From: Chloroflexota bacterium
GTDB taxonomy: Bacteria > Chloroflexota > UBA6077 > FW602-bin22 > JAMCYS01
Reading direction: 5' to 3'
DNA length: 57,101 nucleotides
Assembly: GCA_023473795.1 (NCBI GenBank)
Contig: JAMCYS010000050.1
Location: 1 to 57,101 of the forward strand
Shown: in pieces, positions 1 through 57,101 of the stretch
How positions within the stretch are numbered: the stretch's first letter is position 1
Layout of the letters: the number at the start of each line of letters is the position of its first letter
Notes under the pieces: generated by a model
What the model saw: the letters and a program-made list of their open reading frames with translations, nothing else
Told to the model about the DNA's origin: nothing
Database searches by the model: none
Position numbers and translations under genes: made by a program

Positions 1-12
1 AATCCGCGGCCC

Positions 13-2163
13 CTACCGCTTGCCGAAGTAGCCCTCCAGCACCTGGCGACCGAGCGGAGCCGCCACCTCGCCGCCCAGCTTGCCACCCTCGACCATCACC
101 AGTACCGCCACCTCGGGTTTGCCAGCCGGGGCGTAGCCGGCAAACCAGGCGTGGGCGTCGGGGTTCTGGTTCTCCGCCGAGCCGGTCTTGGCCGCCGTGG
201 CCACCTTGAAGCCCTGGAAGGCATAGTAGGCCGTGCCCTTGGGCGTGGAGGCGACCCGCACCATGCCGTCGTGAATCGACTTCAGGGTGGCCGGCGAGCC
301 CGGCACCTTGCGCACGGTGGTCGCCTGGTAGTCCTTGGCCGTGGCGCCCTCGCCCACCTTGCGCACTAGCAACGGCGTTCGCAGCTCGCCCCCATTCGCC
401 AGGGTGGAGTACACGTTGGCCATCTGCAGCGGCGTCGCCTCCAGGTAGCCCTGGCCGATGCCCAGGTTCACCGAATCGCCCGTGTACCAGGGCTGGTTCA
501 GCGTCTGCTTCTTCCAGTCCGGGTCGGGCACGGTGCCTCCAACCTCGTCCAGACCGTTAATGCCGGTCGGCGCCCCCAGACCGAACTGCCGGGCGAAGTC
601 AGGCAGGATCTTCGGGTCGATCGAATCCAGCTTCTTGCTCAGCTCGTAGAAGACGATGTCGCAGGACTCCGTCAGGCCCTCCTCCAGGTCGAGGTGCCCG
701 TGGCCCCCCGGCAGCCAATCGCCCAGCGTTACTCCCGGCAGTCCTTTCCAGGTGCCGTTGCAGTCGAAAGGCGTCGTCGGCTGGAAGCCGCCCTTCTCCA
801 GCGCGGCGTCCATGGTGATCACCTTGAAGATCGAACCGGTCGGGTACGAGCTCAACACCGGCCGGTTCTGGAACGGGTGCCGAGTGTCGCTCGTCAGCCT
901 CTGCCAGTCGCTGGTCGAGATGCCGGTGATGAAGGCGTTGGGGTCGTAGGCCGGATGGCTGACCATGGCCAGAACGGAATTGTCGCGCGGGTCGAGCAGA
1001 ACCAGGCTGCCCGTCTTGTCGCCCAGCACCTTGTCCGCCAGCTGCTGCAGGTCGCTGTCGAGGGTGAGCTGGACGGGCGCGCCGGGTACCACCTTGCGCT
1101 CGGCCACCACCCGCACCTCGTTGCCGGCGTTGTCGGCGATGTAGACTTTGCCGCCTGCCTGGCCGCGCAGCTCCTTTTCCATTGAGGCTTCGATGCCGCT
1201 GCGGCCCACCATGTCCCCCTCGGCGTAGCCTTGGCTGGCCAGGCGGGCGAGGTCGTCGGCGTTGACCTGGCTGAGGTAGCCCACTGCGTGCGCCGCCGCG
1301 GCCCCCAGCGGGTAGACGCGCGCGGTGACTTCGCGCACCTCGATGCCTTCGATGTTCGCCAGCTTGCTTTGCGCGTCCTGCCGCCTGCTCTCGGGGTACT
1401 GCCCCAGGGGCACCCACCAATCCGGCTGCGCGCTGGCGTAGCGCTTCTTGATGTCCTCGGGCTTCGACCCGGTGAAACTGGCCAGCGCCCGCAGCACCTT
1501 GGTCTCGTCCTTGACGTTGCCCGGGACGACGCCGACCTCCAGCACAGTGCCCGGCCCGGCCAGCATTTTGCCTTTGCGGTCCAGAATGGACGCCCGTGGC
1601 GGCGCGCCCGACTCTACCCGCACCACGCGGTCGCCCGCCAGGTCGCGGAAGATAAGGTCCGGCGTCCAGGCCACCTGCCACTGCTGGCCGTCCAGGAGGA
1701 GCGGCAGCGTATTCTTCTCCTGAATCTGGCCGACCTCGGTGGAGTCCATCGTCACGGTGAAGGCCACAACAGCCTGGCTGGGCGTGCCGGCCTCCGGCAC
1801 CAGACTAACCTGGTCAACATTGGTGGTAATCTTCTTGATCCCTGCTCCTTCGACAATCGCCTGATAGCGCGCCACGAAGCGATCCTGCGGGATCGCTTGC
1901 TTGGCGGGCAGCGAAAGAAACTGGTACATGCCCTGGTAGTCATTGCGCTCCCAGGCCTGCAAGTACTGCGTCGCCAGCTGCCGCGCCTTATCTGGCCAGC
2001 TGACGGGGGCAGCGGTGGGAGTGGGCGCCGGCGGGGGGGTGGGCGTGGTCACGGTCGCGGGCTGGCCGGGCGGCGCCGGCACCTGGGGCGTGCAGGCGGC
2101 AAGAAGCGGCGAGCCGACGAGCAGAGTGAGCAAGGAACGGCGGGTGAGACGTATGGCCGACAA
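13..2163 (-). CDS. Class B penicillin-binding protein (MecA-like), lipoprotein signal
   Basis: Peptidoglycan DD-transpeptidase acting outside the membrane. From a TTG start the protein is 717 aa; an AAGGAGG Shine-Dalgarno lies just upstream and the next residues form a lipoprotein signal with lipobox LLAAC (Cys24). A Pro/Thr-rich linker is followed by an NTF2-like MecA_N domain, a PBP dimerisation domain, and the transpeptidase domain with SxxK (S444-IFK), an SxN-like SCD at about 500 and KTG at about 659. The open frame runs about 100 residues further upstream (to 2463), but that part is low-complexity and has no ribosome site. SCD instead of the usual SxN is slightly odd. Function is clear; the exact physiological role (elongation or division) is not. 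Confidence 0.9.
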   Translation of the reverse strand: MSAIRLTRRSLLTLLVGSPLLAACTPQVPAPPGQPATVTTPTPPPAPTPTAAPVSWPDKARQLATQYLQAWERNDYQGMYQFLSLPAKQAIPQDRFVARYQAIVEGAGIKKITTNVDQVSLVPEAGTPSQAVVAFTVTMDSTEVGQIQEKNTLPLLLDGQQWQVAWTPDLIFRDLAGDRVVRVESGAPPRASILDRKGKMLAGPGTVLEVGVVPGNVKDETKVLRALASFTGSKPEDIKKRYASAQPDWWVPLGQYPESRRQDAQSKLANIEGIEVREVTARVYPLGAAAAHAVGYLSQVNADDLARLASQGYAEGDMVGRSGIEASMEKELRGQAGGKVYIADNAGNEVRVVAERKVVPGAPVQLTLDSDLQQLADKVLGDKTGSLVLLDPRDNSVLAMVSHPAYDPNAFITGISTSDWQRLTSDTRHPFQNRPVLSSYPTGSIFKVITMDAALEKGGFQPTTPFDCNGTWKGLPGVTLGDWLPGGHGHLDLEEGLTESCDIVFYELSKKLDSIDPKILPDFARQFGLGAPTGINGLDEVGGTVPDPDWKKQTLNQPWYTGDSVNLGIGQGYLEATPLQMANVYSTLANGGELRTPLLVRKVGEGATAKDYQATTVRKVPGSPATLKSIHDGMVRVASTPKGTAYYAFQGFKVATAAKTGSAENQNPDAHAWFAGYAPAGKPEVAVLVMVEGGKLGGEVAAPLGRQVLEGYFGKR

Positions 2164-2406
2164 GGGTCGTCCCTCCTTCGGCAAGAATTGATTGAGTGCG
2201 CAGTCACCTCTTCGTAGAGAGCAGAGTAACAGACCGGCGCCGCCACTGCCAGTAGGGTCGACGGCGCCAGGGTCCCACGGGCCCAGCGACGACAAGTAGG
2301 CTCCGCAAGCGGCCCTGATGGCGACCCGACCGCGAACACGGCCCGGAGCGGACCGACAGGTGTTTGCCGTGCGGTCAAGCAATTGGCCTTGTTTGCCCGG
2401 AGGTTC

Positions 2407-2436
2407 GTAGCGGCGGCCAGAGAACGGCCGCCCTAC
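2407..2436. repeat. REP-like hairpin with GTAG foot
   Basis: Inverted repeat GGCGGCC/GGCCGCC with a 7-nt loop, bracketed by GTAG on the left and CTAC on the right. It lies in the roughly 300-bp space between the PBP gene and the gene upstream of it; nothing else recognisable is there. It shares the GTAG foot with the other REP-type palindromes in this window. Confidence 0.6.
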
Positions 2437-2459
2437 GACAGAAGCCAGGGCCTCGGCGA

Positions 2460-3203
2460 TCACGGCCGCAGCTTCTTGATCTCTTCCTCGATCTGGCGCA
2501 GGCCGGCGTAGTCTTCCTCAGCCAGGCGATAGCAGCGATCGATGTACAGCTGGCTCAGTCGCTCACCGCGCTGACCCGGTTCTTGAGCCGCGGCGATGAC
2601 CTCCCCCACCCGGTACTTCTCGGGCACGTGTTTGCCCAGCGCCTCCATCTCCCGCGCCGTCTCCGCGACCTGGCGCGCGTCCCGGCCCTCGACGGCATAG
2701 CGCAGCTTGCCCGCCAGCTTCGCCAGCTCCCCCAGCCGCTGCCTCTCCGTCATCAGGCTGAACAGCACGTCGCTCACGTCCACCGTGCCGGCCTCTTCCA
2801 GCTCGGGGGCTGGCAGCCGCCGCAGGTAGTCCTCGTACAGCTGCTGGTACTGGCGGGCCGCTTCGCTCACCAGCAGCAAACCCCGCTGGGCGTCCTCCGG
2901 GTCGAGGGTGCCCCCGTCCAGCAGGTCGTCGCCGCGCGCCTCAGCCAGGCGCGCCAGCGCGCCGCGCCCGTCCGCGAACGCCTCCGGCACCGGTGGCAGC
3001 GGCACGGCGCCCAAGGCCTGCACGCCCTGAGCGGGCATCCCGGCCGCGAACATCGGCGGCATGTAGCGGGCGAGGTTCATCGGCACGGGTGGAATTATGA
3101 GGTAACTCGCCAGAACGGCGGAGGGGTCCTGCGGCGTGCGAAAGTAGATGAGCGCATGCCCCTTCGGCTCAGCGCTGGAGCCCCGTTCGAAGTCCAAGTC
3201 CAT
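2460..3203 (-). CDS. Conserved hypothetical protein, 247 aa
   Basis: I do not recognise a named domain. The N-terminus (DLDFERGSS, then GHALIYFR) looks like a small beta fold, and a hydrophobic Pro-rich stretch follows (about residues 33-60). The C-terminal half is strongly helical and charged, with heptad-like Leu/Glu spacing and the ending EEEIKKLRP, suggesting a helical bundle or coiled coil. Codon use matches its neighbours. The ATG start follows an AGG-type ribosome site and a TATAAT lies about 40 bases upstream. It is co-directional with the PBP gene, 296 bp away, and divergent from the TPP enzyme gene. No function is assigned. Confidence 0.75.
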   Translation of the reverse strand: MDLDFERGSSAEPKGHALIYFRTPQDPSAVLASYLIIPPVPMNLARYMPPMFAAGMPAQGVQALGAVPLPPVPEAFADGRGALARLAEARGDDLLDGGTLDPEDAQRGLLLVSEAARQYQQLYEDYLRRLPAPELEEAGTVDVSDVLFSLMTERQRLGELAKLAGKLRYAVEGRDARQVAETAREMEALGKHVPEKYRVGEVIAAAQEPGQRGERLSQLYIDRCYRLAEEDYAGLRQIEEEIKKLRP

Positions 3204-3245
3204 TCGCCCTCACCTGCCTTTCCTCCCTGCCTGACCGGCAACCTC

Positions 3246-3251
3246 ATTATA
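3246..3251 (-). promoter_or_regulatory. -10 element (TATAAT) for the 2460-3203 gene
   Basis: A perfect TATAAT reads on the minus strand about 43 bases before the ATG at 3203. No good -35 is seen. It forms a divergent arrangement with the plus-strand promoter at 3280-3308. Confidence 0.5.
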
Positions 3252-3279
3252 CCGCAACGGCATCTGAACCTGGCGACCG

Positions 3280-3308
3280 TTGACCTCCCTCGACGGCTGC
3301 GCTATGCT
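3280..3308 (+). promoter_or_regulatory. Sigma70-type promoter for the TPP enzyme gene
   Basis: TTGACC and TATGCT are separated by exactly 17 bases. They lie about 65 bases before the start codon at 3375. Confidence 0.6.
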
Positions 3309-3374
3309 CTGAGCTAGCCAGAGCCGGCCAAGGTCGGGCGGCACCTTGGCCGGGTGAATCAAGGAGGACACGCC

Positions 3375-5009
3375 ATGAACGGTGCCGACTTTCTCGTCGC
3401 TTCGCTGAAGGCGCGCGAGGTGCCCTTCGTCACCACCCTGTCCGGCAATGGTCTCAACCCCTTCTTTCTCGCCTGCCAGCGCGGCGGCCTGCCCATCGTC
3501 GATTTCCGCAACGAACAGGCCGCTTCCTACGCCGCCGATGCCTACGCCCGGCTCACCGGCCGCCTGGGCGTCTGCGCCGTCAGTAGCGGCGTGGCCCACG
3601 TGAACGCCTTTGCCGGCCTGGTCAACGCCTACTTCGACGGCGCGCCGCTGCTGCTCTTCACCGGTGCCAGTGAGCGCAGGCGCGCCGACGCCGGGCGTTT
3701 CCAGGATCTCGACCAGGTGGCTCTGGCGGCCCCCGTGTGCAAGTACGCCAAGGAGGTCGACCGTGCCGAGCGCTTTGCCTTCTACCTGAACGAGGCCTGC
3801 TCTCGCGCCCTGGGCGGCCGCCCCGGCCCGGTCCACCTCACGGCCGCCCTCGACGTACTCGACCAGGAAATCGACCCGCCCGCCTGTTGGCAACTGCGCT
3901 CGGCCCCGGCGGTGGTCAGGCCCCAGGCCGCCGCCGACCCAGCCGCCATTGCCGCCGCGGCCGACCTCCTGCACCGGGCGCAGCGGCCTCTCCTCGTGGC
4001 CGGTAGCGGCATTTTCTACGCCCGGGCCGGCGAGGCGCTGCACCGGCTCGCCTCCACCTTCCAGATCCCGGTGCAGGTGCCGATCTGGGATCGGGCTCAG
4101 GTGCCCGAGCCGACGCCTTACTTCATGGGCGTCGTCGGTGCCGCCAGCGGCGGTCCGCAGCTGCTGCCGGCAGCCGACCTGGTTCTAATGGTGGGCGCGC
4201 AGGTGGACTACCGCACCGGCTACCTCGAGCCACCCGCCGTGGACGCCAACGCCCGCGTGGTGCGCATCGACGTCGATTCGGCCGCCTTGCGTCAGGGGGT
4301 CGAGCCGGCCCTGGCCGTGCAGGCCGACCCGCGCTCGGCCCTGACCGCGCTGGCCGACGAGCTGGCCCGCCGCGACACGGCGCCGTTCTCCGCCTGGGCG
4401 GACGCAGCCCGGAGCCGCTACCTGGAGTTCCGCCGCCGCTGGGACGAACCGCTGCCGGCAGCGCCGGCCACCGGGCGCCACCTCGCCGAGGCCCTGCGCC
4501 CCCTGCTGGACGAGGAGACGCTCTTCCTGGTAGACGGCGGCAACATCGGCCAGTGGGTCCACATGGCACTCGGCAATCGCTACCCGGAGAACTGGCTCAC
4601 CTGCGGCGCCAGCGGCGTGGTGGGCTGGGGCCTGGGTGGCGCCATTGCCGCCAAGACGGCGTTCCCCAAGCGGCCGGTCGTGCTGCTCTCCGGCGACGGC
4701 TCCTTCGGCTTCACGATAGCCGAGCTGGAGACGGCGGTGCGCCACAACGCGGCCTTCGTGGCCGTGGTGGCCGACGACCGCTACTGGGGCATCGTGGCCA
4801 GCGGCCAGCGGCGTGCCTACGGCGAGGAAGGTGTGCTCGGTTGCCGGCTCGGGCCCGTGGCCTATGACAAGGTGGCCGAGGACTTCGGCGCCCTCGGCCT
4901 GCGCGCGGAACGGCCCGAGGACGTGCTGCCCGCGGTCCGCCGCGGCCTGGAGTCGGGCCGGCCCACCGTGGTGCACACCCCCATCAACCCCGGCGGCCCC
5001 GCCGACTAG
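3375..5009 (+). CDS. Thiamine pyrophosphate-dependent enzyme, acetolactate synthase-like
   Basis: The 544-aa protein has the three-domain layout of acetohydroxyacid synthase/benzoylformate decarboxylase relatives. The N-terminal Pyr domain contains the conserved catalytic-type Glu in DFRNEQAAS (about residue 50). A central domain contains LLVAGSGIFYA, and the C-terminal PP domain has the ThDP/Mg motif GDGSFGFTIAELETAVRHN. The ATG at 3375 is preferred over a GTG at 3354 because AAGGAGG lies 8 bases before it. No small regulatory subunit or other branched-chain biosynthesis gene is nearby, so the substrate is unknown; it could be a 2-oxoacid decarboxylase or carboligase rather than a biosynthetic AHAS. 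Confidence 0.85.
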   Translation: MNGADFLVASLKAREVPFVTTLSGNGLNPFFLACQRGGLPIVDFRNEQAASYAADAYARLTGRLGVCAVSSGVAHVNAFAGLVNAYFDGAPLLLFTGASERRRADAGRFQDLDQVALAAPVCKYAKEVDRAERFAFYLNEACSRALGGRPGPVHLTAALDVLDQEIDPPACWQLRSAPAVVRPQAAADPAAIAAAADLLHRAQRPLLVAGSGIFYARAGEALHRLASTFQIPVQVPIWDRAQVPEPTPYFMGVVGAASGGPQLLPAADLVLMVGAQVDYRTGYLEPPAVDANARVVRIDVDSAALRQGVEPALAVQADPRSALTALADELARRDTAPFSAWADAARSRYLEFRRRWDEPLPAAPATGRHLAEALRPLLDEETLFLVDGGNIGQWVHMALGNRYPENWLTCGASGVVGWGLGGAIAAKTAFPKRPVVLLSGDGSFGFTIAELETAVRHNAAFVAVVADDRYWGIVASGQRRAYGEEGVLGCRLGPVAYDKVAEDFGALGLRAERPEDVLPAVRRGLESGRPTVVHTPINPGGPAD

Positions 5010-5207
5010 TACCCCCGCGCTGCCTGGGGAGCAGCCCGCCGGGGCCGCCCCCAGGCAGTCCCCTCGACCTGCCGACACGCAAGATCTGGAGGCCGCGCCC
5101 AGCAGACCGGCCTCTGGCCCGCTTCCTGCGACTGGCGATGCTGAATGGTTGACACCATAATGATATTGGCCGCGGCGTTATGCCGCCGGCTTAGGGAGGG
5201 AGAGCGC

Positions 5208-5837
5208 ATGCTGGAACTGGCGAGACGGCGCGTCGTCTTCGAGGACCCGCCGGCTGTGCGCGCCATCTTCGGCGACAGCCGTTGGGCGTGGTTCTGGTTG
5301 GTCGTTCGTCTGTACGTGGGTTACACCTGGATTACCTCAGGCTGGGGCAAGCTGAACAATCCGGCCTGGACCCAGACTGGCTCCGCTCTGCGGGGCTATT
5401 GGCAGAATGCCATCAATCTACCGGCCAATGGCAGCCCGCCGATAACCTTTGGCTGGTACCGTGATTTCATTGCCTTCTTGCTCAACGGCGGCCACTACGT
5501 CTGGTTCGCCAAGCTAATCCTGGCTGGCGAGCTGCTGATCGGCGCCGCCATGATCGTCGGCGCCTTCGTGGGCATCGCCGCTTTCTTCGGCGCCTTCATG
5601 AACTTCAACTTCATGCTGGCCGGCTCGACTTCGGTCAACCCGGTTATCTTCACTCTCAGCATCCTCCTCGTGCTGGCCTGGAAGAACGCCGGCTACTTTG
5701 GCCTCGACAGAATCCTGTTGCCGGCATTCGGCACGCCCTGGCGGCCCGGCATTCTCTTCGGCACGGACGCCCTGGCGGCGGAGGAGGGCAGGACGGAAGC
5801 CGATAGAGAGGCACAGCGCAAGAAGGACGGCGAGTAA
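5208..5837 (+). CDS. DoxX family membrane protein
   Basis: 209 aa, four predicted membrane segments: WFWLVVRLYVGYTWITSGW near residue 27, then segments near 100, 130 and 150. The motif WGKLNNPAW and the Gly-rich segments are typical of the DoxX/DoxD family, which includes subunits of thiosulfate:quinone oxidoreductase and many uncharacterised proteins. The start at 5208 follows GGGAGGGAG. The C-terminus is a charged tail. It ends inside a strong hairpin and is followed by an intrinsic terminator. Sulfur-related genes elsewhere in the window make a thiosulfate or redox role conceivable, but this is inference. Confidence 0.8.
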   Translation: MLELARRRVVFEDPPAVRAIFGDSRWAWFWLVVRLYVGYTWITSGWGKLNNPAWTQTGSALRGYWQNAINLPANGSPPITFGWYRDFIAFLLNGGHYVWFAKLILAGELLIGAAMIVGAFVGIAAFFGAFMNFNFMLAGSTSVNPVIFTLSILLVLAWKNAGYFGLDRILLPAFGTPWRPGILFGTDALAAEEGRTEADREAQRKKDGE

Positions 5838-5865
5838 CGGGCGGCCTGACACCGCCCGTTACTCG
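5831..5865 (+). terminator. 14-bp perfect inverted repeat spanning the DoxX stop codon
   Basis: Positions 5831-5844 and 5852-5865 are perfect reverse complements around a 7-nt loop, and the TAA stop (5835-5837) lies in the left arm. No T-tract follows directly. It sits six bases before a second, T-tailed hairpin, so the two may act as a tandem terminator or the first may protect the mRNA 3' end. Confidence 0.6.
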
Positions 5866-5870
5866 CTCAA

Positions 5871-5903
5871 GGGAGCCGCTTGGCTGCGGCTCCCTTTTGT
5901 TTT
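5871..5903 (+). terminator. Rho-independent terminator after DoxX gene
   Basis: GGGAGCCGC and GCGGCTCCC form a 9-bp stem with a 6-nt loop, followed by TTTTGTTTT. Classic intrinsic terminator. Confidence 0.85.
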
Positions 5904-6313
5904 GACTCAGCCGCCACTCGGGGCACGAGACGTGCGCGTTCTCAGGCTGGCGGCGCCTGGCGCCTGAGACTGCGATGAGTGCCCCCCCGGAAATGGCCGA
6001 ACCAACCCCGGAACGTCATCCCGACCGGGCATACATTCCGCGGATCACACGGGTCCCACGGCAGCGCTGCCGTGAGATTACTTAGACGAGACCAGAGTAA
6101 ATGCGGGTCTAAGTCGGGTAGTTGTCTGATTACGCCCGCCAGGTCCCGAGCGAACCCGCCCACGGTGTAGAAACGCTTGCGAAAGCTAGCCGTAATCCAC
6201 CCCCGTCTTCGCCTTGCCCCTGGCCGAGGGCTCGCTCCAGCACACAACAGGGCCTAACCTTCCCGCGGGCGCTATGGTATAACTATTACCAATCCAAGGC
6301 AAGGTCGCGCCCT
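5904..6313. other. Intergenic region with an 18-bp perfect palindrome
   Basis: No credible ORF. A perfect palindrome centred on CAGCGCTG lies at 6057-6074. A TATAAC at 6278-6283 could be the -10 for the UspA-ParB gene, without a convincing -35. The rest shows nothing recognisable. Confidence 0.5.
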
Positions 6314-7468
6314 GTGAACGAGACGCCCGGCGGCATCAACCGCATACTGGTCCCGCTGGATATGAACCGGCTCAGCGAGGGCAAAATACCCAATTCGGAG
6401 GAGCACGCCAAGGCCTTCGGCGCCGAGCTGATTCTGCTGCACGTGATGGCCACTTCCCCGCCCAACACCGGCCGCGTCACCATGGCCGAGTCGCAGGCCT
6501 TGACCTATCTCTACGCCATCGCGGCGCGCCTGCGCTCTGAAGGGGTCACAGCCCACACGCTGGTGCGCTACGGGCCGGTGGCCGAAGTCATCCTCAACGA
6601 GATCGTTCAGCAGCGGGCCGACCTAGTGATCCTCGGCCCCAACATCCGCCACAATTTCCCCGCCTTGCTTGGCGCCAGCATCGCCGACACCATCATTGCC
6701 CACAGTCCGTGCCCCATTCTGCTGGTGCCGGCGCCCGCGACTGAGCGGCAGAAGGTACCCGACGTCCGCAGTTTCAACGAAGACGTGACTCGCACCGGGC
6801 CTGTAGCGCCCCATGACCTGGGCCTGCGCACCGTAGCCATCACCCGCATCGTCGGCAGCGTCGGTCGGGCGGCCGAGCTGGATGCTCACTTCAGAGTGCG
6901 CAACCCTTCGCGGGGCGAGCAGCGCCGCTACGAACGCATCAGGGATCTCATGGAGCAGGGGGCGCCCCTGCCCCCACTCGCCCTCTACAAACTCGGCTAC
7001 GGCTACTACGTTCTCGACGGCAATCACAGGGTCGCCGCGGCCAAGGAATTGGGCCAGCTGGAAATCGAGGCCGAGGTGACCGAGTTCCTGCCGCTCGAGG
7101 ACCCACAGGCGCAGCGGGTCTTCCTGGAGCGGCGGCGCTTCGAACAGGACACGGGGCTGAAGCGTGTGGGCGCCGCCCAACCGGGCAGCTATCCTCTGCT
7201 GCTGGCGATGATCCACGAGTACGCCCGCCAGAACGGCCTGGAGGACATCAGGGAAGCGGCACCGCTCTGGGAGGCGCGAGTCTACAGGCCCGTCGTCCGG
7301 CGCATCCGCCAGCTCCGCCTCGGCCACTACTTCCCCGACATGCGCACGGCCGACGTCTTCGTCCAGATCTCCGACTTCCGCGAGCAGGAGATGGAGCGCG
7401 CGGGCGAGGAGCTGGCCTGGGACGCCGCCGTCGAGCGCTTCCAGGCGGCTCGCGCCACGCCAGCGTGA
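6314..7468 (+). CDS. Universal stress protein fused to a ParB-like nuclease domain
   Basis: 384 aa from the GTG at 6314. Residues about 8-145 form a UspA domain: INRILVPLDMNRLSE at the start, and LVILGPNIRHN with SIADTIIAHSPCPILLVPAP at the end, matching the ATP-binding type. Residues about 170-265 resemble ParB/sulfiredoxin: VRNPSRGEQRRYERIRDLM followed by YYVLDGNHRVAAAKELG, the catalytic-type GNHR motif. A helical C-terminal region (about 265-384) is unassigned. The open frame extends to 6122, but that part is non-coding in character. The gene stands alone. The domain pairing suggests a stress-sensing nucleotide-dependent enzyme; this is inference. Confidence 0.75.
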   Translation: MNETPGGINRILVPLDMNRLSEGKIPNSEEHAKAFGAELILLHVMATSPPNTGRVTMAESQALTYLYAIAARLRSEGVTAHTLVRYGPVAEVILNEIVQQRADLVILGPNIRHNFPALLGASIADTIIAHSPCPILLVPAPATERQKVPDVRSFNEDVTRTGPVAPHDLGLRTVAITRIVGSVGRAAELDAHFRVRNPSRGEQRRYERIRDLMEQGAPLPPLALYKLGYGYYVLDGNHRVAAAKELGQLEIEAEVTEFLPLEDPQAQRVFLERRRFEQDTGLKRVGAAQPGSYPLLLAMIHEYARQNGLEDIREAAPLWEARVYRPVVRRIRQLRLGHYFPDMRTADVFVQISDFREQEMERAGEELAWDAAVERFQAARATPA

Positions 7469-7802
7469 AGGGAAGCTGCCTGTGCCGCGGCGCCGAGTCG
7501 GACCGGCCAGCGTTCGGAGTAGCGCACTGCAGTGCGCCTGTCTGCTTGGGCACCAGGGGCGGTAACCCCCCAACCGCGAGGGCACTGGACCGCCCTACGA
7601 ACGCTGGCCCCCGAGCTTCGGCCCGCGCCTTCTGCGTCTGGCATTCAGTCGGCAGGAGTATACGAGCGGACTGAAGTCCGCACTACGAACGGGGCGACAC
7701 TGGCTTGTAGTGCGGACTTCAGTCCGCCGGCCTATCCAGCCAACCAACGGCATTCAGGTTAGGGATAACGAGCACCTGGACCAGTGAAACCGCTCTATCC
7801 CT
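7469..7802. other. Intergenic region built of REP-like inverted repeats
   Basis: Two nested inverted pairs are visible. GGCCAGCGTTCG near 7495 recurs inverted near 7607, with CTAC alongside. The family A pair at 7666-7727 is annotated separately. No gene was found. Confidence 0.5.
7666..7727. repeat. REP family A, inverted pair (BIME-like)
   Basis: Two 21-bp arms, 7666-7686 and 7707-7727, are perfect reverse complements. Each is itself a hairpin (GCGGACT/AGTCCGC) with CTAC or GTAG pointing to the 20-nt centre. Copies recur at 29038-29101 and 29153-29173, with a variant at 18947-19007. Confidence 0.8.
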
Positions 7803-9308
<1,506 letters not shown>

Positions 9309-9349
9309 TTACTGCTGCCGCCGCTGCTCGGCCGCCGGATGTTAGCGGA

Positions 9350-9358
9350 ATTATAGCA
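9350..9358 (-). promoter_or_regulatory. Extended -10 promoter of guaB (TGCTATAAT)
   Basis: A consensus extended -10 on the minus strand about 65 bases before the guaB start. The same TGC+hexamer arrangement recurs upstream of dnaX, obg, dnaA and other genes here. Confidence 0.65.
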
Positions 9359-9482
9359 CCGCCCCCCGCATCTTTCGACCTCAGCGCCTGCCCTGCGACG
9401 CCTTGCTTTGGCGCACATAATGCGCTAACCTAATAGTGAATTACACGAAGCGCCCCGTGGTTGCTCCGGCTGGAGGTTGGAC

Positions 9483-9554
9483 ATGCGTAGTTTCTGGCGT
9501 AGCTTCGCCCGATTCCTCAAATCGGTTGCCGCCGCCAACTGGCAACGGGAATAG
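9483..9554 (+). CDS. Possible 23-aa small protein
   Basis: An ATG preceded by TGGAGGTTGGAC (GGAGG, 6-base spacing) opens a 23-codon frame ending in TAG. The peptide starts MRSFWRSFARFL and continues KSVAAANWQRE; it is basic, aromatic and amphipathic. A T-tailed hairpin follows 25 bases after the stop. Ribosome site, short frame and terminator make a self-contained unit. I know no family for it. It could equally be a leader peptide or chance. Confidence 0.45.
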   Translation: MRSFWRSFARFLKSVAAANWQRE

Positions 9555-9578
9555 GCTGAGGCTCGTTCCCGTTAGCTG

Positions 9579-9615
9579 TGCCCCGCTCGGGCGATGACCC
9601 GGGCGGGGCATTTAT
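9579..9615 (+). terminator. Rho-independent terminator after the small ORF
   Basis: A 13-bp stem (9579-9591 with 9598-9610, one G-T wobble) with a 6-nt loop, followed by TTTAT. Confidence 0.65.
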
Positions 9616-9653
9616 CTGCCCGCGGAGCCTACCTTCACGAGAGCGCCTGATTT

Positions 9654-9703
9654 TGTGGATAATCTAGTCCGAACTGTTGAAAACATAACCAAAATGTGGA
9701 TAT
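9654..9703 (+). promoter_or_regulatory. Pair of DnaA-box-like sites
   Basis: TGTGGATAA at 9654-9662 (perfect DnaA box on the opposite strand) and TGTGGATAT at 9695-9703 sit 41 bp apart in an unusually A/T-rich patch. They are about 7.7 kb from the oriC candidate and upstream of the promoter at 9747-9775. Confidence 0.45.
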
Positions 9704-9746
9704 GGGGACCGGTCAGTGGCCCCCTCGAAGGCCTGCTATCGTACGA

Positions 9747-9775
9747 TTGCCCGCCCCGTCTGAGCGTAGTACACT
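9747..9775 (+). promoter_or_regulatory. Sigma70-type promoter for the 9907-10527 gene
   Basis: TTGCCC and TACACT with a 17-base spacer; the -10 lies in an imperfect palindrome (ACGTAGTGTACTACG on the other strand). The leader to the TTG start would be about 125 nt. The remaining stretch 9555-9906 shows nothing beyond the terminator and the DnaA-box pair. Confidence 0.5.
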
Positions 9776-9906
9776 ACGTTCGGCAGAGGCGCCGCCGGGC
9801 CTCCTCGCCGTGATGGGCCTTGTTGCTCGGCGACCGCCTGGCGAGCGCGGCCGGAGCCAAGTCAAATCTTTGCCCATTCCGGCTAGCCTTGGCCAAGGAG
9901 AACGAC

Positions 9907-10527
9907 TTGACCGGCACTCCACGCGGCATTGTGACGATGGCGGTCGGCCTCACCATGGTGGGGCTGGGCATGCTTTTCCTACTCCAACAACTGCTCGGCC
10001 TTAATCTCTGGGACATCTCCTGGCCCCTGCTTGTCGTCGTGCCGGGTCTGCTGCTCTTCGTGGCCATGGCCCTCGGCGGACACCGGGCGGCGCCCATCGC
10101 CCTGCCGGCCAGCCTGGTCACCACCACCGGTCTCATCCTCTTCTACCAGAACTCTACCGGCCACTGGGAGAGCTGGACTTACGCCTGGGCCCTCGTCTTT
10201 CCCACGTCCCTCGGCCTCGGCCGGGCGGTGCAGGGCGCCTGGCTGGATGACCACGCCCAGATCCGCGAGGGCCTGGGCTGGGCCCGTCTGGGGGTGGTCA
10301 TCTTCGTCGTCGGCGGCGTCTTCTTCGAACTGGTGCTGGGCCTGGGACGCGACCCCCTCAACCGGCTACTCTGGCCGGCGCTACTCATCGCCGCCGGGGC
10401 CTACTTCCTCCTGCGCCGCACGGCGCCGGCCGACGAAAGTCCGACTCAACCGCTGCCAACCCTGCCGGCTGAGCCCCTCCCCTCAACCCCGCCGCCGGAC
10501 AACGACGACGAGGAAGACCCCCTCTAG
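9907..10527 (+). CDS. Small integral membrane protein (LiaI/LiaF-like TM region)
   Basis: 206 aa from TTG at 9907, chosen because AAGGAG lies 6 bases before it. Six hydrophobic segments span about residues 8-170, alternating with short loops; the opening GLTMVGLGMLFLLQQ resembles the DUF5668/LiaI-LiaF-like transmembrane region. The C-terminal 40 residues are Pro-rich and acidic (ending DNDDEEDPL), probably cytosolic and disordered. It is followed after 56 bp by the uracil-DNA glycosylase gene, so the two may be co-transcribed. Exact role unknown; relatives are linked to envelope stress sensing. Confidence 0.7.
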   Translation: MTGTPRGIVTMAVGLTMVGLGMLFLLQQLLGLNLWDISWPLLVVVPGLLLFVAMALGGHRAAPIALPASLVTTTGLILFYQNSTGHWESWTYAWALVFPTSLGLGRAVQGAWLDDHAQIREGLGWARLGVVIFVVGGVFFELVLGLGRDPLNRLLWPALLIAAGAYFLLRRTAPADESPTQPLPTLPAEPLPSTPPPDNDDEEDPL

Positions 10528-10583
10528 AGGCAGCGGCACGCTTCTTGCTGCCCAGGCGGGCGAATCCTCGCTTGGAGAGGCTA

Positions 10584-11183
10584 GTGACGGACAACCGCGT
10601 CCAGGAACTGGCGCAGACCCGCGACCAGGCCCTTGGCTGCCAGCGTTGCGGCCTCTGGCGCACGCGCCAGCACGTGGTCTTCGGCGAGGGCAACCCCTAC
10701 GCCACTTTGCTCTTGATCGGCGAAGGCCCGGGGGCCACTGAGGATGCGCGGGGCCGGCCCTTCGTCGGCCAGGCGGGGAAGCTGCTGGACCGCGCCCTGG
10801 CCGACGCCGGCCTGCCGCGCGGCGACCTCTGGTTGACCAACCTGGTCCGTTCCCGCCCCTGCACCCTCCAGAACGGCGGCCTGCGCAACCGGGCGCCCCT
10901 GGCGGGTGAGGTGGCCGCCTGCCGGGTGTGGCGCGACGCCGAGTTCGACCTCGTCGCCCCGCGGGTTATCCTCTGCCTGGGATCGGTCCCGGCCAGTTAC
11001 CTGATCCACAAGGACTTTCGTCTCAACGCCGAGCGCAGCCAGGTTTTCGAGTTGGAGGGAACGAAGTGCCTGGCCACATACCACCCCTCCTACCCGCTGC
11101 GCCTCGCCGGCGAGGACTACGGTCGCGTCTTCGGGGCGCTGGTGGCGGACCTCAAGCTGGCGGGGGCGCTGGCAAGCGAGTAG
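10584..11183 (+). CDS. Uracil-DNA glycosylase, family 4 type
   Basis: Excises uracil from DNA in base-excision repair. 199 aa from the GTG at 10584 (GGAGAGG upstream). Hallmarks: the CQRCGLW cysteine pair near residue 18, LLLIGEGPGATEDARG with the catalytic-site GEGPG, GRPFVGQAGKLLD, a second cysteine group (CRVW and ILCLGS) completing a 4Fe-4S site, and HPSYPLR near the C-terminus. Length and motif order match UDG family 4, common in thermophiles and Chloroflexota; family 5 is a less likely alternative. It lies downstream of a small membrane protein. Confidence 0.88.
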   Translation: MTDNRVQELAQTRDQALGCQRCGLWRTRQHVVFGEGNPYATLLLIGEGPGATEDARGRPFVGQAGKLLDRALADAGLPRGDLWLTNLVRSRPCTLQNGGLRNRAPLAGEVAACRVWRDAEFDLVAPRVILCLGSVPASYLIHKDFRLNAERSQVFELEGTKCLATYHPSYPLRLAGEDYGRVFGALVADLKLAGALASE

Positions 11184-11271
11184 AAAGGACGGCGGATTAC
11201 ATCCCGTGCCGCACGCTAGCCTCCACAGTTCGCAGTTGCAGGCTGTAGCGTGCACGTTCTAAAAGCGAGCT

Positions 11272-12402
11272 CTACCCCTCTACCGGCACGCCTGCCCGCA
11301 GCACCAGCCGCGGCACCAGGCGCTGGCGCCCGGTCACCCGCTCGCCGGTCGAGTCCGCGAACTCGAACTGCCCCTCCTCGACGGCGAACACGGCCACGTC
11401 GGCGCTGCAGCCCGCCCTGAGGGCCCCTACTTCATCGCTCAAACTCAGCACCTTCGCCGGAACGGTCGTCGCCCGCTCTATCACCTGCTGCAGAGTCAGG
11501 CCCAGGGCCATGAAGCAGGAGAGCACGTTCGGCAGGTCTTTCACGGAGCCCATCATCCCGTAGCGAGAAAGGTCGGTGCTGATGGTGTGGGGCAGTAACC
11601 CCAGCTTGAAGGCCGCCCTCGCCACCCGGAAGGAGAGGTGCATCCGCCCCTGGGCCACGTCCAGCCACACCCCTCTGGCCACCGCCTGCCGCACCGCCGG
11701 CAGCGGCCGCCCGCCCTCACCTAGAATACCGTGCTGGCGGGGGGTGAGGAAGTGAGAGACGATGTCGCCCGCCCGCAGCAGCTCCAGTATCTCGCTCAGT
11801 GGGGCGTCCGTTTCGCCCACGTGCACCATCAGGCGCGTTCCCGTCCGGTCGGCCACCGCGCGCGCCATCTCCAGCGGCAGCAGCCCGTTCTGGCCCACGG
11901 CGTCGCGGCTGAGGCGCACCTTCAGGCCCAGCAAGTAGTCACGGTTCTCCTCTAGACAGCGCGTGGCAGCCTCGGCGTCGAGCCAGGTGAGATTGCTATA
12001 CTCGCCCACTCGTACGTCCACCTGGCCGATGGTGGAGAGGTTGAGGAAGGCGAGAATGCGGCTGCGCGCGGGTTCCAGAATCAGCTTGCGGAAGGCGCCG
12101 AAGTTGTAGGCGCCGGCACTGCCGCCGTCGACCATCGTCGTCACGCCCCGCGGCAGGCAGTCACGGTCCGGGTCAACTGAGATATCCGTCCCTCCCCAGT
12201 AGGCATGCATGTGCATGTCGATTAGGCCCGGGGTGACGATTAGGCCGGCCAGGTTCACGACCTGCCCGGCGTCGGCTCTGGGCAGGTCCGGGGCGACCGA
12301 CATTATCTTGCCGCCGGCGATGCCGACGTCGAAGCGACCGTGCAGGCCACAGCCGGGATCGACCACGGTCCCGCCACGGAGAATGGTGTCGAAGAAAGGC
12401 AT
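11272..12402 (-). CDS. Amidohydrolase/deacetylase family metallohydrolase
   Basis: 376 aa, TIM-barrel metal-dependent hydrolase related to dihydroorotases and to the EF_0837/AHA_3915 deacetylase group. Seen: DTILRGGTVVDPGCG (beta-sandwich start), VTPGLIDMHMHAYWGG with the HxH metal ligands near residue 60, LMVHVGE and the IVSHFLT His ligands, and STDLSRYG for the catalytic-type Asp near 285. The ATG at 12402 follows GGGGAGG and is preferred over the upstream in-frame start at 12444. Substrate unknown; it stands alone, so context does not help. Confidence 0.85.
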   Translation of the reverse strand: MPFFDTILRGGTVVDPGCGLHGRFDVGIAGGKIMSVAPDLPRADAGQVVNLAGLIVTPGLIDMHMHAYWGGTDISVDPDRDCLPRGVTTMVDGGSAGAYNFGAFRKLILEPARSRILAFLNLSTIGQVDVRVGEYSNLTWLDAEAATRCLEENRDYLLGLKVRLSRDAVGQNGLLPLEMARAVADRTGTRLMVHVGETDAPLSEILELLRAGDIVSHFLTPRQHGILGEGGRPLPAVRQAVARGVWLDVAQGRMHLSFRVARAAFKLGLLPHTISTDLSRYGMMGSVKDLPNVLSCFMALGLTLQQVIERATTVPAKVLSLSDEVGALRAGCSADVAVFAVEEGQFEFADSTGERVTGRQRLVPRLVLRAGVPVEG

Positions 12403-12564
12403 GGCAACCTCCCCGCCCCAGCGAGCCGCTGGGGCGTTGAGCAAACGTTTAGACGGTGGCTATGGTATCACCGGCGACCCGGTTAGTAAAGGAGGCTGGA
12501 CTCGATTTCTTGGCGATTGAGGCTTTGCCAGAGAAGGCTTGGACCGATGGCACACCGGGAGTAC

Positions 12565-13356
12565 CTACCGCAGCACCTCGTTGAGGAGGCTGCTGAGGGC
12601 CCAGGGCAGCTCGGCGTAGTCGTCGACGGGGTAGGAGCGGCCGTGGCCGCGGGCGGCGAGCGCCCGGCAGAGGTCGCGGTCCATCTTGTAGTCCTCGGTC
12701 GCCAGCACGAACAGCCGGGGGTACTTGGCGGCCAGCGGCAAGGGGTCCTCGCCGACGGTGTACTTGCCGTCGGTGATGATAATGCCGAAGCGCTCGCGCT
12801 GCCGCCCCTTCGCCAGCTCTGTCAGACCCTTGGCCAGGGCGTCCTCGATGTTCGTGTAGCCCAGCGCCGGCACCTCCAGGATCTTCGTCACCACCTGTTG
12901 CAGGTGCAGGCGCTGGTTCATCGGCTTGGCCACCGTGGCCGTGCTCTCGAACAGCACCAGCGCGTAGTCCTCGGGCTCCAGCTTCCCGGCCAACACGGCC
13001 GCCGCCACGCCGGCCAGGGCGAGGTTCTTGCCGGTCATGGAGAGGCTGGTGTCGACCATCAGCACCGCCGAGACCCGCTTGCGCTCGCGCACCTGCACGA
13101 TCACGTCGTGGGCCTCGGGCGCCGGCTTGCCGGCCAGGTTCTCCAGCGTCTCGTCCAACGCCAGTTCCCCCCGGCCGGGCGTGGAATAGGGCTCGCGCAG
13201 CGTCTTGGCCGCTTTGTGGGAGGCGCCCAGCACCCGCGAGGCCTTGAGGAGAATCGCCTTGGCCGCGATCTCGGCCGCCTTGGCCCGCAGCTCGGGCGAG
13301 GGGATATTGTGCTGCGCTTCGTGGAACTGTTCGGCGATATTCCAGCCGCCGTCCAC
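12565..13356 (-). CDS. VWA-domain protein (chelatase D/CoxE-like); probably the 3' part of a frameshifted gene
   Basis: 263 aa from GTG at 13356. A von Willebrand A domain occupies about residues 95-260, with the MIDAS motif DTSLS (MVDTSLSMTGKN), a conserved Thr in GYTNIEDALAKG and an Asp in IITDGKYTVGED. Such proteins pair with MoxR/BchI-type AAA ATPases. The coding frame clearly continues upstream of the GTG: 43 more codons with GC-rich third positions and no stop (peptide includes RRLFLGFNASPGEKQ) reach the A7 run in the MoxR gene. No ATG, GTG or TTG lies in that extension. Production as the C-terminal part of a 584-aa MoxR-VWA fusion by -1 frameshifting is therefore likely; an undercalled homopolymer is the alternative. 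Confidence 0.85.
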   Translation of the reverse strand: MDGGWNIAEQFHEAQHNIPSPELRAKAAEIAAKAILLKASRVLGASHKAAKTLREPYSTPGRGELALDETLENLAGKPAPEAHDVIVQVRERKRVSAVLMVDTSLSMTGKNLALAGVAAAVLAGKLEPEDYALVLFESTATVAKPMNQRLHLQQVVTKILEVPALGYTNIEDALAKGLTELAKGRQRERFGIIITDGKYTVGEDPLPLAAKYPRLFVLATEDYKMDRDLCRALAARGHGRSYPVDDYAELPWALSSLLNEVLR

Positions 13357-13439
13357 GCCGCCGATCCCGCCGAAGTACTGGTCGAGACCGCTGGCGGGCT
13401 GCTTCTCGCCCGGCGAGGCGTTGAAGCCGAGGAACAGGC

Positions 13440-13498
13440 GCCGGGGGGTTGGGCCTAAGTCGTCCTCGGGCTGCCCCCCGGCACTTTTTTTGCCGCCG
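13440..13498 (-). promoter_or_regulatory. Candidate -1 programmed frameshift site between MoxR and VWA
   Basis: On the minus strand the MoxR codons read GCA AAA AAA GTG, so A-AAA-AAA (13491-13485) is a perfect -1 slippery heptamer. GGAGG lies 7 bases upstream. GCCGGGGGG (13482-13474) and CCCCCCGGC (13448-13440) form a perfect 9-bp stem downstream. A slip by -1 enters exactly the VWA frame. Confidence 0.7.
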
Positions 13499-14318
13499 CC
13501 TCCACCAGCTCGCGGATGACGTCCTCCAGCTCTCGCTCGGCCTCTTCCTTGAGCTCGATGCGCGTCGGCAGGGCGATGAGCGCCGGCTCCAGCAAGGTGT
13601 AGGCGGGGGGCAGGCGGCGGGCGATCTGCACCATGGCGATGGCGGCCCGCACGCTGGCCCCGCGCTTGATGGCGGGGTGGTTGCGCGTGGCGCGGCCGAT
13701 AGCCACCGCCTGCTGCACGATCTCGGCGATCGTCTCGCCGGTGTTGACGACGACGATGGCGCCCTCTTCTTGCTCGCTCTGGTAGTCGAGCCGCACCAGC
13801 TCGAAGCGGTCGCGCAGTGCCTCGCTCAGGTGGCCAGTGCCCACGAACTCGCGCGGGTTCTGGGTGGCGACGACCAGAAAGCCCTGTTCCGGGCAGCTGA
13901 TCTGGCCCAGCATCGGCACCGAAACCAGACCCTCGTCCAGCGCCGGCAGCAGCACGTTCTGCACCGCCTCCGGCATGCGGTTGAGCTCGTTGACGAAGAG
14001 GATGCCGGCGTCCTTCATTGCCTGCACCAGGGGGCCGGGCACAAAGGCCTCCGGTTTGTAGCCCACGCGCAGCACGAGCGGCGGGTCGAACCAGCCTGTC
14101 AGCTTCTGCTCGGTGTAGCGCTCGTCGCCGTCGACCCGGAAGATGTCCCTGTCCAGGCGGCGCGCCAGGGCCGTGGCCAGTACCGTCTTGCCCACGCCCA
14201 CCGGGCCCTCCAGCAGTAGGTGGCGGCCGGCGCGCAGGCAGGCCAGAGCGCGCCGGATTTCCGTCTCCCGACCGACGATGCCGTAGGTTTCTTGGATATG
14301 CCTGACTTCCGTGGCCAA
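13455..14318 (-). CDS. MoxR-family AAA ATPase
   Basis: 287 aa from TTG at 14318; AGGAGG lies 5 bases upstream, which decides this start over the TTG at 14339. Walker A is LLLEGPVGVGKTVLATAL, followed by GILFVNELNRMPEAVQNVLL (Walker B type), sensor 1 VVATQNP and the arginine finger segment LSEALRDRFE. MoxR/BchI-type ATPases remodel or load metals into partner proteins together with a VWA protein, here the next gene. It lies downstream of the DUF2284 gene, whose stop is 13 bases before this start. The frame ends PGGSPRTT just past an A7 slippery run. The 0-frame product would be the free ATPase. Confidence 0.92.
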   Translation of the reverse strand: MATEVRHIQETYGIVGRETEIRRALACLRAGRHLLLEGPVGVGKTVLATALARRLDRDIFRVDGDERYTEQKLTGWFDPPLVLRVGYKPEAFVPGPLVQAMKDAGILFVNELNRMPEAVQNVLLPALDEGLVSVPMLGQISCPEQGFLVVATQNPREFVGTGHLSEALRDRFELVRLDYQSEQEEGAIVVVNTGETIAEIVQQAVAIGRATRNHPAIKRGASVRAAIAMVQIARRLPPAYTLLEPALIALPTRIELKEEAERELEDVIRELVEAAAKKVPGGSPRTT

Positions 14319-14331
14319 CGGGTCCTCCTTG

Positions 14332-14946
14332 CTAGCCAAGCAACACGATGCCGATGTGGCTGGGGTTCTCCTGGAACGGGAAGACGAGGTCCATCCCGGC
14401 CCGCAGGCAGGTCTCAGCCAGATTCACGCCCACCGCCTCGGGCGAGAAACGCAAGCGGGTGGGGTGCTGGCAGGGGCCGGCGACGTTGCACTCCGCGCAG
14501 AGCGTGCAGCGGCTGGGGCGCAGGGCCAGCGCCAGGGGCTCGCCGGCGGCGAAGGCAGAGCGCTCCAGCTCCAGTATCGCCGTGAAGGCCTCCTGCTTAC
14601 TCGCCTCCCAATCGCGGAAGAAGGCCTCGGTCGCCTCTTTGGCGCCCGCCGGGGTCTGGGGGTCGTGGCGCAAGCGCAGCACGCCGGCCTCGCCCCCGGC
14701 GGCAAGCGTGGCCCGCGATGGAAAAGCCACCAGCAGAGCGTAGCGATACTCCGCCAGGGCGGCCAAGAATTCGTCCACGGTGGGCACCCGTGGCGGGCAG
14801 GAGTGGCTATGCCCGTAGTGGGGACAGCCGAAACGACACTTCAGCGGCACCCGGTGCTCCACCACTAGTTCCCCCGCCGGCAGCACCTTGGCCTGTATGG
14901 CCCCGAGGGACAGGGCCTTATCTACAAGTTCTTGATAACGGTTCAT
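14332..14946 (-). CDS. DUF2284 metal-binding (Fe-S type) protein
   Basis: 204 aa, the usual family length. Cysteines occur in two groups: KCRFGCPHYGHSHSCPPRVPT near residue 40, and SRCTLCAECNVAGPCQHP near 150. Their spacing resembles iron-sulfur cluster ligands. DUF2284 proteins are uncharacterised metal-binding proteins frequent in anaerobes and corrinoid-related operons. It heads the DUF2284-MoxR-VWA group, overlapping the MoxR ribosome-site region, which suggests a metal-insertion or maturation job for the trio; this is inference. Confidence 0.85.
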   Translation of the reverse strand: MNRYQELVDKALSLGAIQAKVLPAGELVVEHRVPLKCRFGCPHYGHSHSCPPRVPTVDEFLAALAEYRYALLVAFPSRATLAAGGEAGVLRLRHDPQTPAGAKEATEAFFRDWEASKQEAFTAILELERSAFAAGEPLALALRPSRCTLCAECNVAGPCQHPTRLRFSPEAVGVNLAETCLRAGMDLVFPFQENPSHIGIVLLG

Positions 14947-15032
14947 CGGTTGTGGAATAACCCCCCAATCCTCGCCCTGTCGACGCGGCCAGACGGCCGG
15001 TCTCGGCGCGGTTCCCTGCCGCGGAGCGCCAT

Positions 15033-15653
15033 CTACGGGGACTGAATGTACAACCCCTGCTGCCTGATGTACAGCTCCACTGCTTCCGGCAGCTGGTAGC
15101 GGATGGGCCGGCCGGCGGCAACTCTCGCCCGCAGGTCGGAGGAAGAGATGGCCAGCTCCGGCGCCGGCACGTGGACGATGCGTTGCGCCGCCTCCGGTAG
15201 GCTGGCCGAAAGGTGGGAGAGATCGAACGGGTAGCCGGGGCGCGACACCACGGCCAGCGTGCTGAGCTGCAGCAGGCGGCGGGGCCGGTACCAGGTCAGA
15301 AGGTCCGGCAAAGCGTCGCTGCCCACGATAAAGAAGATCTCCGCCCCCGGGCCGGCCTGTTCGCGCACCGCGGCCACGGTATCGACGCTGTAACTCGGTC
15401 CGTGTCTCTCTAGTTCGATCGTCGACACCGCCAGGGCGGCGTTGTCGGCCGCCGCCAGGCGTACCATGGCCAGGCGCTGCGCCGCCGGAGTCACCCGGCG
15501 GCCCAACTTGTGCGGCGGCTGCCCCGCGGGGACCAGTAGCACCCTATCCAGGCGCAAACGGTAGAGGCTCTCCTCGGCTGCCACGAGGTGGCCGTAGTGG
15601 ATAGGATCGAAGGTGCCACCCAGCAGACCCAACCGCGCTCCGGCCTCGCTCAC
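15033..15653 (-). CDS. nadD: Nicotinate-nucleotide adenylyltransferase
   Basis: Adenylates nicotinate mononucleotide to deamido-NAD in NAD synthesis. 206 aa. The nucleotidyltransferase motif GGTFDPIHYGHL is near residue 12, and the second motif ISSSDLRARVAAGRPIRYQLP is near 165; both are diagnostic. The ATG overlaps the obg stop codon by four bases (ATGA), implying translational coupling. The obg-nadD pair is widespread in bacteria. Confidence 0.95.
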   Translation of the reverse strand: MSEAGARLGLLGGTFDPIHYGHLVAAEESLYRLRLDRVLLVPAGQPPHKLGRRVTPAAQRLAMVRLAAADNAALAVSTIELERHGPSYSVDTVAAVREQAGPGAEIFFIVGSDALPDLLTWYRPRRLLQLSTLAVVSRPGYPFDLSHLSASLPEAAQRIVHVPAPELAISSSDLRARVAAGRPIRYQLPEAVELYIRQQGLYIQSP

Positions 15654-16951
15654 CGCGCTTCCCGCTCCACGACGAGAGGCGCGCGTGGCCCTTGCCAGCG
15701 CAGCGCCAGCTCGCCCACGCGCACCAGATCGCCCGCGGCAGCGCCGGCACGCTGCACGGCCCGAGGCAGGCCGGCTCGCACTAGGTGTCTGAGCAGCAAG
15801 CGAACCGCGTCCTCATTGTCGAGGTCGGTCATCACCACCAGCCTCTCCAACCTGGGGCTGCGCACTCGCCAGCCCTGGCCCTCTCGCGTGACGGCCACGA
15901 GCCCGCCCACCGGCACCGGCCGCAGCACAGTCTCCGCGGGCGGCAAGGCGGTGGCCGCCTCGCGGGCGCGCACAGTCTGCAGCTCGGCGTGGGCCCTGCG
16001 CAACAGCTGGGGCACGCCCTCCCCCGTGGCAGCCGAGAGGGAGAAAACCGGCCAGGGAAGGCCGCCGAGTGATGTCAGTATCGCCGGCAGGCGGTCGTGC
16101 ACCTCGGCTAGATCGGCCTTGTTCACGGCCACGAGTTGCGGCTTGTCGTCGAGGGGTGGCTCGAACAGCGCCAACTCTTCGTTCACCTTCTCGTAGGCCG
16201 CCCGCGGGTCGGGTTCCCGGCCGTCGATCACGTGGATCAGCACCTTGGTGCGCTCGATGTGGCGGAGAAAGTCGTGGCCCAGGCCCTTGCCTAGGTGCGC
16301 GCCTTCGATGAGACCGGGGATATCGGCGAGTACAAAAGCGTCGTGATCGAGTACCACTACCCCCAGGTTTGGCACCAGGGTGGTAAAAGGATAATCCGCT
16401 ATCTTCGGCGTGGCTTTGGTGGCCATGGCCAGGAGAGTGGACTTGCCAGCGTTGGGGAAACCGATGACGCCGACGTCGGCGATCAGTTTCAACTCCAGAT
16501 AGAGTACTCGGCTCTCCCCCGGTTCGCCCTTCTGCGCCACCCGAGGCACCTGATTGGTGGCGGTGGCGAAGTGGCTGTTGCCCAGGCCGCCCCGACCGCC
16601 ACGGGCCACCATCAACTCCTGCCCGGCCGCTAAAACGTCGGCCAGCACTTCACCTTGTTCGTCTCTCACTATAGTCCCCAGGGGCAACGAGATACGCACG
16701 TCCGGCCCTTTGGCACCGTGCTTGTTCTGGCCACGACCATTACCGCCGCTGGCCGCCTTGAAGACGCGCCGCCTGGCGAAAGGCGCGAGGGTAGAGACGC
16801 TGGGGTCACCCACCACGTAGATGCTGCCGCCGCGCCCTCCGTCGCCGCCATTGGGACCGCCATAAGGCACGAACTTCTCGCGGCGGAAAGAGACAATTCC
16901 ATTGCCGCCGTTGCCGGCCTGCACGGTAATCTTAGCGCGGTCGAACGCCAC
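15650..16951 (-). CDS. obg: Obg GTPase (ribosome assembly/stress)
   Basis: 433 aa from GTG at 16951, with AGGAGG seven bases upstream. The N-terminal Gly-rich Obg fold begins VAFDRAKITVQAGNGGNG and includes GGPNGGDGGRGGS. The G domain (about 160-330) shows GFPNAGKSTLL, DIPGLIEGAHLGKGLG and NKADL. A C-terminal OCT domain follows. The open frame upstream to 17251 is not coding and lies in the oriC candidate. Obg acts in 50S maturation and links GTP/ppGpp status to growth. An extended -10 at 16981-16989 gives a short leader. Confidence 0.96.
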   Translation of the reverse strand: MAFDRAKITVQAGNGGNGIVSFRREKFVPYGGPNGGDGGRGGSIYVVGDPSVSTLAPFARRRVFKAASGGNGRGQNKHGAKGPDVRISLPLGTIVRDEQGEVLADVLAAGQELMVARGGRGGLGNSHFATATNQVPRVAQKGEPGESRVLYLELKLIADVGVIGFPNAGKSTLLAMATKATPKIADYPFTTLVPNLGVVVLDHDAFVLADIPGLIEGAHLGKGLGHDFLRHIERTKVLIHVIDGREPDPRAAYEKVNEELALFEPPLDDKPQLVAVNKADLAEVHDRLPAILTSLGGLPWPVFSLSAATGEGVPQLLRRAHAELQTVRAREAATALPPAETVLRPVPVGGLVAVTREGQGWRVRSPRLERLVVMTDLDNEDAVRLLLRHLVRAGLPRAVQRAGAAAGDLVRVGELALRWQGPRAPLVVEREAR

Positions 16952-16980
16952 CTGGTTTCCTCCTGCGGCCCGTTGAGGCC

Positions 16981-16989
16981 ATTGTAGCA
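16981..16989 (-). promoter_or_regulatory. Extended -10 promoter of obg (TGCTACAAT)
   Basis: TGC plus TACAAT on the minus strand, with TTGGTG 18 bases upstream as a possible -35. It lies 30 bases before the obg start. Confidence 0.6.
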
Positions 16990-17099
16990 TCTCGGCTTGC
17001 TTGCCACCAAACACGAGCCGCTGCTCCATCCCTTGCCTTGGGGGTGGCGGTATGGAGGTCAAGGCTCCGCCGGTAGCGCCGTGCTTGTGCTCATACAAG

Positions 17100-17410
17100 T
17101 AATGTGTCTGTGGATAGTCGTAGTCGTCAATAGGGGGCGGGAAAGTGTGGAAAGGCCGGCGAGAGGCCGATTCATCGGGATGCCGGCGGCACTGCGGTTG
17201 GGGGCCGGCGACGTGGATAAGGCCAGTGGCTGTGTAACTTCCCGGCGCCAAGCCTCAGCCGGTCCACAGAAATCCCGTTTGTAGAACAGGTTTTCCACTA
17301 TCCAGGCTGCTTGTCCACAGATACAGGCCAGTTATCCACAGAAAGCTGTGGATAACCAAGCCAAACTGCCCTCCATGATAGTGATAGATTGCGATTTCTC
17401 AATCAGTTGT
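17100..17410. other. oriC: Candidate chromosomal replication origin (oriC)
   Basis: Seven DnaA-box-like 9-mers cluster downstream of dnaA. Perfect boxes are TTATCCACA at 17332-17340 and TGTGGATAA at 17347-17355. Near-consensus boxes lie at 17109-17117, 17146-17154, 17212-17220, 17291-17299 and 17311-17319. The two perfect boxes face each other. They are followed by an A/T-richer stretch (17375-17400) with GATAGTGATAGATTG, reminiscent of a DnaA-trio unwinding element. The interval 16952-17436 has no gene. Confidence 0.75.
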
Positions 17411-17436
17411 CGGGGGCGGGTAGGCGGGAAACGACC

Positions 17437-18834
17437 CTAGCGGTGAGATTGATCGTAGAGGATCTGGGTTATCTCCGCCAGCTCAGAGCGCAGGCGGCTG
17501 TCGACTTGAAGTTCGGACTCGATGCGCTGGCAGCCGTGCAGCACGGTGCTGTGATCGCGCCCGCCCAGCTCGCGTCCCACCTCCAGGAGCGAGGAGTTGG
17601 TCTCCTTGCGTAGCAGGTACATCGCTACCTGCCTGGGGAGGACGACCTCCTTGTCGCGCGCCTTGCCGCGCAGAGCGCGCAAGTCAGTGCGGTAGTAGCG
17701 AGCCACGGTTTCGATGACCGCTTGGGCGGTGATGAAACGGCGCTCGGCCGGCTCGTGGAGGCCGCTGAGTGCGGCGCGCGCAAGGTCGACGGTCAGAGGC
17801 CGGTTGGTGAGGTTGGCCAGCGCCAGCACTCGGTTCAACGACCCTTCCAGTTCGCGGATGCTATTGAGGGCCACCCGCGCCACGTACTCGATCACGTCGC
17901 TGGGTAGGTCGGACAAGCCCTGCTCCTGGGCTTTTTCGCGCAAGATGGCGATGCGATGGGCGTGGTCAGGGGGCTGGATATCGGCGATCAGGCCCCACTC
18001 GAAGCGCGAGCGCAACCGCTCTTCCAGGGTGGCAATGGACTTAGGCGGCCGGTCGCTGCAGAGGACGATTTGCTTGCCCGACTCGTGCAGCGCGTTGAAA
18101 GTGTGGAAGAACTCCTCCTGGGTGCTATCCTTGCCGGCGATGAACTGGATATCGTCGATCAACAGGACGTCGGCCCGGCGGTAGCGCTGGCGGAAGTCCT
18201 CGGTGCGCCGCTCGCGGATGGCGGCGATGAGGTCGTTGGTGAAGTACTCGGAGGTGACGTAGGCCACCTCGAGGCCTGAGCCACGCACGTAGTGGCCGAT
18301 GGCGTGCAGTAAGTGCGTCTTACCCAGGCCGACCGTGCCATAGATGAAGAGCGGGTTGTACCGGGCGCCCGGCTTCTCGGCCACGGCCACGGCGGCGGCG
18401 TGGGCCAACTGATTGCTGCTGCCGACGATGAACTTGTCGAAGGTGTAGCGCGGATTGAGCACCGCGCCGGCGGCGACGGGCGCCGGCGATTGCACCTGGG
18501 CGCCGGTTCCTGCCGGCGAAGGGGCCGGCGCGCCCTGAGTCGCTGCCCCAGTGCCGGCCGCCTTGCTGCCCCGCTGATGGACGATGACTCGCACGACAAC
18601 CGACTGGCCGACGATGCGGCTGAGGGTGCTCTGCACCCGGGCCAGCAGACGTTCCTCGATCCACTCCTTGACGAAGGTGCTCGGCGCCCCGACCACGTAG
18701 GCGTCGCCTTCCTGGCTCACCAGGGTGGTGCGCTTCAGATAGGTCTCGTAGACCGGCTTGGTGAGCTCGATCTGCAGCTCGCCGAGAGCGGCTTGCCAAA
18801 TCTGCTTCGCGTTGAGAGTGTTCAATCTCGTCAC
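17437..18834 (-). CDS. dnaA: Chromosomal replication initiator DnaA
   Basis: Binds DnaA boxes and melts the origin. 465 aa from GTG at 18834 (VTRLNTLNAKQIWQAAL matches the domain I start); the ribosome site is weak. Domain I is about residues 5-85, followed by an Ala/Pro-rich domain II. The AAA+ domain III carries GTVGLGKTHLLHAIG (Walker A) and VLLIDDIQFIAGK (Walker B). Domain IV contains the DNA-binding signature GGRDHSTVLHGCQRI. dnaN is not adjacent, unlike many bacteria. The oriC candidate lies downstream and an extended -10 (TGCTATCAT) upstream. Confidence 0.97.
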   Translation of the reverse strand: MTRLNTLNAKQIWQAALGELQIELTKPVYETYLKRTTLVSQEGDAYVVGAPSTFVKEWIEERLLARVQSTLSRIVGQSVVVRVIVHQRGSKAAGTGAATQGAPAPSPAGTGAQVQSPAPVAAGAVLNPRYTFDKFIVGSSNQLAHAAAVAVAEKPGARYNPLFIYGTVGLGKTHLLHAIGHYVRGSGLEVAYVTSEYFTNDLIAAIRERRTEDFRQRYRRADVLLIDDIQFIAGKDSTQEEFFHTFNALHESGKQIVLCSDRPPKSIATLEERLRSRFEWGLIADIQPPDHAHRIAILREKAQEQGLSDLPSDVIEYVARVALNSIRELEGSLNRVLALANLTNRPLTVDLARAALSGLHEPAERRFITAQAVIETVARYYRTDLRALRGKARDKEVVLPRQVAMYLLRKETNSSLLEVGRELGGRDHSTVLHGCQRIESELQVDSRLRSELAEITQILYDQSHR

Positions 18835-18877
18835 CCAGTAGGGGAATTGGCGGCAAGCGATCCGCGGGGCGAAGCCT

Positions 18878-18886
18878 ATGATAGCA
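18878..18886 (-). promoter_or_regulatory. Extended -10 promoter of dnaA (TGCTATCAT)
   Basis: TGC plus TATCAT on the minus strand, 44 bases before the GTG start. No DnaA box was noticed next to it. Confidence 0.5.
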
Positions 18887-18946
18887 GATGGCTTCCGGGC
18901 AGGCAAGGGCGGGAAGATTACCAAAGCTGCCCAGTGCGAAGCCGGA

Positions 18947-19007
18947 GAGGGCTTCAGCCCTCACTACAAACAAGAATGACGCGCTCGTAGTGAGGGCTGA
19001 AGCCCTT
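18947..19007. repeat. REP family A variant, inverted pair
   Basis: Arms 18947-18967 and 18987-19007 are inverted copies (GAGGGCTTCAGCCCT core) with CTAC and GTAG facing the centre, the same layout as 7666-7727 but a different stem sequence. It lies between dnaA and the SDR gene. Confidence 0.75.
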
Positions 19008-19062
19008 CGTGCCTGCGCAAGCGGAAAGAGCCGCTGCCCTCACCACGAACGGCGCACCCAAT

Positions 19063-19836
19063 CTACCTCGCCAGGTAGCCGCCGTCCACCGCCAGGATGT
19101 GCCCCGTCACCATGGCCGAGGCGTCGGAGGCGAGGAATAGCGCCGCCCCGACGATCTCCTCGGGCTGGCCCGGCCGTCCCATCGGGATGCCCGCCTCCAC
19201 CGTCTGCCGGTAGGCCGGGTCGTACTCCAGGACCTGCTTGACCAGTGGGGTTTCAAACGTGCAGGGGGCCAGCGCGTTGACCCGCACGCCGCGCTGGGCC
19301 CACTCCAGGGCGAAGACGCGCGTCAGCTGCACCACCCCGCCCTTGCTCGCGCTGTAGGCGAGCGAGTTGTAGAGGCCGACCAGGCCGCCCACCGAGGCGA
19401 AGTTGACGATGCTGCCCTTGCCCTGGCGCAGCATCGTGCGGCCGAAGACCTGGCAGGTGCGGAAGGTGCCGAAGAGGTTCACCGAGAGGACCCGCGCGAA
19501 GTCCTCCTCGGCGAAGTCTTCGGATGGCATGCGCTTAGTGATGCCGGCGGCGTTGGCCAGGATGTCGGCGCGGCCAAAGGTTGCCAGAACGTCGTCGTGG
19601 AACCGCTCTACCGCCTCCCGGCTCGTGACGTCCACGGCGCGGGCGATCACCTTGCGGCCCTTGGCTTCCACTTCGCCGGCGACGGCCGCCAGCGGCTCGG
19701 CGGAGACGTCGGCCAGGGCGACATCGGCGCCCGCGTCGGCGTAGGCCAGGGCGACCGAGCGCCCGAGGCCGCTGGCCGCGCCGGTGACCACGGCCACCCG
19801 GCCGGAGAGGTCGAATAGACTCAGGGCGTTGGGCAC
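19063..19836 (-). CDS. Short-chain dehydrogenase/reductase
   Basis: 257 aa, classical SDR. Rossmann glycine motif VVTGAASGLGRSVALAYADAG near residue 14, NAAG at about 92, catalytic Ser in NFASVGG and YSASKGG (Tyr/Lys) near 155-160. The GTG at 19836 is chosen because GAGGAGGAAC precedes it. NAD(P)-dependent oxidoreductase of unknown alcohol or ketone substrate; the closest style is 3-oxoacyl reductase or glucose dehydrogenase-like. No metabolic partner nearby. Confidence 0.9.
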   Translation of the reverse strand: MPNALSLFDLSGRVAVVTGAASGLGRSVALAYADAGADVALADVSAEPLAAVAGEVEAKGRKVIARAVDVTSREAVERFHDDVLATFGRADILANAAGITKRMPSEDFAEEDFARVLSVNLFGTFRTCQVFGRTMLRQGKGSIVNFASVGGLVGLYNSLAYSASKGGVVQLTRVFALEWAQRGVRVNALAPCTFETPLVKQVLEYDPAYRQTVEAGIPMGRPGQPEEIVGAALFLASDASAMVTGHILAVDGGYLAR

Positions 19837-19888
19837 GGTTCGTTCCTCCTCACAATGACGCCCGGCACCGGCCAACAGGCGCCTGGTG

Positions 19889-20431
19889 CTACGCGGGCGT
19901 CTTCTGTACGTCGCTTGGCGCGGCTGCCTCCGGCGGCTGCCGTTTGCGTTCGCCTTGCTTCATCAGCACGTCGAGGTCGGGGCTGTACCAGTCGCCGACG
20001 GAACGCAGGTAGCGGCAGAGGACGGGGCTGTTCTTGAAGCTGTCGATCAGATAGCTCTCCCACCAGACACGCGGCCAGACGTCGGGGAAGTGGCGCATCT
20101 GCCGCATGATCGAGTTGAAGTAGTCGAGGATGAGTTCGGCCATGGCCTGGGCCTGGGGATACAGCGAGTCGTCTTCGCGCAAGTCCTCGCCGCCGTAAAA
20201 ATACGGTCGCAGCCGGGGATGGTCTAGGAAGAGGGAATCGACCGTCAGCATCTGCACGGCACCGGCGCCGTAGAGGCTGACCTTGAGCGAGTCGGCGATT
20301 TGCGCGGTCTGCCGCGCCGTCTGCCGCGCCAGCCGGTACCAGAGCAGCAGCACGCCGCCGACGGCGGCGAAACCGGCCAGTAGGATCAACAGAGACAGCA
20401 GCTGGTAGAGGCTAAGCGGTTCGTTGGACAT
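19889..20431 (-). CDS. Hypothetical membrane-anchored protein
   Basis: 180 aa. One N-terminal transmembrane helix (about residues 9-31, SLLILLAGFAAVGGVLLLWY) is followed by a short helix rich in Ala/Gln/Arg and a cytosolic domain. That domain contains FLDHPRLRPYFYGGEDL and a WPRVWWESYL segment, resembling small proteins of the DUF4760 type, but I am not certain. Good ribosome site (GAGGAGAGA). It lies 52 bp upstream of the SDR gene on the same strand, so the two may form an operon. Function unknown. Confidence 0.7.
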   Translation of the reverse strand: MSNEPLSLYQLLSLLILLAGFAAVGGVLLLWYRLARQTARQTAQIADSLKVSLYGAGAVQMLTVDSLFLDHPRLRPYFYGGEDLREDDSLYPQAQAMAELILDYFNSIMRQMRHFPDVWPRVWWESYLIDSFKNSPVLCRYLRSVGDWYSPDLDVLMKQGERKRQPPEAAAPSDVQKTPA

Positions 20432-20794
20432 CGTTGTCTCTCCTCCTCGCCGAGCACCCTACCGCGGGCGGGCTCGGCGTCTGTGCCCAGAGGGTCGAGC
20501 GGGCTCGGTCTGGAAGACGCCGCGACTGGCTCCCCTGTGCCGGCTGGGGCCCGCCGTGTCAGTCTGCCACTTGCCATCCGGCTTGTCAACGCGGCGCGCG
20601 CTTGGCTCAGCCGCCGTTGCCCGGCGCCCGGTCGGGGTCGGCGCGCCACCATGGTAGTCGAGGCGACCCCCGGTCGCAAGGGTGAAGCCGTCCGCCCGTT
20701 GGCGCCTCTCGGCGCCTTGGCTAGCGGCGCGCACGATGCGCTAGACTTAACCTGAGACCGTGTCCGGTGGCGGGACCGCCGAGAGGAGATGGAG
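20432..20794. other. Intergenic region, nothing firm
   Basis: Between divergent genes. TAGACT near 20741 could be a weak -10 for the YyaL-like gene. Open frames here have no ribosome site and no recognisable protein. Confidence 0.4.
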
Positions 20795-22303
<1,509 letters not shown>

Positions 22304-22339
22304 GCTGGGGGGGGTCGGTTGTTCTTCCCGGGGGCCGCG

Positions 22340-22348
22340 TGCTAGAAT
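22340..22348 (+). promoter_or_regulatory. Extended -10 (TGCTAGAAT) for the TauE/SafE pair
   Basis: TGC plus TAGAAT 42 bases before the TTG at 22390. Confidence 0.5.
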
Positions 22349-22389
22349 CCCCGCTTGGGCGCCTCTAGGAGCCTCAGGAGCAACCGAAC

Positions 22390-23127
22390 TTGGACTTCAC
22401 TTTCGCCGCCTCGGCCATCGCCTTCCTCGCCGCCATCGCCCAAGGGGTCACCGGCTTCGGCTTCGGCCTGGTGCTGGTGCCGCTGTTTTCGGTGGTCTAC
22501 GACCCCAAAGCGGCGGTCGCCGTGAGCCTCAGCCTGGGCTTTCTCAGCAAGTTGCCCATCCTCTGGTTGGACCGCCAGCACGTGCAGTGGCGGCTGATCG
22601 CGCCGCTCACCGTGGCCTCACTGGTCGGCAATTTCCTCGGCACGCGGGTGCTGATCTTCGCCAGCGGCGCGACCCTGCGCCTGGGCATCGGCCTGATCGT
22701 CGTCGCCCTTTCGACCCTGCTGTTCTTCAGCTACCGATTGCAGATCAAGCGGGAGGGGCTGGCCACCGGGTTGGTGGGGCTGGTCAGCGGCACGCTCACC
22801 GGCGCCACCAGTATGGGCGGGCCGCCGGTTGTGCTTTTCGGGGTCAACCAGCGCTGGGCCAAGGAGAGCATCAGGGCCAATATGGTGGCGCTGTCTACCC
22901 TCACGTTCGGCTTCAGTGCCGGGTTGGTGGCCACGTCCGGCGCCTTCACGCCGGAGCTGCTACGGCTGGAGGCGCTGATGCTGCCCGCGGTCGTCGTCGG
23001 CCTCTTTCTGGGCAACCTGGCCTTCAGGCGGGCGCCGCGACGGCTGATGTACCAGATCATCATCCTCTTCGTCATCGCTACCGGCGTCGTCGGTGCCTGG
23101 GGCGGGGCGACGGCCCTGCTGCGCTGA
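22390..23127 (+). CDS. TauE/SafE (TSUP) family membrane exporter, copy 1
   Basis: 245 aa with about eight hydrophobic segments. Family hallmarks: the N-terminal repeat (FLAAIAQGVTGFGFGLVLVP) and the second repeat (GLVSGTLTGATSMGGPPVVL followed by FGVNQRWAKESIRANM). TSUP proteins move sulfite, sulfonates or other sulfur anions across the inner membrane. Starts at TTG 22390 with AGGAGC upstream. It is followed after two bases by a paralog, an evident tandem duplication. Possibly works with the sulfur-relay genes elsewhere in the window, but the substrate is unproven. Confidence 0.88.
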   Translation: MDFTFAASAIAFLAAIAQGVTGFGFGLVLVPLFSVVYDPKAAVAVSLSLGFLSKLPILWLDRQHVQWRLIAPLTVASLVGNFLGTRVLIFASGATLRLGIGLIVVALSTLLFFSYRLQIKREGLATGLVGLVSGTLTGATSMGGPPVVLFGVNQRWAKESIRANMVALSTLTFGFSAGLVATSGAFTPELLRLEALMLPAVVVGLFLGNLAFRRAPRRLMYQIIILFVIATGVVGAWGGATALLR

Positions 23128-23129
23128 GT

Positions 23130-23876
23130 ATGGACTTTCTGGCCGCCACGACCCTGGTGAGCTTCCTGGCCACGGCGGCGCAAGCCGCCACGGGCTTCGG
23201 TTTCAACCTCGTGTTCGTGCCCCTGCTGTCGCTGATTTACGACCCCAAGGCCACCGTCGTGCTGGCGCTGTGCGTGGGCATTTCCGCCAAGCTGCCGCTG
23301 TTTCTGCAGGTGCGCCGCCACGTGGTCTGGCGGGCCATCGCCGCCATCGTCCTGGCCTCCTTTGCCGGCAGTCTGCTGGGCACCAGGCTGATCCTGTTCG
23401 CCGACCCGGCGCTGCTGAGGGTGTTCATCGGCCTGGTCGTGGTGGCGGGGTGCCTGCCTTTGCTGGCCAACCGCCGCTGGCGGATCAAACGCGAGGGCCT
23501 GGCCAACGGGTTGATCGGCCTGGCCTGCGGCGTGCTCGCCTCCAGCACCAGCATGTCCGGCCCGCCGATCATCCTCTTTGGCGTCAACCAAGCCTGGCCC
23601 AAGGAGTCGTTCCGCGCCAACCTGGTGGCCTTCTTCGTGGTCTCGGACACGTTCGCCCTGGCGACGCTGGCGGCGAGCGGTCTGGTGAGTCAGCAGATCG
23701 GTCTCAGCACCGTCCTCAGCTGGCCGGCCATCGCCGTGGGCCTCTGGGCGGGCAACTGGCTCTTCCACAAGGTGCCGGTGGCGCTGTTCTACAAGCTGGT
23801 GGTGTTGTTTGTGATCGTGGTGGGGGCCATCGGCCTGGCCAGTGGCGCCGGGGCGCTGCTGGGCCGAGGGGGCTAG
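23130..23876 (+). CDS. TauE/SafE (TSUP) family membrane exporter, copy 2
   Basis: 248 aa, closely similar to the preceding gene over its full length: MDFLAATTLVSFLATAAQAATGFGF-type start, YDPKATVVLALC, and SSTSMSGPPIILFGVNQAW. Start ATG lies two bases after the first gene's TGA, so the two are translationally coupled and may form a heterodimer. Shared motifs are YDPKA, KREGLA, GPP and FGVNQ. Tandem TSUP pairs arise by duplication; transported anion unknown. Confidence 0.88.
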   Translation: MDFLAATTLVSFLATAAQAATGFGFNLVFVPLLSLIYDPKATVVLALCVGISAKLPLFLQVRRHVVWRAIAAIVLASFAGSLLGTRLILFADPALLRVFIGLVVVAGCLPLLANRRWRIKREGLANGLIGLACGVLASSTSMSGPPIILFGVNQAWPKESFRANLVAFFVVSDTFALATLAASGLVSQQIGLSTVLSWPAIAVGLWAGNWLFHKVPVALFYKLVVLFVIVVGAIGLASGAGALLGRGG

Positions 23877-23878
23877 GG

Positions 23879-24566
23879 TTGTGGGAGGGCTGACCTCCCT
23901 CGCCGCGTTCGGCCTGGTGGCGCTTCTGTACCGCGACTTGCCCCGCGCCGAGACGGGCCAGGCTCCGCCGGCCGCGGAGGCGTCCCGGCCGGCGGCTTTG
24001 CCCTTTTGGGTTCTCTGGGGCGGCAACTTCTCCGCCCAATTCGCGGACGCCGTTTTCGGGTCCCTGTTGCCGCTCTACCTGCTGGGCCTGCGCGCCCCGG
24101 AAGAAGTCGTGGCCACCATCGCGGGGGTGGCCATCTCGGTAGGGGCGCTGGGGGCGGCGATTGCCTCCTACCTGGCCCCGCGCCTCTTCGCCCGGCGAGC
24201 CGTGGCGGCAATGGCGCTCAGCCTCGTGGGGGCGGCGCTGGCTTTCGGGCCTCTGGCCATGGCCGGCGTCTGGTGGCAGGTGCCGCCGCTGCGGGCGACC
24301 ATTGGCGCCTTCGGCGGCACGGCGGCGACCCTGAGCTACGTTCTCGCCGCCACCCTGGCAACCCCGGGGGCCGCGGCCGGGCGGTGACGAGCGTGGCCAG
24401 CGCCGGTCTGCTGGGCTGGGCGGCCGGCCCGTTCACCTGCAGTGCCCTGGCGGGGGCGGGCATTCGGCCCGTCTTCGGGGTGGCGGCCGGACTGCTGCTG
24501 GTGGCGGCCCTGGCCGCGTTGGTGCGGGGGCGGCAGCAGCACGCCCGGGCGCTCGCCCCGGAGTAG
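23879..24566 (+). pseudogene. Truncated and frameshifted MFS transporter
   Basis: From GTG 23879 the frame encodes the end of an MFS N-terminal half (FGLVALLYRDLPRAE) and most of the C-terminal half. It stops at a TGA (24385-24387) within a GC-rich run. The -1 frame continues the family sequence (TSVASAGLLGWAAGP to LAALVRGRQQ, stop at 24566). The first six membrane helices are missing altogether. It abuts the end of the second TSUP gene, suggesting a deletion fused the two loci. Conservation of both frames points to a recent single-base change or a sequencing error. Confidence 0.75.
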
Positions 24567-24593
24567 GGAAGGGCGCAGTATCGGTCGGGGCTG

Positions 24594-24689
24594 CTCCTTC
24601 CCCCTTGGGGGAAGGCGGGGATGAGGGTCCTCTGTGGTCAGGCCCGGCTAGCGGACCCTCACCCCTGCCCTCTCCCAGAGGGAGAGGGC
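24594..24689. repeat. Cluster of inverted repeats (intergenic palindromes)
   Basis: Three nested or adjacent palindromes: CTTCCCCCTTGGGGGAAG near 24596; GGGGATGAGGGTCC (24617-24630) inverted with 24653-24665; and CCCTCTCCC/GGGAGAGGG (24669-24689, 3-nt loop). The type resembles widespread intergenic CCCTCACCCC repeats. Transcription may end here between the convergent MFS remnant and polyprenyl synthase. Confidence 0.65.
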
Positions 24690-24776
24690 GAGCCCGCCGC
24701 TTACCCCGGCACTCTCTTCCACTTCGCTCGGACCCTGTTCTAAGACAAGAGGCCGAAGATCTACCGCCTGCCCCGC

Positions 24777-25823
24777 CTACCTCTCCCGGCGCAGGGCGTA
24801 GTCGGCCAGGGCCAGGAGGGAGCGGCGATAGGGCGAGTCGGGGAAGATGCTGATGCTCTCCTTAGCGGCGCGCACGAAGTCGGCGGCCGTGGCGTAGCTG
24901 TCCTCGATGGCCGGGGACTGGCGCACCAGCTGCACTGCCTGGCTGACGTTGGCCTCGCGGTCGCCGTCACCCTCCAATAGCGAGAGCAGGCGGTCGCTAA
25001 CGGCGACGCTCTGCAGCGCGTAGAGGGTGGGCAGGGTGACCGTGCCCTGGCGTAGGTCGCTGCCGACGGGCTTACCCAGCACCTTCTCGTCGCCGGTGAA
25101 GTCGAGGATATCGTCTACGATCTGGAACGCCACGCCTAGGCTGTGACCGTACTCGCGCAGGCGCGCCACGACCTCGGCCCCCTGCCCGGCTAGGATGCCC
25201 GGGCACTCCGACGCGGCGGCGAAGAGCGCGGCGGTCTTGGCATCGATCTGCCGGTAGTATTGCTCCATGCTCTGCTTGTAGTCGCCGGCGCTGAAGATCT
25301 GGCGGATCTCGCCCTTGCAGATGGTCATGGCGGCCTTGACCACCACGTCCATCACCGCCAGGTTATGGCAGCGGTTGGCGTAGTCGGCCGCGCCGGCGAA
25401 GAGGTAGTCGCCCACCAGCACCGTCACCCCCTGGCTGGCGATGGCGTTCAGCGTGGGGTTGCCACGGCGAACGAAGGCGTTGTCCAGCAGGTCGTCGTGC
25501 ACCAGCGTGGCGGTGTGGAGCAGCTCCAGCGCCACGGCCAGAGGCAGCGTCCCCGCGTCACTATCCATGGGCAGACGCGGGGACGCTGCCCCCGCGTCTG
25601 CCCATGGATAATGGCGAGAAGACGTCGAGCGCGCGCGGTCGCCGGAGATAAGGCCGGTCGTCAGGAAGGCGAGGGACGGCCGCAGTCGCTTGCCGCGACC
25701 GCGCAGGATGTGGCGCAGCAGCTCGGCGAAGATGGGATCGTCCACCTCCGCCACCCGCTCCAGCTCGACTTCCAGACCCGCCAGCTCCTCTGCCACCGGC
25801 ACGAACAACGCCCCAGCGTTCAC
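24777..25823 (-). CDS. Polyprenyl (trans-isoprenyl) diphosphate synthase
   Basis: Condenses isopentenyl diphosphate with allylic diphosphates to make the long-chain side chain of quinones. 348 aa. GKRLRPSL near residue 44, first aspartate-rich motif DDLLD (in LLHTATLVHDDLLDNAF) and second DDILDFTGDEKVLGKPVGSD. Between the N-terminal helices and LPLAVALELLHTA an extra segment of about 25-30 residues (containing SRHYPWADAG and SPRLPMDSDAGT) is encoded by a compound family C palindrome inserted in frame; it precedes the first catalytic motif and probably forms a surface loop. Third gene of metG-tatD-polyprenyl synthase. Chain length cannot be told reliably. Confidence 0.9.
   Translation of the reverse strand: MNAGALFVPVAEELAGLEVELERVAEVDDPIFAELLRHILRGRGKRLRPSLAFLTTGLISGDRARSTSSRHYPWADAGAASPRLPMDSDAGTLPLAVALELLHTATLVHDDLLDNAFVRRGNPTLNAIASQGVTVLVGDYLFAGAADYANRCHNLAVMDVVVKAAMTICKGEIRQIFSAGDYKQSMEQYYRQIDAKTAALFAAASECPGILAGQGAEVVARLREYGHSLGVAFQIVDDILDFTGDEKVLGKPVGSDLRQGTVTLPTLYALQSVAVSDRLLSLLEGDGDREANVSQAVQLVRQSPAIEDSYATAADFVRAAKESISIFPDSPYRRSLLALADYALRRER
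25547..25610. repeat. Compound family C palindrome inside the polyprenyl synthase gene
   Basis: A full 36-bp unit (25549-25584, arms GTCCCCGCG/CGCGGGGAC) is joined to a partial inverted copy. Positions 25562-25582 and 25590-25610 are 21-bp perfect reverse complements around 7 nt. The open reading frame is kept. Confidence 0.8.
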
Positions 25824-25856
25824 TGCATTCTCCTCGTCGTAGACGGGCCCGCCATC

Positions 25857-26702
25857 TCAGGGCAGGCTGAACAAGCGGGCGGCGTTCGCCGTAGTCGCCG
25901 CCGCGACCTCGGCCAAGCCCAGGCCGCGCAAATGGGCCAGTTTCTCCGCTACTAAGGCCGCGTTGGCCGGTTCATTGTCCCCGCGCCAATGCCAGTCGGC
26001 GGACGCGGGGACATTGCGCTTGCCTCTGAGCGGCACGGGCGTCAGGTACGGGCAGTCCGTCTCCACTAGCAGCCGCTCCAGCGGCAGCGCCGCCGCCAAG
26101 CGTTGCAGGCGGCCGGCGTTGGCGTAGGTCAAGGGCCCGGCGAACGAAATGTAGAACCCCAGCTCGATAGCCTCCCGGGCCATTCCCTCGTCGCCCGAAA
26201 AGCAGTGGAGCACGCCCCGGGCCCCCGGGTGGCCGGCCGCGAACTCGCGCAGGGCGGCCACGATCTCGGCGTGGGCCTCGCGGTCGTGCACCACCACCGG
26301 CAAGTCGAGCTCTCCCGCCAGGGCCAGCTGGGCGGCGAAGGCGGCGCGTTGGACGGGTCGCGGCGAGAGGTCGCGGTAGAAATCGAGGCCGATCTCGCCG
26401 ATGGCGACGACCTTGGGCTGCCTGGCCAGCCGCCGCAACTCGTCCAATGCCCCCGCGTCCAGCTGGCCGGCCTCGTGGGGATGGATGCCGACGGCGGCGA
26501 AAACGGCGGGATGTCGGGCGGCGGTCGCCACCGCCCGGCGGCTGGTGGCCAGATCGGTCCCCACCGTCACGATCTGCCCCACGCCGGCCGCCAGCGCCCG
26601 CTCCACCAGCACGGCGTCCTCGCCGGCGAAGGCCGGGTCCTCGAGGTGGGCGTGGCTATCGACAAGGGTGGGGGGCGCCAGCGGAACGCTCTCGGGCTGC
26701 AC
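25857..26702 (-). CDS. tatD: TatD family metal-dependent DNase
   Basis: 281 aa TIM-barrel hydrolase. Motifs: VDSHAHLEDPAF (HxH metal ligands), GEIGLDFYRDLSPRPVQ, VVVHDREAH, GVLHCFSG and LLVETDCPYLTPVPLRGKRN with the catalytic-type Asp. After RGKRN the family expects EPA; here VPASADWHWRGDN is inserted, then EPAN resumes. The insert is a family C palindrome plus a 3-bp duplication. GTG start 26702, three bases after the metG stop. metG-tatD linkage is conserved in many bacteria. Confidence 0.93.
   Translation of the reverse strand: MQPESVPLAPPTLVDSHAHLEDPAFAGEDAVLVERALAAGVGQIVTVGTDLATSRRAVATAARHPAVFAAVGIHPHEAGQLDAGALDELRRLARQPKVVAIGEIGLDFYRDLSPRPVQRAAFAAQLALAGELDLPVVVHDREAHAEIVAALREFAAGHPGARGVLHCFSGDEGMAREAIELGFYISFAGPLTYANAGRLQRLAAALPLERLLVETDCPYLTPVPLRGKRNVPASADWHWRGDNEPANAALVAEKLAHLRGLGLAEVAAATTANAARLFSLP
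25977..26012. repeat. Family C palindrome in tatD with 3-bp flanking duplication
   Basis: 36-bp element, arms GTCCCCGCG and CGCGGGGAC, flanked by ATT on both sides (plus strand). Removing element plus one ATT (39 bp) restores the normal TatD sequence KRN-EPAN. Confidence 0.85.
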
Positions 26703-26705
26703 TGG

Positions 26706-28298
26706 CTAGACGCGCTTCCCTTCTTCGTCGATGTCCCCGCGCCAATACTTATCGGCGGACGCGGGGACGATGCGCGGGAAGAGCGGCACCGGCTGGGGCG
26801 TGACCCGCGTGCCCGGCGCCAGCCGACCCCAGGCGCTGACCTCCGGCCAATTGCCGCGCACTTCCAGGGGTACCGCCAGCTGCTCGGCCATGCGCTCGGC
26901 GGTGGTCGGGATGACCGGCCAGACGAAATGCGCTATCAGGCGTAGCGATTCCGCCAGGTCGTAGAGCACGGTGCCCAGGCGAGCGCGGTCGGTCTTGTTG
27001 AGCGTCCAGGGCGCGTTCTCTTCCACGTACTTGTTGGCGCGGCCGACGAACTGCCAGATGGCTACCAGCGCCTCGTCGAAGTCGAGCGCGTTGAAGTGCT
27101 GCTCCATTGCCGCCACCGTCTGTCCGGACAGCTCGATCAGGCTTCTATCGCCGAAGTTGGTCTCCCAGTCGGCGCGCTGCGGCTCCGGCACCTGGCCGCC
27201 GAAGTAGCGATTGATCATGGACAGCGTGCGGTTGAGCAGGTTGCCCAGGTCGTTGCCTAGGTCGGCGTTGTAGCGCTGGACGAAGGTTGGCCAGGCGAAG
27301 TCGCCGTCGCGGTCGAACGGCACCTCGCGCAGCAAGTAGTAGCGCAGGGGGTCGGGGCCGAACTCGTCGGCGATGGCCCCCGGCTCCACCACGTTGCCCA
27401 ACGACTTGCTCATGCGCTCGCCCTTCTGGTAGACGAAGCCGTGGCCGAAGACGCGCTTGGGCAGGGCCACGCCCGCCGACATAAGCATCGCCGGCCAGTA
27501 GATGGCGTGGAAGCGGGTGATATCCTTGCCCACCACGTGCAGGTCGGCCGGCCAGTAGCGGGCGAACATCGCCGGGTCGTCGGCATAGCCCACGCCAGTG
27601 ATGTAGTTGAGCAGAGCGTCGAACCAGACGTAGATCACCTGGCTGGGGTCGCCCGGCACCGGTATGCCCCAGCGCATGGAAGAGCGGGAGACGGAGAAGT
27701 CCTGCAGACCGCTCTTGATGAAGTTGACGATCTCGTTGCGCCGGATCTCGGGCTCGATGAACTCGGGATGGGCCTCGATGTGGCGCAGCAGCGGCTCCTG
27801 ATAGCGCGAGAGGCGGAAGAAGTAGTTCTCCTCGTGCAGCCACTCTACCTTCTTGCCGGGGTGGTAGGGGCAACAGCCGTCCACTAGCTCCTCCTCGGCC
27901 CGGAAGGCCTCGCAGGAGGTGCAGTACCAGCCCTCGTAGGTGCCCTTGTAGATGTCGCCGTTGGCCCGCACCCGCTCGAAGAAGGCCTGGCAGGTGGCCA
28001 CGTGGCGCTCCGCGGTGGTGCGCACGAAGCCGTCGTTAGAGATGTTGAGTTTGCGCCAGACGCTCTGGATGGTATCGGCCATCTGGTTGACGTACTGCTG
28101 GGGGGGCAAGCCCAGCTCGCGCGACCGGCGTTCGGCGTTGAGGCTGTTCTCGTCCGTGCCGGTGAGAAAGTAGACGTCGTAGCCGGTCAAGCGCTTATAG
28201 CGCGCCAGGGCGTCCGTACCGATCATCTCCAACGCGTGGCCCACGTGGGGCAGGGCGTTGACGTAGATGATGGCCGTCGTCAGGTAGAACTTGTCCAT
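26706..28298 (-). CDS. metG: Methionyl-tRNA synthetase
   Basis: 530 aa from ATG 28298; the frame to 28349 is non-conserved. Class I motifs: YVNALPHVGHALEM (HIGH type) at about 14-25 and GERMSKSLGNVV (KMSKS) near 300. A zinc-knuckle insertion contains CTSCEAFRAEEELVDGCCPY. C-terminal anticodon-binding helices with NKYVEENAPW are present. There is no tRNA-binding C-terminal domain, as in the shorter MetRS class. Near the end, VPASADKYWRGD is inserted in LFPRI-DEEGKRV by a family C element. First gene of metG-tatD-polyprenyl synthase. Confidence 0.96.
   Translation of the reverse strand: MDKFYLTTAIIYVNALPHVGHALEMIGTDALARYKRLTGYDVYFLTGTDENSLNAERRSRELGLPPQQYVNQMADTIQSVWRKLNISNDGFVRTTAERHVATCQAFFERVRANGDIYKGTYEGWYCTSCEAFRAEEELVDGCCPYHPGKKVEWLHEENYFFRLSRYQEPLLRHIEAHPEFIEPEIRRNEIVNFIKSGLQDFSVSRSSMRWGIPVPGDPSQVIYVWFDALLNYITGVGYADDPAMFARYWPADLHVVGKDITRFHAIYWPAMLMSAGVALPKRVFGHGFVYQKGERMSKSLGNVVEPGAIADEFGPDPLRYYLLREVPFDRDGDFAWPTFVQRYNADLGNDLGNLLNRTLSMINRYFGGQVPEPQRADWETNFGDRSLIELSGQTVAAMEQHFNALDFDEALVAIWQFVGRANKYVEENAPWTLNKTDRARLGTVLYDLAESLRLIAHFVWPVIPTTAERMAEQLAVPLEVRGNWPEVSAWGRLAPGTRVTPQPVPLFPRIVPASADKYWRGDIDEEGKRV
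26733..26768. repeat. Family C palindrome in metG with 3-bp flanking duplication
   Basis: 36-bp element with perfect 9-bp arms, flanked by GAT on both sides. Removing 39 bp rejoins the expected MetRS C-terminus LFPRID. Confidence 0.85.
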
Positions 28299-28660
28299 GG
28301 AGAATACCGCCTCAACCGTCGCTCGCACGCTCGGGGTGCGAGGTCTCATCGCTAATCATATCTTACGGGGGCGGGCTTTGCCACAGGGGGCAAGCGAGCG
28401 TCTTGGCGCGGGCAGCGGGCGAACGTCAGTCGCCGGGCCTCGTTCTGTTGTGGAGCGCGCAGGCTTGCCTGCGCTTTCACGGGTGGCGGCAGCCCGCCGC
28501 CTGCCCTGCCAGGCTACGCGCCACAGCGGCGGCAAGCCGCCGCACTCCACACTGACCGGTTGGGCGGGTGGCAGAGAGGCAGGCTATACTGGAGTAGGGT
28601 CGGCTGCTCGGCCAACGACGTGGCCGCGGGCGCATGCCGATGGCCAGAAGGGTGACTGAG
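28299..28660. other. Intergenic region dominated by REP-like hairpins
   Basis: Divergent metG and DUF364 genes. GCGCAGGC/GCCTGCGC (28457-28474) and GCGGCGGC/GCCGCCGC (28526-28543) form two hairpins, with GTGGAG to the left of the first and CTCCAC to the right of the second, that is, an inverted pair with a GGAG-type foot. TATACT near 28588 could be a -10 for the DUF364 gene. No ORF of interest. Confidence 0.55.
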
Positions 28661-28999
28661 ATGCCGTTGCTGGACGAAATGCTGGCCGCGCTACCGGCCG
28701 ACGCGCCGGTGCGCGAGGCTCGCGTCGGCCCGTTCCTGACCGTCGTGGCCATCACCGGCAGCACCCTCGTCAACCGCACTCTGGGCGACCTGCTTAGGCT
28801 CTGCCCCCGGGACGCCTACGTCGTCGTGCTGGGACCGTCCACGCCGCTTTCGCCGGTGTGGTTCGACTACGGCGTGCAGGCCGTCTCGGGCACCGTGGTC
28901 GCCGACGAGGACCTCGTACTGCGCCAGGTGAGCCAGGGGGCCGTCTTCCGGCAGGTCAGGGGGGTACGCTTGCTCACCCTGCTGGCCGACCGCGGCTGA
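28661..28999 (+). CDS. DUF364 C-terminal domain protein (stand-alone)
   Basis: 112 aa from ATG 28661 (AGAAGG nine bases upstream); an in-frame ATG at 28634 is possible. The sequence VVAITGSTLVNRTLGDLL, then VVLGPSTPLSPVWFDYGV and VSGTVVADEDLVLRQVSQG matches the C-terminal Rossmann-like part of DUF364 proteins, implicated in heavy-metal chelation. The usual N-terminal half (about 100 residues) is absent. It may be a genuine short version or the remnant of a longer gene cut off by the REP-rich region upstream. Confidence 0.75.
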   Translation: MPLLDEMLAALPADAPVREARVGPFLTVVAITGSTLVNRTLGDLLRLCPRDAYVVVLGPSTPLSPVWFDYGVQAVSGTVVADEDLVLRQVSQGAVFRQVRGVRLLTLLADRG

Positions 29000-29037
29000 G
29001 GCGGCGGCGGTCTGTTCGGTCGGCGTATTGAGGGCAA

Positions 29038-29173
29038 GCGGACTGAAGTCCGCACTACAAGCGCGGGGCTGTCGTCGTTCGTAGTGCGGACTTCAGTCCG
29101 CTCGGCGCTCTCGGCGTCGGGATGTTGGTTAACCATGAGGCTGTCGTCGTTCGTAGTGCGGGCTTCAGTCCGC
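29038..29173. repeat. REP family A, three hairpins
   Basis: An inverted pair (29038-29058 and 29081-29101) identical in stem sequence to 7666-7727, plus a third, slightly diverged copy at 29153-29173. The copies at 29081 and 29153 are preceded by the same CTGTCGTCGTTC stretch, so the unit spread as a roughly 72-bp direct duplication. The 283-bp gap 29000-29282 contains nothing else. Confidence 0.8.
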
Positions 29174-29282
29174 TCGATCCGGTCTACCGTTCTGATACTC
29201 TGGCATCCTCCCTGCACAGCCGGTCGCTGGGCACGGCGTCCAGAAACGCCGCGGAGGGCGATCTCAAAACGGGGAGAAGCAA

Positions 29283-29708
29283 TTGGCGACCATCACTACT
29301 CAGTACAAAGGCAATATGCTCTTCGAAACGGCCATCGGCAAGCACAAGTTGACGATCGACGTGCCGGACACTATGGGAGGCACGGACCGGGGCCCGCAGC
29401 CCCCGCAGCTCTTCGTCGCCTCGCTGGGCAGCTGCATCGGCGCCTTCGTCGCCCAGTACTGCGAGCGCAACGGCATCGACACCGAGGGCATGACGATCGA
29501 CGTCACCTTCGACAAGGTGGATGACCCCACTCGCTTGGTCAACCTCAAGGCCACGGTCAAGCTGCCCAAGGGCGACTGCGGCAAGCGGGTGGAGGCGATC
29601 GAGCGCGTGGCCAATCACTGCCCGGTGCACGAAACGATCTCGACCATGCGCGGCCTGGACCTGGAGATACTCGGCGCCGGCGAGTGCAGCATGAAACCCG
29701 TGGCCTGA
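29283..29708 (+). CDS. OsmC family peroxiredoxin-like protein
   Basis: 141 aa from TTG at 29283 (GGGGAGAAG upstream). Two redox cysteines sit in the classic places: ASLGSCIGAFVAQYC near residue 52 and VANHCPVHETI near 118. OsmC/Ohr proteins reduce organic hydroperoxides or handle persulfides. Monocistronic; a 12-bp hairpin (29743-29770) lies between it and the convergent transporter gene. A second OsmC-like gene is at 53035. Confidence 0.9.
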   Translation: MATITTQYKGNMLFETAIGKHKLTIDVPDTMGGTDRGPQPPQLFVASLGSCIGAFVAQYCERNGIDTEGMTIDVTFDKVDDPTRLVNLKATVKLPKGDCGKRVEAIERVANHCPVHETISTMRGLDLEILGAGECSMKPVA

Positions 29709-29742
29709 GGCCCCGGCTTCACCACGCCAACGGGCACAAGGA

Positions 29743-29770
29743 AGGGGGCGCGGCACTCGCCGCGCCCCCT
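29743..29770. terminator. Bidirectional hairpin between convergent genes
   Basis: Perfect 12-bp stem (AGGGGGCGCGGC and its complement) with ACTC loop; no T-tract on either side, so termination is only probable. Confidence 0.5.
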
Positions 29771-29800
29771 GAACGTCCGCGCTGGAAGCGGGACAGGCTG

Positions 29801-31228
29801 TTACTTCGGGCCGCCGCCGATGAAGGTCCAGGCCAGGAAGAAGGCCAGCACCGCGGCCGCCCAGACGAGGTTGAGAACAGCGGCCCACCACTCTGTCCGG
29901 ATGTTCTTGGGCAGGATCGTCCAGTTGAGCCAGACGATCATAACGGTCAGCCAGGCGTGGGCCGCGTTGCCTAGCCAGTTGACGGCCACCCAGATGAGGT
30001 ATGGCGTGGCCTGCCACACCGCCCACATGCCGACGAGGGTGATGAAGGCGAGGGCGCCGAAGTACCAGGTGCGGTAGCCCGCCTTCTGCCAGCCCGTGGG
30101 GCCCTCCAGCATCATCGACTCGCCCAGCATGCGGGCGATGCCGTCGTTGACGGCGAACTGGGAGTCGAAGAGGGTGAAGACCAGGACGACCGCGAAGAGG
30201 GCGAAGCCGAACTGGCCGAAGGCCGAGGCGAAGATGTCGGCCAGCACCACCGCGATGCGGGCGCCGGAGGGCACGGTCATGTGATAGGTAACGGCGGCCG
30301 AGTAGCCGGCCAGGCTGGCGAAGTAGGTGAAGAGGACGCCGCCGATGACGACGAAGAAGAGAACGAGGTTGGTCATGTTCAGGCGCATCCAGCCGCTGAA
30401 GCGCTTCAGCTGCATCGGATCGTTCGTGTCGAACATGAAGCCAAGTCTGCGGATCTCCTCTTCCTTGGTGACCAGGCCAGTCATCTTGCCCATGTACTGG
30501 CCCATGCCCATGCCCTTCTCACGGACCCAGTAGGTCTGCCAGAAGTTCCAGAAGCCGCCGGCCGGCTGGTTCAAGAAGGGCCCGACGATGGAGAAGGTGA
30601 TGCCGGCGGGAATGACGCCGAAAGACAACCAACCGCCGGTGACGTCGGCAACCGCCGAGGGGCTGGTCATGGCGATGGTCATGAAGACCAGGCCGAAGTT
30701 CGCCACCACGAAGGCCGCGTACATGATCCACTCGAGGGTGTTGTACACGTACTTGCTGGCGGCGAAGAGGATGAAGACCAGGCCGATGCCGACCATACCG
30801 TAGACTTCCGGTATGCCGCCGACCAGGAAGGCCAGGCCGGCCATGGCGCCGCCGATCCAGGCGGGCCAGCCCTGCTGGACCAGACAGAAGAGCGCGGTAA
30901 ACAGGGCCCAGAAGCGGCGGGGTGGCAGGCGGGTGAAGCCCTGGAGGACCGTCTCGCCGGTCGCCATGGTGTAGCGGCCGATCTCGCGGTTCATGAACAG
31001 CTGGAAGAAGGACGACACGAGGTAGAGCCAGAAGATGGCACCGAACTTCTGGGCGGCGGCGTAGCCGGCGTTGTAGGCTTCGAAGCCGCCGACCGAGAGG
31101 GCGCCTAGAATAACCGCCGGTCCTGCCCACTGCAGGAGCCCTCTGATGTTGAGTTGGGGCGCCTCCGGCATTTCCCGCAGTTCCCACGCGGGTTTGATAT
31201 TGCCCCCGGGGATAGTCGCAACTGCCAT
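29801..31228 (-). CDS. Nramp-related divalent metal transporter
   Basis: 475 aa, about 11-12 membrane helices. Nramp-like features: GPAVILGALSVGGFEAYNAG at helix 1, REIGRYTMATGETVLQGF in helix 3, and YWVREKGMGMGQYMG after helix 6. The canonical Nramp motifs DPGN and MPH are not present in their expected places, so this is a divergent branch and substrate preference (Mn, Mg or other) is uncertain. ATG 31228 follows GGGGAGG; the frame upstream to 31327 is not protein-like. Monocistronic, with a long upstream gap. Confidence 0.75.
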   Translation of the reverse strand: MAVATIPGGNIKPAWELREMPEAPQLNIRGLLQWAGPAVILGALSVGGFEAYNAGYAAAQKFGAIFWLYLVSSFFQLFMNREIGRYTMATGETVLQGFTRLPPRRFWALFTALFCLVQQGWPAWIGGAMAGLAFLVGGIPEVYGMVGIGLVFILFAASKYVYNTLEWIMYAAFVVANFGLVFMTIAMTSPSAVADVTGGWLSFGVIPAGITFSIVGPFLNQPAGGFWNFWQTYWVREKGMGMGQYMGKMTGLVTKEEEIRRLGFMFDTNDPMQLKRFSGWMRLNMTNLVLFFVVIGGVLFTYFASLAGYSAAVTYHMTVPSGARIAVVLADIFASAFGQFGFALFAVVLVFTLFDSQFAVNDGIARMLGESMMLEGPTGWQKAGYRTWYFGALAFITLVGMWAVWQATPYLIWVAVNWLGNAAHAWLTVMIVWLNWTILPKNIRTEWWAAVLNLVWAAAVLAFFLAWTFIGGGPK

Positions 31229-31701
31229 TGTGAAAGCCTCCCCTTTCATCCCATCGGAAAGTCCACTCGCCACGATGCGAGCGCTAGCGCTGTGACGCGA
31301 AGTTACCGACCGGGGAAGTGCAGGCAAATGGCGGCGGCAGGGGCGGCGGACGGGCCTTGCGGCCGGGAATCGCCCTTTCGGGACGGAACGCGGACAGACA
31401 AATACCGCCGAGCCGAGGACGGCCCGGCTGCTCGGCAGGCGTCAAATGAGACGTGGCGGCGGATGCGCGGGCGCTAGACAACTCAGCCCCCGTTGCGCGG
31501 TCGCGCTTCAGCTCAGGCAACCGCAATGGGACAAAAAGACCGCCAGACCCAATGAAACCAAGCTTGCCTATGTAAGCGCAGCATAGCAGCCAGAGCAGGA
31601 GCTGTCAAGTGGTCCGCCGCCCTGCGCCCGGCCGAGGCATCGCACGCTACTGATAACACCAAGGCTGCCGAAAGGTAACACCCGCAGTCCCCGGCAGGGG
31701 C

Positions 31702-31788
31702 TCTTCGTCCTTCGCGGGGATTAGCCAGCCTGTAGCCATCGGCGTCTCTGCCGGTGGCCTACCAGTTGTTCCCCGTTAAGGACGAAGA
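31702..31788. ncRNA. Candidate structured RNA: three-tier nested stem-loop
   Basis: Outer stem TCTTCGTCCTT (31702-31712) pairs with AAGGACGAAGA (31778-31788), 11 bp. Middle stem CGGGGA (31715-31720) pairs with TCCCCG (31770-31775). The inner stem GTAGCCATCGGC (31732-31743) pairs with 31750-31762 with one bulge and one wobble. All are co-linear. The block is bracketed by direct copies of CCCCGGCAGG. Strand unknown; not matched to a riboswitch class I know. Confidence 0.5.
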
Positions 31789-31826
31789 CCCCCGGCAGGC
31801 CTGCCATCCGATTGCGGACGACCGTG

Positions 31827-31835
31827 TGCTAAGAT
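31827..31835 (+). promoter_or_regulatory. Extended -10 (TGCTAAGAT) for the GNAT gene
   Basis: TGC plus TAAGAT 46 bases before the GTG start. Confidence 0.5.
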
Positions 31836-31880
31836 AGCGGGAGGCCTGGGGACTGCCCGGGCCGGGCAGGGAGGTCCACC

Positions 31881-32987
31881 GTGCGGCCGGACGAACAGGG
31901 GCAGGCGAAGGCGTCCGAGGAGATTCTGGGGCCGCGAGTCAGCCTCCGACCCTATTTGGCCGCCGACGCTCCGGCCGTCTGGGCGGCCATCGAGGAGTCG
32001 CGCGCCCACCTGGCGCAATGGCTGCTCTGGGTGCACGATTACCATGACGTGGACGACGTGCGCGATTACCTTTTGCGCGCCCGGGCGGTGTGGGAACAGC
32101 GGCTCGACTTGCCCCTGGGCATATTCGCTCGTGACGACGGCCGCTTCCTCGGCGGCACGGGGTTGCACCGCATCAAGTGGGAGGAGCGGCATTTCGAGAT
32201 CGGCTACTGGCTGCGGCTGAGCGCCCTCCATGGCGGCTTCGCCCGGGAGACGGCGGCCCTGTTGACCGGCCTGGCTTTTCGGGACCTGGGCGCCACCCGG
32301 GTGGTGATCCGCGCGCGCGAGGAGAACCGGGCCAGCCGCCGCGTACCCGAGGCTCTGGGCTTCCGCCGGGAGGGCACAGCGCCCCTGTCCGAAGACGAAC
32401 CGGCGGCGGGTGGCGCGTTGCTGGTCTATGCCCTCGACCGCGAGGCCTTTCTCGCCCAGCCCTGGGCAGGGGGGACGGGGCGGAGCCTCGGCAGAAGTAA
32501 GCTAGCTTGCAGCCCGTGCCGCGGTCGTTTGCCCGCGGCACGGCGGTTAGGAGGAAACGATGGCCAAGACCGACAAGAATACCGTCCTAGCGCTGGCCAG
32601 TCGCGGCCTGGGCCGCGGCGACGAGGAGCTCGGCCGGCAGCTCGCCGTGAACTTCCTGCGCACGCTTGCCTTCCGCGACGAAGTGCCGGGGACGATCGTC
32701 TGCTACAACGAAGGGGTCAAGTTGGCCGAGCAGGGCTCGCCGGCTCTGCCGATGCTGGAGGCTCTGGTGCAGAAGGGGGCGGAGATCGTACTTTGCGGTA
32801 CCTGCGTGAACTATTTCCAGCTGGGCGAGCGGCTAGGAATCGGCAGGGTGGGCGACATGCAGGGCATCGTGGCGGCGCTGGCGGAGGCGGACAAGATCAT
32901 CTACTTGTAGGCAAGGGGCCGCGGAGTCACCCTCTCCCTTTGCTGGGCCACTCGCATCAGGCAGAGAGCACGGTCTTGTCATTCTGA
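31881..32987 (+). CDS. GNAT acetyltransferase whose frame runs through the next gene
   Basis: GTG 31881 with GGGAGG upstream. Residues about 1-195 are a RimJ/RimL-type N-acetyltransferase: RVSLRPYLAADAPAVW, FLGGTGLHRIKWEERHFEIG and the acetyl-CoA end VIRAREENRASRRVPEALGF. The family ends near 32460, but no stop occurs there. The frame continues to 32987 (368 aa in all), through a hairpin at 32514-32543 and across the whole DsrE gene in another frame, producing an Arg/Gly-rich tail that looks non-coding. The native stop was probably lost; the functional protein would be the first half. Confidence 0.75.
   Translation: MRPDEQGQAKASEEILGPRVSLRPYLAADAPAVWAAIEESRAHLAQWLLWVHDYHDVDDVRDYLLRARAVWEQRLDLPLGIFARDDGRFLGGTGLHRIKWEERHFEIGYWLRLSALHGGFARETAALLTGLAFRDLGATRVVIRAREENRASRRVPEALGFRREGTAPLSEDEPAAGGALLVYALDREAFLAQPWAGGTGRSLGRSKLACSPCRGRLPAARRLGGNDGQDRQEYRPSAGQSRPGPRRRGARPAARRELPAHACLPRRSAGDDRLLQRRGQVGRAGLAGSADAGGSGAEGGGDRTLRYLRELFPAGRAARNRQGGRHAGHRGGAGGGGQDHLLVGKGPRSHPLPLLGHSHQAESTVLSF
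32514..32543 (+). promoter_or_regulatory. Hairpin directly upstream of the DsrE/YedF gene
   Basis: CCGTGCCGCGG and CCGCGGCACGG form an 11-bp perfect stem with an 8-nt loop ending seven bases before AGGAGG. It could be an attenuator or a terminator of the GNAT message; it has no T-tract. Confidence 0.5.
32560..32910 (+). CDS. DsrE family protein, YedF C-terminal type
   Basis: 116 aa; strong AGGAGG at the right distance from the ATG. NTVLALASRGLGRGDEELG and LRTLAF with VLCGTCVNYFQLGER match the DsrE-like C-terminal domain of the selenium-metabolism-associated sulfurtransferase-like protein YedF. The CGTC motif may be the reactive cysteine pair. The TusA-like N-terminal domain of full YedF is absent. 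Lies wholly inside the run-on frame of the GNAT gene. Likely role: sulfur or selenium transfer; not proven. Confidence 0.85.
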   Translation: MAKTDKNTVLALASRGLGRGDEELGRQLAVNFLRTLAFRDEVPGTIVCYNEGVKLAEQGSPALPMLEALVQKGAEIVLCGTCVNYFQLGERLGIGRVGDMQGIVAALAEADKIIYL

Positions 32988-33009
32988 GTCCCGTCAAGAC
33001 GGGACTCAG
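32984..33009. repeat. 12-bp perfect hairpin abutting the next gene
   Basis: CTGAGTCCCGTC, AA, then its exact complement. The element ends one base before the GTG of the membrane-protein gene at 33010, so it probably replaced that gene's 5' end. Confidence 0.65.
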
Positions 33010-33462
33010 GTGGTGATAGTCATCGGGGGCGGCCTGCTGGCTCGCTGGGCGGTGGCGGCGGCGAAAGAGCGACTCACCTACCCCCGTACGGGCTACGTCG
33101 CCTACACTCGCGAGCGGAGCAAGCACCGCCGCCTGGCCACGGGGCTGATCGCCGGTGAGGTGTCGGGACTGGTCGTGTTTCTGGCGGTCGGTCATCCGGC
33201 CTCGCTGGCCTGGCTGCCGGCGCTGCAGGGCCTGCTGGGCGGCGGGGTCCTGCTCTATGGTGGCGTGTGGCTGGGCCTCTACCGCTACTGGGCCCTGGCG
33301 GCTTTTTCGGTCGGAGTGGGTCTGGCCTGCTCCCTGGCCGGACTAGGGGACGTGCTGGGCAGTGGCGTCTTCTTCGCGGCCCTGGGGCTGGCCGTCGCGG
33401 TCTCGGGTCTGTCGACGCTGGCCCTGTACTTGCGCCGCACCGCCCCGGCAGCAGCAAGATGA
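33010..33462 (+). CDS. Membrane protein, probably N-terminally truncated
   Basis: 150 aa, four hydrophobic segments (about 1-13, 45-62, 75-95 and 100-140) with a basic cytosolic stretch ERLTYPRTGYVAYTRERSKHRR after the first. It begins in mid-helix (VIVIGGGLLARW) with no ribosome site, immediately after a palindrome. Relatives in such clusters tend to carry an extra N-terminal part, so the 5' end looks lost. It overlaps the HTH regulator start (ATGA) and heads the HTH-ABC group. Confidence 0.6.
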   Translation: MVIVIGGGLLARWAVAAAKERLTYPRTGYVAYTRERSKHRRLATGLIAGEVSGLVVFLAVGHPASLAWLPALQGLLGGGVLLYGGVWLGLYRYWALAAFSVGVGLACSLAGLGDVLGSGVFFAALGLAVAVSGLSTLALYLRRTAPAAAR

Positions 33463-33821
33463 GCCTCGAACCCGACGCTCGGCGCCGGAGCGAGGGGGCG
33501 CCTGGGGAGCTCAGTGGTTCGCTGCGCGACCTGGCGGGCGTGGACCGCGTCATCCACGAGCCTGCCCGCCTGATGATCGTGAGCATTCTCTACGCCGCGG
33601 AGAGCGCCGACTTCCTCTTCCTGCTGCGGGAAACGGGCCTCACAAAGGGCAACCTTTCCGCCCACCTGGTGCGGTTGGAGGAAGCGGGTCACGTGGCGAT
33701 TGAAAAGAGCTTTCGCGGCAAGGTGCCGCGGACCGTCTGTCGCCTGACGGAGGGCGGGCGGGCGGCGTTCCGAGACTATCGCGACCGCCTGAAGCGGGCC
33801 GTGGATAGTATGCCCGAGTAG
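33459..33821 (+). CDS. Winged-helix transcriptional regulator (HTH_34/MarR-like)
   Basis: 120 aa. After an acidic N-terminus, VIHEPARLMIVSILYAAESADFLFLLRETGLTKGNLSAHL is a winged-helix core with the recognition helix TKGNLSAHLVRLEEAGHV and wing KSFRGKVPRTVCRLTEGG. This small family typically controls adjacent ABC exporters or membrane proteins. ATG overlaps the preceding stop; the ABC transporter genes follow after 44 bp. Likely autoregulator of the cluster, by analogy. Confidence 0.88.
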   Translation: MSLEPDARRRSEGAPGELSGSLRDLAGVDRVIHEPARLMIVSILYAAESADFLFLLRETGLTKGNLSAHLVRLEEAGHVAIEKSFRGKVPRTVCRLTEGGRAAFRDYRDRLKRAVDSMPE

Positions 33822-33865
33822 TCGAGGCGCCGTCGTGGGCGCGCCACATTGAGGGGGTTCTGAAG

Positions 33866-34798
33866 TTGACAGAGCTGGCAATTCGCACCGCGGACCTGAG
33901 CCGAGATTTCGGCAAAGTGAAGGCGGTGGATGACATCACCCTGGCCGTGCCGCGGGGCATCGTCTTCGGCTTCCTGGGGCCGAACGGCGCGGGCAAGACC
34001 ACTACCATACGCCTGCTGTTGGGCTTGCTGGAGCCGACCGGTGGCCGAGCCGAGGTGCTGGGCTACGACGTCGCCAGCCAGGCGGACGAGGTACGCCTGC
34101 GTACAGGGGCGCTCCTAGAGCACAACGGCCTGTACGAGCGCTTGAGCGCCGTGGACAACCTGGAGTTCTACGGGCGGGTCTGGCACCTGCCGGTCGGCGA
34201 ACGCCGGGCGCGCATCGAGGAGCTCCTCAAGCACATGGGGCTCTGGGACCGCCGGGACGAGTTGGTGGGCAAGTGGAGCCGTGGCATGAAGCAGAAGCTG
34301 GCCGTGGCCAGGGCGCTCTTGCACCGGCCGACCCTCGTCTTCCTGGACGAGCCGACGGCGGGGCTCGACCCGATCGCCGCCGCCGCCTTGCGCGACGACA
34401 TCGCCCGCCTGGTGGAGCGCGAGGGCGCGACCGTCTTCCTCACGACCCACAACCTGAGCGAGGCGGAGCGCCTCTGCGGCCAGGTTGGGGTGATTCGCGA
34501 GGGCAAGCTGGTGACCGTGGGCAGCCCCGACGAGCTGCGGGGGCGGGCGGGCGGGCCCCGGGCCGAGATCGTGGGCAGCGGCTTCGGCGAGCAGCTGCTG
34601 GCGCAGCTGCGGGCCCGGCCCGAAGTGCAGCTGGCCGAAGTGCGCAACGGCCGCCTCTCCCTCGACCTGCGGGGAGAGCAGGAGCTGGCGCCGCTGGTCG
34701 CCTTCCTGGTCAGCAACGGCGCGCGGGTGGAAGAGGTGCACAAAGGTCGCGCCAGCCTGGAAGAGGCATTCCTGACGATGATGGAGGAGGAGAAATGA
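33866..34798 (+). CDS. ABC transporter ATP-binding protein
   Basis: 310 aa from TTG 33866 (GAGGGGG upstream). Walker A GPNGAGKTTTIRLLLG near residue 40, Q-loop, signature WSRGMKQKLAVARAL, Walker B TLVFLDEPTAGLDP and the H-loop LTTHNLSEAERL. The C-terminal 80 residues form the accessory domain typical of the ABC-2 CcmA/DrrA group (drug, lipid or polysaccharide export). Stop overlaps the permease start (ATGA). Confidence 0.94.
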   Translation: MTELAIRTADLSRDFGKVKAVDDITLAVPRGIVFGFLGPNGAGKTTTIRLLLGLLEPTGGRAEVLGYDVASQADEVRLRTGALLEHNGLYERLSAVDNLEFYGRVWHLPVGERRARIEELLKHMGLWDRRDELVGKWSRGMKQKLAVARALLHRPTLVFLDEPTAGLDPIAAAALRDDIARLVEREGATVFLTTHNLSEAERLCGQVGVIREGKLVTVGSPDELRGRAGGPRAEIVGSGFGEQLLAQLRARPEVQLAEVRNGRLSLDLRGEQELAPLVAFLVSNGARVEEVHKGRASLEEAFLTMMEEEK

Positions 34799-35532
34799 TC
34801 GGCGACATCGGCACGATGCTCTGGAAGGAATTCAAGGAGATCCTCCTCCAACGGGGCTCCTGGCGCTCGGGCTGGCTGAGCCTGCTGATCACGGTGGGCG
34901 TGTTTGGCGTCTTCCTGCCGCTGCAGAGCGGCCGGGCCTGGCTGGAAAACCCGTTGCTGCTGGTGGTCTGGCTCTGGGTGCCGCTGTTCCTGGTGACCAG
35001 CGTGGTGGCGGACTCCTTCGCCGGCGAGCGCGAGCGCCACACGCTGGAGACGCTGCTGGCGAGCCGCCTTTCGGACCGGGCGATCCTGCTGGGCAAGGTG
35101 CTCGCCTCCATCCTCTACGGCTGGGGCATCACCATGGTGATGCTGGCCCTGGGCGTGTTGACGGTGAACGTGGCCCACGGGGCGCGCGAGTTCATCTTCT
35201 ACCCGCTGCCGGTGGCGGTGGCGATCGTGGTGATGGCTTTTCTGGTCGCCACGCTGGTGGCCTGCGTGGGCGTGCTCGTATCGCTGCGCACTACGTCTGT
35301 CCGCCAGGCCGTGCAGACGATGAGTCTTGCCCTGATGGCGCTCTTTCTCTTGCCGAGCATCGCCCTCCAGGCGGCGCCGCGGTCGGTGCAGGCGGGCGTG
35401 GTGCAGTTTGCCCAGAGCCTCGACTTCGGCTCGTTGGTCGTCGTGGTGGCCGTGGCGCTGGTGGCGCTGGACGCCGGCATCCTGGCCTTCAATCTGGGCC
35501 GGTTCAAAAGGAACAGGTTGATCCTGGACTGA
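34795..35532 (+). CDS. ABC-2 type transporter permease
   Basis: 245 aa, six membrane helices. DIGTMLWKEFKEILLQRGSW is the usual amphipathic N-terminus, and VVADSFAGERERHTLETLLASRLSDRAILLGK is the conserved ABC-2 cytosolic loop with the ER..T..L signature. Translationally coupled to the ATPase by ATGA overlap, GGAGGAG upstream. Forms an exporter with two ATPase and two permease subunits; substrate unknown. Confidence 0.92.
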   Translation: MIGDIGTMLWKEFKEILLQRGSWRSGWLSLLITVGVFGVFLPLQSGRAWLENPLLLVVWLWVPLFLVTSVVADSFAGERERHTLETLLASRLSDRAILLGKVLASILYGWGITMVMLALGVLTVNVAHGAREFIFYPLPVAVAIVVMAFLVATLVACVGVLVSLRTTSVRQAVQTMSLALMALFLLPSIALQAAPRSVQAGVVQFAQSLDFGSLVVVVAVALVALDAGILAFNLGRFKRNRLILD

Positions 35533-35559
35533 CTTAGCGGCGCGAGCGGGTCCTTTCTC

Positions 35560-35583
35560 GTAGGGGCGAGGCTTGCCTCGCCC
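35560..35583. repeat. REP family B, left of the RAYT gene
   Basis: GTAG followed by hairpin GGGCGAGGC-TT-GCCTCGCCC. Inverted relative to the copy at 36345-36368, so the pair brackets the transposase gene. Confidence 0.8.
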
Positions 35584-35618
35584 GTAATGCCTGTACGGTG
35601 AGTTGGTAGAGGCTAACG

Positions 35619-36272
35619 ATGCCGGAAGCGCACCCAGTCAGACGCAGCCTCAGGCTGCAGGGATACGACTATCGGCAGGCAGGGGCGTACTTCGTCACCA
35701 TCTGCTCGGCGGGAAGGCAGTGCTGTTTCGGACGGATTGAGGCCGGCGAGTTGCTTCTCGCCAACTTGGGTTTGCTGGCGGAAGGGAGCTGGCGCGACTT
35801 AGCCAAGCACTGGCCCGATCTGGCCTTGGACGCCTTCGTGGTTATGCCGAACCACCTTCACGGCATCGTCTGGCTAACTGGCGGCGCTGAGAATTGGCGA
35901 GAAGCGAGAGCGCCCCGGACCAGCGGTGCCTCTCCTATTCCGCCCGAAGCACGGGCGAGGCAAGCCTCGCCCCTACCTGGAGTTGCCGACTGGCCTGTCG
36001 GGTACCAAGAGGTCCTGGAATCTGAGCTCTGGACTAAGATGGCGTCGCTAGGTTGCGGACCCCGGCTGGGCGACATCGTCGGTAGCTTCAAGGCCGCGGT
36101 CACCAGGCTGGCCAGAGCCGAGTTGGGTTGGTGTGGCGCGCCCCTCTGGCAGCGCGGGTTCTACGAGAACGTCGTCCGCGACGAGGCCGACCTTGACCGG
36201 GCGCGGCACTACATCCAAGACAACCCCTTGCGCTGGCTTCTCGACCGAGAGAACCCTGGCCGTGATCGCTGA
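35619..36272 (+). CDS. REP-associated tyrosine transposase (RAYT, IS200/Y1 family)
   Basis: 217 aa single-strand DNA endonuclease of the HUH class. N-terminus RRSLRLQGYDYRQAGAYFVTI is the RAYT signature; the HUH pair is HLH in VVMPNHLHGIVWL near residue 80. The C-terminal region contains GSFKAAVTRLA and GFYENVVRDEADLDRARHYI with candidate catalytic Tyr, then NPLRW. A 24-bp family B REP lies inside the coding sequence (35953-35976) and is translated as part of RARQASPLP in a linker where length is tolerated. Flanked by inverted REPs, the usual RAYT arrangement; presumed source of REP dispersal here. Confidence 0.9.
   Translation: MPEAHPVRRSLRLQGYDYRQAGAYFVTICSAGRQCCFGRIEAGELLLANLGLLAEGSWRDLAKHWPDLALDAFVVMPNHLHGIVWLTGGAENWREARAPRTSGASPIPPEARARQASPLPGVADWPVGYQEVLESELWTKMASLGCGPRLGDIVGSFKAAVTRLARAELGWCGAPLWQRGFYENVVRDEADLDRARHYIQDNPLRWLLDRENPGRDR
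35953..35976. repeat. REP family B inside the RAYT coding sequence
   Basis: GGGCGAGGC-AA-GCCTCGCCC-CTAC, identical to the copy at 36345-36368. The frame stays open. Confidence 0.85.
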
Positions 36273-36344
36273 CCTTCTAGGATGGCCCTAGGCCACGTGG
36301 GCCGATGCTTGTTCCGTTGGCGAGACCCTGTTCACGTTTGTTGC

Positions 36345-36391
36345 GGGCGAGGCAAGCCTCGCCCCTACGGCGAGACAAGCTTCACCCCTAC
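36345..36391. repeat. REP family B, right of the RAYT gene, plus a degenerate copy
   Basis: 36345-36368 is identical to the intragenic copy; 36369-36391 (GGCGAGACAAGCTTCACC then CCTAC) is a mutated direct repeat. The 36273-36556 gap holds only these and the groEL-side hairpin. Confidence 0.75.
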
Positions 36392-36472
36392 GACGAGGCC
36401 CGTTGCCGGCGTACTGGCGGGCAATGGGGATCTTGTTCGGACAGCAGGCCTTGGGGTTATAGGATCTGAATG

Positions 36473-36508
36473 GAAGCGCGGGCGGGGCACTGGCCCCGCC
36501 CGCGCTTC
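36473..36508. terminator. 16-bp GC-rich hairpin downstream of groEL
   Basis: GAAGCGCGGGCGGGGC (36473-36488) is exactly complementary to 36493-36508 with a 4-nt loop. No T-tract; probable terminator or 3'-end stabiliser for groESL. Confidence 0.6.
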
Positions 36509-36556
36509 TGTGGTGAGGTCGGGAGGGGACAGCTGCCCCCTTCCCCAGCAACAAGC

Positions 36557-38185
<1,629 letters not shown>

Positions 38186-38221
38186 TTAGCTATCCTCCTT
38201 GCCTTTCTTCTGCCACCCGCC

Positions 38222-38515
38222 CTAAGGCAGGATGGCTAGGATGTCGGACTCGCGCAGAATGAGGTGATCCTCGCCGTCGAGCTTGACCTCGGTGCCGGCG
38301 TACTTGGAATAGAGGATGGAGTCTCCGACCTTGACCTCCATCGGCACGCGCTCGCCGGACTCAAGCAGCCGGCCGGTGCCTACCGCCAGGATCTCGCCCT
38401 CCTGGGGCTTCTCCTTAGCCGTGTCGGGAAGGACGATGCCGCTCTTGGTCATCTCTTCGCGGGCCTTGGGCCGGATGAGCACCCTGTCTCCCAGGGGGCG
38501 CAGGTTCGTGGCCAT
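38222..38515 (-). CDS. groES: Co-chaperonin GroES
   Basis: 97 aa. [36 protein letters not shown] with the mobile loop, and [34 protein letters not shown]. Forms the heptameric lid on GroEL. Good ribosome site (GAGGTAAGAG). Eight bases after the Cys-rich gene stop, so the operon is Cys-rich-groES-groEL. No CIRCE (HrcA) operator was seen upstream. Confidence 0.97.
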
Positions 38516-38523
38516 TCTGTCTC

Positions 38524-38745
38524 TTACCTCCTCGCGTATCTTGCCGTCGAGATAGTGCCCATACCCTCGGGTATCTTCTCGAGGACGGTCGGCGCGCTGG
38601 GCAGCTGCGAGTAGTCACAGCAACACGGGCCGCCGCGGGCGCAACCTATGCAGCAATAAGCCTGCCCGGCTACGATGGTTGGTCCCCATTCGATGACGAT
38701 GTCGCAGTTCGCACAGCGTAGAACGCCGTCGTCGCCCCGGCTCAC
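38524..38745 (-). CDS. Small Cys-rich protein upstream of groES
   Basis: 73 aa, GTG start with GAGGG upstream. CANC near residue 11 and [17 protein letters not shown] near 32 give eight cysteines in about 30 residues, suggesting a zinc or metal-binding ribbon or metallothionein-like fold. I recall similar short proteins with GPC-rich motifs in related genomes but no function. Immediately upstream of and co-directional with groES (8-bp gap), so likely in the heat-shock operon. Confidence 0.7.
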
Positions 38746-39153
38746 AGACAGCCCTCGTATGACGCAGTTTCTTAGAGTACAGGCTCGACTTTGCCCAAGC
38801 CTATTTATACGGCCCCGTGGGTCGGAGCCGCGTAGGAAAGCTGTAAGAGCAATGTAAGAACAGTAACCGGCTGGCTTCGCCTGCCACTTCCGGCATTCTT
38901 ACGTAGTTCTGACCTGTCGCTTGCGTGGGTTCTATGCCATGAAGGCCTCCTCGACCTCCTCCGGTTTGTCTGACCTGTCGCTTGCGTGGGTTCTATAGCG
39001 GGGGGCTAGAGTGATAGTCGGAGGGCAGTCGCTAGCGGCGAGAGCAAGTCGGTGCCGGCCGCGCGCTGGCATCGTGCTTGCGGGAATCACCGGCCGAGGC
39101 GCGCTTGTGAGGTGGCACGAATCGAGCACGATCATCTGCAAGGAGGCCAAAGG
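38746..39153. other. Divergent heat-shock intergenic region
   Basis: Lies between the groESL operon and hsp20. Contains a 28-bp direct repeat pair (separate entry) and a minus-strand TATAAAT near 38810 that may serve groESL. Neither a CIRCE nor a HAIR operator was found. Confidence 0.45.
38908..38996. repeat. 28-bp direct repeat upstream of hsp20
   Basis: TCTGACCTGTCGCTTGCG followed by TGGGTTCTAT occurs identically at 38908-38935 and 38969-38996 (period 61). Located where heat-shock promoter or operator elements would be expected for hsp20. Confidence 0.7.
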
Positions 39154-39648
39154 GTGAGCATCAGACGCTGGGAACCGTTTACTGAGCTATTGTCCATGCG
39201 TGATGCGCTGGACCGGCTGTTCGACGAGCGGTTCAGAGGCGGGAGCGAGTGGAACACCGCTACCACGCCCGCCATCGACATGTACCAGACCGACAAGGAC
39301 GTGGTCGTCCACGCTTCGCTGCCCGGGGTGAAGCCCGAAGATGTGGACATCAGCATTCTCGGCGACACGCTGACGGTCAAGGGTGAAATGAAGAGCGAGC
39401 AGAACGTCGACCGGGACAACTACTATTACCAGGAACGCCGCTACGGCACGTTCTCGCGCACTTTGACGTTGCCGATGGCCGTCGAGGCGGACAAAGCGGA
39501 GGCCAAGTTCGACAACGGCGTGCTGACGCTGACCCTGCCCAAGTCGGAGCAGGCCAAAGCAAAGAGAATCGAGGTCAAGGCTGGCGGGCAACAGCGCCAG
39601 AAGGAGTTGGGGAAGTCGCAGGAGACGCCGCCAACACCGCAAAGCTAG
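39154..39648 (+). CDS. Hsp20/alpha-crystallin small heat-shock protein
   Basis: ATP-independent holdase. 164 aa from GTG 39154 with AAGGAGG upstream. RRWEPFTELLSMRDALDRLFDE start; the alpha-crystallin domain from about 40 to 135 (PAIDMYQTDKDVVVHASLPG, then FSRTLTLPMAV and FDNGVLTLTLPKSE). The C-terminal tail is basic and carries KRIEV (the I-x-V type anchor). Divergent from the groESL operon; followed by a strong terminator. Confidence 0.96.
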   Translation: MSIRRWEPFTELLSMRDALDRLFDERFRGGSEWNTATTPAIDMYQTDKDVVVHASLPGVKPEDVDISILGDTLTVKGEMKSEQNVDRDNYYYQERRYGTFSRTLTLPMAVEADKAEAKFDNGVLTLTLPKSEQAKAKRIEVKAGGQQRQKELGKSQETPPTPQS

Positions 39649-39716
39649 CCCGGGGCGCGACCGGCCTGGGGCGCGCGAGTGGAGATAGACCAGGCACCTT
39701 CCTCCCTTCCCTCCGT

Positions 39717-39746
39717 GGGGCGGGCCAAGCGGCCCGTCCCCTTTTT
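39717..39746 (+). terminator. Rho-independent terminator of hsp20
   Basis: GGGGCGGGCC pairs with GGCCCGTCCCC (one bulged T), 4-nt loop, followed by TTTTTGTTGT. Confidence 0.85.
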
Positions 39747-39788
39747 GTTGTCTCCCGATCCAGACCCACGACTCAGAGTGCAACCAAA

Positions 39789-39817
39789 TTGAGACGGCAA
39801 TCGTCTAAGTGTATGAT
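39789..39817 (+). promoter_or_regulatory. Sigma70-type promoter of the CopC-like gene
   Basis: TTGAGA and TATGAT with a 17-base spacer, giving a leader of about 170 nt. Confidence 0.65.
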
Positions 39818-39996
39818 AGAGAGGCGGTCTGAGGTGGAGATTGAATGCGTTGGTCTCTGGCACGAATGCCAGTAGGAGGGAACCGAGGGCTAAAGCCATT
39901 TTGGGGCGAGTAGCCTACCCCAGCCTATCCGAGGCGGCAGGTGAAGGCGCAAAGCGGGGACTAGTTGGCGGCAGGTGCTGCCGGGAGGACACGGCG

Positions 39997-40842
39997 ATGG
40001 ATATTCGTGGCTGCGGGTTGAGGCTGATCGTGTTACCGCTGTTGGTGCTGGCGGCGACGCTGCTGCTCTGGCGCGGGGCAGCGGCCCAGGCGCAGGTCAT
40101 CAAGTCCTGGCCGGCCCCCGACGGCCTGGTCGCCTCGGGCCTCGCCGGGATCAACGTCGTCTTCGCCGAGCCGCTCGACCCCAAGGGCAGCAGCCTGAGC
40201 GTCAGCCGGGCGGCGGACTCCGTGCGCGTCGACCGGGGCGACTCGCGCCTGGAGTCCCCGGAAGGCCGCGAGCTGGCCGTCAGCCTGCCGCCGGAACTGC
40301 CCTCCGGCAAGTACCGGGTGAGCTGGAGCGCCGTCTCGGCTAGGGACGGCAGCAAGACGACGGGCGATTACGCCTTCACCGTCACGCCGTTCCTCAAGTC
40401 CGAGCCGCAGCCCGGCAGCGACACCAAGGGCTCGCCGCTGCAAGTGACGGTCACCTTTGCCGAGATTCTCAAGCCCGCGGGCAACGCCCTGACGGTGACC
40501 GACGACGTCAGGGCGCGAGTCGACCTGGGCGATGCCCGGCTGGACCCCGCCGACCCCTCGGGACGGACCCTGCGCGTCTCGCTGCCGGCCGACCTGCGTG
40601 CCGGCAAGTACTTCGTCGCCTGGACCGCCGCCCTGGCCGACGGCAGGGTGGTTTCTGATACCTACGGCTTCACACATTTCCCCTGGTCCCCGGAACCGGC
40701 GCGGATGGCAGCCGGCGCCTCTCCCCTGCCCCAGCCGTCCACGCTACCCGGGGCGGGGACGCCGTCGCTTATCTGGAGTCTGGGCCTGGCGGGTGGCGCG
40801 CTGGCTCTAGCCGGCCTGCGGCTACGGAGACGGCGATGGTAG
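39997..40842 (+). CDS. Secreted protein with two CopC-like domains and C-terminal anchor
   Basis: 281 aa from ATG 39997 (GGGAGGA). Signal peptide about 1-31 (LIVLPLLVLAATLLLW, then AAAQA). Two CopC-type beta-sandwich repeats: about 32-125 (SWPAPDGLVASGLAGINVVF to GDYAFTVTP) and about 130-225 (SEPQPGSDTKGSPLQVTVTF to VSDTYGFTHFP). Then a Pro-rich linker and one transmembrane helix followed by RLRRRRW, like a sorting or anchor tail (LPGAGTPS precedes it). The usual CopC His copper ligand near the start of each repeat (HA-x-L) is not present. Followed by a membrane protein gene that could be a CopD-like partner. Confidence 0.75.
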   Translation: MDIRGCGLRLIVLPLLVLAATLLLWRGAAAQAQVIKSWPAPDGLVASGLAGINVVFAEPLDPKGSSLSVSRAADSVRVDRGDSRLESPEGRELAVSLPPELPSGKYRVSWSAVSARDGSKTTGDYAFTVTPFLKSEPQPGSDTKGSPLQVTVTFAEILKPAGNALTVTDDVRARVDLGDARLDPADPSGRTLRVSLPADLRAGKYFVAWTAALADGRVVSDTYGFTHFPWSPEPARMAAGASPLPQPSTLPGAGTPSLIWSLGLAGGALALAGLRLRRRRW

Positions 40843-40948
40843 GCGGGGTGGGGAGGCGCCAGGCGCCAAGAATCTCTTCGCCCGCAAAGCGGGCTCGGAT
40901 TGGTAGCGAGAAGGTCCTCGACACACAATCGCAAGGGGAGGCTGCGAC

Positions 40949-41737
40949 TTGAGAGCGAGACCCTGGCTGGTGCCGCTGGCTTTTCTCGGCTATGGCATCG
41001 TCGTGGGCCTGTTGACTCTGTCATGGCTGGCGCCGGGGAGGGATGCCCCCTTTCCCCTGAATCTACCCGGCCAGTTGCTGGGGCAGGAAGCCCACCTGTG
41101 GGCGATCGGACTGCTCGGCGACCCCGCCTCGGCGCAGGCCCACTTCACTATCCCCTGGCTGCCGCGCATTCCCCAGGTCATCGTCCTCGCCTCTGCTGTC
41201 TGCTGGGGGCTGCTCGGGGCCCTCGTCTGGGCTGTCAGCCGGGTCGGCCGACTGGACATCCGGCGCGTAACCGAGGTGACGCTGGCCCTACTGGCCTTGG
41301 CCGGCGTCCTCGTCCTGACCAACCTCCTCGGCATCGACGACTGGCAAAGTACTAAGGCACTCTGGCTGACGCTGGGTCTGGCGGGGCTGCTCGGCGTGGC
41401 CCTGGATTCGCCAAGTCACTCGCCCCGCTGGGGTCTGCTCACCTGGGCCGGCGCCGCCGGGCTGGTGGTGGTGACCCTGGCCTCGTTCTATCCGGCTTGG
41501 CCGTGGGCAGCGCCCGCCGTGCTGGCCCTCTCCCTGGCAGCCTTCCTCGCCGACCGGTGGGAGAAGGGACTCTGCGTTACCCCTCGTCCAAGGCCCGCGG
41601 GAAGATGGCCCCGGCCTCGTAGCGGACCAGGAAGCCGCGCTGCAGCTCCTGCGTGGGCAGCTGCGCCCGCAGGCGGACCACCTCCTCGCGCAGCAGGTCG
41701 GCGTAGATCTTGCCCGACCGCCCCGCGACCTCCTTGA
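40949..41737 (+). CDS. Multi-pass membrane protein lacking a stop before the opposing gene
   Basis: 262 aa from TTG 40949 (AAGGGGAGG upstream). About six hydrophobic segments in the first 205 residues, for example PLAFLGYGIVVGLLTLSWLA and ALLALAGVLVLTNLLG. The last 55 residues are Pro/Arg-rich and lie antisense to the 3' end of the convergent gene at 41577, so they look like read-through after a lost stop. Possibly partners the CopC-like protein upstream; no CopD signature seen. Confidence 0.65.
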   Translation: MRARPWLVPLAFLGYGIVVGLLTLSWLAPGRDAPFPLNLPGQLLGQEAHLWAIGLLGDPASAQAHFTIPWLPRIPQVIVLASAVCWGLLGALVWAVSRVGRLDIRRVTEVTLALLALAGVLVLTNLLGIDDWQSTKALWLTLGLAGLLGVALDSPSHSPRWGLLTWAGAAGLVVVTLASFYPAWPWAAPAVLALSLAAFLADRWEKGLCVTPRPRPAGRWPRPRSGPGSRAAAPAWAAAPAGGPPPRAAGRRRSCPTAPRPP

Positions 41738-42509
41738 GCACGCCCCAGGTGATGGAGTCCGCCAAAGCCCCGTGCAGGAAGTCGTGCAGGGCCAGCGCTT
41801 CGCCGTACTCGGCATCACCCTGCTTCAAGTCGGCCAGGCGACCGGCGGTCAAAGTCTTGAGAATCAAGGTGAAGGAGTCGCGGCCCAGCATGAGGTAGAG
41901 CTGCAGGGGGCCCAGCACCAGCACCTCTAGGGTGCCGCCGACGAAGTCGGCCAGGGCATTGTAGAAGCCGGGCAGCTCGCGCTCGCTCTCCCAGGTCTTG
42001 AGCGAGGCGTAGAGACGCGGCAGGTCCTCGCTGGCCGCGTTGGCGGCCCGGTACTCCTCCTGGATCGCCTCGCCGCGCTCCAGGTTGTTCAGGTAGCGCT
42101 CGGTCTGGCTCAGCACCGTCTGGCCGGCGTGCAGCGCCTCCAGCCAGCGGCCGCCGTAGGCCACGAGCTTCTCCCGCACGTCCTCCAGGCCGAACATCGG
42201 CAGCACGAAGCGGAAGAGGTACGAGTCGGGCAGGTCACGGCAGAGTTGGCGCAGCCCGGAGAGGTAGACCTCCCAATTGGCCCGCTCGTCCTGGCGCTCG
42301 AACAGCCGCGCCAGGTTGTTGCTGGCGGCGTCTACCAGATGAATCTGCCCCTTGACGTAGTTGCAGGTCTCGGCGTAGCGCCGGTATTCGCCCAGGTCCC
42401 TGGTCTGCTCGAACTTCTGCGACAGCAGCTGGTCGATGACCTGGTTGATGGCCCGGTAGAAACGGCGCTGTTCGCGGCTCTTGGCGGCGCGGAAGGTCTT
42501 CTCATTCAA
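41577..42509 (-). CDS. Hypothetical helical protein coupled to TldD
   Basis: 310 aa, predicted all-helical and Arg/Glu/Leu-rich. Segments: KSREQRRFYRAINQVIDQLLSQKF-like N-terminus, YRRYAETCNYVKGQIHLVDA, and a C-terminal YADLLREEVVRLRAQLP. No recognised catalytic motif or membrane helix. Its ATG lies 8 bases inside the TldD stop region (TldD ends 42502), implying coupling and a partnership, perhaps as substrate or maturation partner. Convergent overlap of 161 bp with the membrane-protein frame on the other strand. Confidence 0.75.
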   Translation of the reverse strand: MNEKTFRAAKSREQRRFYRAINQVIDQLLSQKFEQTRDLGEYRRYAETCNYVKGQIHLVDAASNNLARLFERQDERANWEVYLSGLRQLCRDLPDSYLFRFVLPMFGLEDVREKLVAYGGRWLEALHAGQTVLSQTERYLNNLERGEAIQEEYRAANAASEDLPRLYASLKTWESERELPGFYNALADFVGGTLEVLVLGPLQLYLMLGRDSFTLILKTLTAGRLADLKQGDAEYGEALALHDFLHGALADSITWGVLKEVAGRSGKIYADLLREEVVRLRAQLPTQELQRGFLVRYEAGAIFPRALDEG

Positions 42510-44505
42510 AGCGGTCGCTCCGCCGCACCATCTTGCCGTCGCGGGCGGCGAACTGCGCCCGGTCGCGCCGGCCCATGACGAGATCCACCTCTTCCTCGAC
42601 CCGCAGGGCGGCCGTCACCAGGCAGACCTTGGCCTGGCTGGTCTCCTTGCCCAGCACCTCGCCCATCTCGGGCAGGTAGATGCTGCGTGGGCTGCGCTTG
42701 CCCTCCGAGGCCTGGGCGTGCTGCTTGTCGTATTCGACCACCAGCTCGCTCCAGCGGCGCACGTCGGCGGCCGCGCCGCCGGCCAGCTTGGCGTCCTCGA
42801 TGTAGAGCAGCGGGCCGCCGCCCTCCACGGGCACCCACTGGTCGTTCTTGCCGCAGTAGCCGGTGAAGGTCTGGTCCATCGTCTCGGCGGCGCCGATGGC
42901 GCGGATGCAGTCCACGAACTTGGCCACGTTGCCGGTGACCTTGACGCCCTTGATGGGCTTGTCGGTGACGGTGCCGTTCTCGATGAGGTAACAGAGGTTG
43001 CCGTTGAGCACGAACTCGCCGCCGTCGGGGTTCACCCAGCCACCCTGGCAGCTCTTTATGTAGACCCCGCGCCGGTTCTTGGGCACCAGGGTCGCCATCT
43101 CCGCCAGCGACTTCGGCCCCTTCTCGTCCGGCATGATGTAGGTGTTGGTCATGCGCACCTGGGGAGGCATGTCGTACTTCTCGCGGCGCACGTTGCCGGT
43201 GAGCCCGTGGGCGCGCATGCCCTCCACGATGTCGTCCTTCAAGCCGTCCATGATCTCGTTGAGCGTGTAGCGGTCGTTGAGCACGTTGACCTGGATGCCC
43301 CGGTCCACCAGGCGCGTCTCCTTGCCCGGACAGCCGTGGTCGTCGACCACGATGGCGCCGAAGGCGTGCTCCAGCGCCTTGCGCCCGAGCTTGATGGTGG
43401 CCGCGCCGCTGTCGATCATCGAGAAAGCCGGATTGTCGCTCACCTGGGCGCCGATGCGGCTCTTCAGCGTCAGCTGCGCCGTCTTGGAGCGGCGGTTTTG
43501 GCAGATTATGTCGCCCTCGCTGGTGTGACCGAAGACCTCGTGGGCCAGCACGCCTGCCGCCGCGGGCGAGAGGATCACCGGGCACTCGGTGCCCAGAATC
43601 GCCGCCCCCTGGGCGCGGTCGAGGTCAATGGCCTCCTTGGCCACGCCCTTCGCCAGTTCCTGCACGATCTCTAGATAGCTACGTTGCTGTGCCCTCGCGG
43701 GCTCGAAGCGCCGCAACACCTCCATGCCGCCCATGGCGCCGCGGATGGCGCCGAAGGCTTCCGAGCCGTCCTTGGTGCGCACGCTAATGGTGATGCCCAG
43801 GCGGGGCACGATCTGATCGACCTTCATCAGGTCGGTGTCGGCGTATTCGGTGTGTTCGCGCCACTTGAGGAAGACGACCTCGACCCGGTCGAGCTTGGCG
43901 CCGAGGGCCTGGCGCACCACCTGGCGGGCGCCGGCCACCAGGGCGACGATCTCGTCCAGCTCCAGGCGCGGATAGACGTCCTCGTTGATCGAGTGCTCGG
44001 CGCCGTCCACGTGGACGATGGGGAACCACTCGTAGTTCTCCTCGTCCACGCGCCGCTGCACGCGCTCGCCGGAGCGCTGCGCGCCCTCGATGGCCGCCTT
44101 GACCAGCTCGTGGCCCTGGCTGGTGACCTCGAACTCCTTGACGATGGTCTCCCGCTCGGCCAGGTTGGCGCTCTGGAACTCGGTATCCTTGGTGCCGACC
44201 TCCGCCTGCAGGCCGATGAAGAAGCGCTGCGTGCGGCGGTTGCCCTGGTTGTCCTCCTCCTCGCCGGAGACGGTCACCTGGGGTATGCCGCGCTCGTCGG
44301 CCTTGCAGACGATGCCCGAACGCGAGCCCATGTAGAGGCCCACGAAGTCGATCTCCCGGCCGGGGGCCTTCTCCTGGTAGCTCTCCTTAGCCCGGCGGAC
44401 GATCTGGGCGAAGTCGGCGGTCAGCTGGCAATATTCATCTCGCTCCGGCGCCGCCTCGGGCGCCTCGGCGTTAGCGCTCTGCTCTCTCCTAGCTTCCTCT
44501 TCCAT
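42502..44505 (-). CDS. TldD/PmbA-family metalloprotease, unusually long
   Basis: 667 aa from ATG 44505; canonical TldD is about 480. The zinc site HEVFGH sits in PAAAGVLAHEVFGHTSEGD near residue 330, with downstream DRGIQVNVLNDRYT and YIKSCQGGWVNPDGGEF. The N-terminal half (about 180 residues) is acidic and helical before the usual beta region. TldD/E proteases process peptides such as microcin B17 and unfolded small proteins; here no RiPP genes are next door. The extra length and the coupled downstream partner are the unusual points. Confidence 0.88.
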   Translation of the reverse strand: MEEEARREQSANAEAPEAAPERDEYCQLTADFAQIVRRAKESYQEKAPGREIDFVGLYMGSRSGIVCKADERGIPQVTVSGEEEDNQGNRRTQRFFIGLQAEVGTKDTEFQSANLAERETIVKEFEVTSQGHELVKAAIEGAQRSGERVQRRVDEENYEWFPIVHVDGAEHSINEDVYPRLELDEIVALVAGARQVVRQALGAKLDRVEVVFLKWREHTEYADTDLMKVDQIVPRLGITISVRTKDGSEAFGAIRGAMGGMEVLRRFEPARAQQRSYLEIVQELAKGVAKEAIDLDRAQGAAILGTECPVILSPAAAGVLAHEVFGHTSEGDIICQNRRSKTAQLTLKSRIGAQVSDNPAFSMIDSGAATIKLGRKALEHAFGAIVVDDHGCPGKETRLVDRGIQVNVLNDRYTLNEIMDGLKDDIVEGMRAHGLTGNVRREKYDMPPQVRMTNTYIMPDEKGPKSLAEMATLVPKNRRGVYIKSCQGGWVNPDGGEFVLNGNLCYLIENGTVTDKPIKGVKVTGNVAKFVDCIRAIGAAETMDQTFTGYCGKNDQWVPVEGGGPLLYIEDAKLAGGAAADVRRWSELVVEYDKQHAQASEGKRSPRSIYLPEMGEVLGKETSQAKVCLVTAALRVEEEVDLVMGRRDRAQFAARDGKMVRRSDRFE

Positions 44506-44607
44506 TCGGCATCCCTTTCTTGCCCGCAGAGGATCGTCGGCAATGACACGTTCGCCCGTTGGTTGCACTACGGCCGCGTGCGGAGCGGCCGGGGCGGTGC
44601 TGGGGGC

Positions 44608-44829
44608 TTAACGGCGTTCGCCGCGGGACGATTGTCGATTCTGCTTGTTGGGGCGCCGCGGGTTCGGGGAGCGAACCTGCTTCTGCTGTTCCGCTTCCCC
44701 GTGCTCGCCCTTGAGATAGGCGAGATCGTCTTGCGACTCGACCTGCGGCGTCGTGGACTTCTTGGGCTTGGCGGCCGGAGCGGGTGCGATGGTGCCGCTG
44801 GCCGGGGCCGCGGTTTCTGCGTCTGCCAC
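44608..44829 (-). CDS. Small basic hydrophilic protein
   Basis: 73 aa from GTG 44829 with GGAGGG upstream. Ala/Pro-rich start, a central patch QDDLAYLKGEHGEAEQQKQV and a very basic C-terminus (RRPNKQNRQSSRGERR). No known domain. Co-directional with and 102 bp upstream of tldD. Could be a nucleic-acid-binding tail protein or not a gene at all. Confidence 0.45.
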   Translation of the reverse strand: MADAETAAPASGTIAPAPAAKPKKSTTPQVESQDDLAYLKGEHGEAEQQKQVRSPNPRRPNKQNRQSSRGERR

Positions 44830-45164
44830 TCTACCTGCCCTCCCTCCGGCGGCAGGGGGCTCACCACCCCGCGGTAGGGCGCGCAAGCACCCTAGCCGGC
44901 TGCCGCCAACAAGACACATAAGCTAGCAAAACCAAGCCGAAACGGCTGCTTGCCGGCACAGCAACCAGCCCCGAGCTTCACTTCCAGAAGACAGAACCGA
45001 CGCTGACCGAGACTAGCGCTGCGGAAGCAAGAAACGACGGTGGACAGGGCATCCACCTGCGTTTGGAGAGCACAACGTCGTGCGACCGTGGACGTTACTT
45101 GCCGGCAAGCCGGCGCCGGTGCCCGGGCTCACGCTGACGGACCGTGGCGCCGTCGCCCGCGTGC

Positions 45165-45192
45165 TTGTATGCTTTGCCCGCAAGTGTACAAT
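45165..45192 (+). promoter_or_regulatory. Sigma70-type promoter without an obvious gene
   Basis: TTGTAT and TACAAT with a 16-base spacer. The next candidate product is the short region ending at the 45304-45324 hairpin. Confidence 0.5.
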
Positions 45193-45265
45193 TACGGGCC
45201 AAGACCGACAATAGTACTTTTATCCTATACTTGCCCTTTCCCGGAGGGCTGTGCTAGCATTCGCG

Positions 45266-45328
45266 GGCAGAGAAAGGACCTGGCCGAAAGGCGCCTGCTA
45301 AGCGGGGCGCACGCCGTGCGCCCCGTTA
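45266..45328 (+). ncRNA. Candidate short RNA ending in a GC-rich hairpin
   Basis: Starts about 6 bases after TGCTAGCAT and ends with hairpin GGGGCGCAC-GCC-GTGCGCCCC followed by GTTACTGTT. No ORF. The weak T-tract keeps confidence low. Confidence 0.3.
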
Positions 45329-45364
45329 CTGTTGCCCTTTCGCGGCCTCGGAAGGCGAGTTTAG

Positions 45365-45453
45365 CCACCGAGGCACCGAGGGCACGGAGACCAGAAGAGG
45401 AATTGGCTGTAGAGACGGACATCCACCACCGAGGCACCGAGGACACGGAGACC
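45365..45453. repeat. Family D repeats (ACCGAGGCACCGAG type), two copies
   Basis: CCACCGAGGCACCGAGGGCA continuing CGGAGACC at 45365-45392, and a near-identical copy at 45426-45453. Further copies lie at 47796-47824, 47860-47879, 48428-48457 (inverted) and 48488-48517 (inverted). Confidence 0.8.
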
Positions 45454-45479
45454 GGAGGAATCTGACACAGCCCTGCCGG

Positions 45480-45634
45480 GTCACCAATCGGGATGATAAT
45501 GGCAGGCCGTCTGGTGATCTCGTAGATAATATGGAAGGGCTGACATCCTTGCTGTAGACACGCGGGTTAACGAGGGGTAACCTCGTCCTATCCGCAAACA
45601 GCCGAGGAGAATAAGTCTCGAGGAGGTCAGCCCA
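45480..45634 (+). mobile_element. IS110-type left-end non-coding region
   Basis: 155 bp without an ORF directly upstream of the IS110 gene, containing GGGTTAACGAGGGGTAACC. IS110-group elements encode a bridge RNA in this position. The boundaries of the element are not determined. Confidence 0.45.
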
Positions 45635-46483
45635 GTGTCTATTATCTACGGTGGTCTCGACGTGCACAAGGGGTCCATTAGCGCCTGCCTTCTGGATTCA
45701 CGTACCGGGGAGATGATTGCCCAGGAGGTGCCCAACGACCAACCACACGTGCCGCGTGCTGCCCGGCGCTGGGCCAAACTTGGCGAACTGTGCCTCTGCT
45801 ACGAGGCCTCGGGCGCCGGCTTCGTCATCCAACGCTGGCTGAAGGGGATCGGCGTGCACTGCGAGGTGATCGCTCCTTCCCTCATCCCCAAGGCGCCTGG
45901 TGATCGGGTCAAGACTGACAAGCGCGACGCCCGCAAACTGGCCAAGCTCTATGCGGCGGGTCTGCCGCAACCGGTACGTGTGCCAGGGGAGGAAGAGGAG
46001 ACCGTACGTGCTCTGGTACGGCTGCGGGGACAACTCACGGTCGATAGCACGCGCGTCAAGAACCGCGTCCACAAGTACCCGCGGCTGCTTGGGCACGTCT
46101 ATCCAGAGAGAAGCCATTGGAACGTGAAGCATCGGGATTGGCTGGCCCATCTGCCTTTGGACACCATCCCGCGCTTGATCGTGCGGACCCACCTCGACGA
46201 GTTGGATGCTCTGCTTAGTCGCCGCGGGGAGATTGAGCGGTGGATAGAGGAGATCGCCCGCTGTGAGCCATATCGGCAGGGGGTAGACAGGCTCATGAGT
46301 CTGCGGGGGATAGGCACGCACACGGCGATGGTGCTCTTGACCGAGATCGGTGATGCCCGGCGGTTTGGCAGTGCGCCGCAACTGATGGCCTACCTGGGGC
46401 TGGTGCTGCGGGAGGACGAGGCATGCCTCGTCCGCGGACGGGCCATGGCCCGTCCCTACGAAATACGCTCATCTAGCTGGTAG
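45635..46483 (+). pseudogene. IS110 family transposase, 3'-truncated by REP palindromes
   Basis: GTG 45635 with AGGAGG upstream. N-terminal DEDD RuvC-like domain: IIYGGLDVHKGSISACLLD, LCYEASGAGF and VKTDKRDARKLAKLY. The C-terminal transposase_20 domain begins (VDRLMSLRGIGTHTAMVLLTEIG, then LMAYLGLV) but stops short: after LGLV the frame reads through palindromes 46414-46459 (LREDEACLVRGRAMARPYE) and ends. The conserved Ser-containing end is lost; about 60-90 residues are missing. Probably inactive. Confidence 0.85.
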
Positions 46484-46507
46484 GGGCGACCGGCCGGTCG
46501 CCCCTAC
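46414..46507. repeat. Three REP family B-type palindromes at the IS110 3' end
   Basis: GGACGAGGC-AT-GCCTCGTCC (46414-46433), GGACGGGCC-AT-GGCCCGTCC plus CTAC (46436-46459), and a perfect 28-bp palindrome with GTAG/CTAC ends (46480-46507). Confidence 0.8.
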
Positions 46508-46529
46508 GGATGCTGATTACCGAAAGACT

Positions 46530-47795
46530 ATGGACAAAGCGCAACCCGGGGTCGGCAACCTGACCAAGGTTCTCTTCGTGGCGAGCACGTTCGTCTTCTG
46601 GTGCTCGCTGTACGTCTACGTGCCCATTCTCCCCACCTACACGCAACAGCTCGGCGGCTCGCTGGCGATGGTGGGGCTGGTGGTGGGGGCCTACGGCGTC
46701 ACTCAGTTCGTCCTGCGGGTGCCGTTGGGCGTCTTCTCCGACCGCCTGGGCCGGCGCAAGCCGTTCATCCTCTTCGGCACGCTGACGGCGGCGGCGGGCG
46801 CGGCGGGCTTTCTGGTGGCCGGCGACCCCTGGGGCCTATTCCTGGCTCGCGCCCTCACCGGCGTGGCCGCCTCCAGTTGGGTGGCCTTCACCGTCCTCTT
46901 CTCCTCCTACTTCCCGCCCGGCAAGGCGGTGCGGGCCATGAGCCTGGTGACCTTCGTCTCCGGCAGCTCGCAGCTGGTGGCGACCTTCGCCGGGGGGCAG
47001 ATCGCCCAGCGCTTCGGCTCCGTCTCCACTTTTTGGGTCGGCCTGGCGCTGGCCGGCGTGGCCGCGCTGGCCAGCCTAGCGGTGCGCGACGAGCCACGCC
47101 GGACGACGGCCCCGCCGAGCTGGGAGCAGGTGGCGCGGGTGATGACCGGGTCCCCGCGCCAATACCAATCGACGGCCGCGGGGGCCGTGTCCCCGCGTCA
47201 ATACCAATCGGCGGTCGCGGGGGCCGTGCCGCTGCTGCTGATCGTCTCCTTCAACGCCGTGCTCAGCCAGTACGCGGCCTACGTCACGACCTACGCCTTC
47301 ACGCCCATCTACGCCGCGGGTCTGGGGGCTAGCCGGGCCGACCTGGGTCTGCTGGTGACGGCGATGCTTATCTCCTCGACCATCGGTCAGCTGCTGGCCG
47401 GGAACCTCGTGGAGCGTTGGGGGGAGCGGGTGGTGGTGGCGGGGGGGATGCTGATCGCCGCCACGGGCATCGCCGCCACGCCCTTCGTGGCCACGGTGCC
47501 GCTGCTGCTGGGGCTGCAGGCGCTCAACGGTCTGGGCAGGGGGCTGGGCTTCCCGGTGCTGATGGGGTTGAGCGTGCGCTACCTGCCCCAGCAGCAGCGG
47601 GCGACGGCGATGGGCGTCTTCCAGGCCACCTACGCCCTGGGCATGTTCGCCGGGCCCTTCGCTGGCGGCCAGATCGCCGACGCCTTTGGCCTCGACATGG
47701 TCTTCTACTCCACCGGCGTCGTCTGCCTCGCCTCCGCCGGCCTCGCCCTCCTCATCCCAGGCCGCAGGGCGACGAGAGCTCGGAACGAGGATTGA
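46530..47795 (+). CDS. MFS transporter with tandem in-frame palindromic insert
   Basis: 421 aa, 12 membrane helices. Motif A variant GVFSDRLGRRKPFIL after helix 2; LARALTGVAASSWVAF helix 4; a matching second half with WGERVVVAGGML. The central cytosolic loop holds two 13-residue repeats, SPRQYQSTAAGAV and SPRQYQSAVAGAV, encoded by family C palindromes. The loop between helices 6 and 7 tolerates such additions, so activity may be kept. Exports or imports an unknown small molecule. The stop codon is followed at once by a family D repeat. Confidence 0.9.
   Translation: MDKAQPGVGNLTKVLFVASTFVFWCSLYVYVPILPTYTQQLGGSLAMVGLVVGAYGVTQFVLRVPLGVFSDRLGRRKPFILFGTLTAAAGAAGFLVAGDPWGLFLARALTGVAASSWVAFTVLFSSYFPPGKAVRAMSLVTFVSGSSQLVATFAGGQIAQRFGSVSTFWVGLALAGVAALASLAVRDEPRRTTAPPSWEQVARVMTGSPRQYQSTAAGAVSPRQYQSAVAGAVPLLLIVSFNAVLSQYAAYVTTYAFTPIYAAGLGASRADLGLLVTAMLISSTIGQLLAGNLVERWGERVVVAGGMLIAATGIAATPFVATVPLLLGLQALNGLGRGLGFPVLMGLSVRYLPQQQRATAMGVFQATYALGMFAGPFAGGQIADAFGLDMVFYSTGVVCLASAGLALLIPGRRATRARNED
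47150..47224. repeat. Two tandem family C palindromes inside the MFS gene
   Basis: Units 47150-47185 and 47189-47224 are 36 bp each, 39-bp period, both followed by CGT. Arms are GTCCCCGCG and CGCGGGGGC (one mismatch). Confidence 0.85.
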
Positions 47796-47879
47796 ACCAC
47801 CGAGGCACCGAGGGCACCGAGACCTGAGCCAGTAGTTGAGGAGATGGGTCGAGTCTGTAACCACCGAGGCACCGAGACC
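47796..47879. repeat. Family D repeats between MFS and GxxExxY genes
   Basis: ACCACCGAGGCACCGAGGGC continuing ACCGAGACC (47796-47824), starting directly after the MFS stop, and a shorter copy at 47860-47879. Confidence 0.75.
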
Positions 47880-47962
47880 TGACAGAAGAGAGGCAGAGAC
47901 GAGCACGGTGGACCAAGAGGGAAGGCGAGGCGAAGAAGCGCGTTCAGACCGACGGTAAAAGC

Positions 47963-48469
47963 CTAGAGCACCTTACGCCGGAGGCCGTGCTTCAGAATTG
48001 CCTCGTTGAAATTGATCAGCAGCCCGACCTTGCAACCGGTGATCTTCAGATAGGTCAGCAACTGCGCCTCGTGGATGGGATGCAGAGCATCAACTGCCTT
48101 CAACTCCACCACCACTCGACCGCCTACTACGAAATCAAGCCGATAGCCGCAATCCAGACGCACGCCTTTGTACTCGGCGGGCAGCGGAACCTCCTGCTCG
48201 AAAGGCAAGTCCCTCAATTCAAGTTCGCGCGCCAGGCAGGTCTGGTAGACACCCTCCAGCAGCCCTGGACCTAGCTGGCGGTGCGCCTCGATAGCGGCGC
48301 CAATCACCTCCGCGGTCAGGCCGTGCTCCGGTGCCGACGCATAGTGCCCCGATACGTCTAGTCGCGCTTCGCCAGTCAAATCAGCTTTCTCCCCCTCTTG
48401 CACAGTCCCACTCTCTTTCTCACTTCTGGTCTCGGTGCCCTCGGTGTCTCGGTGGTTACATTCTCCCAC
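47963..48469 (-). CDS. GxxExxY protein (PD-(D/E)XK nuclease-like)
   Basis: 168 aa as drawn; the true start is probably later because residues 3-13 (ECNHRDTEGTE) are a translated family D repeat. Core: GLTAEVIGAAIEAHRQLGPGLLEGVYQ with the naming motif G-LL-E-GV-Y, then YKGVRLDCGYRLDFVVGGRVVVELKAVDAL (nuclease-like E-x-K) and HEAQLLTYLKITGCKVGLLINFN. This family is common next to such repeats. Biochemical role unknown. Confidence 0.85.
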   Translation of the reverse strand: MGECNHRDTEGTETRSEKESGTVQEGEKADLTGEARLDVSGHYASAPEHGLTAEVIGAAIEAHRQLGPGLLEGVYQTCLARELELRDLPFEQEVPLPAEYKGVRLDCGYRLDFVVGGRVVVELKAVDALHPIHEAQLLTYLKITGCKVGLLINFNEAILKHGLRRKVL

Positions 48470-48517
48470 TGCTCTCTCGCCTCCTCCGGTCTCAGTGTTC
48501 TCGGTGTCTCGGTGGTT
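48428..48517. repeat. Family D repeats, inverted orientation
   Basis: Copies at 48428-48457 and 48488-48517 read CTCGGTGTCTCGGTGGTT, opposite to the copies at 47796 and 45365. Together they bracket the GxxExxY gene; the last one overlaps the PHP-gene stop codon. Confidence 0.75.
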
Positions 48518-49203
48518 TAGCCTCTCTCCGATCCACGGGGTCCCCAGCGGCGGCGGAGTTTGACCCAGCGGGTGGCGAGGTGGACCAGGGGGCTGGAGAC
48601 GTGGCCCACGGCGCGGCCACGCTCCAGTCCGTGCAGGAACTCCTCGGCCGTGCCGAAAGGCGATAGCTCCACCCAGGCCTGGCCGATCTCGCGCGGCAGG
48701 TGGGCGTCGCTGCCGGCGCCCCGGTGCAGGTTGTGTAGGGCGCAGAATCTTTCCGCTCGCCGGTTGTCCCAGGGGAAGGTCGTGCGGGAGTTGATGACCT
48801 CCAGCAGGTCGATCTGGCCGAGGATGCGCCGCAGGGCCGCCGCCGTGAGGTGCGAGCCGCGGCGCACGCGGTCGAAGGGATGGGGCACGTAGACCAGGCC
48901 GCCCTGGGCGCGGATGCGGGCGATGGTCTCCTCGGGACTGAGGCGCGCGGGCACCAGCTCTGAGAGGAAGAGGCCGATGATCTCGCCCTCGGCCGTCTCG
49001 ATCTCCTCTCCCACGATGACCGGGAAGGGTGCCAGTTCGCGTAGCTTGAGGGCGCCCTCGACCCGGTTGTGGTCGGTGACGGCGATGCCGTCGAGCCCGC
49101 GGCGCTGCACGGCGCGGACGATGTCCGCCAGCTTGGCCGTGGAATCGGGCGAGAGGTAGGTGTGGGTGTGGAGATCGAAGCGCACGAGGTGGCGATCCTT
49201 CAT
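48517..49203 (-). CDS. PHP-domain phosphoesterase
   Basis: 228 aa. Metal-site motifs: VRFDLHTHTYLSPDS (HxH), IAVTDHNRVEG, VIVGEEIETAEGEIIGLFL, LVYVPHPFDRVRRG and RGAGSDAHLPREIG. This is the stand-alone PHP type (YciV/RnaseAM-like or histidinol-phosphatase-like), probably cleaving nucleotide or small phosphoesters. ATG 49203. The final codons abut an inverted family D repeat, which supplies the stop region; the C-terminus may thus be slightly altered. Confidence 0.88.
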   Translation of the reverse strand: MKDRHLVRFDLHTHTYLSPDSTAKLADIVRAVQRRGLDGIAVTDHNRVEGALKLRELAPFPVIVGEEIETAEGEIIGLFLSELVPARLSPEETIARIRAQGGLVYVPHPFDRVRRGSHLTAAALRRILGQIDLLEVINSRTTFPWDNRRAERFCALHNLHRGAGSDAHLPREIGQAWVELSPFGTAEEFLHGLERGRAVGHVSSPLVHLATRWVKLRRRWGPRGSERG

Positions 49204-49267
49204 CCGGCGGGCCTCTAGTTCGCGAGTCTACCTCAGTATAGCATCCGGCCCGGCCGAGTGACCCGGG

Positions 49268-49397
49268 GGCCTGATGCCCAAGTGTTCGGCGGTGGTGGTG
49301 CTAAGTGTGCCGGCGTCCAGGCGGATCAGAATGTCTATTCGGCGTTGCTGGTGGTCGTTCTAGGTCACTGTCCTCATACTCCCTTATGTTCGGACAT
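49268..49397 (-). pseudogene. Remnant of a transposase N-terminus (ISNCY/IS481-like)
   Basis: Read on the minus strand, MSEHKGV, a stop, then in another frame NDHQQRRIDILIRLDAGTLS and TTTAEHLG resembles the helix-turn-helix start of ISNCY-type transposases, which normally continue with a SERQVRRL-like segment. Nothing of the catalytic part remains. The rest of 49204-49504 is unremarkable apart from the LysE promoter. Confidence 0.4.
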
Positions 49398-49458
49398 CTT
49401 CCCTGAGCAGTCATCTAGGGAATAGTCGCTGAGCAACGTCAAACGCCGCGAACTGCCC

Positions 49459-49487
49459 TTGACAGCCGCGGGGGGGCCGACTATGCT
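49459..49487 (+). promoter_or_regulatory. Sigma70-type promoter of the LysE-family gene
   Basis: TTGACA (consensus) and TATGCT with a 17-base spacer. Predicted start is about 10 bases before the TTG codon at 49505, so the message is nearly leaderless. Confidence 0.7.
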
Positions 49488-49504
49488 GCCCGGCAGGTGT
49501 ACTG

Positions 49505-50146
49505 TTGGAACTGCCACTGCTCTTCGTCACCGCCTTCGTCGTCGGGCTCTCGGGCGCTTTGATGCCCGGGCCGCTGATGACCGTGACCATCGACTGCGCC
49601 GCGCGGTGTGGCTTCCGTAGCGGCATGCTGCCGCTGCTCGGCCACGCCGCCGCCGAGGCGGCGATGGTGCTGGCGCTCGTCTTCGGCCTTAGCCAGGTCC
49701 TGCAGAACGGTCTGGTCCGCGGCGCCATCGGCTTGCTGGGCGGGGCGGTGCTGGTCTGGATGGGCTACGGCATGGGGCGCGACGCCTGGTCCGGCCAGGC
49801 CTCGCTGGCCCTGACGGGGGCCGGGCAGCAGCCCCGGCTGGCGCCGGTGCCCACGGGCGTGGTGGTCAGCGTGGGCAATCCCTACTGGTTGCTCTGGTGG
49901 GCCACGGTGGGCGCGGGTTTCGTGGCCTCTTCGCTGCAGTGGGGTGCAGTGGGGCTGGCCACCTTCTACGGCGGGCACATCGTCTCCGACCTGGCCTGGC
50001 TGAGTCTGGTGGCGGCGGTGATCGTCACCGGGCGGCGCCTGCTCAGCGACAAGGTCTACCGCGGCCTCATCCTCGTCTGCGGGGCCTTCCTCGTCGCCCT
50101 CGGCCTGTACTTCTTCCTCTCCGGGGTGAGCTTCCTGAGAGGGTAG
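49505..50146 (+). CDS. LysE family amino-acid exporter
   Basis: 213 aa with six hydrophobic segments. SGALMPGPLMTVTIDCAARCG is the family signature (the LysE/RhtB Pro-Gly-Pro), followed by GHAAAEAAMVLALVFG and VVVSVGNPYWLLWWATVG. Exports amino acids or derivatives from the cytosol. TTG start fits a promoter 18 bases upstream and a near-leaderless message; no clear ribosome site. Monocistronic. Confidence 0.85.
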   Translation: MELPLLFVTAFVVGLSGALMPGPLMTVTIDCAARCGFRSGMLPLLGHAAAEAAMVLALVFGLSQVLQNGLVRGAIGLLGGAVLVWMGYGMGRDAWSGQASLALTGAGQQPRLAPVPTGVVVSVGNPYWLLWWATVGAGFVASSLQWGAVGLATFYGGHIVSDLAWLSLVAAVIVTGRRLLSDKVYRGLILVCGAFLVALGLYFFLSGVSFLRG

Positions 50147-50261
50147 GGGCAGGCGGCTGGTCCTGCTTGGGAGCGACGGCAGTCCCCCTGTCCCGACAGA
50201 GAGACGCAGACTGGCGACCTGAGCGGCGCCGCCGGGCTTGAGCGCTGAAGCGGCGTCTTGT

Positions 50262-50501
50262 CTAGGCTGCGGCTTCTACCTCGATCACCACAGCCTGGTG
50301 ATGCTCGGTCTCCCTAGGGACCGGCTCTCCGGCCAAACGCAGGCTTTCGATGTACGCCGTAATGGCCTCCTGGGCGTTGGCGATGGTCTCCGCGACCGTT
50401 TCACCCTGGGTATGGCAGCCCGGTAGGGCAGGCACATCCGCCCAGTAGCCCTGGCCGTCCTCTTCCGGATGAATGAGCACCGTATAGCGGTAGGTAGTCA
50501 T
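50262..50501 (-). CDS. hicB: HicB antitoxin from internal start
   Basis: 79 aa: YWADVPALPGCHTQGETVAETIANAQEAITAYIESL is the HicB partial RNase H fold that blocks HicA. No separate C-terminal DNA-binding domain is visible. The ATG is preceded by GAGGAGG at optimal distance. Encoded in the same frame as the upstream HicA part. Confidence 0.8.
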   Translation of the reverse strand: MTTYRYTVLIHPEEDGQGYWADVPALPGCHTQGETVAETIANAQEAITAYIESLRLAGEPVPRETEHHQAVVIEVEAAA

Positions 50502-50729
50502 AACAGCCTCCTCAGGTCCTCGGCAGTCAAGGCCGGCATCCTTCAGTATCTGGGTCAGCAGACCGGGCCCAAGCGTGCGGCCGGCGTGGAGCGGCAGCAC
50601 GACCCTTCCCGGTTTGCGAGGATGGCGCAAGACTAGGTGCGAACCTGACTGGTGGTGGCGCTCCCAGCCGTCGCCCTCCAGAGCGCGGAGCACTTCCGCT
50701 ACGGGCACTCGCGGCAAACGTGGGCTCAT
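50262..50729 (-). CDS. HicA-HicB fusion (toxin and antitoxin in one frame)
   Basis: 155 aa. Residues about 1-75 are HicA, an mRNA-interferase fold: VPVAEVLRALEGDGWERHHQSGSHLVLRHP contains the catalytic-type His in GSHLVLRHP, and LPLHAGRTLGPGLLTQILKDAGL is the typical end. HicA genes normally stop here; instead the frame continues into HicB (from residue 77, MTTYRYTVLIHPEEDGQGY). HicB has its own ATG with an ideal GAGGAGG site, so two products are possible: the fusion and free HicB. The start 50729 is chosen by HicA similarity; the upstream frame to 50819 is not conserved. Confidence 0.8.
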   Translation of the reverse strand: MSPRLPRVPVAEVLRALEGDGWERHHQSGSHLVLRHPRKPGRVVLPLHAGRTLGPGLLTQILKDAGLDCRGPEEAVMTTYRYTVLIHPEEDGQGYWADVPALPGCHTQGETVAETIANAQEAITAYIESLRLAGEPVPRETEHHQAVVIEVEAAA

Positions 50730-50892
50730 CGGCTGCCTTGGCTCCAGGTCACGGCGAGCGTGTTTGCTGCCGATCGCGGGGTACATCTCCTCGCCGCCAC
50801 GGGTGACAATATAGCACACCGGCGGGCAGTGGAGCGTCCGTGGGACAACGGCCAGTATGGCCCTCGCCGTCGCTGGGCGTCGGCGGGGCGTG

Positions 50893-50901
50893 TGCTATAA
50901 T
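50893..50901 (+). promoter_or_regulatory. Extended -10 promoter of dnaX (TGCTATAAT)
   Basis: Perfect extended -10, 33 bases before the GTG start; CTGGGC 17 bases upstream is a weak -35. Confidence 0.7.
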
Positions 50902-50933
50902 GGGCTCAGCCGAGCCAGAGTGGGGGGGTAGGG

Positions 50934-52628
50934 GTGAGCTTCCAATCGCTTTACCGCAAGTGGCGGTCGCAGACTTTCGGGGACATCGTGGGCCAAGAGC
51001 ACATCACCCGCACCCTGCTCAACGCCCTGCGCAGCGGCCGGGTGGCCCACGCTTACCTCTTCTGCGGCCCCCGTGGCACCGGTAAGACCTCCACCGCTCG
51101 CCTGCTGGCCAAGGCCGTCAACTGCCTCAACAACGGCGCGGGCGAGCCCTGCAACGAATGCACGCTCTGCCGCTCCATCACCGCCGGCAGCTCGCTGGAC
51201 GTGATCGAAATCGACGGCGCCTCCAATCGCGGCATCGATGACATCCGCGACCTGCGAGAGAAGGTCAACTTCGCCCCCGCTGAGGGCCAGCGCAAGTTCT
51301 ACATCATCGACGAGGTCCACCAGCTGAGCACGGACGCCTTCAACGCCCTGCTGAAGACGCTGGAGGAGCCGCCCGCCCACACCATCTTCGTCCTGGCCAG
51401 CACCGAGGCTCACAAGATCCCGGCCACCATCCTCTCGCGCTGCCAGCGCTTCGACTTCCGCCGCCTCACCGTGCGCGAGGTCGCGGGGCGCCTGCAGTAC
51501 ATCTGCGAACAGGAGGGCATCGAGTCCGAGCCCGCGGCCCTGGACCTCGTCGCCCGCTCGGCCACGGGCAGCCTACGCGACGCCATCTCCACGCTCGACC
51601 AGCTGCGCGCCTACGCCGACGGCGCCGTGACGGTGGCGCAGGTGGAGGGGCTGCTGGGCACTCGCGCCGGGGCGGGCGTGCGCGACCTGGCGGCGCAGCT
51701 CTTCGCCAAGGACCTTGGCGCTGGCCTCCGCCTGATCAACGCCCTGGCCGACGACGGCGTGGACATGCGCCAGCTGGGGCGCGACCTGGTGGACTACCTG
51801 CGCGCGCTGCTGCTGGTGAAGGCCAGCGCCGTGCCCGCCGGCGGGCTCGACCTGACGGCGGAGGGCGAGGCGGCGCTGCAGGAACTGGCGCGGGGCCCGC
51901 AGCTGGCGGACGTGGTGCGTTGCTTGCAGCTATTCAGCCAGGCGGATTTCGCCGCCCGCGGGCTGGTGCGCCTGCAACTGCCCCTGGAGATGGCCTTTGC
52001 GGCGGCGGTGCTGGGCGAGGAGAGCGCGGCCCCCGCCGACCCGGCGATGGCGGCGCGGCAAGCGCCCAGCCGGGAAGCCGCGCGGCCTGCCGGGCGCGCC
52101 CCCGCCGTGGTTCCGCCCCCGCGGTCGGTGGCGGCGCGGCCGGCGCCCGCGCGTCCCGCGGCAGCCGAAGCAACGCGGCCCGCCGAGCCGCTGCCCGCGC
52201 CGCCTGCCCCAGTGGCCGACCCCGGGCCCGCGCCGAGTGGGGCGCTGTCGCTCGGCGAGCTGCAGGGGAGCTGGGGGCAGGCCGTGGAGGCGATCGGCCG
52301 CGGCGACAAGAAGCTGCTGGGCTTGCTGCGCGATTGCACCGGCCCGGAGCGGGTGGAGGACCGCACGGTCGTGCTGGGCGTCAAGTTCGCCTTTCATAAG
52401 GGCGCCATCGAGCAGGAGAAGAACCGCGCGATAGTCGAGGCCGCGCTCTCCGCGGCGGTGGGGCGGCCCTGTCTGATCCGCTGCGTGCTCAGCAGCGGGC
52501 GCGAGGAGCGGGCCGCCCTGCCCGCCTCCCCGCTGGACGACCCTCTGGTGAAAGAGGCCGTCTCGCGGGGGGCGCGCATAAGGACCGTGACCAATAGTAC
52601 GCCGAGGGAGGAGCCCGATGATAAATAA
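50934..52628 (+). CDS. dnaX: DNA polymerase III tau subunit
   Basis: Clamp-loader ATPase. 564 aa from GTG 50934 (GGGGGGTAGGG upstream). SLYRKWRSQTFGDIVGQEHI start; Walker A FCGPRGTGKTSTARLLA; zinc-binding cysteines in NCLNNGAGEPCNECTLCRS; Walker B type KFYIIDEVHQLS; SRC motif LSRCQRFDFRR. Domain III ends near 360, then an Ala/Pro-rich linker (about 365-445) and a C-terminal domain. No A-rich slippery run was seen, so a separate gamma form is not predicted. The stop overlaps ybaB. Confidence 0.96.
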   Translation: MSFQSLYRKWRSQTFGDIVGQEHITRTLLNALRSGRVAHAYLFCGPRGTGKTSTARLLAKAVNCLNNGAGEPCNECTLCRSITAGSSLDVIEIDGASNRGIDDIRDLREKVNFAPAEGQRKFYIIDEVHQLSTDAFNALLKTLEEPPAHTIFVLASTEAHKIPATILSRCQRFDFRRLTVREVAGRLQYICEQEGIESEPAALDLVARSATGSLRDAISTLDQLRAYADGAVTVAQVEGLLGTRAGAGVRDLAAQLFAKDLGAGLRLINALADDGVDMRQLGRDLVDYLRALLLVKASAVPAGGLDLTAEGEAALQELARGPQLADVVRCLQLFSQADFAARGLVRLQLPLEMAFAAAVLGEESAAPADPAMAARQAPSREAARPAGRAPAVVPPPRSVAARPAPARPAAAEATRPAEPLPAPPAPVADPGPAPSGALSLGELQGSWGQAVEAIGRGDKKLLGLLRDCTGPERVEDRTVVLGVKFAFHKGAIEQEKNRAIVEAALSAAVGRPCLIRCVLSSGREERAALPASPLDDPLVKEAVSRGARIRTVTNSTPREEPDDK

Positions 52629-52911
52629 GAACATGCTCAAGCAGATGCAGGCCCGGCTGAACAAGATTCAGGAGGACCTGGCCAACGAGGAGGTGAGCGG
52701 CACCGCCGGGGGCGGGGTCGTCACCGTGGTGGCCAACGGCCAGCAGCAGTTGGTGTCGATCAAGATCGACCCCGAGGCGGTCGACCCCGAGGATGTCGAG
52801 ATGCTGCAGGACCTAGTGATGGCCGCCGCCAACGAGGCGCTGGGCAAGTCGCGCGAGCTGGCGGCCCAGCGCCTGGGTGGGCTGACCGGTGGCATGAAGC
52901 TGCCCTTCTAG
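52618..52911 (+). CDS. ybaB: YbaB/EbfC nucleoid-associated protein
   Basis: 97 aa. MLKQMQARLNKIQEDLANEE start, then VSGTAGGGVVTVVANGQQQL and IKIDPEAVDPEDVEMLQDLV. Binds DNA as a dimer. Its start overlaps the dnaX stop by 11 bases. In most bacteria recR follows; here it does not, and a sulfur-relay cluster begins 123 bp later. Confidence 0.95.
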   Translation: MINKNMLKQMQARLNKIQEDLANEEVSGTAGGGVVTVVANGQQQLVSIKIDPEAVDPEDVEMLQDLVMAAANEALGKSRELAAQRLGGLTGGMKLPF

Positions 52912-53034
52912 CGGTCGGCGGTTCTCCAGCCACTCGGTCTGGCCCGAGCCACGTGTTATGTCGACGCGGGGGCCCGGGCCTTCGTGTTGCCCGTCGTAGC
53001 CAAGTGTATAGCGACAACAGGAGGAGAATCGACA

Positions 53035-53472
53035 ATGGGCGAACCCATCGGACCCGTCCAGGTCACCCTCAGACGAGAGGGCGACAACGTTCAGCACTTC
53101 GACCTCGGCGCCAAGTCGCTGCCGGAGATCGTCATCGACTGGTCGGCACTCAGCAAAGCGGAACAGGACGTCGAGCACTTCGGGGCGCGCTTCCTCTGCG
53201 CGGCGGCGCTGGCCTGCTTCGGCAACACCTTCTACAACGCGCTCAAGCGGGAGGGCGCGACCGTGAGGTCGTTCGAGGCGCGGGCGAGTATCAAGAAAGA
53301 GAAGGACGCCATCTTCCGCACCCGCTACACCAAGATCCTGCTTGAGGTCAACGTCAAGACCGAGGACGACGACGCCTTCAGCACCGTCTGCGAGGAACTG
53401 GAGCTCGGCTCGCTCGTCACCTACTCGCTGCCCGAAGGCATCGAGGTCGAGCACGACATCCAGCGTCTCTAG
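53035..53472 (+). CDS. OsmC-like protein of the Dsr cluster
   Basis: 145 aa, ATG with AGGAGGAGA upstream. GARFLCAAALACFGNTFYNALKREG contains two cysteines in the OsmC helix position, and the fold ends DDDAFSTVCEELELGSLV. The second redox Cys of OsmC is represented by TVCEEL. OsmC-like proteins next to DsrE/F/H genes are thought to take part in persulfide transfer. First gene of a four-gene run (gaps 10, 10 and 7 bp). Confidence 0.85.
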   Translation: MGEPIGPVQVTLRREGDNVQHFDLGAKSLPEIVIDWSALSKAEQDVEHFGARFLCAAALACFGNTFYNALKREGATVRSFEARASIKKEKDAIFRTRYTKILLEVNVKTEDDDAFSTVCEELELGSLVTYSLPEGIEVEHDIQRL

Positions 53473-53482
53473 GAGCAGTCGA

Positions 53483-53764
53483 ATGTTGTTTCTCTTGAAC
53501 AAGACCCAGCCAGATACCTGCGAGCTGATCCGGCTCCTGGGTGGCGAGGAGGAGAAGGAGGCGTTGCTGATCGAGGACGCCATCTTCTACGGCACTGAGT
53601 TCATGCTGCCCACGCTGCGGGAGGCCGGCGTCGAGCACGTTTACGCCGCCGCGGACTCCGTGCAGCAACGAAGCGTCGCCCTCTCGCCCGAGTGTGAAGT
53701 AGTCGACTACGACCGGATCGTGGACCTCATCATGGAGGACCACGAGAAGATCGTGTGCATCTAG
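53483..53764 (+). CDS. DsrH/TusB-like sulfur relay protein
   Basis: 93 aa. LFLLNKTQPDTCELIRLLGG, ALLIEDAIFYGTE and HVYAAADSVQQRSVAL match DsrH/TusB. The catalytic Cys of TusB is usually absent or moved in DsrH homologs; Cys at DTCELI and PECEVV are the candidates. Co-transcribed with OsmC, DsrE and DsrF; AGGAGC upstream. Confidence 0.85.
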   Translation: MLFLLNKTQPDTCELIRLLGGEEEKEALLIEDAIFYGTEFMLPTLREAGVEHVYAAADSVQQRSVALSPECEVVDYDRIVDLIMEDHEKIVCI

Positions 53765-53774
53765 GGGGAGGGCG

Positions 53775-54176
53775 ATGGCCAAGACGCTGTGCATCAATAT
53801 GCTTTCCGGCTATCAGGAGACCGATGACCCGTTGTTCATGGTCAACCTGGCGGCAACGGCCCTGAAGAAGGGCTATGGGGTGAAGATCTTCCTCTACGGC
53901 AACGGCTGCAACATGGCCAACCAGGAGAAACCCATCGAGGGGCACCTGGCCATCGTGGAGCGGCTGAAGGCCCATATGGACATCGGCAAGATCGGGGGCA
54001 AGCTGGACGAGCTGGCCCAGCAGGGGGCGCAGATCGAAACCTGCCACACCACTGAGTACGGGCGGGGCACTGAGGCGGAACCCTACCGCGAGGGCGTTAA
54101 GTGGGGCGACGTCGGGCAATCGTTCGTCGGGCAGCTGATGACCAGCCATGTCTTGATCACGCTGAGCAGGGGGTAG
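53775..54176 (+). CDS. DsrE/TusD-like sulfur relay protein
   Basis: 133 aa. TLCINMLSGYQETDDPLFMV, VKIFLYGNGCNMANQ with the candidate persulfide Cys, and GAQIETCHTTEYGRG near 90. In the DsrEFH/TusBCD complexes this subunit carries the transferred sulfur. GGGGGAGGG upstream; seven bases before the DsrF gene. Confidence 0.9.
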   Translation: MAKTLCINMLSGYQETDDPLFMVNLAATALKKGYGVKIFLYGNGCNMANQEKPIEGHLAIVERLKAHMDIGKIGGKLDELAQQGAQIETCHTTEYGRGTEAEPYREGVKWGDVGQSFVGQLMTSHVLITLSRG

Positions 54177-54183
54177 GCGAGAA

Positions 54184-54516
54184 ATGATCACTTCCATCTG
54201 CGTGATCGTCCGGCGGCCCAAGGGCAACGAACTCTCTACACTGGGCATTCGCACGGCCTGGGCTACCCTGATGGGGGGCATGGACACCAAACTCGTCTAC
54301 GTCGAGGACGGCGTGTACAACCTCTTGCCCCACCCGGGTTACAACACGGCGATGCTTCAGGACTACGTCAACGAGGGTGGCCCGGTCTACGCGGCCCAGC
54401 GCCACGTGAAGGAGCGGGGGCTGAGCCCGGAGGACTTCGTGGAGGGCGTCGAGCTCCTCTCCGACGAAGAGGTGGCGGAGCTCGTCGGCGACTGCCAATC
54501 GACGACCACATTCTAG
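54184..54516 (+). CDS. DsrF/TusC-like sulfur relay protein
   Basis: 110 aa. ITSICVIVRRPKGNELSTLGIRTAWATLMGGMDTKLVYVEDGVYNL is the DsrF/TusC core; the C-terminal GDCQSTTTF holds a Cys like the TusC tail. Completes the OsmC-DsrH-DsrE-DsrF set. No dsrAB or tusE homolog in the window, so the destination of the sulfur (tRNA thiolation or sulfur oxidation) is open. Confidence 0.88.
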   Translation: MITSICVIVRRPKGNELSTLGIRTAWATLMGGMDTKLVYVEDGVYNLLPHPGYNTAMLQDYVNEGGPVYAAQRHVKERGLSPEDFVEGVELLSDEEVAELVGDCQSTTTF

Positions 54517-54593
54517 CTGAGCCATCTTCGATGCGACTGTCGGCATAGTCCGGGAGGGGCTGGGGAGCGCGCTGCTAAGGGGAGGAGCAATAG

Positions 54594-56087
54594 CTAGCCG
54601 GTCTCGGGCTGAGCTCGGGCGGGGCGGGGCGCGGGGGCGCCCGGGTCGGGGGACGCACCGTTGCCCTTGCTTGGCTGGCGCAGCGGCAGCTTCATGGTGA
54701 AAGTGGTGGCCACGCCGGCCTGGCTGGTGGCAGTTATGTCGCCGCCGTGGGCACGGGCGATCTCTCGGGCGATGGCCAGGCCCAAGCCGGTGCCACCCGA
54801 GCTGCCGTGCGAGGTGTAGAAGCGCTCGAAGACCACGGGCAGCTGGGCGGCGGGAATGCCGGGGCCGTTGTCGGTGACCGAAAACGCCGCCCAATCGCCG
54901 TTCTGCCAGACCGCCACGACGACTTGTCCGCCCGCCGGGGCGTACTTGATCGCGTTGTCCAGCAGGTTGCCCAGCAGCTGCTCCAGGCGATCGGGGTCCC
55001 CGGTCACGACGGGCGACCCTGCCACAGTGGAGTCGAGGATGAGGCCCTTCTCTTCGGCGCGCAGCGCGAAGGTCTCAAGGGCCCGGCGCACTAGCTCGGG
55101 CAGGTCCACGTCTTGCCTGGCCATGGCAATCTGCCCGGCTTCCATGCGCGACAGATCGAGCAGCTGTGCCACCAAGCCCTGTAACCGCCGGGCCTCCGTG
55201 TCGACGATATTCAGCGCCTTCGCCCGCTCCTCCTCGTCGCTCACCGTGCCGTCGCTCAGGGCCTGAACGAAACCGCGAATGGAGGTGAGGGGGGTCTTCA
55301 GCTCGTGCGAGACGTTGGCCACGAAGTCGCGCAGCACCTGGCGGGAGCGCTGCGTCTCGCTGGCCATCTTGTTGAAACTGCTAGCCAGCTCGGCCAGTTC
55401 CTCCGCGCCCTCGACCGGCACCCGCTGGGCATAATCCCCTGCCGACATCCGCTCGGAGGCGTCGGTAAGCCGCTTGATCGGCCTGTATAGGGAGCGCGTC
55501 ACGAGGAGGCTGATGAGCACGCCGGCCACCAGCGCTGCCAGGCCTGCCAGCAGTAGGCGGGGCGCCAGCTCGGCCAGCGTCGGCAGAATCGTCTCCTGTT
55601 GTGCCACCACCACGTAGACGACGCCACTCGGGTCGGGCCGGGGCAGCAGCGTCCCCGTCGGTAGGAGGGTGTACAGTAGCGGCGAACCGGTCTGGGGCAC
55701 GTAGCGCCCGCCGGTCACGAAACGGGGGTCGTTGGGAGGCGGCAGGACCACGTCGAGATGTTGGCCAGCAAGCGAGAACTGAGTGTCCGTATCTTGGAGG
55801 ACGCGCCCCTGGCGGTCGAGCAGAAGGATGCGCACCTGCACTTCGTTCGCTTGCTCGCGCAGGGTGGCGATCATTAATTCGGTGGAGTCTCCCTGGCGCG
55901 CCATGGTACGGACCTGTACCGCCACCGGCACCGAAACGTCGGCCAGACGCGTCAGCACGAGGCGGTCCCGGTAGCCCTGCAGAAGAAACAGGAGAGCAAC
56001 GGCTGCGGCCAGCAACCCCAGGAGGACCGCCAGCACGTAGGAAGCTGCCAGGCGCGAGCGCAGGGAACGCGGTAGACGCACGGTCAT
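54594..56087 (-). CDS. HAMP-domain sensor histidine kinase
   Basis: 497 aa. N-terminal transmembrane helix about 14-36, periplasmic sensor region about 40-170, second helix about 175-197, then HAMP (LYRPIKRLTDASERMSAGDY). The H-box is FVANVSHELKTPLTSIRGF (phosphorylated His near 264); N-box NLLDNAIKYAP; G1 VTDNGPGIP; F-box RFYT; G2 GGTGLGLAIAREI. A Pro-rich tail follows. Adjacent (no gap) to its response regulator on the minus strand; stimulus unknown. Confidence 0.95.
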   Translation of the reverse strand: MTVRLPRSLRSRLAASYVLAVLLGLLAAAVALLFLLQGYRDRLVLTRLADVSVPVAVQVRTMARQGDSTELMIATLREQANEVQVRILLLDRQGRVLQDTDTQFSLAGQHLDVVLPPPNDPRFVTGGRYVPQTGSPLLYTLLPTGTLLPRPDPSGVVYVVVAQQETILPTLAELAPRLLLAGLAALVAGVLISLLVTRSLYRPIKRLTDASERMSAGDYAQRVPVEGAEELAELASSFNKMASETQRSRQVLRDFVANVSHELKTPLTSIRGFVQALSDGTVSDEEERAKALNIVDTEARRLQGLVAQLLDLSRMEAGQIAMARQDVDLPELVRRALETFALRAEEKGLILDSTVAGSPVVTGDPDRLEQLLGNLLDNAIKYAPAGGQVVVAVWQNGDWAAFSVTDNGPGIPAAQLPVVFERFYTSHGSSGGTGLGLAIAREIARAHGGDITATSQAGVATTFTMKLPLRQPSKGNGASPDPGAPAPRPARAQPETG

Positions 56088-56762
56088 CTATCCTTCGGCC
56101 ACCAGCCGGTAGCCAACGCCGCGCACGGTTTCGATAGTGGCGTGGCTGCCGGCGATTTTCTCGCGGACGTGCGTGATGTGCACGTCCACGGTGCGGCTCT
56201 CTCCCAGAAAATCATACCCCCAGACGATTTCCAGGAGCTGCTCGCGGGTAAGAACTATATTGCGGTTGCGTAAAAAGGCGGCCAGCAGGTCGAACTCCTT
56301 GGTGCGCAGGGAGATGGGGCTGCCGGCCACCGTCGCTTCCCGCCGGGCGATGTCCAGACGCAGGTCACCTGCCTCGAGCACGGTGGCCGGCCGCTGTCCG
56401 GCCTCGTAGCGGCGCAACACGGCCTTCACCCTTGCCGACAACTCTCGCGGGTTGAAGGGCTTGGTCATGTAATCGTCGGCCCCCAGTTCCAGGCCGACTA
56501 TCTTGTCGGTGTCGTCACCCCTCGCGGTGAGCATGAGTATGGGCACGTCGCTCTGTTTGCGAATGCGCCGGCAGACCTCGAAGCCGTCCAGGTCGGGCAG
56601 CATCACGTCCAGCACGACGAGCGCCGGTTGCACCTTGCTCACCCTGTCCAGCGCATCCTTGCCGGTGGCGACGGTCTCGACGCGGTAACCCTCGCGCTGC
56701 AGGTAGAGTTTCGCCAGGTCGACGATGTGGGGTTCGTCGTCGACGACCAAAATCGTAGGCAC
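56088..56762 (-). CDS. OmpR/PhoB-family response regulator
   Basis: 224 aa. Receiver: ILVVDDEPHIVDLAKLYLQREGY, phospho-acceptor Asp near 51 in LVVLDVMLPDLDGF, and Lys in YMTKPFNPREL. The C-terminal winged helix has LRTKEFDLLAAFLRNRN and SRTVDVHITHVREKI. Its stop is directly followed by the kinase ATG. A minus-strand TATAAT at 56801-56806 precedes it. Pair resembles PhoP/PhoB-type systems but the target genes are unknown. Confidence 0.95.
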   Translation of the reverse strand: MPTILVVDDEPHIVDLAKLYLQREGYRVETVATGKDALDRVSKVQPALVVLDVMLPDLDGFEVCRRIRKQSDVPILMLTARGDDTDKIVGLELGADDYMTKPFNPRELSARVKAVLRRYEAGQRPATVLEAGDLRLDIARREATVAGSPISLRTKEFDLLAAFLRNRNIVLTREQLLEIVWGYDFLGESRTVDVHITHVREKIAGSHATIETVRGVGYRLVAEG

Positions 56763-56800
56763 GGCACAACCTCCCGCACGAACCGTCTTCTTCTGCTTGC

Positions 56801-56806
56801 ATTATA
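56801..56806 (-). promoter_or_regulatory. -10 element (TATAAT) for the two-component operon
   Basis: Perfect TATAAT about 40 bases before the response-regulator ATG; no clear -35. Confidence 0.5.
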
Positions 56807-56996
56807 GCCTCGCTCGCTTGTTGCGGCCATATCGGGCAGCTCGCCTGCAAGTTTCTGGCGCTTGACCACGTACAGTATAGTGACGAGAAGCGAAGCCCGC
56901 GCTGCGGCGGGCCGGTAAGGAGGACGGAGTTGGGTCCCCCCAGCGATGAGTTCTTACTCGACTTTTGCAGCACGTTAACAACTGAACTCTCAAGCT

Positions 56997-57026
56997 TTGG
57001 GTAGCCAGGCCAAGCGGGTGTACACT
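56997..57026 (+). promoter_or_regulatory. Promoter candidate for the gene at the window end
   Basis: TTGGGT and TACACT with an 18-base spacer, 48 bases before the GTG at 57074. Confidence 0.4.
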
Positions 57027-57073
57027 TCTGGAGTGAAGCGGAGCCATCGTGCTACGTGCTTCGGAGGTGAACA

Positions 57074-57101
57074 GTGATCCCACTGGTCGAGTTCCCTGAG
57101 T
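57074..57101 (+). CDS. Start of a gene cut by the window edge
   Basis: GGAGGTGA, a full-length Shine-Dalgarno match, lies 3 bases before GTG; the frame opens VIPLVEFPE and leaves the window. Only nine codons are visible, so the product cannot be named. Confidence 0.4.

Follow-up and report, generated by a model that had tools for sequence, protein, structure and literature searches.

How palindromic sequences that lie within protein-coding genes move, the Rickettsia elements among them, has long been an open question, because their ends and targets are ill-defined. RPE units (Ogata et al., cited in PMC2229807) are in-frame insertions of 105-146 bp, with their target duplication marked as unknown. 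REPs carrying GTAG/CGTC tags are found inside ORFs in many species, including some in tRNA synthetases (PMC3733652), and neither 'target site' nor 'duplication' occurs for REPs in that paper. Yeast mitochondria harbor mobile G+C clusters ('GC clusters') that are associated with AG or ACT repeats (PMC4478555).

The palindrome family described here works like RPEs, REPs and GC clusters, but without the tags of REPs and the size of RPEs. As is the case for RPEs and the coding palindromes of Wolbachia, its copies lie in frame within conserved protein genes and also between genes, and no transposase is known. In contrast to RPEs (105-146 bp), the palindrome is 36 bp long and adds 39 bp, and it has neither the size nor the sequence of an RPE, while a C-NNY-G insertion site and a flank rule can be defined; moreover, its host genome (4.4 Mb, ∼66% G+C) contrasts with the small genomes of Rickettsia. 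With REPs, the palindrome shares its size (20-40 bp), a hairpin, dozens of copies, some intra-ORF locations, clusters and dimers, but it has no unpaired GTAG/CGTC tag or CCA tail (its ends are paired GTC/GAC within the stem), its copies are no less frequent within genes than between them, and its flanks follow C-NNY-G and are often duplicated, a kind of flank on which PMC3733652 is silent. The original prediction named Rickettsia as the nearest precedent, which is apt but incomplete, as intragenic REPs occur in many bacteria too (PMC3733652). Unlike the mitochondrial GC clusters of yeast, the palindrome is bacterial, differs in sequence, and has many coding insertions.

The window (the whole 57,101-nt stretch of DNA analysed) had been predicted to contain palindromes in two housekeeping genes, and both are present at exactly the predicted positions, with perfect 9-bp arms. 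One, at 25977-26012 (+), lies in tatD (25857-26702, -), which encodes a TatD-family DNase; it has the core CCAATGCCAGTCGGCGGA (the opposite strand reads VPASADWHWRGD) and ATT on both sides, or, with one further base, the target copies CATTG (C-NNT-G) at 25973-25977 (+) and 26012-26016 (+). The other, at 26733-26768 (+), lies near the C-terminal end of metG (26706-28349, -), encoding methionyl-tRNA synthetase (MetRS), with the core CCAATACTTATCGGCGGA (opposite strand, VPASADKYWRGD), GAT on both sides, and target copies CGATG at 26729-26733 (+) and 26768-26772 (+). Both copies are read in frame, as had been claimed, yielding KRN-VPASADWHWRGDN-EPAN in TatD and LFPRI-VPASADKYWRGDI-DEEGKRV in MetRS.

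Five more copies were identified in the window, at 22172, 25549, 25588, 47150 and 47189. A polyprenyl synthetase gene (24777-25823, -) contains an inverted dimer, comprising a copy with perfect arms (25549-25584, +) and, 39 bp on, an inverted, partly decayed second copy (25588-25623, -); the dimer is in frame (TSSRHYPWADAGAASPRLPMDSDAGT) within a single Pfam domain. In an MFS transporter gene (46530-47795, +), a tandem pair with a 39-bp period (47150-47185, +, SPRQYQSTAAGAV; 47189-47224, +, SPRQYQSAVAGAV) supplies 26 extra residues between the two halves of the protein. The remaining copy (22172-22207, -), with the core CCATTCGGACTCTAAGGA, lies near the C-terminal end of a gene encoding a DUF255/thioredoxin-domain (Thioredox_DsbH) protein (20789-22303, +). 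The window also harbors other repeats, including several ACCACCGAGGCACCGAGGNCACGGAGA repeats in both orientations at 45354-48517, around a short IS110-like transposase frame (45635-46483), and several copies of another dispersed palindrome, GTAGTGCGGACTTCAGTCCGC, at 7663-7732 and 29033-29176.

A small mobile element had been proposed, and searching the genome (4.44 Mb in 170 contigs; 96% complete; ∼66% G+C) with mismatches and with a covariance model identified ∼60 copies. These occupy 45 loci that are spread over more than 25 contigs in unrelated surroundings, and 34 of the 45 loci are single copies. Each copy consists of a 9-bp arm (GTCCCCGCG), an 18-nt core, and a second 9-bp arm (CGCGGGGAC), and adds 39 bp of DNA. 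The exact arm pair occurs three times in the window (0 in each of 100 shuffles) and 23 times per strand genome-wide (none for the backwards control). With three mismatches allowed, the control gave 31 hits, and therefore only copies with at most two mismatches, or with a matching core, were accepted. The cores form related subfamilies, such as CCAATACCAATCGGCGGA and CCATTCGCGATCTAAGGA, that differ in sequence, so the palindrome has an orientation. Folding, which the original prediction had suggested, gives a DNA hairpin whose 11-bp stem has a single unpaired base next to it (z-scores -3.2 to -4.3). Covariation of the arms showed no excess over shuffles across copies, and is uninformative because the arms hardly vary. 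Comparison with known RNA families returned weak chance matches only, far below gathering scores and mostly on the inverted dimer. One copy (L030:2878) is exactly central in a further 21-bp inverted repeat, forming a 78-bp palindrome (L030:2857-2934), and a longer intergenic repeat (GTCGCCCGGC..GCCGGGCTGAAGAAACGAAGCCGTCTGA..; L024:1548-1700, L034:1400-1580, L029:1535-1710 and L079:745-880) directly adjoins a copy of the palindrome at three places.

Homologues of the interrupted proteins lack the corresponding residues, in comparisons made with homologues rather than strains (the host family is represented by one genome in the collection). Between RGKRN and EPA, TatD homologues of known structure are shorter by exactly 13 residues, in agreement with the predicted 13-residue addition; in MetRS, 8-9 residues separate the copy from the stop codon, and the site is beyond the well-aligned region. 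In serine hydroxymethyltransferase (SHMT), two tandem 13-residue units (26 residues) give GDT-(APASADWYRRGDT)x2-VL, where aligned structures read GDT-VL; a second SHMT-like sequence in the genome (C149:10810-12066, L141; 53-59% identical) matches query residues 46-107 and 128-401, and since these matches touch each other in the C149 sequence, it too is without the insert. The gene encoding oligoendopeptidase F (PepF; G000:C34:5147-7030, L022) contains three separate copies, the second and third of which face gaps of 11-13 residues in relatives, the third a gap of exactly 13 in relatives of the same class; 3-hydroxyisobutyrate dehydrogenase (HIBADH) likewise faces a gap of exactly 13 residues in same-class relatives, and the homologue set of a glycosyltransferase is also without the inserted stretch. 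Inserts are spanned by Pfam domains for polyprenyl synthetase, TatD, prephenate dehydratase, PPDK, NAD-binding, glycosyltransferase 2 and CrtC. Homologues without exactly these residues argue that the palindrome is very probably a mobile, protein-coding element that enters genes in frame.

Codon statistics place 18 of the 45 loci inside coding sequence, with the same frame on both sides, and five at the 3' ends of genes (TrpC, AroE, TyrA, MetG and one more); the others comprise three probable coding loci, seven start regions, 11 non-coding loci and one unscored locus. In contig G000:C51, junctions between trp genes carry a copy at the trpA start and a tandem pair at the trpC end (L026:1333 and 3472). 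Coding copies mostly use the frames VPA...RGD and SPR...DAGT. The original prediction held that the sequence is free of stop codons in the frames used; one subfamily is indeed open in every frame, but others have stops in some frames, and where these occur inside genes they are found in their open frames. As a multiple of three, 39 bp preserves the reading frame, and every copy has some open frames, which allows insertions to survive as 13-residue additions; the frame-neutral 39-bp step, anticipated in the same prediction along with in-frame copies in conserved genes, lets the element live in genes whose homologues are without these residues. Copy lengths that would break the phase were found only between genes, although the numbers are small: 37-bp variants at three loci, all non-coding, and a 35-bp pair (L079, 1728 and 2019) between genes.

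The flanks are strongly constrained. A C is present at position -4 of the 36-mer in 41 of 45 loci and a G at +4 in 42 (p < 1e-20), with a pyrimidine immediately before the element in 44, which defines C-NN(T/C)-G as the insertion site on either side. With C and G almost invariant across the loci, a 34-bp core between 5-bp direct repeats (CATTG, CGATG) is the better description. Left and right trinucleotides within this site agree at 16 of 45 loci, where permutation predicts 2.7 (p = 5e-5), and at 11 of the 34 single-copy loci, against 1.8 expected. The proposed 3-bp target duplication thus holds well above chance at 16 loci, tatD and metG included, but is not general; the 29 loci with unequal trinucleotides rule it out as a simple rule for all copies. 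Decay of former duplications is ruled out in turn by near-perfect arms and intact outer bases: C is kept at 26 and G at 27 of these 29 loci, and at the 18 single-copy loci that differ in at least two of the three letters, the arms average 0.56 mismatches per 18 positions and 10 are perfect. As the unequal loci keep arms, C and G, the difference between trinucleotides arose at insertion, not by mutation.

Two genes allow the flanks to be assigned. In HIBADH (C11:157), the closest same-order relatives read GSV-LVDMSTIDP, into which the left codon AGC (S) fits, so that AGC would be native and GCC on the right foreign. In PepF (C34:6082), relatives read KAK-LLGL; the right GCT would be native, in agreement with L, and the left TTT, which would give F, foreign. 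Together with the statistics above, these two well-resolved genes suggest that the element often imports a trinucleotide. At conserved positions with equal flanks (TatD N, SHMT T), the native codon is present on both sides, and the target was therefore duplicated there. A consistent side for the foreign trinucleotide was also sought; near-symmetric cores are ambiguous in orientation, and neither the ABC ATPase nor the glycosyltransferase site settled which flank is native.

Tn916 and CTnDOT are large elements with their own integrase, in which one flank is native and one element-borne, with an overlap of 5-7 nt. The HIBADH and PepF loci may resemble them in having one native and one seemingly element-borne flank between short fixed bases, although the palindrome is 39 bp and has no integrase of its own. 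The family very probably consists of very small, non-autonomous mobile palindromes, which would have spread within the lineage via an enzyme acting in trans. For its action we tentatively propose a strand-exchange model across C-NNN-G as a possible account. This enzyme would join the element to its target across the 5-nt C-NNN-G, and during joining the target trinucleotide would compete with one brought by the element; the outcome of repair or replication would then be duplication of the target trinucleotide at about one third of loci, and a native trinucleotide on one side with a foreign one on the other at about two thirds. The exchange may resemble the coupling-sequence exchange of Tn916/CTnDOT or hairpin-based single-strand transposition. 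Coupling-sequence exchange followed by repair would explain equal and unequal loci alike; a candidate enzyme was not found, and no transposase or recombinase lies beside the inspected copies.

An unlikely alternative is that a REP-type palindrome moves as single-stranded DNA by means of an HUH transposase (RAYT or IS200-IS605 type), inserting beside a CNNN cleavage site and carrying its own second CNNN site. The hairpin with an unpaired base beside its stem is in keeping with such a transposase, and the unequal flanks, both of them CNNN sites, would follow from peel-and-paste insertion. Fixed cleavage sites and insertion without target duplication, as in IS200/IS605, fit 29 of the 45 loci but not the other 16. 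The arrangement predicts unequal flanks generally, yet equal flanks are enriched sixfold. RAYT-type genes are present in the genome, including one in the window (35619-36272, +), but this gene has its own, different repeats (GTAGGGGCGAGGC type), the GTAG or CGTC tag is absent from the palindrome, and a hairpin scan of the RAYT loci of the genome revealed no copy of it. Peel-and-paste insertion explains the unequal loci only. Among the Y1-type genes examined, the arrangement expected of GTAG REPs, a cognate RAYT flanked by the repeat, was not found for the palindrome, and with no link between RAYT genes and the palindrome, proximity does not support a RAYT as mobiliser. The GTAG-type repeats of the window RAYT-like gene (CGGGCGAGGCAAGCCTCGCCCCTAC), at 35563-35587, 35952-35976 and 36344-36391, are unrelated in sequence to the palindrome, and three more Y1-type genes are located elsewhere in the genome.

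It is decidedly unlikely that the palindrome is a miniature inverted-repeat transposon (MITE) mobilized by an ordinary DDE transposase that duplicates a 5-bp target (CNNNG), the unequal loci being old or rearranged. Speaking for it are the direct repeats at 16 of 45 loci, far more than chance would give, the terminal inverted repeats (the 9-bp arms) and a weakly palindromic target. However, the unequal loci have near-perfect arms and retain C and G while two or three of the three letters differ, which argues against both decay and an origin by duplication; rearrangement between loci should have disrupted genes that in fact read through both sides; and 34-36 bp is far below the usual size of a MITE. 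No longer element with the same ends was found at half-sites in the 0.5 Mb searched or beside the inspected copies. A target duplication of constant length at most insertions, as expected of MITEs, was not observed (16 of 45 equal), and a DDE-mobilized MITE explains the equal loci only.

The family appears confined to its host among the genomes searched: a search of 28 further genomes from its class gave nothing at E ≤ 0.001, exact arms occurred at most once in any other genome of a set of 300 from the phylum, and plasmids, phages and viral contigs searched did not contain it. Across 84,980 species genomes, nine look-alike palindromes turned up (in Streptomyces, Micromonospora and others), but their cores are unrelated and their flanks lack the C-NNN-G repeat. 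Contamination by a foreign set of contigs was rejected, as element-bearing stretches match the tetranucleotide profile of the genome, the window best of all. It is very improbable that the palindrome is a DNA motif serving the host (e.g. in recombination, packaging or regulation), with selection acting on its positions: the arms are strongly conserved across copies, but the motif is absent from 28 of 28 other genomes of the class, lies inside unrelated enzyme genes, and has direct repeats at a third of its loci. The palindrome is most likely without benefit to its host.

Arrays of 2-4 units have a period of 39 bp (in one case 40, non-coding), and in an FtsX-type permease four tandem units contribute 52 residues. 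Neighboring cores are identical at 16-18 of 18 positions in most arrays, and arrays therefore look like local duplications of the 39-bp unit, which is probably how they mainly arise. That the element is not mobile at all, and consists of minisatellite-like 39-bp units expanding locally inside genes, is hardly credible: identical cores at a 39-bp period in arrays of 2-4 units would be so explained, but these alone, and the reading is contradicted by dispersal, with 34 of 45 loci single, more than 25 contigs, unrelated surroundings, and homologues precisely without the units.

This family offers a small, countable case of mobile DNA living inside proteins. The length of the unit, its target (C-NNY-G), the rule for its flanks and its empty sites can all be read off here, making movement testable. 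Its insertions affect well-studied enzymes (SHMT, TatD, PepF, HIBADH, PPDK and prephenate dehydratase), and thus provide a natural set of 13-residue insertions tolerated by presumably working enzymes. A bolder reading, which we regard as somewhat unlikely, is that mobility of a new kind is at work, with the 39-nt hairpin as the entire mobile unit and with strand exchange at C-NNN-G importing a foreign codon; if true, each insertion would add 13 residues to a working enzyme, including one carried over from the site that the element occupied before.
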